Origin: Acetobacter okinawensis
GTDB lineage: Bacteria; Pseudomonadota; Alphaproteobacteria; Acetobacterales; Acetobacteraceae
Length of the DNA stretch: 34,260 bases
NCBI RefSeq assembly: GCF_002153655.1
Contig: NZ_JOPJ01000030.1
Span: forward strand, 1 to 34,260
Direction: 5' to 3'
Position numbers and translations under genes: made by a program. The notes beneath the pieces were generated by a model. It saw only the letters and a list, made by a program, of their open reading frames with translations, made no database searches and was not told the DNA's origin. Positions 1 through 34,260 of this stretch are shown here, one piece after another (positions within the stretch are counted from its first letter, which is position 1; each line of letters opens with the position of its first letter).

Positions 1-708
1 CCCCCCCCCCCCCCGCCACCACAGGCCGTACCTCCTCCGCCGCAGGCGGAGCCTGAGCCGCTGCCTGATGTGCCCCTGCCCCCAAAGGCCGAGGAACCCT
101 CGCCCGAGGCGGTCAAGACGCCCCCATCCCCCCCGGCGCCGCTCAAGCCGTCCACCAGTGTTGCGCCGCCATCCCCCATGACGCAGCAGACGGACACGCT
201 GCCCGACACGGTGGTGCCCTCGCACATTACGCAGCCGAACAAGGCCAAGAAGAGCGAGCCGGATACCCACTCCTTGCTGGAAACGCTGGATACGTTCCGC
301 TCGGACCAGAAGCAGACGCACGCGCCCAAGGCACGGGCCAACCCGCTGGCGGGGGGCGCTCCCAACGGTGGTGGCTCACCCGTGGGCACCAACATTACCG
401 GCAGCCTGAGTGTGGGGCAGCAGAAGGCCATAGGGGCATCCGTGCGCCGCTGCTACTCGGAGGATACGGCCGCCAAGGACTACGCCACATTTGTGGCGCA
501 TCTTGTGGTGACAGTGGATGCAACGGGCGAGGCGCGCATTGTGCAGTTCGCCCCAGAAACACAGGCCCGTATGGGGGCAGATGCCTCCTACCGGGCTCTG
601 GCCGAGCGTGCGCGCGCAGCCGTGCTCAGCCCCACATGCGCCAAACTGCCGATTCCCAAGGAGTTGCTTGGGCAGACCCGACAATTGAAATTTGTCTTCA
701 GGCCTTAA
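1..708 (+). CDS. tolA: TolA, C-terminal part (cut by the left window edge)
   Basis: The reading frame is open from base 1, so the N-terminal membrane anchor lies outside the window and about 235 residues are visible. TolA spans the periplasm and links the TolQR motor in the inner membrane to TolB/Pal at the outer membrane. The visible part begins with a proline-rich, low-complexity linker (14 consecutive C at bases 1-14 encode prolines). It ends in a roughly 100-residue TonB-like C-terminal domain. That domain carries the usual two cysteines (in RRCYSED and SPTCAKL), which probably form a disulfide, and closes with LKFVFRP. The tolB ribosome-binding site follows within 20 bp, so the genes are probably co-transcribed. 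The call rests on the domain pattern and on the position directly before tolB; identity is fairly sure. Confidence 0.88.
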
Positions 709-733
709 AAGCAGGCCATACGGAGGAAAACAC

Positions 734-2101
734 ATGTTGATGAGTACCCGGCCTCTTATTTCCGATCAGGAAGCTGATGCTCTGGTGGGCGCGCTGCGCC
801 GTCGCACCCTGCTGGGTGCCAGCGTTGCCGCTGGGGGCATTCTGGCCACACCACTGGCAGCCTTTGCCGCCAGCAAGCCCGCACCCGAGGCGGAAATTAC
901 GGTGGATCAGGCCCGCACGGCTCCTATTCCCATCATCATCCCCGATTTTGGGGGCGGGCTTGGTCAGCAGATGGCTGAGGTGCTGACCAATGACCTGAAC
1001 AACACAGGGCTGTTCAAGGTTATTCCCGGCAATTCCGCTGCGGCCAAGCCCGACTTTGCCACCGCCAAGGGCCTTGGCGCGCATGCACAGGTTACGGGCA
1101 GCGTGACCGGGAGCGGGGCGTCCGTACGGGTGGAAATGCGGCTGTGGGACGTGCTGAGCCAGCAGCAGATCCAAGGCACGGCCTATACCACGTCCTCCGC
1201 TAACTGGCGGCGGATTGCCCATATTGTGGGTGATGTGATTTACGAACGGATGCTGGGTGAAAAAGGGTATTTTGATACCCGCATTGCCTTTATCTCCCGC
1301 TCCGGGCCGCGTGGGCACCAGCGCACACGGCTGGCCATTATGGACCAGGACGGGGCCAATGCGCGCATGCTCACGGCTGGCAACTGGCTGACGCTGACGC
1401 CACGCTTCAGTCCCGCCAAGGACCAGATCGCCTTTATGTCCTACGCCAACAACCGGCCACGGGTGTATCTGTTTGACCTCAATACCGGGCGGCAGCAGAT
1501 TCTGGGCGATTTTCAGGGCATTTCCTTTGCGCCGCGCTTCTCCCCCGATGGGCGCTCGGTTCTGCTCTCCGTGACACGCAATGGTGGGTCTGACCTGTAT
1601 GCGGTCGATCTGGCATCGGGTGCGCGCAGGCAGCTTACGGCGTCTGGCGCGATTGATACCAGCCCGTGCTACAGCCCCGACAGCTCCCAGATCGTGTTCA
1701 ACTCCGACCGTGGCGGCAGCCCGCAGCTTTACATCATGCCTGCAGGGGGCGGGAACGCGCAGCGCATTTCCTACGGGCAGGGGACGTATGGGTCGCCCGT
1801 ATGGTCGCCTCGTGGGGACCTGATCGCCTTTACCCGTATTGCCGGGGGCATGTTCTCGCTTGGGGTCATGCAGCCTGATGGTTCGGGTGAGCGGATTATG
1901 ACGCAGGGCTTTACGGTGGAAAGCCCAAGCTTCTGCCCCAACGGGCGTGTGCTGGCCTATTGCCGCCAGAGCCGCGCCGGCGCGGGTGGGAGTGGATTCA
2001 GCTCCACCATCGGCATGGTCGATATTACCGGCTTTAACGACCGTGTTCTGCCGACCCCAGAAGGGGCATCTGACCCGGCATGGTCCCCCCTTAACGGGTG
2101 A
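734..2101 (+). CDS. tolB: TolB, periplasmic beta-propeller of the Tol-Pal system
   Basis: A protein of 455 residues, the usual TolB length. I chose ATG 734 because GGAGG lies at 722-726, 7 bp upstream; the frame is open further upstream but has no other good start. Residues 1-45 form a signal peptide with a long n-region containing RRRTLLGA, a hydrophobic stretch and an Ala-rich cleavage region near AAFA. The N-terminal domain (about 50-190) is followed by WD40/PD40-like propeller repeats with recurring FSP, YSPD and WSP motifs. TolB binds Pal and the C-terminal domain of TolA, and contributes to outer-membrane invagination at division. It sits between tolA and pal as in most proteobacteria. 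The unusual point is the twin-arginine-like signal, since E. coli TolB uses the Sec route. Confidence 0.96.
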
Positions 2102-2420
2102 TCGATTCTTCTCCCGCCCGCCTTTTGGGCGGGAGAAGGTTTCATAATTCCGCCATAATTTTCTTTATAATTTCGTAAATTAGCATTAGTGTGCGCAAAG
2201 CCGGGGTGTGTTGTTTGGGTATCAGTCAAGGTATGGCTGATATGAGAAACAGAGAACACGCTTGACCGGCGGCTTAAGCTATGGCTTACGGCGGAATGGT
2301 CTCCAAAATTCGTCGGCTCTTCGAAGGGTTCGGAGGGGAGCAGAAGAATACGCGGGGATACAAGGTTATTAACTTCTTTTTCTCCGAATAGCCCTAAGGC
2401 TAATTCTCAGGATCCGACAC
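2102..2420 (+). promoter_or_regulatory. Long tolB-pal intergenic region
   Basis: This 319-bp stretch has no recognised gene. It contains the tolB hairpin, then an AT-rich tract (about 2145-2190) with a perfect TATAAT at 2166-2171 but no convincing -35. A TTGACC lies at 2262-2267, without a good -10 at the normal distance. A 36-codon ORF (ATG 2281, stop 2389-2391) has no evident ribosome-binding site. A small hairpin, TAGCC-CTAA-GGCTA, sits at 2388-2402 just ahead of the pal ribosome-binding site. The most likely role is an independent promoter and 5' leader for pal. I cannot fix the transcription start. Confidence 0.45.
2109..2137 (+). terminator. Hairpin after tolB
   Basis: An 11-bp perfect inverted repeat (2109-2119 with 2127-2137) encloses a 7-base loop starting 7 bp after the tolB stop. 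There is no strict T-run behind it, only a T-containing AT-rich tract, so it may terminate partially or stabilise the tolB mRNA 3' end. It separates tolAB transcription from the highly expressed pal gene. Confidence 0.6.
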
Positions 2421-2894
2421 ATGAGACTGAAAGTTGTTGCTGCGCTTGGTATGGTTGCTCTTCTGTCAGCCTGTGCGCACGAAAATGCAAACACGGGTGC
2501 TTCCACCGGCGCGGCTAGCCAGCCGTCTGGCCCGGTGCCGGGCAGCGAAGCTGATCTGGTCGCTAACGTGGGGGACCGCGTATTCTATGACCTGAACAAG
2601 AGCGGCCTGAGCGCCGACGCCAAGACCACCCTGCAGAAGCAGGCTGACTGGCTGGCAAAGTATCCTCAGGTGAACGTTGAAGTTGCAGGCAACTGCGATG
2701 ACCGCGGCACCGAAGAATACAACATTGCTCTGGGCCAGCGTCGTGCAAACGCCGCTCGTGACTTCCTGGTGGCCAAGGGCGTGACCTCTTCGCGCATCTC
2801 CACCATCTCCTACGGTAAAGACCGCCCCACCGCTCTGGGCGACACCGAAGAAGCATGGGCACAGAACCGTAACGCTATTACGTCTGTGAAGTAA
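2421..2894 (+). CDS. pal: Pal, peptidoglycan-associated outer-membrane lipoprotein
   Basis: A lipoprotein of 157 residues that anchors the outer membrane to peptidoglycan and is released or recruited by TolB. Residues 1-18 are a lipoprotein signal with lipobox LSAC, the lipidated Cys being residue 18. A flexible Ser/Gly/Pro-rich linker follows. From about residue 50 an OmpA-like domain carries the peptidoglycan-binding signature, including DDRGTEEYNIALGQRRA and a C-terminal NRN. ATG 2421 is preceded by AGGA around 2409. Codon use looks more regular (many GCT, CTG, AAG) than in its neighbours, in keeping with high expression. It has its own leader and its own strong terminator, so it is probably transcribed both with and separately from tolB. 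Confidence 0.97.
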   Translation: MRLKVVAALGMVALLSACAHENANTGASTGAASQPSGPVPGSEADLVANVGDRVFYDLNKSGLSADAKTTLQKQADWLAKYPQVNVEVAGNCDDRGTEEYNIALGQRRANAARDFLVAKGVTSSRISTISYGKDRPTALGDTEEAWAQNRNAITSVK

Positions 2895-2933
2895 GATTTT
2901 CAGACTTTATCTGAAATCTGACTGATCCAACGG

Positions 2934-2970
2934 AACAGGCCGGGCTCAAAAAGCCCGGCCTGTTTTGTAT
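2934..2970 (+). terminator. Rho-independent terminator of pal
   Basis: A 13-bp GC-rich perfect stem (2934-2946 with 2952-2964) and a 5-base loop are followed by a T-rich tract. A weaker inverted repeat (about 2898-2916) lies between the pal stop and this hairpin. It isolates pal from cpoB. Confidence 0.9.
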
Positions 2971-3041
2971 TTCGTGTCTTGTTTTGCGGGAAGGAATGAT
3001 GGAATTCTTGCCCGTTATCTTATGGATGGGATGAGGTTCCA

Positions 3042-3899
3042 ATGAACTCCCGGGTTAAAGCAGTACGCGTTGTTCGTCATGGTCTTGTGCTTTCGGGGCT
3101 GGCCGTGGCGCTTATGGGCACAGCCAGTCCGGCGGGCCATGCGCAGGATGTCACCAGCCGGGAAGGCATTGCCCTTCAGGACCAGATTCTCGCGCTCAAG
3201 CAGACCATGAGCCAGATGCAGGCTTCTCAGGGGGATGGGGGGGCACTGCCTCCGCCATCCGCCACACCGGGGCATTCTACGGCCGCTAATGGTGATCTGG
3301 TCTCCCAGTTGCTGGACCGTGTGAGCACGCTTGAACAGCAGCAGCGCGATATGCGTGGCGAGATTGACCAGTTGACCAATGACCTCCAGCAAAAAACGGC
3401 AGCCCTGTCCAAGCAGGTGGCCGACAGCCAGTTTGCAGCCGGTGCAGGGGCCAGTGCAGGCGGTGCGGCTGCGGTTGCCGCAGCACCCGCCGCGGCAGAG
3501 CCTGCAGCCCGCCCCACAACGCCCGACGCCCTGCTGAGCGCAGGCAAGGCCGCCTTGCAAAAGCGGGATTACGATACCGCGCATGACAATGCCGAGGCCG
3601 CGCTTAAAAACGCCAAGGGCGCGTTCCGGGTGGATGCACAGTTCCTTCTGGCGCAGTCCCTCGCGGGGCAGAAGCAGTATCGCCAGTCCGCCGTGGCGTA
3701 TTACGATGCCTACCGCCAGTCCCCCAAAAGTGGGCGTGCGCCGGATGCCCTGCTGGGTGTGAGCGCCTCCCTTCTGGCACTGGGGGATAAAAAATCCGCG
3801 TGTGAGGCACTGGGCAAGCTGAATAACGAGTTCCCATCCCCCGCGCCGCGCGTGGCCCATGCGGCAGAAATTTACGGGCGTAAGGGCGGCTGTAACTAA
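3042..3899 (+). CDS. cpoB: CpoB (YbgF), periplasmic coordinator of Tol-Pal and cell-wall synthesis
   Basis: A protein of 285 residues. ATG 3042 follows GATGAGG at about 3028-3034. A Sec-type signal peptide covers residues 1-35, with likely cleavage after GHAQ or nearby. A coiled-coil, Gln/Leu-rich segment (about residues 42-130) is the usual trimerisation region. An Ala/Pro-rich spacer (about 133-165) follows, then TPR-like repeats to the end, with the motif YDTAHDNAEAALK and a last Cys-containing helix. In E. coli CpoB links PBP1B activity with Tol-Pal constriction at septation. Position directly after pal is conserved in proteobacteria. The stop TAA at 3897-3899 overlaps an ATG (TAATG), which matters for the tilS start question. 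Confidence 0.92.
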   Translation: MNSRVKAVRVVRHGLVLSGLAVALMGTASPAGHAQDVTSREGIALQDQILALKQTMSQMQASQGDGGALPPPSATPGHSTAANGDLVSQLLDRVSTLEQQQRDMRGEIDQLTNDLQQKTAALSKQVADSQFAAGAGASAGGAAAVAAAPAAAEPAARPTTPDALLSAGKAALQKRDYDTAHDNAEAALKNAKGAFRVDAQFLLAQSLAGQKQYRQSAVAYYDAYRQSPKSGRAPDALLGVSASLLALGDKKSACEALGKLNNEFPSPAPRVAHAAEIYGRKGGCN

Positions 3900-4046
3900 T
3901 GTTGTGGTGCATGCCCCGCTGCATGCACCTGCGTTGCGGGGGCTAGGCGTATTTCGGTCTGTTTTCTCCAGCGTCCGGTTTTTTCAGACCAGCCAGTTCC
4001 CCCGCACTGGTTTGCCGCACTCCTGAACACTCTTGGCCCGTGGGGC

Positions 4047-5261
4047 ATGGATGTGGCGGGGCAGGCCCCCGTAGCGCTTGCTGTTTCGGGTGGGGGGGAC
4101 AGTCTGGCCCTTGCATGGCTGGCGCGGCATTGGCGGCGCAACCTGCTGGCTCTTGTGGTGGACCACGGCCTGCGCCCCGAATCTGGCGCTGAAGCCCAGC
4201 TTACGCTTGAGCGCCTGCACGCTATGGACGTGCCCGCCAGACTGCTGACGTTAATAGGGCTGACCAAAGGCCCTGCCATGGCTGCGCGCGCGCGCACGGC
4301 CCGTTATGCCCGTATGGTGCAGGCCTGCCAGCAGGAAGGCTGCGTGGACCTGCTGCTGGGGCATCAGGCAGACGATCAGGCGGAAACAGCATGGATGCGC
4401 GCCAATGCGGGCAGCGGGCCGGATGGTCTGGCCGGTATGGGCTGGATCAGCCATACGCCAGACGTACGGCTTGTACGGCCTTTGCTGGCTGTCTCACGCA
4501 CAGCTTTGCGCAATACGCTGCGTCAGGCAGGGCTTGCATGGGTGGATGATCCTTCCAATCAGGATATGCGGGCCGAGCGCGTGCGTGTGCGTGCAGCGTT
4601 GCAACAGAGCCATTTATCCGAGCAGTTCTGGTGCATGGCCATGGACGCGGGGTGTGCACGTATGGCGCGCGACCGCGCACAGGCGGCCAGTCTGGCGCGG
4701 CGTTGCGTGTTTTTTCCCCAAGGTTGGGTTGGGTTGGGTGCGACCCTGCCTGAGCCTGCCGTCTTGTCGGGGCTGATCCGTAGTGTGGGTGGGCAGCAGT
4801 ACCCGCCCGCACCTGCCGCCGTGGCGCGGCTATGCCAAAAGGGAGGGGCGGGGGGCACACTGGCTGGCACCCGCCTTGCCAGATGGCGTGATGAGTGGTT
4901 TGTCATCCGCGAGCAGGCTGCGGTAGCGGCTCCCGTGGTGGCCAGCCCCGGTGCGCTCTGGGATAGCCGTTTTGTGCTGCACGCCCCTTCTGCCCTGTTG
5001 CGTTGCGGGGTATATGTCGGGGCTGCTGGTTACGGGCTGGAGCGCAGGGTCCGTGCCGGATGGCCAGCCCTGTTCTGCGCAAGCTTGCCCGCTTTGTGGT
5101 GGCAGGGGCAGATTGTTGCCGTGCCGCATCTGGGGTGGTGCCGCACGGCGGAATGGGCAGGTGCCTTTTTTGAGTTCAAACCCCCTGTTTCCGTAACCGG
5201 GCTGGGCGTGTACGGATGTAAAAAAGGACACGACGGGAACTATATCGGGCCAGCGGACTAG
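4047..5261 (+). CDS. tilS: TilS, tRNA(Ile)-lysidine synthase (start uncertain)
   Basis: This enzyme attaches lysine to C34 of the AUA-reading tRNA-Ile using ATP. From ATG 4047 it has 404 residues. The PP-loop SGGGDS sits at residues 14-19, followed by VDHGLRPES and GHQADDQAETAWMR, both typical of TilS. The C-terminal part is diverged but ends with a recognisable substrate-binding region (PALWWQGQIVAVPHLG). The frame stays open upstream to base 3900, and the predicted upstream peptide (FAALLNTLGPWG) resembles the helix that precedes the PP-loop in TilS proteins. Yet no ATG, GTG or TTG lies in that stretch, so the annotated start may be short. Position between cpoB and ftsH is conserved in alphaproteobacteria. 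Function is sure; the N-terminus is not. Confidence 0.9.
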   Translation: MDVAGQAPVALAVSGGGDSLALAWLARHWRRNLLALVVDHGLRPESGAEAQLTLERLHAMDVPARLLTLIGLTKGPAMAARARTARYARMVQACQQEGCVDLLLGHQADDQAETAWMRANAGSGPDGLAGMGWISHTPDVRLVRPLLAVSRTALRNTLRQAGLAWVDDPSNQDMRAERVRVRAALQQSHLSEQFWCMAMDAGCARMARDRAQAASLARRCVFFPQGWVGLGATLPEPAVLSGLIRSVGGQQYPPAPAAVARLCQKGGAGGTLAGTRLARWRDEWFVIREQAAVAAPVVASPGALWDSRFVLHAPSALLRCGVYVGAAGYGLERRVRAGWPALFCASLPALWWQGQIVAVPHLGWCRTAEWAGAFFEFKPPVSVTGLGVYGCKKGHDGNYIGPAD

Positions 5262-5327
5262 GAAAACGGTTCAGCCATCCCATTTAATAAGAGCAAAGGT
5301 TGCTTTTTTTCCCGAGCACCGGGCAAG

Positions 5328-5384
5328 ATGGCAGGACACTCCGGCGCTTTACGCACTAGAAGTATGGACACTCGGGCAAGATGA
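5328..5384 (+). promoter_or_regulatory. Possible 18-codon leader ORF coupled to ftsH
   Basis: An ATG at 5328 opens an 18-codon frame whose TGA (5382-5384) overlaps the ftsH ATG as ATGA. The 11 bases CGGGCAAGATG, containing the start codon, are repeated exactly at 5320-5330 and 5373-5383. The ftsH start has no clear purine-rich ribosome-binding site, so coupling to this short frame would supply ribosomes. This is an inference from layout; the frame is short enough to be coincidence. Confidence 0.3.
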
Positions 5385-7306
5385 ACAATTTAGGTCGCAA
5401 TCTGGCACTCTGGGTCAGCATTATCCTGGTGCTGCTGTTACTGGTGAACATGTTCCAGCCGGGTACGGCGCAGCATGCCGCCCAGCAACTGGCATATTCC
5501 GATTTTGTGGCCGATATTGATTCAGGGCATGTCCGCTCTGTTGTCATGCAGAACCACAACATTTCCGGCACGCTGACCGATGGCACAGCGTTTGAGACCT
5601 ATGCCCCCATGGACCCCTCCCTTGTCTCGCGCATGGTGGGTAAGGGTGTGGAGGTTGTGGCCAAGCCACTGGAACAGGATGGCAGCCCGCTGCTGCGTTA
5701 CTTCCTGAACTCCCTGCCCATTATTCTGCTGGTCGCGGCATGGCTGTTCATGATGCGGCAGATGCAGGGTGCTGGCGGTCGTGGCGCCATGGGTTTTGGC
5801 AAGTCCCGCGCCAAAATGCTGACCGAAAAGCACGGACGTGTCACGTTTGAAGACGTAGCTGGGATTGATGAGGCCAAGGGCGAATTGCAGGAGATTGTGG
5901 ATTTCCTCAAAGACCCGCAGAAGTTCACACGGCTCGGTGGTAAAATTCCCAAAGGCGTGCTGCTTGTTGGCCCCCCCGGTACGGGTAAGACCCTGCTGGC
6001 CCGCGCCATTGCGGGTGAGGCCAATGTGCCCTTCTTCACCATTTCCGGTTCCGACTTTGTGGAAATGTTTGTGGGTGTGGGTGCCTCCCGCGTGCGGGAC
6101 ATGTTTGAACAGGGCAAAAAATCCGCCCCATGCATCATCTTTATCGACGAAATTGACGCCGTTGGCCGCCACCGTGGTGCGGGCATGGGCGGCGGTAACG
6201 ACGAGCGTGAGCAGACCCTGAACCAGATGCTGGTTGAGATGGACGGTTTTGAAAGCAATGAGGGTGTTATCCTGATTGCCGCGACCAACCGCCCGGATGT
6301 GCTGGACCCCGCACTGCTGCGCCCCGGCCGGTTTGACCGTCAGGTTGTTGTGCCCAACCCCGACGTAAGCGGGCGCGAGAAAATCCTGCGCGTGCATATG
6401 CGCAAGGTGCCGCTGGCGTCCGATGTGGACCCGCGCATTATTGCCCGTGGCACGCCCGGTTTTTCCGGTGCGGATCTGGCCAATCTGGTAAACGAGGCCG
6501 CTCTGTCTGCCGCGCGCCTTGGCCGGCGCACCGTATCCATGCGCGAGTTTGAAGATGCCAAGGACAAGGTGCTGATGGGTGTTGAGCGCCGCTCCCTTGT
6601 CATGAGTGATGACGAGAAGAAGCGCACCGCCTACCACGAGGCCGGACACGCCATTACAGCCGTGCTGGTGCCCGAGAGCGAACCCATCCACAAGGCCACC
6701 ATTATTCCACGTGGGCGAGCACTGGGTATGGTCATGCGCCTGCCCGAGGATGACCGTCTGTCCATGAGCAAAATGAACGCCGTTGCCCATCTGGTTGTGG
6801 CCATGGGCGGGCGCGTGGCTGAAGAAGTGGTCTATGGCAAGGACAACATCTGCAATGGCGCCATGGGCGACATTAAAATGGCCACCCGCGTGGCCCGCAG
6901 CATGGTGACCGAATGGGGTATGAGCGACAAGCTGGGCATGATCGCCTATGCAGATGACGATCAGGGCAACAGCTTTTTTGGTGCTGCGCGCAACTTCTCC
7001 GAACAGACGGCGCGTGACATTGACATGGAAGTCAAACGCCTGATTGACGAGGCCTATGTGCAGGCCCGCAATTATCTGCACGACCATGTGGATGAACTGC
7101 ACCGTCTGGCCGAAGCCCTGCTGGAATATGAAACCCTGACAGGTGAGGAAATTCGCCAGATCATGCGGGGCCAGCCGATTGAACGGCCGGAAGAAACGGA
7201 AGATGGCCCGGTTAACCGCCGTGCCTCCGTGCCGCAGGTCTCTGGGGAGGCACCATCAGGCCCGGCGGATGATGCCGGCGCAGTACCTGCCCCCCAGCCC
7301 GGCTAG
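5381..7306 (+). CDS. ftsH: FtsH, membrane-anchored ATP-dependent zinc metalloprotease
   Basis: A protein of 641 residues, standard length. There are two transmembrane segments (about 7-25 and 108-128) with a periplasmic domain between. The AAA+ module has Walker A GPPGTGKT at 197-204, Walker B around 253-259 (IFIDEID) and the second region of homology with [19 protein letters not shown]. The M41 protease has zinc site HEAGH at 419-423, with the third ligand Asp near 497 in GAMGDIK. FtsH extracts and degrades misfolded membrane proteins and selected cytoplasmic targets such as LpxC or heat-shock sigma factor in other bacteria. It is followed by a hairpin terminator and by folP and glmM, the same order as in E. 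coli. The start is overlapped by the end of a possible leader ORF. Confidence 0.98.
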
Positions 7307-7340
7307 GGCAGGTTGCGCGGTCTGAGATTACGTTCAGTAT

Positions 7341-7371
7341 AAAAGAGGCGGCACGTTGTGCCGCCTCTTTT
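7341..7371 (+). terminator. Terminator between ftsH and folP
   Basis: A 14-bp inverted repeat (7341-7354 with 7358-7371) encloses a 3-base loop. The outer four pairs are A-T, so the 3' arm ends in TTTT. It is close enough to folP (start 7403) that read-through would still be possible. Confidence 0.82.
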
Positions 7372-7402
7372 GCATGGTGGGGACCACACAGGGGGTAAGC
7401 AT

Positions 7403-8434
7403 ATGTGGCGCAGGCTGGTAGAGCCTATGGGGCTGCTGTTCGGCCAGGCCGCGCAGGAGGCTATTGTGCAGGGGTGTGCGCTGCCACTCCACAACGGGGG
7501 CACGGCCTTTTCAATGGTAAGGCTGATTGAGGGGGAGACGGTTGCAGGCCCCATGCCGGTCAGTGCCATACCTCATACGTGGTTGCCTGTTGTGCAGCGT
7601 CTTGTCTCCCCCGTGTCGGATGCGGGGTTGCCTGCGGGGCCGCTGGTTATGGGGATTCTCAACACCACGCCAGACAGCTTCAGTTGTGCGGGCCAGCATT
7701 TTAACGCCACTCACGCCATACAGGCCGCGCGCCAGATGGTGCATGATGGTGCCGGTCTGCTCGACATAGGGGGGGAGAGCACACGCCCCGGTGCCGCAGT
7801 TGTTTCCCCCCAACAGGAGTGGGAGCGGGTTGGGCCGGTGCTGGAAGGGTTGCGCCAGAGCATGCCCGCTGTGCCGCTCTCGGTCGATACGCGCAACAGC
7901 TTTGTCATGGAGCGGGCGCTGGCTGCGGGTGCGCAGGTGATTAACGATGTTTCGGCCCTTGGGCATGACCCCGCCGCCCTGCCTTTGCTGGCAGACAAAA
8001 ACTGCGGTGTGGTGCTCATGCATATGCGTGGCACCCCCCAGACCATGGAAGCCCATACCCATTACACGGATGTGGCCTGTGATGTGGTGCGCGAGCTGGG
8101 GCAAAAAGTGGAGGCCGCTGTGGCGGGGGGTATTGCCCGTGAGCGGCTGATGGTGGACCCCGGATTTGGCTTTGCCAAAACACAGGAGCAGAATGTTGTG
8201 CTGCTGCGCCGGGTGCTGCTGCTGGCCAATCTGGGCTGCCGTGTGGTGTTTGCCCTGTCACGCAAACGGATGATTGGCGCACTTACCGGAGTTGCGGACC
8301 CGGCCCAGCGCGATAGCGGCACCATGGCGGCCTCCCTTATGGCCCTGCCTTTGGGGAACCCGCTTTTGCGGGTGCATAATGTGGCCAGCATGGCGCAGGG
8401 CATGCGGGTGTGGCAGGGCGTGCAGGACGGGTGA
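7403..8434 (+). CDS. folP: Dihydropteroate synthase with N-terminal extension
   Basis: DHPS condenses 6-hydroxymethyl-7,8-dihydropterin pyrophosphate with p-aminobenzoate in folate synthesis and is the sulfonamide target. I place the start at ATG 7403, after CAGGGGG around 7389-7395; the GTG at 7358 lies inside the terminator stem. The protein has 343 residues. The TIM-barrel core begins at about residue 83 with [12 protein letters not shown], followed by [33 protein letters not shown] and DPGFGFAKT, which form the pterin, pABA and loop sites. The first 80 residues are extra compared with the roughly 280-residue E. coli enzyme. Their function is not evident. Context between ftsH and glmM matches the conserved ftsH-folP-glmM order. 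Confidence 0.95.
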
Positions 8435-8573
8435 AGCAGCATGCCAAAATTATGTTTTGTCGCCTGAACACGGTTTCTTCCAATCCAAAACCGTTTTAGA
8501 CAAAGAGCAGCAGGACAGGAGTTTCCGCAGCAACGGCCAGAGTATTCAGGTCCATTGCCGAGAGCGGAATGGA

Positions 8574-9932
8574 ATGAGTATTATGAAACGATTTTTCGGA
8601 ACAGACGGTATTCGTGGTACCGCCAACATGGCCCCCATGACAGTGGAAATTGCCCAAAAGCTGGGGCAGGCCGCAGGGCTGCACTTCCGCCGGGGGGACC
8701 ACCGCCACTGCGTGCTACTTGGCAAGGATACCAGATTATCCGGCTATATGATTGAGAGCGCTCTGGTCTCCGGGTTTTTGTCGGCTGGCATGGATGTTAC
8801 TCTGGTGGGGCCGCTGCCCACACCGGCCATTGCCCTGCTGACCCGCTCCTTACGGGCTGATCTGGGCGTCATGATTTCCGCCTCCCATAATCCATTTGGT
8901 GATAACGGGATCAAGCTGTTCGGGCCTGATGGTTTTAAACTCTCCGATCAGGATGAGCGCACCATAGAAAACATGATGGTGACCGACCTGCACGCGGATA
9001 TGGCCCACCCTGCCCAGATTGGCCGCGCCTCCCGCCTGAATGACGCTGCGGGGCGGTATATCGAGAGTGCCAAATCTTCCTTCCCACGCAAATTGCGGCT
9101 GGATGGGATGAAGATTGTTATCGACTGCGCCAACGGCTCGGCTTACCGCGTGGCGCCCACGGCCCTGTGGGAGCTGGGGGCGGAGGTCATTCGCATCGGG
9201 TGTGAACCCAATGGTGTGAACATTAACGAACACTGTGGCTCCACCCACCCCGATGCCCTGTGCAAGGCCGTTGTCCAGCATGGTGCCGATATCGGGATTG
9301 CTCTTGATGGCGATGCAGACCGGGTGCTGATTGCGGATGAAACCGGGTGTTTGATTGATGGTGACCAGATTCTGGCGCTGATCGCCCGGTCATGGGCAGC
9401 GGAAGGGCGTCTGGTTGGCAATGCCGTGGTGGCCACGGTCATGTCCAACATGGGGCTTGAACGGTTTTTGGAAAAAATGGGTGTGGGGCTTGAACGCACG
9501 GCGGTTGGTGACCGCCATGTGGTCGAGCGTATGCGTGAGCAGGGGGTCAATGTGGGGGGCGAGCAGTCCGGCCACATGGTGCTGACCGACTTTGCCACCA
9601 CGGGCGATGGCCTGATTGCCGCCTTGCAGATTCTGGCTGTGCTGGTAGAGGCCGGGCGCCCTGCCAGCGAGGTCTGCCGTCTTTTCCAGCCATTCCCGCA
9701 AAAGCTGCGCAATGTCCGCTACTCGGGCGCATGCCCGTTGGATATGGATGAGGTGCGCCAGCGCCAGCATGATGTGGAGCGTATTCTGGCCGGGCAGGGC
9801 CGCCTGCTGCTCAGGCGGAGTGGCACCGAGCCACTTGTCCGCGTGATGGCCGAAGCCGAAGATGCGGCACTGGTGGACGAGGCAGTAAGCCAGATGTGCG
9901 CCGTGCTGGAAAAAGTGACCCAGCCTGCCTGA
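8574..9932 (+). CDS. glmM: Phosphoglucosamine mutase GlmM
   Basis: GlmM converts glucosamine-6-phosphate to glucosamine-1-phosphate on the route to UDP-N-acetylglucosamine for peptidoglycan and lipopolysaccharide. ATG 8574 gives 452 residues; ATG 8583 (three residues shorter) is a possible alternative. A weak GCGGA lies 6 to 8 bp before 8574. The four alpha-D-phosphohexomutase signatures are present: N-terminal FFGTDGIRG, the phosphoserine loop [12 protein letters not shown] with the catalytic Ser at about residue 104, the metal loop DGDADR, and the C-terminal phosphate-binding [12 protein letters not shown]. The 139 bp between folP and glmM show no hairpin, so they may be co-transcribed. Confidence 0.97.
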
Positions 9933-9950
9933 GCCAAGGGAATACCCCAT

Positions 9951-10787
9951 ATGACCCCGCCCATAACTGCCTCGCGCGCCAGAGTTCTTTCCATAGCAGG
10001 GAGCGACTCCGGGGGCGGGGCGGGGATTCAGGCTGATATTAAAGCCATAACCGCCCTTGGCGGGTACGCCATGACCGCCATAACTGCCCTGACCGCACAG
10101 AACACGCAGGGGGTGCAGGATATTCTGCCCATACCCCCCGGGTTCGTGCGTGAGCAGATTCGTAGTGTGGTGTCAGATATCGGGGTGGATGCCATTAAAA
10201 CCGGCATGCTCGGAGGTGTGGCGCAGACACAGGCCGTGGCGGAGGAAATTGCGCGTATTCGCCAGCATAAGCCCGACCTTATTGTGGTGGTGGACCCGGT
10301 TATGGTGGCCAAGGGCGGTGCCGCCTTGCTGGCGGAGGATGCGGTGGCTTGCCTGCACACAATGCTTTTGCCCCTTGCCACGCTGATTACACCCAACCTG
10401 CCTGAGGCGGAAAAACTGACAGGCCAGTCCATCCATACGGAGGAGGACATGCGGGCCGCAGCCATGTGGCTGCGTGAGCGCACCGGGGCGTCTGTTCTGC
10501 TCAAGGGGGGGCATATGGCAGGGGAGAATCTGGTGGACGTGCTGCTTGGCCCCACCGGGTTTACCACCTTTACGGGGCAGCGCATTGCCACCCGCCATAC
10601 ACATGGCACGGGGTGCACACTGGCCAGTGCGTTGGCCACCACTCTGGCGCAGGGATTGTCTTTGCCAGATGCGCTGAGCCAGTCCTGCCTTTATGTGCAG
10701 GAGGCTATTTTACAGGCCCCGGAACTGGGCAGGGGGGCTGGGCCTTTGTGGCATGCCCACGCATGGTACCCTGCGGTCCGGTCCTGA
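9951..10787 (+). CDS. thiD: Hydroxymethylpyrimidine/phosphomethylpyrimidine kinase ThiD
   Basis: ThiD phosphorylates HMP and HMP-phosphate to HMP-diphosphate, the pyrimidine half of thiamine. It has 278 residues and starts at ATG 9951 after AAGGGA at about 9936-9941. Ribokinase-family marks are visible: N-terminal SIAGSDSGGGAGIQADIK, internal GGYAMTAITALTAQNT, DPVMVAKGG, LLKGGHM, and the anion-hole GTGCTLASALA near the C-terminus. It follows glmM by only 18 bp. That gap leaves no room for a TPP riboswitch, and no thiE or other thiamine gene is adjacent. Its transcription is therefore probably tied to glmM rather than to thiamine supply. Confidence 0.95.
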   Translation: MTPPITASRARVLSIAGSDSGGGAGIQADIKAITALGGYAMTAITALTAQNTQGVQDILPIPPGFVREQIRSVVSDIGVDAIKTGMLGGVAQTQAVAEEIARIRQHKPDLIVVVDPVMVAKGGAALLAEDAVACLHTMLLPLATLITPNLPEAEKLTGQSIHTEEDMRAAAMWLRERTGASVLLKGGHMAGENLVDVLLGPTGFTTFTGQRIATRHTHGTGCTLASALATTLAQGLSLPDALSQSCLYVQEAILQAPELGRGAGPLWHAHAWYPAVRS

Positions 10788-10836
10788 AATAATAAATCAG
10801 AAAAACCTGCTGGTTGTTAAAGCCGCAGTCTATGGC

Positions 10837-11601
10837 TCAGTCTGCAACCGCGTGGAGCTGGAGCATGGCCGCTTCGGGCGGGACAGGCATCTGGGAAAGG
10901 GCGAGCAGGGGAGCAGGTACCGGCATTGCCTGCGGGTCATGCAGAATATAGCCCCGGCCCCATACGGTGGAGATCAGGTCTTCCGCCCCAACGGCTTGCA
11001 GTTTTTTGCGCAGTTTGCAGATAAAAACATCAATAATCTTGATGTCCGGCTCATCCCGCCCACCGTAGAGGTGGTTCAGGAATGTCTCTTTGGTCTGTGC
11101 AATGCCTTTGCGCAGGACCAGCAGCTCCAGAATGGCAAATTCCTTACCAGTCAGATGAATGGGTCGGTTTTCCACCGTGACTGTATGGTTGTTCAGGTTC
11201 AGGGTCAGTGAACCAACCTGAGCAATGGGGTGAGCATACCCGTTGGAGCGGCGCAGAATGGCCTGAACCCGCGCAATCAGCTCGGCTGTTTCAAACGATT
11301 CGGCCAGATAATCGTCCGCACCCAGCGCAAAGGCACGGATTTTAGCGTCTGGCGTATCAACATCGGAGAGGATGATGACCGGCGTTGCCACTTTGAGCGT
11401 CCGGAGTGTGTTAAGAATGGTATAACCATCCATATCCGGCAAGGTCGTGGTAATGATGGCGAGCCCGTAATCGTAATTGCGCAGCAATTCTATGGCGTTT
11501 TGCCCAGACCGAGCCAGGTCGGCGGCAAAGCCTGCTTTTTTCAGGGCGGAGAGAATGGCGCGGCTGGAGGTAAATTTGTCCTCGGCAAACAGGATGCGCA
11601 T
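10837..11601 (-). CDS. CtrA-family OmpR/PhoB-type regulator with degenerate receiver domain
   Basis: A protein of 254 residues. I take ATG 11601, preceded by GTGAGG, because its N-terminus aligns residue for residue with CtrA; the frame is open 12 codons further. The C-terminal winged-helix domain (about 130-225) is strikingly CtrA-like: HLTGKEFAILELL, ETFLNHLYGGRDEP, KIIDVFICKLRKKL and VWGRGYILHDP. The receiver (1-120) keeps the fold pattern (LPDMDGY, GADDYL) but lacks the chemistry. The phosphoacceptor position equivalent to CtrA D51 is Thr (run T51-T52-T53), acidic-pocket D9 is Lys, and the conserved Lys of the KPF motif is Glu101. A 30-residue Pro/Ala-rich tail follows. I infer a DNA-binding regulator that does not use phosphorylation, possibly a CtrA paralogue. 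Target genes are unknown. Confidence 0.9.
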   Translation of the reverse strand: MRILFAEDKFTSSRAILSALKKAGFAADLARSGQNAIELLRNYDYGLAIITTTLPDMDGYTILNTLRTLKVATPVIILSDVDTPDAKIRAFALGADDYLAESFETAELIARVQAILRRSNGYAHPIAQVGSLTLNLNNHTVTVENRPIHLTGKEFAILELLVLRKGIAQTKETFLNHLYGGRDEPDIKIIDVFICKLRKKLQAVGAEDLISTVWGRGYILHDPQAMPVPAPLLALSQMPVPPEAAMLQLHAVAD

Positions 11602-12013
11602 GACTGGCCTCACATAGCTGCAGAAAGGGTTATACACCTTGTGGTTGTATTTGTCGGCTTGGATAATACTTTTACGTGTTTTTCTGAAAAAATAAATACA
11701 AATTCATATTTTTTTATGATTTTTGTAATGACAGATATGTGAGCAACGAATGGCTTTGTGGCGCATATCCGGCAAAAAGCGTCTTGAGCTTTGCTGGTGA
11801 TGATACATGATTGCCGCGCGGAAACCACAAATAATAAAGTATTACAAAGTAATTTTTTTGGGATATTCTGGTCATAACCTCTAATAAGTTGTGTTATTTC
11901 TAACAAACGACCAGTTTGCAAAAAATTTACAATTTCAGTGCTTCACTCTTTTCGCCTCCCGCCTGATATGAAAAAGGACAATCCTGAACCTCTGGCGTGG
12001 GCAGGTGTCCATC
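11602..12013. promoter_or_regulatory. AT-rich divergent intergenic region with repeat operator candidate
   Basis: This 412-bp gap lies between the minus-strand CtrA-like gene and tsaE. It is clearly more AT-rich than the rest of the window, especially 11640-11940, and I see no convincing ORF. It includes the candidate minus-strand promoter, and a direct repeat AAAGTA at 11836-11841 and 11846-11851 (start-to-start 10 bp) that overlaps a perfect palindrome ATTAC-AAA-GTAAT at 11841-11853. OmpR/PhoB-type regulators typically bind direct repeats about one helical turn apart, so this could be an operator. No canonical CtrA box (TTAA-N7-TTAA) is visible. The tsaE promoter must lie here, but I could not place it with confidence. 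Confidence 0.5.
11629..11657 (-). promoter_or_regulatory. Candidate promoter of the CtrA-like regulator
   Basis: On the minus strand CCGACA (11652-11657) and TATAAC (11629-11634) are separated by exactly 17 bp, a good sigma-70-like arrangement. It would give a leader of about 20 bases before ATG 11601. Confidence 0.45.
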
Positions 12014-12505
12014 ATGGAAAGGGAGCCATCAGCGGTCATGCTGCTCAAAACCGAGGCCGATACGGTACAACTGGCCACAAGTCTTGCAGGTCTTGCACAG
12101 CCGGGGGACGCCATTTTGCTGTCCGGCCCGCTGGGTGCGGGCAAAAGCGTGTTTGCGCGGGCTTTTTTGCGGGCTTTCTGTGCGGACAGCACGCTGGAGG
12201 TGCCAAGCCCGACCTATACGCTGGTGCAGGCGTATGATGCGCCCGGGGCCACGGTGTATCATTTTGATCTGTGGCGGCTGGGAAGCCCGGACGAACTGGA
12301 CGAACTGGGGTGGGATGATGCCTGCGCAGGCGTGATGGTGGTGGAATGGCCCGAACGGCTGGAGGACATGACCCCCGCAGAGGCCCTGCACATCACGCTC
12401 GATGTCACACCTGATGGAGACCGTCATGCCCGGCTGGTGGGCTGGAGCGCACGGTTGCCCGCGCATCTGCTGCAACAGCCCACGCCCCCGGAGCACGGGG
12501 CATGA
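12014..12505 (+). CDS. tsaE: TsaE, ATPase for tRNA t6A37 modification
   Basis: TsaE is the P-loop ATPase partner of TsaB/TsaD in making threonylcarbamoyl-adenosine at position 37 of ANN-decoding tRNAs. With ATG 12014 (AGGTG at 12003-12007, 6 bp before) it has 163 residues, close to the family's usual 150-160. GTG 12005 and ATG 12038 are alternatives. The Walker A motif GPLGAGKS is at residues 38-45. Other family marks are SPTYTLVQAY, YHFDLWRL and VVEWPERL. Its TGA (12503-12505) overlaps the addB ATG as ATGA, indicating translational coupling with the recombination genes. Confidence 0.95.
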   Translation: MEREPSAVMLLKTEADTVQLATSLAGLAQPGDAILLSGPLGAGKSVFARAFLRAFCADSTLEVPSPTYTLVQAYDAPGATVYHFDLWRLGSPDELDELGWDDACAGVMVVEWPERLEDMTPAEALHITLDVTPDGDRHARLVGWSARLPAHLLQQPTPPEHGA

Positions 12506-15500
12506 AGCTTGCGAGCATTCCCGCCCATCTGCCTTTTCTTGACCATCTGGCCGCCCGCTGGATCAAGGCCGCAGGGCATGACCCGCAGGCCATGGGCGAG
12601 GGCACAATTGTCCTGCCCGGCCGCCGTGCTGCCCGTGCGCTGACCGAGGCATTTTTGCGCCAGATGGATGGGCGCAGCATGCTTTTGCCCCGCATCATGC
12701 CCATTGGCGCACTGGACGAGACGGAACTGGGGCTAGCCCCCTGTGGTGGGGCGGACGCACTGGCCCTGCCGCCAGCCGTACCCGCCATGACCCGGCTGGC
12801 CATGCTGACCCTGCTGGTGCTCAAGGCGGATAACGCCTTTGGCACCCGCCCCACGCTGGATCAGGCATGGCCACTGGCCCGCGCTCTGGCGGAGCTGATG
12901 GACGAGGCGGAGTGGGCAGGGGTCAACCTGCGTGAACGCCTGCCCGATGCGGTGCAGGAAAACCACGCCGAGCACTGGCAGACCATCCTCCAGTTTTTGG
13001 GAATCGTGACTGAGGAATGGCCCAAATGGTTGCACGCACAGGGGCTGGTCAACCCCGTGGCGCGGCAGGTTGCTCTGCTGGAGTCGCAGGCACGGCTGTG
13101 GCGCAGCATGGGGGAGCAGGGGCAGGCAGCGCCTTTGTGGGCGGCAGGTTTTACACACGCCATGGCTCCCACGGCGCAGGCATTGCGGGCCATTCTGTCC
13201 TGCCCGGGGGGCAAGGTCATTCTGCCGGGGCTGGATACGCTCATGCCGCCAGCAGTGTTTGCCGCGCTGCCGGACAGCCACCCGCAGGCGGGGCTCAGCC
13301 ACCTGCTGGCAGCGCTCGAGACCCGGCGCGAGGATGTGGAGGTCTGGGACGCACCCGGTGGCCAGCCCGAGCGCGCGGCAGTGCTGTCACGCATTATGCT
13401 GCCTGCCGCAGCGCTGGATGACTGGGCGCTGCCCGGCCCGGTAGCGCTGCCCCATGTCAGCCGGTTTGAGGCCGCAGACCAGCAGGAGGAGGCCGTGGCC
13501 ATCAGCATGGTCATGCGCCATGCGCTTGAGCAGCCCGGCCACCGCGTAGCCCTTGTAACGCCGGACCGGGGGCTGGCGGCCCGCGTGGCCACGGAGCTGG
13601 AGCGCTGGGGTATTCTGGCAGACGACAGTGCAGGAGCCACACTGGCGGACACACCCGCTGCCGTATTGCTGCGGCTGGTCGCGCAAATGGTGGATAGCCG
13701 GTTTGCGCCCGTGGCCCTTTTGTCCGTGCTCAAGCACCCGCTGGTGGCCTGTGGTCTGGCGCCGGGTGTGTGCCGTGCCTCTGCCCGTCTGCTTGAGCGC
13801 GCCGTGCTGCGCGGCCCATCCCCCGCTCCGGGTTTTGCGGGGCTGTGTGCCGCCGTCCGGGACAGGCTGGAACCAAAGCGCGAGAAGGACCGCCTGCGCA
13901 TAACGGAGGGCGAGAGTGCAGACCGCCCCTTTGGCCCCGAGCCTCTGCCTGCCTTTATGGAGCGGCTGGCCCGGTGTCTGGCGCCCGTTCTGGGGTGGGA
14001 GCAGGCAGACGGGGCAGAGCTGGCGGCGGGGCCGGGTATGCGGCATCAGGCTGGGGTGCCCGACCTGCTTGCAGCTCTTATCGCCACGGTTGAGCGCCTT
14101 GCCAGTATGGAAGGGGAGGAAGCTGCCACCCGGTTGTGGAAAGGGGAGGACGGCAGCCTGCTTGCCTCCAGACTGAGCGAGCTGATGCTGGCAACCGAGG
14201 TGCTCCCCCCCCAGCCGCCTGCCGTGCTGGATGGGTTGCTGAGCGCTGTTCTGGCGCAGGAGCGTGTGGCCACCCGCCGGGGCAACAACCCGCAGGCCCT
14301 GCACCCGCGCGTGCTTATCTGGGGGTTGTTTGAAGCCCGGCTGCAAACGGCGGAAACCGTTATTCTGGGTGGTCTGTCCGAAGGGGTGTGGCCTCCCGCC
14401 CCCGATGCAGGACCGTGGATGAGCCGCCCCATGCGCCAACGCGCAGGCCTGCCCCCGCCAGAACAGGCGGTGGGGCAGGCAGCACACGACTTTTTTGCCA
14501 CGGCAGCGGCGGCGGAGCATGTTGTTCTGTCCTCCGCCCGCAGGCGCGATGGAGCGCCTGTTGTGCCCGCGCGCTGGCTGAGCAGGCTGGATGCTTTTCT
14601 GGCCGGGTGGGGGGGGCGTGTGCCCGAACACCCGGTGCTGTCATGGCTTGCACAGCTTGACCAGCCGCAAGGACCGGCGCAGCCCGTGCCCCCACCCCGG
14701 CCCCTGCCCGATGTGGCCCTGCGCCCGCGCCGCCTGAGTGTGACGGAAATAGAAACATGGATGCGCGACCCCTACGCCATCTATGCCCGCCATATCCTGC
14801 GCCTTGACCCCCTGCCTGAGCTGGAGGAGGGGGCGGATGCATCGGATTACGGGATGATCGTGCATGACGCACTGGAGCACTGGGTCAGGCTCCATGGTGT
14901 GGACTGGCCGGTGGATGCGGAGCACAGGCTGGTGCAGGTGTTTCAGGCCAGTCTGGCCGGGCAGGCCCTGCGCCCCGCCCTGCACGCATGGTGGGCGCCC
15001 CGGCTGGAACGCATAGCGCACTGGGTTGCACAGGCGGAGCAGAAGCGCCGCGCAACCCACGGAACGCCACAGGCTATTCTGACCGAAATTGCAGGCGCGG
15101 TTGTGGTGCCTGATGCACCGGGGGGACCGTTCCGCCTTGTCGGGCGGGCCGACCGGGTGGAGCTTGGCGCACAGGGGCGCGTGATTGTGCAGGATTATAA
15201 AACGGGCATGCTGCCCACCACGCGTGATGTTCTGTCGGGCTGGAGCCCGCAACTGCCGCTGGAGGCCGCCATGCTGCTGCGCGGCGGGTTTGCCGCAGCC
15301 CCCGGCGTAACCGCTATTGACGGGCTGATCTACTGGCGGCTGACCGGGGGGGCAGAACCGGGGGGAGAGGTGGCCGTGGCCTCCAAGGAGCATGAAAGCC
15401 TGACCGATCTGGCCGAGCAGACATGGCAGAGCCTGCTGGAGCGCATTGCCGCGTATGACCAGCCAGAGCAGCCTTACCTCTCCCACCCCCATCCGGGGCA

Positions 15501-15579
15501 GGAACCACGTTTTGCAGACTATGCCCGTCTGGCCCGTGTGCCGGAGTGGAACACAGGCCGCGCGGAGCCCGATGCATGA
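12502..15579 (+). CDS. addB: AddB, subunit of the AddAB double-strand-break repair helicase-nuclease
   Basis: A protein of 1025 residues, typical for the alphaproteobacterial AddB family. AddAB processes double-strand ends for RecA loading, replacing RecBCD. The N-terminal inactivated helicase-like part includes LPGRRAARALTEAFL. The C-terminal PD-(D/E)XK nuclease starts near SVTEIETWMRDPYAIYARHIL (about residues 748-768). It carries the His of VHDALEHW, Asp884 in GRADRVEL, and Asp898/Lys900 in QDYKTG, so the nuclease looks intact. The start codon overlaps the tsaE stop, with GGAG just upstream. The stop overlaps the addA ATG (ATGA at 15576-15579). The three genes are therefore almost certainly one transcript. 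Confidence 0.95.
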   Translation: MKLASIPAHLPFLDHLAARWIKAAGHDPQAMGEGTIVLPGRRAARALTEAFLRQMDGRSMLLPRIMPIGALDETELGLAPCGGADALALPPAVPAMTRLAMLTLLVLKADNAFGTRPTLDQAWPLARALAELMDEAEWAGVNLRERLPDAVQENHAEHWQTILQFLGIVTEEWPKWLHAQGLVNPVARQVALLESQARLWRSMGEQGQAAPLWAAGFTHAMAPTAQALRAILSCPGGKVILPGLDTLMPPAVFAALPDSHPQAGLSHLLAALETRREDVEVWDAPGGQPERAAVLSRIMLPAAALDDWALPGPVALPHVSRFEAADQQEEAVAISMVMRHALEQPGHRVALVTPDRGLAARVATELERWGILADDSAGATLADTPAAVLLRLVAQMVDSRFAPVALLSVLKHPLVACGLAPGVCRASARLLERAVLRGPSPAPGFAGLCAAVRDRLEPKREKDRLRITEGESADRPFGPEPLPAFMERLARCLAPVLGWEQADGAELAAGPGMRHQAGVPDLLAALIATVERLASMEGEEAATRLWKGEDGSLLASRLSELMLATEVLPPQPPAVLDGLLSAVLAQERVATRRGNNPQALHPRVLIWGLFEARLQTAETVILGGLSEGVWPPAPDAGPWMSRPMRQRAGLPPPEQAVGQAAHDFFATAAAAEHVVLSSARRRDGAPVVPARWLSRLDAFLAGWGGRVPEHPVLSWLAQLDQPQGPAQPVPPPRPLPDVALRPRRLSVTEIETWMRDPYAIYARHILRLDPLPELEEGADASDYGMIVHDALEHWVRLHGVDWPVDAEHRLVQVFQASLAGQALRPALHAWWAPRLERIAHWVAQAEQKRRATHGTPQAILTEIAGAVVVPDAPGGPFRLVGRADRVELGAQGRVIVQDYKTGMLPTTRDVLSGWSPQLPLEAAMLLRGGFAAAPGVTAIDGLIYWRLTGGAEPGGEVAVASKEHESLTDLAEQTWQSLLERIAAYDQPEQPYLSHPHPGQEPRFADYARLARVPEWNTGRAEPDA

Positions 15580-18500
15580 GTACTCCCCCATCCCAGAATG
15601 CGCTGGATGCCGCCATTGCACAGGCCAACCAGCAGCAGGCTATGGCGTCGGACCCTACGGCCTCGGTGTTTGTCTCGGCATCGGCGGGGAGTGGCAAAAC
15701 CAAACTGCTGATTGACCGCCTGCTCCGGCTTATGCTGCCCAGAGTGGGGGCCGATGGCGCTATTGTGCCCGGTAGTGACCCTGCGCGCATCCTGTGCCTG
15801 ACCTTTACCAAGGCGGCAGCGGCGGAAATGGCCATTCGCCTGCAAACCCGGCTGGGCCGGTGGGTGACCCTGCCCGATACACGGCTGGATGCGGAGCTTG
15901 CCGCCCTGTCCGTCCCCTGCACGGAGCAGACCCGGCGCAAAGCCCGCGCCCTGTTCGCGGAGGTGCTGGACCTGCCGGGCGGTATGCGTATTGGCACCAT
16001 TCATGCGTTCTGCCAGTCGCTTTTGCGGCGCTTCCCGCTTGAGGCGTCCATGAACCCGCATTTTACGGTCATGGAGGAAACAGACGCAGCCCTGGCCTTG
16101 CAAAGCTGTGTGGAAAGCGTTCTGGGCGGGCAACCGCAGGCGACTGTGGCACCACTTGCCGGGCAGATCGGGCTGGGGGACTTTATGGCCCTTGCGGGTG
16201 TGCTACGGCGCGACCCGCGCGCGCAGGCTGCGCGTGCTCTTGTCAGCACCCAGCCCGAGCAGGCGCAGGCCTTGCTGTGCCGTGTGCTCAACCTGCCCGC
16301 ACAGGCCGCGCAACAGACGGATGAGGCGTTCTTGCACGCCGCCTGTACCGATTTTGCGGACGAATCCATCCTGCGCTCAGGGCTGGCTGTTCTTCTGGTG
16401 GAAGGTTCGGCCACGGCCAAAGCCAATGCGCAGGCCCTGCTGGACTGGCTGGCGCTGTACCCCCCCGAGCGGGCCGCGCAATGGAGCGTGTGGCGCAATG
16501 GCCTGCTGACAAAGGACGGCAAGCCCCGCAGCCGTGGTCTGCTGTCCACCAAACTGGCTGAAAAATACACCGATCTGGCCGATGCCCTGCACAGGGAGGC
16601 TGCGCGCATACTGGAGGTGGAGGAGGGGCTGAACGCCCGCCAGCTTGCCCGGCTGGGTGCGGCACTGCTGACAATGGCAGCCCCCGTGGCCACTCTGTTT
16701 GACCAGCGCAAGGCCATGCAGGGCCAGCTTGAGTATGATGACCTGATCCACCGCACACTCTCGCTTTTGCGCACACCCGGTGCGGCATGGGTGCTGTACA
16801 AGCTGGACGGCGGCATAGACCACCTGCTGCTTGATGAGGTGCAGGATACATCCCCCCAGCAGTGGCGCATTGCAGGGGACCTGACCGAGGAGTTTTTTGC
16901 GGGCGCAGGCACACGCGCGGAGGAGGATGGTCCCCGTACGGTTTTTGCCGTGGGGGACTACAAACAGTCCATCTACGCCTTTCAGGGTGCCGACCCGGAT
17001 GAGTTCAGGGACTGGCGCGCCCGCTTCAAGCAGCGCGCACAGGGGGCAAACCTGCCGTGGCGCGAGCCGGAACTGACAGTCTCTTTCCGCTCCACGGCTC
17101 CGGTCCTGCAACTGGTCGATGCCGTTTTTGCCGATGCACAGGCCGCCCGTGGCGTGGCGGAGGAGCAGGGGCGGCCCATGCGCCACATTACGGCCCGCCC
17201 CGGTCAGGGCGGACGGGTGGAGCTGTGGCCTCTGGCGGAGGTAGAAGGGGATGAGCAGGGCATCAGCCCGTGGCAGCCCGCAGCGGTCAACGCTACCCGC
17301 CAGAGCCCACGGCAAAAGCTGGCCGATGCACTGGCCAGCACCATTGCGCGCGAACTTGCAGCCCCCGCGGCACCGGGGCAAAAACCCCTGACACCGGGGG
17401 ATGTGCTGGTGCTGGTGCCGCGCCGCTCCTCCTTTGTGCCGCTGCTGGTGCGTGCACTCAAGGGGCATAACATTCCGGTTGCCACACTGGTGCGGACCGG
17501 GCTTGCCGACCAGCTTGTGGTGCAGGACCTTATGGCCCTGTGCGCGGCCCTGCTGCTGCCGCAGGACGACCTGATGCTGGGTTGCGTGCTGACATCCCCT
17601 CTGGGTGGGTTGAGTGATGACAGTCTTATGGCTCTTGCCGTAGGGCGCACACCCGGTGCGCCGCTGTGGTCCACCCTGCGGGAGCGGCACGCACAGCGTG
17701 CAGACTGGACGCAGGCGTGGACCATGCTCAACACCCTGTTTGGCCGGGTGGACTACCTGACCCCGTACGAGCTGCTGTGTGCGGCCCTTGGCCAGCAGGG
17801 GGGGCGTGCACGCCTGCTGGCGCGGCTGGGGCCGGAAGCCGCCGAGCCAATGGACGAGCTGCTCTCCGCCGCCCTGCGTTACCAGGAGCAGCATCCGCCT
17901 TCGTTGCAGGGGTTTCTGCACTGGCTCCGCCACTCGCAGGAAACCGTCAAGCGCGAGGCAGAGGCAGGAGGCAATGCGGTACGGGTCATGACCGCGCATG
18001 GCTCCAAGGGCTTGCAGGCGCGGCTGGTCATTCTGCCAGATACGGTCGGCACCCCCAGATTTGAGGACAGGCTGTTCTGGGCGCAGGACAAAAAAACACA
18101 GGTGGATGTTCCGCTCTACGTGCCGCGCAACGCCCTGTCGGTCGGGCTGACCCGCAGCCTGTATGAGGGCCTGCGTGACAAGGCGGTGGAGGAATACAAC
18201 CGCCTGCTTTACGTCGCCCTGACCCGTGCGGCGGACAGGCTTGTGGTCTGCGGCTGGAAGCCCGGCCGCACCGTTCCGCCAGAAAGCTGGTACGAGCGCT
18301 GCCGCCTTGGGTTTGAGCGGGCCGGTGCGCAGGAGCAGGACTGGAGCGTGGGGGACTGGTCGGGCAAAATACTGGTGCTGGAGGAGCATGCCACCCCGCC
18401 TGCGCTGCCCGCATCCCCCTCTGCCGTGGCCCCTGTGGAGCACAGTGCAGCACCCTGTTGTCTGCCGGGCTGGGTGGGGCAGGCCCCCCTGTGGCGCGCA

Positions 18501-19154
18501 ACACCCCCTGTGGCGGAGGGGCCGCTGGTCCGCCCGCTGGCTCCCAGCAGGCCGGATGACACCATGTTGGGCCCACTGCCGCCTGCGCGCTCTCCGCTGG
18601 ATGTGGCGGCCATAACCCCGGCCAAGGCGCGGGAAGCGGCATTCCGCAAGGGGAATCTGGTGCACTCCTTGTTGCAGTTTCTGCCTGAACACCCTGTGGC
18701 GGAGCAGGAGCGGCTTGCCACGGACTGGCTGGCCCGCCCGGCTGCGGGGCTGACTGCGGCAGAGGCTGCCACGCTGGCGGCCCAGATTGTGGCCGTGTTG
18801 CGCATGCCCGCACTGGTGGACCTGTTTGCCCCGCAGGCGCGGGCCGAGCAGCGGCTGGCGGGTATTGCCGGGGGGCAGGTTATTGTCGGGCAGGTGGACC
18901 GTATGTGCGTTCTGCCCGACCGGGTTGTGGTGTGTGATTACAAAAGTGGTCGCCACGCCCCGCGTACGGTGGAGCAGACCCCGGTGCTGTACCTGCGCCA
19001 GATGGCGGCCTACCGCGCCCTGTTGCAGGGCCTGTGGCCGGACAGGCAGGTTGTCTGTGTGCTGGTCTGGACCGAACTGCCCCGTGCTGACCAGTTGCCC
19101 GATAGCCTGCTGGACCGGCACGTTCCCACCCCCGGTGGTGGAGGGGCATCTTGA
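15576..19154 (+). CDS. addA: AddA, UvrD-like helicase and nuclease subunit of AddAB
   Basis: A protein of 1192 residues. ATG 15576 overlaps the addB stop; the frame is open 10 codons upstream but inside addB. Superfamily 1A helicase motifs appear in order: Walker A SAGSGKT (36-42), FTKAAAAEM (Ia), TIHAFCQSLL, LLDEVQDTSPQQW (II), VGDYKQSIYAFQGADP (III), TAHGSKGLQA (V) and YVALTRAADRLVV (VI). The C-terminal nuclease domain has Asp1108 in GQVDRM and Asp1121/Lys1123 in CDYKSG. Both the helicase and the nuclease active sites look complete, so the AddAB machine is expected to have two nuclease domains. trxA follows after about 130 bp, the same neighbour as in many alphaproteobacteria. Confidence 0.97.
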   Translation: MSTPPSQNALDAAIAQANQQQAMASDPTASVFVSASAGSGKTKLLIDRLLRLMLPRVGADGAIVPGSDPARILCLTFTKAAAAEMAIRLQTRLGRWVTLPDTRLDAELAALSVPCTEQTRRKARALFAEVLDLPGGMRIGTIHAFCQSLLRRFPLEASMNPHFTVMEETDAALALQSCVESVLGGQPQATVAPLAGQIGLGDFMALAGVLRRDPRAQAARALVSTQPEQAQALLCRVLNLPAQAAQQTDEAFLHAACTDFADESILRSGLAVLLVEGSATAKANAQALLDWLALYPPERAAQWSVWRNGLLTKDGKPRSRGLLSTKLAEKYTDLADALHREAARILEVEEGLNARQLARLGAALLTMAAPVATLFDQRKAMQGQLEYDDLIHRTLSLLRTPGAAWVLYKLDGGIDHLLLDEVQDTSPQQWRIAGDLTEEFFAGAGTRAEEDGPRTVFAVGDYKQSIYAFQGADPDEFRDWRARFKQRAQGANLPWREPELTVSFRSTAPVLQLVDAVFADAQAARGVAEEQGRPMRHITARPGQGGRVELWPLAEVEGDEQGISPWQPAAVNATRQSPRQKLADALASTIARELAAPAAPGQKPLTPGDVLVLVPRRSSFVPLLVRALKGHNIPVATLVRTGLADQLVVQDLMALCAALLLPQDDLMLGCVLTSPLGGLSDDSLMALAVGRTPGAPLWSTLRERHAQRADWTQAWTMLNTLFGRVDYLTPYELLCAALGQQGGRARLLARLGPEAAEPMDELLSAALRYQEQHPPSLQGFLHWLRHSQETVKREAEAGGNAVRVMTAHGSKGLQARLVILPDTVGTPRFEDRLFWAQDKKTQVDVPLYVPRNALSVGLTRSLYEGLRDKAVEEYNRLLYVALTRAADRLVVCGWKPGRTVPPESWYERCRLGFERAGAQEQDWSVGDWSGKILVLEEHATPPALPASPSAVAPVEHSAAPCCLPGWVGQAPLWRATPPVAEGPLVRPLAPSRPDDTMLGPLPPARSPLDVAAITPAKAREAAFRKGNLVHSLLQFLPEHPVAEQERLATDWLARPAAGLTAAEAATLAAQIVAVLRMPALVDLFAPQARAEQRLAGIAGGQVIVGQVDRMCVLPDRVVVCDYKSGRHAPRTVEQTPVLYLRQMAAYRALLQGLWPDRQVVCVLVWTELPRADQLPDSLLDRHVPTPGGGGAS

Positions 19155-19284
19155 CCACGGCGCAGGCCGCCTTAAGTGTTAGGGGAACCCCGGTCTGCTC
19201 GAGCCTGCCCCGAGTGCTCGGCCAGACCTGATGAAAAAGACAGCGTGGAGTGCTCCCGCACCCCCGTAGGAAGGAAAACATGTC

Positions 19285-19611
19285 ATGAGTGAACATACGC
19301 TTGCTGTCAGCGATTCCAGCTTTGATGCCGCCGTGCTCAAGGCGTCCGGCCTTGTTCTGGTTGATTTCTGGGCAGAATGGTGCGGCCCGTGCAAAATGAT
19401 CGGCCCGGCGCTGGAAGAAATTGGCAAGGACATGCAGGGCAAGGTTACGGTCGCCAAGATCAATATTGATGACAACCCCGTAACACCCAACACCTATGGC
19501 GTGCGCTCCATCCCCACCCTTATGCTGGTGCGTGATGGCAAGGTGGTGGACACAAAGGTCGGGGCCCTGCCCAAAAGCCAGCTTAAGGCATGGGTTGAAG
19601 GCGCGCTGTAA
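19285..19611 (+). CDS. trxA: Thioredoxin
   Basis: A small cytoplasmic dithiol protein of 108 residues that reduces disulfides in ribonucleotide reductase, PAPS reductase and others. The active site WCGPC is at residues 32-36 (Cys33 and Cys36), with the conserved cis-Pro in SIPTLML and the usual Lys/Gly-rich C-terminal part. ATG 19285 follows AGGAAGG (about 19268-19274) by 10 bp. An ATG five bases earlier (19280) has better spacing but reads only ATG-TCA-TGA, with its stop overlapping the real start. The gene follows addA and is closed by a small GC hairpin. Confidence 0.97.
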   Translation: MSEHTLAVSDSSFDAAVLKASGLVLVDFWAEWCGPCKMIGPALEEIGKDMQGKVTVAKINIDDNPVTPNTYGVRSIPTLMLVRDGKVVDTKVGALPKSQLKAWVEGAL

Positions 19612-19657
19612 AACCATGCGCGTTGGGGTGGGTATGGCCTGTTCGGGGCCTGCCTGC

Positions 19658-19680
19658 CCGGACCTGCGTGGTCCGGTCTT
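19658..19680 (+). terminator. Hairpin terminator after trxA
   Basis: A 7-bp perfect GC-rich stem (19658-19664 with 19670-19676) with a 5-base loop is followed by TCTTTGCAT. The T-run is short, so efficiency may be moderate. Confidence 0.55.
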
Positions 19681-19777
19681 TGCATAATCACTTGGCAGAT
19701 TGGCCCCGCCCGCGTAATGCAACCACGCAGGCGTGCAGGGTCCGCGCCATTCGTCTCGTGCAGTTACAGGGTTCAAA

Positions 19778-20683
19778 ATGAGCTGGATCACCGAATACGT
19801 CCGTCCGAAAATCCGCGGTCTTTTGCGCCGTGATGTGCCGGACAACCTGTGGACCACCTGTGATTCATGCTCCCAGATGGTCCTGACCAAGGAACTGCGC
19901 AAGGCGCAGAATGTCTGCCCCCATTGCGGGCACCACATGCGCGTGCTGGTAAGCGACCGTCTGGCATGGACCTTTGACAACGGCGAGTTCACCCGCATTG
20001 AGCTGCCGCTGGCCCCCGTGGACCCGCTAGGCTTCCGCGACCAGAAAAAATATACCGACCGCCTGAAGGATGCGCGCGCCAAAAGCCATCTGGACGAGTC
20101 CCTTGTGGTCGCCCACGGCACCATTGGCGGGCATAATGCCGTTGTGGGCGTTATGGCGTTTGAATTTATGGCAGGCACCATGGGTGCCGCCTTTGGCGAG
20201 CGGTTTGTGGCGGCTGCCCGGCTGGCCATTTTGCAAAAATCCCCGCTGGTGGTGTTTACCGCATCTGGCGGTGCGCGCATGCAGGAAGGGGTGCTCAGCC
20301 TGATGCAGATGCCCCGCACAACCGTTGCGGTGCAGATGCTGCGTGATGCGGGCCTGCCCTATATTGTGGTGCTGACCAACCCGACAACGGGTGGGGTTAC
20401 GGCCTCCTTCGCCATGCTGGGTGATGTGCAGATTGGTGAGCCCAACGCCCTGATCGGTTTTGCCGGTCCCCGTGTTATTCAGGACACCGTGCGCGAAAAG
20501 CTGCCAGAAGGCTTCCAGCGCTCCGAATATCTGCTCGAACACGGCATGCTGGACATGGTTGTGGCCCGTAAGGATATGCCCGCCACACTGGCGCGCCTGA
20601 TCGGCCTGCTCACCCATGCCCCGGCCGATGTTACAGCGCCTCCGCCCAAGCCGGTTGCAGCCCCTGCGGCTGCGGCCGAGTAA
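19778..20683 (+). CDS. accD: Acetyl-CoA carboxylase carboxyltransferase subunit beta
   Basis: AccD with AccA moves the carboxyl group from biotin-BCCP to acetyl-CoA, giving malonyl-CoA for fatty-acid synthesis. It has 301 residues from ATG 19778 (CAGG about 10 bp upstream); the frame is open 15 codons further but homology begins at [13 protein letters not shown] zinc ribbon is formed by Cys28, Cys31, Cys47 and Cys50. The carboxyltransferase core shows GGARMQEG and [14 protein letters not shown], the oxyanion-hole region. An Ala/Pro-rich tail closes the protein. Its neighbour folC begins 9 bp after the stop, the common accD-folC pair. Confidence 0.97.
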
Positions 20684-20691
20684 GCCTGTCC

Positions 20692-22038
20692 GTGGCGCAG
20701 GCGCAGACCGGGGGCACCGCTCCGGTGCCCGAATTTACGGGCCGCACGGGGGAGGTTCTGCAACGGCTGAACCACCTTTACCCAGCCCTGATTGACCTCT
20801 CGCTTGGTCGGCTGGAGGGGCTGCTGGCCCGTCTGGGCCACCCCGAGCGTAAACTGCCGCCGGTTATCCATGTGGCCGGTACCAATGGCAAGGGCAGCAC
20901 CTGTGCGACCCTGCGCGCCATAGCCGAGGCCGCTGGCTGGCGCGTACATGTCATGACCTCTCCGCATCTGGTGGATGTGACCGAGCGGTTCCGCATTGCG
21001 GGCCATCTGGTCAGCGAGGCCGAACTGGTGGCAACACTTGAAGAGATCGAGCGGGTGAATGACGGCGCACCCATTACCGTGTTTGAGGTGCTGACTGCCG
21101 CGGGCTTTGTGCTGTTTGCCCGCCACCCGGCGGAACTGGCCATTATTGAGGTCGGTCTGGGTGGGCGGTGCGACGCCACCAATGTGCTCGAACGCCCTGC
21201 AGCATGTATTGTTACCGCCATATCCCGCGATCATGAGGCTTTTCTGGGCGATTCGCTGGCAGCGATTGCGGCGGAAAAAGCCGGTATCTTCAAATCCGGT
21301 GTGCCTGCGGTTACGGGCAGCCAGCCTGCCGAGGTCATGCAGGTTCTCGCAGCACAGGCCCACGCAGTGGGGGCACCTCTGGCCCGCCGTGGTGTGGAAT
21401 GGAGCATTGCCCCCTTTCCTGCCAGCGCGGACAGGCCTGCCGGGCTGCGCCTGACGGATGCTCAGGGCACACTGGACCTGCCCATGCCAGCCCTTGCTGG
21501 CCCGTGGCAGATGGAAAACGCCGGTCTGGCGGTAGAGGCCCTGCGCCTGTCCGGTCTGGCTCTGCCCCAGACTGCGTGGCAGGGGGTAGGGCAGGTGCAA
21601 TGGCCTGCGCGCATGCAGCGCCTGCACGGCCATCTGGCGGCTTTGCTGCCAGCAGGGTGGGAACTCTGGCTTGATGGTGGGCACAACCCCGGAGCCGGTG
21701 TGGCGCTGGCGCAGGAGCTGACCCACTGGAAGGACCGCCCCTTACATATGCTGGTGGGGATGAAGCAGACCAAGGATGCATCAGGCTTTTTAGGTCCGCT
21801 GCTCCCACATGCGGATGACCTGTGGGCCATCTGCGAACCCGAGCAGCATCTGGCCCTGCCTGCGCAGGCTATTGTGGAGGCATCGGGGGGCAAGGCCCAT
21901 GTCGGCCCCACACTGGCACAGGCCCTGACCGCTCTGGCGGCCCAAGCACAGCCTGAGCACCCTGCGCGGGTGCTGATCTGTGGCAGCCTGTACCTTGCTG
22001 GTGTAGCGCTCAGGCAGGACGGCTGGGTCGTCCGGTAA
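20692..22038 (+). CDS. folC: Folylpolyglutamate / dihydrofolate synthase
   Basis: FolC adds glutamate to dihydropteroate and then to folates, using ATP; it belongs to the Mur ligase family. It has 448 residues. The start is a GTG at 20692, 9 bp after the accD stop with only a weak ribosome-binding site, so translation is probably coupled to accD. Motifs: P-loop GTNGKGST at residues 63-70, SPHLVDVTERFRI, EVGLGGRCDATNV, and the second-domain LDGGHNPGA. Together with folP upstream in the window it gives two non-adjacent folate genes. Confidence 0.96.
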   Translation: MAQAQTGGTAPVPEFTGRTGEVLQRLNHLYPALIDLSLGRLEGLLARLGHPERKLPPVIHVAGTNGKGSTCATLRAIAEAAGWRVHVMTSPHLVDVTERFRIAGHLVSEAELVATLEEIERVNDGAPITVFEVLTAAGFVLFARHPAELAIIEVGLGGRCDATNVLERPAACIVTAISRDHEAFLGDSLAAIAAEKAGIFKSGVPAVTGSQPAEVMQVLAAQAHAVGAPLARRGVEWSIAPFPASADRPAGLRLTDAQGTLDLPMPALAGPWQMENAGLAVEALRLSGLALPQTAWQGVGQVQWPARMQRLHGHLAALLPAGWELWLDGGHNPGAGVALAQELTHWKDRPLHMLVGMKQTKDASGFLGPLLPHADDLWAICEPEQHLALPAQAIVEASGGKAHVGPTLAQALTALAAQAQPEHPARVLICGSLYLAGVALRQDGWVVR

Positions 22039-22211
22039 ATATGCTGGTGGCCGGGTGGGGGGCGCGCAGGCTCTGCTGTGCTCTCCCGCCGGTGTTCCGC
22101 CACTTATGGTGCGTTTAGCAAGTAGAGTTGTCGTGCAATCAGGTATTGAGCACGTCATCCCTCACGGGAGCAGCCTGCCAGAATGGACGATGATGTGGGT
22201 GGGAAAGAAAA

Positions 22212-22286
22212 TGGTGCCCCCATTCAGATTTGAACTGAAGACCTACCGCTTACAAGGCGGTTGCTCTACCACTGAGCTATAAGGGC
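22212..22286 (-). tRNA. tRNA-Thr (anticodon UGU)
   Basis: The minus strand folds into a complete cloverleaf of 75 bases including an encoded CCA (22212-22214). The acceptor stem is GCCCTTA with TGGGGGC. The D stem is GCTC/GAGC around a short loop. The anticodon stem is ACCGC/GCGGT with loop CTTGTAA, so the anticodon is TGT (Thr, ACA codons). The T arm is TTCAG/CTGAA around TTCAAAT. The discriminator is A. The gene stands alone, opposite to folC and cysS. Confidence 0.96.
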
Positions 22287-22313
22287 ATAGATACGCATTC
22301 TCTGTAAGTCGGG

Positions 22314-22344
22314 ACTATAAGCGATAAAAGGGTTGGAGCGTCAA
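22314..22344 (-). promoter_or_regulatory. Candidate promoter of tRNA-Thr
   Basis: On the minus strand TTGACG (22339-22344) and TATAGT (22314-22319) lie upstream of the tRNA. The spacer is 19 bp, longer than the ideal 17. It would leave a 5' leader of about 20 bases for RNase P removal. The same short gap must also hold the cysS promoter on the other strand. Confidence 0.4.
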
Positions 22345-22426
22345 GCCCTGTTTTTTGGAATAATCGCGGTTTTTTTGGCCCATACAGATATTGCATCGTT
22401 TTCATGGGTGGCGCATCTAGGCGGAC

Positions 22427-23803
22427 ATGCCGCACGCATCCCAAAGCCCCGCCCCCGCCCTGTTCCTGCACGACAGCCAACGCCGTGCGACCGTGCCGTT
22501 CCAGCCGCTCGATCCGGCACATATCAAGGTCTATTACTGCGGTCCCACGGTGTATGATCTGGCGCATATTGGCAACTTGCGCGCCATGCTTACGGCGGAT
22601 GTGCTGGTCCGGCTGCTGCGCACCCTGTACCCACGGGTAACATTTGTGCGCAACATTACCGATGTGGACGACAAGATAACCGCCCGCGCCCGTGCGAATG
22701 GGGAGGATATTGGCGCACTCACCCAGCGCACCACGCAGGAGTTCCACAAGGACCTGGCGGCCCTTGGCGTGCTGCCCCCCGACATAGAACCCCGCGCGAC
22801 CCATAACATAGGCGAGATGCAGGCCATGATCGCCCGCCTGATTGAGAACGGGCATGCGTATGAGGCACAGGGGCATGTGCTGTTTTCGGTCGGGTCTTTT
22901 CCCTCCTACGGTGCGCTGTCGGGCCGCAACCCCGATGAACTGGAGGCCGGAGCCCGTGTGGAGGTCGCCCCGTACAAGAAAGCCGCAGGGGATTTTGTGC
23001 TGTGGAAGCCATCGGACGCGGAGCAGCCGGGGTGGGAGAGCCCATGGGGCCGTGGGCGTCCGGGGTGGCATATTGAGTGCTCGGCCATGTCGCACCGTTA
23101 TCTGGGCGATAGTTTTGACATTCATGGCGGTGGCTCGGACCTGCTCTTCCCGCATCATGAGAACGAACGTGCGCAGAGCCTGTGCTGCTTTCCGCACAGC
23201 CAGTTCGCCAATTACTGGGTGCATAACGCCATGCTTTTGGTCGAGGGCGAGAAAATGTCCAAGTCTTTGGGCAATTTCCTGACCATCCGCGACGTGCTGG
23301 CGCAGGCTCCGGCGGAGGCTTTGCGCCTGCTGCTGCTGGGCGCGCATTATCGCTCCACCCTGAATTACACACAGGCCGGGCTAAACGAGGCGCGCAAAAC
23401 GCTCGACCGCTTCTACCGCGCGCTTTCCAGCGTTACGGATATTCCCGAGGCTCCCGTCCCGCAAACCGTACGCGCCGCGCTGGAGGAAGACCTGAACACC
23501 CCCAAAGCCATTGCCGAGCTGCATGTGCTCGCCAATCAGGCCATGGGGGGGGACCGGGATGCCGCAGGTGCTCTGCGGGCGGGTGGCCGCCTGCTCGGGC
23601 TTTTGCAGGATGACCCGCAGCTCTGGTTCAAGGGTGGGGCCTCGGTCGAGGAAGATGCCGCTATTGAGGGGCTGATCGCCGAGCGGCTGGCCGCCAAAAA
23701 GGCGCGCGATTTTGCAAGGGCCGATGCCCTGCGCGACCAGTTGCAGGCACAGGGTATTGTGCTTGAAGATACCAAAGACGGAACAAGCTGGAGGCGCGCA
23801 TGA
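22427..23803 (+). CDS. cysS: Cysteinyl-tRNA synthetase
   Basis: Class I aminoacyl-tRNA synthetase of 458 residues that charges tRNA-Cys. ATG 22427 follows TAGGCGG at about 22417-22423. Catalytic motifs are HIGN at 47-50 (in DLAHIGN) and KMSKS at 276-280. Zinc and cysteine-recognition residues include Cys38 in YYCGPTVYD, the Cys of WHIECSAM and the His/Glu of FPHHENE. The conserved IHGGGSDL lies just before the last motif. The C-terminal helical domain ends normally. Its TGA overlaps the ATG of the next gene (ATGA, 23800-23803). Confidence 0.98.
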   Translation: MPHASQSPAPALFLHDSQRRATVPFQPLDPAHIKVYYCGPTVYDLAHIGNLRAMLTADVLVRLLRTLYPRVTFVRNITDVDDKITARARANGEDIGALTQRTTQEFHKDLAALGVLPPDIEPRATHNIGEMQAMIARLIENGHAYEAQGHVLFSVGSFPSYGALSGRNPDELEAGARVEVAPYKKAAGDFVLWKPSDAEQPGWESPWGRGRPGWHIECSAMSHRYLGDSFDIHGGGSDLLFPHHENERAQSLCCFPHSQFANYWVHNAMLLVEGEKMSKSLGNFLTIRDVLAQAPAEALRLLLLGAHYRSTLNYTQAGLNEARKTLDRFYRALSSVTDIPEAPVPQTVRAALEEDLNTPKAIAELHVLANQAMGGDRDAAGALRAGGRLLGLLQDDPQLWFKGGASVEEDAAIEGLIAERLAAKKARDFARADALRDQLQAQGIVLEDTKDGTSWRRA

Positions 23804-24573
23804 CCGGGCGGGATGGCGGGGCACCGCTGGAGCCTTTGGGCAACACACCTGTTGTTATTCTGGTGCGGCCACAAATGGCCGAAAACATAGGGACCACAGC
23901 CCGCGCCATGGCCAATGGCGGCCTGTTCCACCTCCGGCTTGTTAGCCCGCGTGACGGCTGGCCGCAGGACAGGGCATGGCGTACGGCCTCGGGCGCGGAC
24001 AGGATACTGGAAGCGGCGACAGTGCACGAGAGTGTAGATGACGCCATTGCCGACCTGCACCATGTGTATGCCACCTGCCCTCGGCCACGCCATATTGTGA
24101 AAACGGTCATGACTGCGCGCGGCGGGGCTGCGGAACTGCATGCGGCTACGCAGCGCGGGCTCAAGGTCGGGCTGATGTTTGGCCCCGAGCGGGCCGGGCT
24201 TGATAATGAGGATATGGCGCGCGCGGACGCGCTGATCCGCTACCCGCTCAACCCTACCTTTATGTCGCTCAATCTGGCGCAGGCGGTCATGATTATGGCG
24301 TATGAATGGTGGATGGCCACAGATGCCACACCACCGCGTACGCTGATGACCAACGAGACACATGTCGCCACCAAGGGTGAGCTTGAGAACTTCATGAGCC
24401 ATCTTGTGCGTGAGCTGGATGGATGTGGGTTTTTGCGGAACGAGCAAAAACGTCCGGGCATGGTGCGCAACCTGCGCCACTTTTTTACCCGTGGCGAAGT
24501 CACCGAGCAGGAATTGCGGACCCTGCATGGCGTTGTGCGTGAACTGGCCAACCCACGCCGCACGCAGGACTGA
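23800..24573 (+). CDS. trmJ: SPOUT-family tRNA 2'-O-methyltransferase (TrmJ-like)
   Basis: A protein of 257 residues. The SPOUT (TrmH-like) fold signatures are clear: VVILVRPQMAENIGTTARAMAN at the start of the domain, LMFGPERAGLDNED in the middle, and NPTFMSLNLAQAVMIMAYE at the knotted C-terminal AdoMet site. The arrangement matches the TrmJ group, which methylates the ribose of nucleotide 32 in several tRNAs. About 80 further residues after the knot are predicted helical and fit the TrmJ C-terminal extension. It is translationally coupled to cysS, and both end at a strong terminator. Substrate specificity is inferred from family only. Confidence 0.88.
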   Translation: MTGRDGGAPLEPLGNTPVVILVRPQMAENIGTTARAMANGGLFHLRLVSPRDGWPQDRAWRTASGADRILEAATVHESVDDAIADLHHVYATCPRPRHIVKTVMTARGGAAELHAATQRGLKVGLMFGPERAGLDNEDMARADALIRYPLNPTFMSLNLAQAVMIMAYEWWMATDATPPRTLMTNETHVATKGELENFMSHLVRELDGCGFLRNEQKRPGMVRNLRHFFTRGEVTEQELRTLHGVVRELANPRRTQD

Positions 24574-24621
24574 GCGATCACGCTCCGGCCCGTACGCATG
24601 CGGGCAGGTTTGGTAGCAGCC

Positions 24622-24671
24622 CCCAACGCACCGGCAAGTTTTATCCGGTGCGTTGGGAGCTGTTTTTTTTT
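24622..24671 (+). terminator. Strong Rho-independent terminator of cysS-trmJ
   Basis: A 13-bp perfect stem (24622-24634 with 24645-24657), a 10-base loop and a run of nine T (24663-24671) mark it. It lies just before the convergent hydrolase gene, whose stop is at 24677, so the hairpin may also serve that gene, although the minus-strand side has no T-run. Confidence 0.93.
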
Positions 24672-24676
24672 AAGGA

Positions 24677-25381
24677 TTAGTCCGCAGCAAGGGCCATGTG
24701 CTGCTGGCCCATGGCGCGGGTGACGTGGTCTTCCACCGCAGCGGTAATCTTGTCTGCCTGCTTGGCAAAAATATGGTCCGCTTCGGGGTAGATGCGGTAA
24801 TCCACGGCAACACCCTTCTGGGTGTTCAGCTTGTCCACCAGCTTGTGGATGGCGGGCTCGGGGGCCATGTCATCTTTGCCCCCGGCAATCATCAGCCCGC
24901 CGCATGGACAGGGGGCCAGAAAGCCGAAGTCATAATGTGCAGCAGGGGGGGCAATGCTGATCCAGCCGGTAATTTCTGGCCGGCGCATCAGCAACTGCAT
25001 GCCGACGAACGCCCCGAAGGAATAGCCCGCAATCCACAGACCGCTGGCGTTGGGGTTGATCATCTGCATCCAGTCAAGGGCTGCTGCTGCATCGGAAATT
25101 TCACCAATGCCGCCATCAAAGCGCCCCTGCGAGCGCCCAACCCCACGGGAGTTGTAGCGCATGACGGAAAAGCCCATGTTCTCGAACGTGCGGTACAGGG
25201 CGTATGTAATCCGGTTGTTCATGGTGCCGCCGTGCAGCGGGTGCGGGTGCAGCACGAGGGCAAGCGGGGCGTTGGGCTCGTTTGAGTGGTGATAACGCCC
25301 TTCAAGACGTCCATCCGGGCCGGCAAACATAACCTCAGGCATGTAGGTTCCGCTTGATCTGGGAAGGGCGTCCACGGGCAT
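24677..25381 (-). CDS. Alpha/beta hydrolase (COG2945-like)
   Basis: A cytoplasmic serine hydrolase of 234 residues from ATG 25381, which has GGAAG 6 bp upstream. ATG 25342 (221 residues, at MPEVMFAG) matches where the family usually begins and is an equal candidate; a TTG at 25462 is less likely. The alpha/beta-hydrolase core is seen in LVLHPHPLHGGTMNN, YNSRGVGRSQG and the nucleophile elbow GYSFGA (Ser121). The likely acid is in GGKDDM and the likely base is His in EADHIFA. No signal peptide is visible. Such proteins are widespread in alphaproteobacteria, often annotated only as hydrolases; the substrate is unknown. It is divergently placed to the sulfur cluster. Confidence 0.85.
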   Translation of the reverse strand: MPVDALPRSSGTYMPEVMFAGPDGRLEGRYHHSNEPNAPLALVLHPHPLHGGTMNNRITYALYRTFENMGFSVMRYNSRGVGRSQGRFDGGIGEISDAAAALDWMQMINPNASGLWIAGYSFGAFVGMQLLMRRPEITGWISIAPPAAHYDFGFLAPCPCGGLMIAGGKDDMAPEPAIHKLVDKLNTQKGVAVDYRIYPEADHIFAKQADKITAAVEDHVTRAMGQQHMALAAD

Positions 25382-25812
25382 GACGCTTCCGGGTTCAATA
25401 ACTGCTCTGGTCAGGAACGATGCCACGTTCACGGCCGGAGCATGCGGGCCATAAACCCGCAAGCTTTAACTTCTGCTCAGCACATTCCCTTTTCCGTTTC
25501 TGGGGGAAAACAGAAAAAGGAACGCATACAGACACATGGTGTCCGTCCCACGACCAGAAAAGGGGAAAGGCACACTCTGGCGTTGACCTTGCGCAAAACG
25601 CAGGCATAATCAGGCGGGGTATTGTCCGTGAATGCCGCGGACGCGGGTAAACCCGTTTCCAGCCTGCTGCCTTTATTGTGCCCTGTGGTGCTGACCATGT
25701 GGCACTCTATAGCTGTTGCAGGGGCTGAATTTCCACATAAATCGTGACAGGGGCCGTACTGTGCGGCCTGCAAAAAGCGCAGTTCTGGTATGGGTTCGGG
25801 TATATAAACGGC
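25382..25812. promoter_or_regulatory. Divergent region between hydrolase and desulfurase genes
   Basis: This 431-bp region has no convincing gene; the short open frames across it lack ribosome-binding sites and resemble nothing known. It contains an imperfect hairpin (TTTCTG at 25497-25502 with CAGAAA at 25511-25516), the + strand promoter candidate at 25583-25610, and a roughly 200-base leader ahead of the first desulfurase. That leader holds two small inverted repeats (about 25644-25655, and GGCCG/CGGCC near 25755). I looked for an IscR-type palindrome and did not find a good one. Confidence 0.45.
25583..25610 (+). promoter_or_regulatory. Candidate promoter of the desulfurase-ferredoxin-mnmA cluster
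   Basis: TTGACC (25583-25588) and CATAAT (25605-25610) are separated by 16 bp, a good sigma-70-type match. Transcription from here would give a leader of about 195 bases before ATG 25813. Confidence 0.5.
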
Positions 25813-26958
25813 ATGAACAAAAAAATAGATGATAAGGAAATGAATTTTTCCAACCCTGTTTATCTTGACGCCAATGCGACCGAACCCCTGCGCCCCAAGG
25901 CCCGTGCGGCCATGCTGGAGGCAGCGGACGTTACAGGGAATCCATCATCGGTGCATCAGGCCGGGCGGCGTGCGCGCGCTTTGCTGGAGGAGGCACGCAA
26001 CACACTGGCCAGCCGTATGGATGTTGCCCCACTGAACTGCGTGTTTACCGCAGGCGGCACGGAGGCCAACGTGCTGGCCATGCACGGGCTGGGGCAGGGG
26101 CGGCGTTTTCTGGTCGGGCGCACCGAGCATGACGCAGTGCGCAAGGGCATGCCCGATGGGGCGGATGTAGGCTGGCTGGAGGTGGACACGCACGGGCAGG
26201 TCCGGCTGGACCTGCTGGAGGCGGCCCTGCATGCGGGCAGTACGCCTGCATTTGTCTGCCTTATGCTGGCTAATAACGAGACAGGTGTGCTCCATCCTCT
26301 GGATGAGGTAGCGCGCCTGTGCCGCCAGTATGGCGCGCACCTGCATGTGGATGCGGTGCAGGCCGCAGGACGTATGGAACTGAGTGTAGAGCAATGCGGG
26401 GCGGACAGTCTGGCCTGCTCCGGCCACAAAATGGGCGGCCCAAAGGGGGCCGGTGCGCTGCTGCTGCGCGGCCCCGCCCCAAGACCACTGACCCCTTTGT
26501 TTGAAGGGGGCGGGCAGGAGCAGGGCCGCAGAGGTGGCACACAGCCGCTGCCTGCCATAGCCGGGCTTGTTGCCGCCCTGTGCGATGGGCTGGACAACCC
26601 GCGTGATCTGGCCCCCCTGCGCAACCGGCTGGAGCAGGCGGCCTGTGCCGCCGGGGCGGTGGTATGCGGTGCGGGGGCACCCCGTCTGGGCAATACGGCC
26701 TCCCTCGCCTTGGCGGGGCGGCGCGCGCAGGGGCAGCTTATGCGGCTTGATCTGGATGGGGTCTGTGTTTCAGCCGGGTCGGCCTGTTCGTCGGGTAAGG
26801 TCGCGTTTTCGCACGTGCTGGACGCTATGGGGCTGGGGGAACTGGCAGGGCAGGCCATACGCGTATCCCTGCCGTGGAACACGCAGGAGGCGGATGTGGA
26901 GCGGTTTGTGCAAAGTTATACACGCATGGCGGCAGGCGCCGGTCTGGCGCTGGCATAG
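25813..26958 (+). CDS. Cysteine desulfurase, NifS/IscS family (first copy)
   Basis: A PLP enzyme that takes sulfur from cysteine as a protein persulfide. From ATG 25813 it has 381 residues; ATG 25840 (372 residues) is an alternative, and neither has a well-spaced ribosome-binding site. The fold-type I pattern is complete: YLDANATEPL, the PLP-stacking His in TEHDAV, ANNETGVLHPLDEV, the Schiff-base Lys206 in SGHKMGGPKG, and the catalytic Cys325 in SACSSGK. It is less IscS-like than the next gene, for example in its shorter first domain and its VDAVQAAG region. Stop and next start are only 12 bp apart. It could supply sulfur to MnmA or to Fe-S assembly; the sequence does not decide. Confidence 0.92.
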   Translation: MNKKIDDKEMNFSNPVYLDANATEPLRPKARAAMLEAADVTGNPSSVHQAGRRARALLEEARNTLASRMDVAPLNCVFTAGGTEANVLAMHGLGQGRRFLVGRTEHDAVRKGMPDGADVGWLEVDTHGQVRLDLLEAALHAGSTPAFVCLMLANNETGVLHPLDEVARLCRQYGAHLHVDAVQAAGRMELSVEQCGADSLACSGHKMGGPKGAGALLLRGPAPRPLTPLFEGGGQEQGRRGGTQPLPAIAGLVAALCDGLDNPRDLAPLRNRLEQAACAAGAVVCGAGAPRLGNTASLALAGRRAQGQLMRLDLDGVCVSAGSACSSGKVAFSHVLDAMGLGELAGQAIRVSLPWNTQEADVERFVQSYTRMAAGAGLALA

Positions 26959-26970
26959 GTGGGGGGCGGC

Positions 26971-28155
26971 ATGACGGCATTGTATTTTGACCACGCGGCC
27001 ACCACACCGTGCGACCCACGTGTGCAGGCAGTTCTGCTGCGCGCTCTGGCGGAGGAGAACGGCAACCCGCACAGCACCACCCACGCCAGCGGCACCCGCG
27101 CGGCACAGATGGTGGAGCAGGCCCGTGCGGAGGTTGCCGCCCTGCTGGGGGCCGAGGCGCGTGAGATTGTGTTTACCTCGGGGGCGACCGAGTCCAACAA
27201 TCTGGCCATCAAGGGGGCTGTGCGGCATCTGGCGGCACAGGGGAGCGCGCGCCGCAGGGTTATTACCGTGGCGACCGAGCATAAATGTGTGCTCCAGAGT
27301 GTAGAGGATCTGGCGCAGGAAGGGTTTGAGCCGGTTGTTCTGCCGGTCAATGCCCAAGGGGTGCTGGAGCCGGATGTGCTGGCGGCAGCTTTAGCGGATG
27401 CACCGACCGCGCTGGTCTCCATCGCCGCTGCCAATAACGAGACCGGGGTGCTCCAGGACCTTGCCGCACTGGGTGCTCTGGTTACGCAGGCGGGTGCTCT
27501 GCTCCATACCGATCTGGCGCAGGCGGCAGGCAAGATTGCGCTGGACCTGCACCACCTGCCCGTGGCCCTTGCCTCTGTCTCCAGCCACAAGCTGTATGGG
27601 CCAAAGGGGGCGGGTGCGCTGTATGTGCGCCGCCGCCCCCGTGTGCGGCTGACGCCCCTGTTCTCGGGCGGTGGGCAGGAGCGGGGTTTGCGCTCGGGTA
27701 CCCTGCCGGGCTTTTTGCTGGCGGGGTTTGGCGCGGCCTGCCGCATTGCGCAGGCGGATATGGCGCGTGATGGCGCACATCTGGCTGCGTTGCAGGCCCT
27801 GTTTGTCGCACGGTTGCAGGAGCGGTTGCCGGGGTGTGTGGTCAATGCGCAGGAGGCGGCACGCCTGCCGGGTATTTTCAGCCTGCGTCTGCCGCCTGAC
27901 CTGCGCGCCGCAGATGTGCTGGAGGCCATGCCCGAGCTTGAGGTTTCGCTCGGTTCGGCCTGCTCTTCAGCGGAGTTGGCCCCGTCTTATGTGCTGGAAG
28001 CCATGGGCCTGAGCTTTGATGAGGCAGGAAGAAGCTTGCGTCTGTCCCCCGGACGTTTTACCTCCACCGCCGAAGCAGAACGCGCGGCGGACAGTCTGGC
28101 ACAGGCTGCCTTGCAGGTTCGGGCCACGCCCCCGCGGGCCAGACCCACAGCATAA
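26971..28155 (+). CDS. Cysteine desulfurase, IscS-like (second copy)
   Basis: This copy has 394 residues from ATG 26971, preceded by AGGTGGGGGG; the GTG at 26959 directly after the previous stop is possible. Motifs: YFDHAATTPCDPRV, FTSGATESNNLAIKG, TEHKCV with the PLP-stacking His, NNETGVLQDL, Schiff-base Lys207 in SSHKLYGPKG, RSGTLPG, and catalytic Cys331 in LGSACSSAELAPSYVLEAMGL, close to the IscS active loop. It is clearly a paralogue of the preceding gene in the same orientation. No IscU, IscA or HscAB gene is present in the window. It lies 55 bp before the ferredoxin gene and is probably co-transcribed with it. Confidence 0.94.
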   Translation: MTALYFDHAATTPCDPRVQAVLLRALAEENGNPHSTTHASGTRAAQMVEQARAEVAALLGAEAREIVFTSGATESNNLAIKGAVRHLAAQGSARRRVITVATEHKCVLQSVEDLAQEGFEPVVLPVNAQGVLEPDVLAAALADAPTALVSIAAANNETGVLQDLAALGALVTQAGALLHTDLAQAAGKIALDLHHLPVALASVSSHKLYGPKGAGALYVRRRPRVRLTPLFSGGGQERGLRSGTLPGFLLAGFGAACRIAQADMARDGAHLAALQALFVARLQERLPGCVVNAQEAARLPGIFSLRLPPDLRAADVLEAMPELEVSLGSACSSAELAPSYVLEAMGLSFDEAGRSLRLSPGRFTSTAEAERAADSLAQAALQVRATPPRARPTA

Positions 28156-28210
28156 GGCCAAGTTAAACCGGCCGTAGCCGCCATGATAATTTTTGGCAGG
28201 ATGGAAACCA

Positions 28211-28525
28211 ATGCCCCAGATGACGTTTGTTGAGCAGGACGGAACAGAACGCACGGTTGATGCCCCTGTTGGCCTGTCCGTGCTGGAAATCGCCCACAAG
28301 CACGATGTGGACCTTGAAGGGGCCTGCGAAGGCTCGCTCGCCTGCGCGACCTGCCACGTAGTGGTGGACCCGGCATGGGCGGACAAGCTGAGTGCCCCCA
28401 CCGATGATGAGGAAGACATGCTGGACCTTGCCTTTGGTCTGGAAAAAACCTCACGCCTTGGCTGCCAGATTGTTATGACCGAAGCACTGGATGGTCTGGT
28501 TGTGCGCCTGCCCAGCAAGGCCTGA
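28211..28525 (+). CDS. fdx: [2Fe-2S] ferredoxin, Isc/adrenodoxin type
   Basis: A small acidic electron carrier of 104 residues. ATG 28211 follows AGGATGG (28198-28204). The cluster ligands have the adrenodoxin/Isc spacing C-x5-C-x2-C-x36-C: Cys39, Cys45, Cys48 and Cys85, the first three in [13 protein letters not shown] and the last in RLGCQI. In E. coli the isc-operon ferredoxin binds IscS and delivers electrons for Fe-S assembly. Here it follows two desulfurases, in line with that role, but other redox partners cannot be excluded. Confidence 0.93.
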
Positions 28526-28559
28526 TACCGATTATTTAAAGGGGAAGGATAACCCGCCC

Positions 28560-29642
28560 ATGCGTATTCTTGTTGCCATGTCCGGAGGGGTGGACAGTTC
28601 CGTGGTGGCTGCCCGGCTGCTGGAGGAAGGGCACGAGGTCGTGGGCGCGACCCTTCAGCTTTACGATTCCAGAGGGGCGGCCAAAAAAGGCGCATGCTGC
28701 GCAGGGCAGGACATCCGCGATGCCCGCGCCGTGGCCGACCGTCTGGGGTTCCCGCATTATGTCATTGACGCCGAGCGCCGGTTTCAGGACAGCGTGATCG
28801 AACGCTTTGCCGATGCCTATGCCGCGGGCGAGACTCCGGTCCCCTGCGTTGCCTGCAATCAGGGCGTCAAATTTACCGACCTGCTGGGACTGGCGAAGGA
28901 AATCGGGGCAGAGGCCATGGCCACCGGCCACTACGTGCGCCGTGTGGAAGGCCCGCAGGGGGCCGAACTGCACCGCCCTGTGGACGAGGCGCGTGACCAG
29001 AGCTGGTTCCTGTTTGCCACCACGCGCGCGCAGTTGGATTTTTTACGCTTCCCCTTGGGCGACATGCCCGACAAGGCCGCCGTACGGCAGGAGGCCGAGC
29101 GCTACGGGCTGGTTGTGGCAGGCAAGCCCGACAGCCAGGACCTCTGCTTTGTCAGCGATGGCTCCTACGTGGACCTTGTCGAGCGTATGCACCCCGAAAT
29201 GGCAGGCCCGGGCGAGATTGTGGACCAGTCCGGCCATGTTGTGGGCGCGCATGAAGGGGTCATGCGCTTTACCGTGGGGCAGAGCAAACGGCTGGGCAAT
29301 GCCGCGCGCCTTCAGGGGGAACGGCAGATGGTGGTGGGGGTCGAACCCGGCCGCAAACGTGTGATTATTGGCCCACGCGCCCACGCATTTGTCAGCGCCC
29401 TGTCCGTGCGGGATGTGAACTGGCTGGTGGACGCCCCGCCAGAAGGGCTTGTGTGCAAGGTGCAGATGCGCGCGCGTGAGGAGCCACGCACCGCCCGCGT
29501 GCTACCCACCGCCGATGGGGCAACCGTGCTGCTGGACGCACCGGCTATGCCCGCCCCCGGTCAGGCCTGCGTGTTTTATCAGGGAAGCCGGATTCTGGGT
29601 GGCGGGTTCATCCGCCGGACGGAGCAGCCGGTTACGGTGTAA
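28560..29642 (+). CDS. mnmA: MnmA, tRNA-uridine 2-sulfurtransferase
   Basis: MnmA makes 2-thiouridine at the wobble U34 of tRNA-Lys, Glu and Gln, using ATP and sulfur from a cysteine desulfurase. It has 360 residues from ATG 28560 after GGGGAAGGA (28541-28549). Features: PP-loop SGGVDSS (8-14), catalytic Cys99 in CVACNQGVKF, ATGHYVRR, and the persulfide-carrying Cys196 in DSQDLCFVSDG. The C-terminal beta-barrel has FTVGQSKRLG and ends in GGGFIRR. It lies 34 bp after fdx and downstream of two desulfurases, which suggests its sulfur donor is encoded in the same transcript, as with YrvO-MnmA in Bacillus subtilis. Confidence 0.96.
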   Translation: MRILVAMSGGVDSSVVAARLLEEGHEVVGATLQLYDSRGAAKKGACCAGQDIRDARAVADRLGFPHYVIDAERRFQDSVIERFADAYAAGETPVPCVACNQGVKFTDLLGLAKEIGAEAMATGHYVRRVEGPQGAELHRPVDEARDQSWFLFATTRAQLDFLRFPLGDMPDKAAVRQEAERYGLVVAGKPDSQDLCFVSDGSYVDLVERMHPEMAGPGEIVDQSGHVVGAHEGVMRFTVGQSKRLGNAARLQGERQMVVGVEPGRKRVIIGPRAHAFVSALSVRDVNWLVDAPPEGLVCKVQMRAREEPRTARVLPTADGATVLLDAPAMPAPGQACVFYQGSRILGGGFIRRTEQPVTV

Positions 29643-29667
29643 ACTCAGGAACAGGGAGTGCTGGCGC

Positions 29668-30327
29668 ATGGCCGAAGGTCGTCTGGTTATCGGAACACAG
29701 CGTTATTCATCATGGTCGCTGCGGGGCTGGCTCTGCGTGCGTCTGGCTGGGCTGGATGTGGCGGTGCAGGTTGTGCCACTTGCTGGTGGCGGGCAGACCA
29801 CAGCGCTTAAAACCCTTTCGCCCAATGGGTGTGTGCCGTATCTGGAGCATAAGGATGCGGTGGTGTGGGACTCGCTCTCCATTGCCGAATACTGTGCCGA
29901 GCAGCACGGTTTTCTGTGGCCCAAGGACAGGGCTGTCCGGGCATGGGCGCGCTCCGTTGCTGCGGAAATGCATTCCGGCTTCCGGGCCGTGCGCTCGGCA
30001 TTCCCCATGAATCTGGGGCGCAACCGGCCGCTGCCCACCCCGCTGGGGGAGGATGTGCTCAAGGATATTGCGCGCATCAACGCCATCTGGACCGAGGGTG
30101 CGGGCCGTGGCGGGCCATTCCTGTGTGGGCCGGGCATGGGGAATGTGGATGCCATGTTCGCCCCCGTTGTGTGCCGTTTTCTCTCCTACGACGTGCCGGG
30201 GCTTTCTCCCACGGCTCATGCCTACATGCAGGCCGTGCGCCACCATCCCCTGATGGAGGAGTGGTATGCCGCCGCTGCGCGTGAGCCGGTGGCATGGCAA
30301 TTGGATATGTATGAATCACTGGCCTGA
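29668..30327 (+). CDS. Glutathione S-transferase family protein
   Basis: A protein of 219 residues. ATG 29668 follows AGGGAG by 10 bp and lies 25 bp after mnmA. The N-terminal thioredoxin-like domain begins VIGTQRYSSWSLRGWLC, where the Ser pair is the likely glutathione-activating site. NGCVPYLEHKDAVVWDSLSIAEYCAE gives the conserved cis-Pro and the glutathione-binding Ser. The C-terminal all-helical domain has GNVDAMFAPVVCR, the usual N-capping motif. It resembles the GST subgroup near maleylacetoacetate isomerase and YfcF. The substrate is unknown. Confidence 0.88.
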   Translation: MAEGRLVIGTQRYSSWSLRGWLCVRLAGLDVAVQVVPLAGGGQTTALKTLSPNGCVPYLEHKDAVVWDSLSIAEYCAEQHGFLWPKDRAVRAWARSVAAEMHSGFRAVRSAFPMNLGRNRPLPTPLGEDVLKDIARINAIWTEGAGRGGPFLCGPGMGNVDAMFAPVVCRFLSYDVPGLSPTAHAYMQAVRHHPLMEEWYAAAAREPVAWQLDMYESLA

Positions 30328-30365
30328 GCCAGCACCATGATGCTCAGCCGGGGGCAGGGCTAGGC

Positions 30366-31520
30366 ATGTCCACCCCCACACCTGCGCATGTGGCCCAGCC
30401 CGTAACCGCCCCCCACAGGCCGTTGCGGGTTATGACTGTTCTGCCCCCGCGTGAGCGGTTTGCTGCGGCGGAGGCGGGGGCCATAGCGCTGCTGGTGCAC
30501 CGCATGGCCGGTGCGGGCGAGGTTGTGGTGGGGAGTGCACCTGCCACCCGTGCGTTTGCCGATGTGCCTTTTGTGCCGGTTCCGCCTGCCCTGTTTGCTC
30601 TTGGCACCATGGGGCGCTACCGGGCGGGGGTCGCACGGCTTGTTGGCAGCATCCGCCCCGATCTGGTGGAGGTGCATAACCGGCCGGATCTGGCGTTGGC
30701 TATCAGTCGGCGTTTTCCCCACATGCCGCTGGTGCTGGTGTTGCATAATGACCCGTGTGGCATGCGTGGGGCCAAAACCGCGCGCGAGCGTACGGTGCTG
30801 GCAGGCAAAATGGCGGTTGTGGCCGTGTCGGGCTGGCTGCGGGCGCGGTTTCTGGCACAGGGCGCTCAGGGGTGTGTTACGGTTCTGCCCAACGCGCTTG
30901 ACCTTGCTGCCCTGCCTGCCCCCGCCCCCGTGCGGGACCGGACCGTGCTGTTTGCAGGGCGTGTTGTGGCGGACAAGGGGGTGGATGCGTTTGTCGCGGC
31001 CTGTGCGGCCCTGCTGCCCCGTTACCCGACATGGCAGGCCACCATTATTGGGGCAGACAGGTTTGGCCCAGCATCTCCCCAGACAGATTTTCTCGCCCGT
31101 TTGCAGGAGCAGGCGCGCGTAGCTGGGGTCAGCATGGCCGGTTATCAGCCCCATGCGCAGGTTTTGCAGGCCATGAGCCAGGCCGCCATTGTGGTGGTAC
31201 CCAGCCGGTGGGCCGAGCCTTTTGGCATGGCCGCACTGGAGGCCATGGGGTGTGGGGCTGCTGTGCTGACGTCACGCAATGGCGGGTTGCCCGAGGTTGC
31301 GGGGCAGGCAGCACTCTATGCCAGCCCGGATGACCTGCCGGGCATGGTGGCAGCACTGGAGCGCCTGATGGCCGATGTCACGTTACGTGCGCATCTGGGG
31401 CAGGCGGGGCTGGCCCGTGCGCGGCTGTTTGACAGCGCAGTGCTACGCCCGGAGCGCCAGATTTTTCAAGCCCGTGTTGTGCAGGTCTGGCCGCATGTCA
31501 GCCGCTTGGTGCAAGGGTAG
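30366..31520 (+). CDS. Glycosyltransferase, GT4 family (GT-B fold)
   Basis: A protein of 384 residues from ATG 30366 (GGGCTAGG just upstream). The N-terminal domain ends with PDLVEVHNRPDLAL and a His/Asn loop, LVLHNDP. The C-terminal nucleotide-sugar domain contains LFAGRVVADKGVDAFV, ATIIGADRFG and the E-x7-E signature EPFGMAALE at residues 284-292 (Glu284 and Glu292), with SRNGGLPEV following. This is a retaining GT4 enzyme like those building lipopolysaccharide core or exopolysaccharide. No other polysaccharide gene is nearby, so donor and acceptor are unknown. The N-terminal 20 residues are Pro-rich without a signal peptide. Confidence 0.9.
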   Translation: MSTPTPAHVAQPVTAPHRPLRVMTVLPPRERFAAAEAGAIALLVHRMAGAGEVVVGSAPATRAFADVPFVPVPPALFALGTMGRYRAGVARLVGSIRPDLVEVHNRPDLALAISRRFPHMPLVLVLHNDPCGMRGAKTARERTVLAGKMAVVAVSGWLRARFLAQGAQGCVTVLPNALDLAALPAPAPVRDRTVLFAGRVVADKGVDAFVAACAALLPRYPTWQATIIGADRFGPASPQTDFLARLQEQARVAGVSMAGYQPHAQVLQAMSQAAIVVVPSRWAEPFGMAALEAMGCGAAVLTSRNGGLPEVAGQAALYASPDDLPGMVAALERLMADVTLRAHLGQAGLARARLFDSAVLRPERQIFQARVVQVWPHVSRLVQG

Positions 31521-31626
31521 GTAGGGCTCAGGCAGGGCGCTGGAGTATGGGCGCTCCGCGTGAAGCCGGGTGTAGAGTGTGTTCCAGATGTTGTGTTGGC
31601 GGTGCGTGTTCTGGGCGGGTGGCTTG

Positions 31627-32298
31627 TCAGGCCGGGGACGGCTGCCAGCCGCAGGCGCGCAGGGCGGGTTGCATGCCGGTGCGCGGTGGAGCGGTTACGG
31701 TAATGCCGTTTTCAAGGGGTAAATGCAGGCTTCTGGCCAGCAGGTGCAGGCCTGCGGGGCTGGCGGTGCCGTAAAGGGCATCGCCCACAATGGGCCAGCC
31801 CATGGCCGCACAATGCACACGGGCCTGATGGGTTCGCCCGGTTTCAAGCTCCAGTTCCAGCCAGCTTGTGTGTGCGCTCTGTCCCAGCACCCGCCATGTG
31901 GTGGCTGCTGGCGCGCCTGTGGCCGCTACCTGTACGGACCAGCCCGCTCTGGTGCTGGTCTTGAGCAGGGGCAGGTCAATGCGCCCGGTCTGGGTGTGCG
32001 GCACACCATCCACCACGGCCCAGTAGGTCTTGCGCGCGGTTTTGGTGGCAAAGGCCTGCTGCATGGCCAGCAGGGGCTGCTTGCGCAGGGCTATGGCTAG
32101 GCAGCCTGAAGTATCGGTATCCAGCCGGTGGGCCAGCCACGGCCCGTCCTTGCGGCGGGAGAGCAGGGGGAACCAGTCCTCCACACATGCGCCACCGCCG
32201 GGGCCGGTGTGTACGGGCAGGCCCGCGGGTTTGTCCACAATCACCACATGGCTGCTCTGGTAGAGCAGGGGCGGCATGGCTGGAGGGGAGGGGGGCAT
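31627..32298 (-). CDS. RluA-family pseudouridine synthase
   Basis: A protein of 223 residues isomerising uridine in rRNA or tRNA. The catalytic motif HRLDTDTSG gives Asp60. VVIVDKPAGLPVH, RKTYWAVVDG, LELETGRTHQARVH and VGDALYG are all RluA-family marks. It has no N-terminal S4 domain, and its short length is closer to RluA than to RluC or RluD; the exact target is undecided. Its ATG (32298) directly follows the ftsK TGA as TGAATG, with GAGG inside the ftsK end serving as ribosome-binding site, so translation is coupled to ftsK. The 106 bp to the convergent glycosyltransferase gene show no strong terminator. Confidence 0.92.
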   Translation of the reverse strand: MPPSPPAMPPLLYQSSHVVIVDKPAGLPVHTGPGGGACVEDWFPLLSRRKDGPWLAHRLDTDTSGCLAIALRKQPLLAMQQAFATKTARKTYWAVVDGVPHTQTGRIDLPLLKTSTRAGWSVQVAATGAPAATTWRVLGQSAHTSWLELELETGRTHQARVHCAAMGWPIVGDALYGTASPAGLHLLARSLHLPLENGITVTAPPRTGMQPALRACGWQPSPA

Positions 32299-34260
32299 TC
32301 AGTCCTCTTCCCGCGCGGCGCCGACCAGCACCTTGCGGCGGCCTACATGGTCGGCACGGCTGATAATGCCTTCCTTTTCCATCTGTTCGATCAGCTTGGC
32401 CGCGCGGTTGTAGCCAATGGAGAGATGGCGCTGGATAAAGGAGGTGGAAGCCTTGCCCTCCCGCGTGACAATGTCCACTGCCTCGCTGTACATATCGGCT
32501 TCGGCGTTTTCGTTCCCGCTGGCGCGGCTGCCAGCGCTGGAGGACGCATTTTCCTCCATGGGGTCGGCCAGAACGTCCTCATCATAGATCGGCTCGCCCT
32601 GCTCCTTGAGGAAGTTGACGACCTGCTCCACCTCGCTATCGGCCACAAACGGGCCATGCACGCGGGTAATGCGCCCCCCGCCCTGCATGAACAGCATATC
32701 CCCCTGCCCCAGAAGCTGCTCCGCCCCCTGCTCGCCCAGAATGGTGCGGCTGTCGAACTTGCTGATAACCTGAAAGGAGATACGGGTGGGGAAGTTGGCC
32801 TTGATGGTGCCCGTAATCACATCCACCGAAGGGCGCTGCGTTGCCATGATGACGTGAATACCCGCAGCACGTGCCTTTTGCGCCAGCCGCTGCACGCAGG
32901 CGTCAATTTCCTTGCCGGCGGTCATCATAAGGTCGGCCATTTCGTCAATAATGACGACAATATAGGGCATGGGGTCGAGGGTGACGGACTGCTCCTCAAA
33001 CACCGGGTTGCCGGTTTCGGGGTCAAAGCCGGTCTGCACGCGGCGGACCACGACCTCCCCATCTGCGCGGGCTTCACTCGCACGGGCGTTGTAGCCGGCA
33101 ATGTTACGCACCTGCATGTGCGCCATGGTGCGGTAGCGGCGGTCCATCTCCCGCACGACCCATTTGAGCGCGTTTACAGCCTTTGGCGGTTCGGTCACAA
33201 CCGGGGTCAGCAGGTGGGGGATGCCATCGTAAATGGAGAGTTCAAGCACCTTGGGGTCAATCATGATCAGCCTGCACTCATCAGGCGAGAGCCGGTAGAG
33301 CAGGGACAGGATCATGGCGTTCACACCCACCGACTTGCCTGAGCCGGTGGTGCCCGCGACCAGCAGGTGCGGCATGCGCGCAAGGTCGGAGAACATGGGC
33401 TCGCCCGCAATATCCTTGCCAAGGGCAAGGGGGAGCTGGCCCGTATCCTCGCGCCATGTGGGCTGGTTGAGCAGCTCGGACAGGTAGACCGTCTCACGCG
33501 TCTGGTTGGGAACTTCAATCCCCATCACGTTGCGACCGGGGACTGTGGCAATACGCACGCTCAGCACGGAGAGCGAGCGCGCCACGTCGTCCGCCAGCCC
33601 GATAATACGGGCCGAGCGAATACCCGGTGCGGGTTCCAGCTCATAGAGTGTGACCACGGGTCCGGCGCTCATGCCCACAATGCGGCCCTGCACGCCGTAA
33701 TCGGCCAGAACCTGCTCCAGCATGCGGGCGGTGGCGTTCAGCAGTTCGGGCGAGGGGCCGGTGTGGGCGTTGCTGGGGGCGGCGCGCAGCAGGCTCATGG
33801 GGGGGAGTTCCCACCCGCCTTTGCGTGCGGCGGTCCGTTCCGGGGTGGGGGTGGCGTTTTCGGTCTGGCTGGCCCCGGCAAACAGGCGGCCGAGCAGGCC
33901 GCTTCTGGCGGGTTTTTCGGCCAGTGGGGCGGGGGATGTGGTTGCCGGTAGAATAAAGCCGGGGTCTGCCTGTGTGGCGGGGAGCGGTGTTATGGCTGCT
34001 GCCTGCGCGGGGCTGTCCAGCGGTGCGGGGGGGCTTGGGCTGCGGGGCTGCTGCGGGTTCTGCCCGGTTGTGCCGTGCAGCACCAGTGCTGTGCCGGTGC
34101 TGGGCTGCGGGGGAGATGGGGCGTGGTAAGCGGGCGTGTGGCCGGGCTCGTCGTCCTCATCATCAAACAGGGCGCCGGTGGGCAGGGAGCTGCCATAAAA
34201 CGGGTCTGTGGCGGGGGTTGCCTGCGGGGTGTAGGCTGCTGTGGTGGAATGGGTCGGGGC
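32299..34260 (-). CDS. ftsK: FtsK DNA translocase, cut by the right window edge
   Basis: The frame is open from base 34260 to the TGA at 32299-32301, giving 653 visible residues; the N-terminal membrane domain and start lie outside. FtsK pumps chromosomal DNA at the septum and activates XerCD at dif. The visible part begins with a Pro/Ala/Thr-rich linker. The alpha-beta motor follows with Walker A GTTGSGKS, Walker [12 protein letters not shown] and [13 protein letters not shown]. The gamma winged-helix domain at the C-terminus ([37 protein letters not shown]) recognises polar KOPS sequences. An acidic spacer (about 100 residues before the end) separates motor and gamma. GTG 34081-34083 is not a real start. 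Orientation is opposite to most of the window. Confidence 0.96.

Follow-up and report, generated by a model that had tools for sequence, protein, structure and literature searches.

CtrA is the textbook master regulator of the alphaproteobacteria and is driven by a phosphorelay. In the group considered here the relay has been reported as incomplete: a cluster of Rhodospirillales was described as carrying cckA with no ortholog of chpT, for which substitute phosphotransferases were suggested (Brilli et al., 2010; PMC2877005), and among Rhodospirillales genomes ctrA, gcrA, and ccrM were counted in 72–82% and chpT, cckA, and divL in 27–36%, which was ascribed to lower selection or to divergent, hard-to-detect homologs (Tomasch et al., 2021; PMC8116508). 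A regulator of the OmpR/PhoB type with a degenerate receiver is known from Helicobacter pylori, where HP1043 forms a dimer, as determined experimentally, and functions without phosphorylation (PMC8345958).

Certain substitutions in receivers have been reported to be activating, namely Asp to Glu at the acceptor position and D13K in CheY (PMC4671073); D13K was used in the double mutant D13K/Y106W, which is constitutively active (PMC11528121). The effect is not general, because EpsW was not activated by such changes in the former study (PMC4671073). For CtrA of Caulobacter, D51E is called phosphomimetic and delta3-omega stabilized, and replacement of the last three residues is given as stabilizing the protein (PMC12186491); the combined D51E-delta3-omega form is called stable and active (PMC5189948). 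Under ethanol/salt stress, Caulobacter forms multi-chromosome filaments, which the authors' model attributes to a stress-induced switch of CckA, and cells with CtrA(D51E)delta3-omega under that stress show no chromosome accumulation and arrest in G1 (PMC5189948).

A CtrA ortholog with an altered pocket in Acetobacter okinawensis

The window, i.e., the whole 34,260-nt stretch of an A. okinawensis contig that was analyzed, contains an intact ctrA-type reading frame (Table 1), flanked by phosphomethylpyrimidine-kinase and phosphoglucomutase-family genes on one side and by tsaE on the other; an Rfam scan returned tRNA only. PF00072 (Response_reg) and PF00486 (Trans_reg_C) both score above their cut-offs in the product, and the predicted secondary structure also fits a receiver and a winged helix of the OmpR type. 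Among NCBIfam models, CtrA (NF045991) scores best, at 300 bits, which is below the model cut-off of 350. In an ungapped alignment of residues 1–118 with the CtrA receiver of PDB 4qpj, Lys9, Thr51, and Glu101 face Asp, Asp, and Lys; positions 8, 9, 51, and 101 thus read D, K, T, and E, and the relay quartet D8/D9/D51/K101 is not intact. Lys9 occupies what we take to be the equivalent of Asp13 in CheY, so that CheY D13K would correspond to D9K here. The reading frame and the alignment confirm the three replacements recognized in the first-pass annotation, as well as its placement of the Thr51-Thr52-Thr53 codons (acc-acg-acc, 11451 to 11443 on the minus strand). The same three residues occur in a 99%-identical A. 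okinawensis gene (L075), and Thr51 is common to all eight distinct proteins of its subclade; a sequencing error or local mutation is therefore ruled out.

Table 1. Positions of the ctrA gene and of its product's domains and residues in the window.
Feature	Position	Strand	Basis
ctrA ortholog, 254 aa + stop	10837..11601	-	NCBIfam/Pfam, best genome match
Receiver domain, residues 1–118, fold predicted intact despite lost pocket	11248..11601	-	Pfam, prediction, 4qpj alignment
Lys9 replacing acidic-pocket Asp	11575..11577	-	codons, 4qpj alignment
Thr51 (acc) replacing phosphoacceptor Asp51	11449..11451	-	codons, 4qpj alignment
Glu101 replacing conserved Lys	11299..11301	-	translation, 4qpj alignment
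Asp96-Asp97, invariant in 32/32 distinct Acetobacter proteins	11311..11316	-	alignment
Arg111 to Arg118, both Arg invariant in 32/32 Acetobacter	11248..11271	-	alignment
DNA-binding domain, residues 129–222, with helix KIIDVFICKLRKKL	10936..11217	-	Pfam, alignment
C-terminal tail, residues 223–254, mostly disordered (predicted), ends Ala-Asp	10840..10935	-	prediction, alignment

The 2.72-Mb genome (147 contigs; completeness figure, 100%) yielded 13 matches to the window protein, which itself scores 549.7 bits and is the sole match at CtrA level; the next reaches 141.1 bits and is 36% identical. This second-best match (L002:1411-2211; contig C62:21237-21866) is a CtrA-like regulator whose receiver is weak, at 30.4 bits to Response_reg with a cut-off of 30.2. 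It lies about 700 bases from a gene that matches Bac_export_1 (flagellar-type export), presumably of the FliR-type export family, and we assume it to resemble the flagellar regulators FtcR and Rem.

Upstream of ctrA, an AT-rich leader (11602–11945) contains blocks that are conserved in seven Thr51-clade genes, and no CtrA box. It carries an inverted pair resembling GTGTTT...AAACAC at about 11671–11700, of which the window has an imperfect version; in six of the seven genes, GCAGCTATGTGAGGCC directly precedes the ctrA start. The full TTAA-N7-TTAA was found upstream of none of seven ctrA genes of the Thr51 clade and none of six from intact-receiver relatives, a test that is insensitive; among 29 Acetobacter genes examined, a full CtrA box precedes ctrA in three (L078, L082, and L084), all with Asp51. 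Genome-wide, the similarly insensitive search for TTAA-N(5-9)-TTAAC showed no enrichment (36 matches vs 45 for the reversed control), and the spacing was 7 in 5 of the 36.

Loss of the pocket across the lineage

The named relatives with at least 60% identity all belong to Acetobacter: A. okinawensis (99%), A. lambici and A. syzygii (91%), A. fabarum (89%), A. lovaniensis (84%), and, at 60–77%, A. garciniae, A. farinalis, A. orleanensis, A. persici, A. cerevisiae, A. pasteurianus, A. malorum, and others. The groups compared are non-random. The 24 intact-receiver Acetobacteraceae proteins belong to the top-scoring matches beyond the genus (best 9 or fewer candidates per genome scored), and 23 of their 24 genomes have a PF10090 match. 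Thirty genomes were the source of the 28 proteins from other genera of the family; 27 of these genomes were chosen as having no PF10090 match, and three have a weak one (G041, G049, and G231). The 30 are presumably genomes of other acetic-acid bacteria. The counts leave out repeats of identical proteins, an A. papayae locus with its N-terminus out of frame (L090; the 257-aa A. papayae protein is P0012), a fragment without most of the receiver (L198), a doubtful ortholog with 38% identity (L199), and L091, L093, L094, and L096.

The D8/D9/D51/K101 quartet is intact in none of the 32 distinct Acetobacter proteins, in one (L189) of the 28 from other genera, which were sampled mostly as lacking ChpT, and in all 24 other Acetobacteraceae and all 12 other alphaproteobacteria counted. 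Position 51 in Acetobacter is occupied by E (9), T (8), D (7), H (4), S (3), or N (1), and position 9 by K (14), D (8), N (6), H (2), E (1), or T (1); in the 28 proteins, position 51 is E (19), D (6), A (2), or N (1). Asp51 in orthologs of close relatives had been named beforehand as a sign of local mutation. It is kept in 7 of the 32 Acetobacter proteins, each with another pocket residue changed, and the reading as a local mutation is contradicted by the state of the whole lineage.

In a tree of 96 proteins, a single branch, whose support is not strong (93/75), separates 60 proteins (the 32 from Acetobacter and the 28 from other genera) from the 36 others. The intact or broken state of the quartet requires two changes on this tree vs at least 14 at position 51; the loss of the pocket thus seems to be old, and the acceptor position seems to have changed repeatedly afterwards. 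The tree contained CtrA proteins only and therefore provides no further test of orthology among regulator families. Four loci outside the counts (three from Acidisoma and one from a MAG; L091, L093, L094, and L096) retain Asp51 but differ at one or more of positions 8, 9, and 101. Milder erosion of the pocket therefore exists outside the counted groups and may represent an early step in the same development. The CtrA of A. tropicalis, and that of G008, lacks about 12 receiver residues (positions 79–90), including Ser79 and Lys87 (L089:6001-6633 and L029:1501-2142).

Conservation of the receiver, the DNA-binding domain, and the tail

Asp96, Asp97, Glu107, Arg111, Arg118, and Lys87 are residues that we take to form the α4-β5-α5 dimer face of OmpR-type regulators. 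The first five are invariant in the 32 distinct Acetobacter proteins, and position 87 is Lys in 30, with one Arg and one deletion. Among the 28 proteins from other genera, Asp96, Asp97, Arg111, and Arg118 are invariant and Glu107 is present in 27. Within the Thr51 clade, dN/dS has a median of 0.051 in the receiver, 0.035 in the DNA-binding domain, and 0.204 in the tail; receiver values in two ChpT-bearing trios are 0.15 and 0.19 (three pairs each), so the Thr51 clade is not higher. The receiver fold is predicted to be intact, with pLDDT mostly about 90; the pTM of the whole protein is only 0.50, in line with expectation for two domains joined by a flexible linker. With dimer-face residues invariant, dN/dS low, and the fold predicted intact, the receiver is, as judged from sequence comparison, under purifying selection and is maintained, not a relic. 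This supports the earlier suggestion that the three replacements represent purposeful divergence.

The recognition helix KIIDVFICKLRKKL is identical in 26 of the 32 Acetobacter proteins, the other six differing by one Ile/Val exchange, and in 23 of the 24 intact-receiver relatives, in keeping with the initial description of the DNA-binding half as almost a copy of CtrA. The same description had presented a Pro/Ala tail of about 30 residues as something not seen in CtrA, which was wrong: the 24 intact-receiver Acetobacteraceae CtrAs are 237–262 aa long, and the window protein, at 254 aa, is of ordinary length for the family. The tail, which evolves fast and is predicted to be disordered, is therefore rejected as a distinguishing mark. 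The extreme C-terminus is Ala in 24/24 of the intact-receiver relatives and Ala-Ala in 20/24. Ala-Ala ends 6 of the 32 Acetobacter proteins, all of them with Glu51 and with D8, D9, and K101 intact (L028, L030–L034), and most of the others end in Gly-Asp or Gly-Glu. An argument from loss of the C-terminal residues is weaker than it might seem because the CtrAs of other alphaproteobacteria end variably, with Ala-Ala in 1 of 12.

Relay partners

PF10090, the ChpT family, was matched in 185 of 299 genomes across the family at E <= 0.001, 174 of them above the cut-off (best 14 or fewer candidates per genome scored), and in none of 49 Acetobacter genomes. A family-specific profile built from ten ChpT proteins was tested on 70 genomes; it gave 133–212 bits in all three controls outside its construction and recognized no ChpT in the 67 others (37 Acetobacter and 30 further genomes), in which the maximum was 45.5 bits. 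The strongest of these weak matches sit inside long hybrid-kinase reading frames. On the tree, the losses of ChpT and of the pocket amount to practically a single event, and their coincidence is therefore no statistical correlation.

For CckA, the Brucella model NF046020 did not cleanly separate orthologs from paralogs (best 21 or fewer candidates per genome scored). A CckA-like clade is made up of kinases from five ChpT-bearing genomes. The two hybrid kinases tested, of 11 HisKA matches in the window genome, fall outside it, as do kinases of five further ChpT-bearing genomes, which are the best matches to the Brucella model and not necessarily each genome's CckA. With the best 19 or fewer candidates per genome scored, a profile of the CckA clade gave 454–651 bits in 7 of the 11 ChpT-bearing controls; in 10 of the 27 other genomes it reached 313–354 bits, which is the paralog range of the controls. 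At 1e-90 it matched none of 25 Acetobacter genomes, and 4 of the 11 controls likewise showed no clear match. CckA is probably absent from Acetobacter, although these four controls fail and cckA was reported as present in the Rhodospirillales cluster without chpT by Brilli et al. (2010). RcdA (PF07323) was found in none of 63 genomes, including 11 ChpT-bearing controls, and is therefore uninformative on this lineage. The proposal in the first-pass annotation that the protein could act irrespective of the CckA-ChpT relay is supported, in that ChpT was not found and CckA was not found either, the latter by an imperfect test.

A probable CtrA without a phosphate switch

The window protein resembles phosphorelay-controlled CtrA in domain order and in its near-identical recognition helix, and the best PDB match of its receiver is CtrA itself (4qpj). 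It differs in the replacement of Asp51, Asp9, and Lys101, in a C-terminal Ala-Asp instead of the relatives' Ala or Ala-Ala, and in the lack of a detectable ChpT and, in the 25 Acetobacter genomes searched as above, of a CckA-level kinase. The best explanation, to which we assign a good probability, is that of a single CtrA derived from a relay-controlled ancestor, which functions independently of phosphorylation and keeps its receiver as a dimerization module. ChpT, and probably CckA too, would have been lost in the lineage and the phosphorylation pocket dismantled. The receiver would have been kept folded and would presumably pair through its α4-β5-α5 face without phosphate; such a pair would keep the DNA-binding domains, which are nearly unchanged, on sites of the CtrA type, and CtrA output would be set by the amount of protein made. 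CtrA of the Acetobacter lineage probably works without a phosphate switch and, on our best reading, parallels HP1043 as a phosphorylation-independent regulator. HP1043, which we assume to be no ortholog of CtrA, differs in that its dimer is experimental, whereas that of the window protein is deduced from conserved residues.

It has to be asked whether the receiver is simply decaying in a lineage in which CtrA is becoming dispensable. Three of 25 genomes of the genus (that of the window included) have no match at 1e-40 (G012, G016, and G020), two of which, G012 and G016, are only 1.7 and 1.5 Mb in size; pocket residues vary, and mean column entropy is 1.07 in the receiver vs 0.55 in the DNA-binding domain (46 Acetobacter rows, repeats included). 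However, intact-receiver relatives show a similar, if lower, entropy ratio (0.50 vs 0.31), the receiver dN/dS of about 0.05 does not exceed that of the ChpT-bearing trios, the dimer-face residues are invariant, and the reading frames counted are uninterrupted over 240–272 aa, all of which makes decay unlikely. A role as competitor of a canonical CtrA at CtrA sites, proposed in the first-pass annotation and compatible with the nearly unchanged DNA-binding helix, is so improbable that we reject it: a second canonical ctrA was looked for and is absent at CtrA level, the next best match in the genome being only 36% identical, so that there is no canonical CtrA to compete with, and this closest other relative is itself a weak-receiver regulator. 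The same annotation had held that its reading would fall if the protein were the only CtrA and were shown to accept phosphate; of these two points, only the first, that of a single CtrA, is borne out here.

CtrA might instead still be under phosphate control, at a different residue or at Asp51 in the proteins that have it, if another phosphotransferase or kinase had replaced ChpT. Substitutes of this kind were proposed for genomes in which CtrA and CckA occur without ChpT (Brilli et al., 2010; PMC2877005), Acetobacter hybrid kinases weakly resemble ChpT (up to 45 bits), and seven of the 32 Acetobacter proteins keep Asp51. Yet the remaining 25 have Glu, Thr, Ser, His, or Asn at the acceptor position, those seven have another pocket residue changed, and the two kinases tested of the 11 HisKA matches lie outside the CckA-like clade of five relatives; we therefore regard such a replacement as quite unlikely.

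The preferred reading, that of a phosphorylation-independent CtrA, invites comparison with the activating alleles. Glu51 occurs naturally in 9 of the 32 Acetobacter and 19 of the 28 other proteins, and Lys9 in 14 of the 32 Acetobacter proteins. The reported alleles are engineered single or double changes, whereas those seen here are natural and accompanied by many others, and the window protein combines Lys9 with Thr51 and has no Glu51, in contrast to CtrA D51E. Acetic-acid bacteria live in ethanol. It is tempting to speculate, although we consider it fairly unlikely, that natural counterparts of an always-on CtrA (Glu51, Lys9, and loss of Ala-Ala) were fixed as an adaptation to this life: ethanol or acid stress would switch CtrA off via the CckA relay, and loss of the relay would lock CtrA on.

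Implications

The absence of ChpT from this group is already in print, and the loss of the receiver pocket is without an earlier report that we could find: a search of the literature, with most subscription journals outside its scope, retrieved no account of CtrA having lost its phosphoacceptor in acetic-acid bacteria. To the reasons given in the surveys for undetected ChpT, namely substitute phosphotransferases, lower selection, and hard-to-detect homologs (PMC2877005; PMC8116508), the receiver data add a testable further one, that CtrA in these bacteria is without the chemistry that requires a relay. Close species of Acetobacter with E, T, S, H, N, or D at position 51 constitute a natural mutant series for kinase independence.
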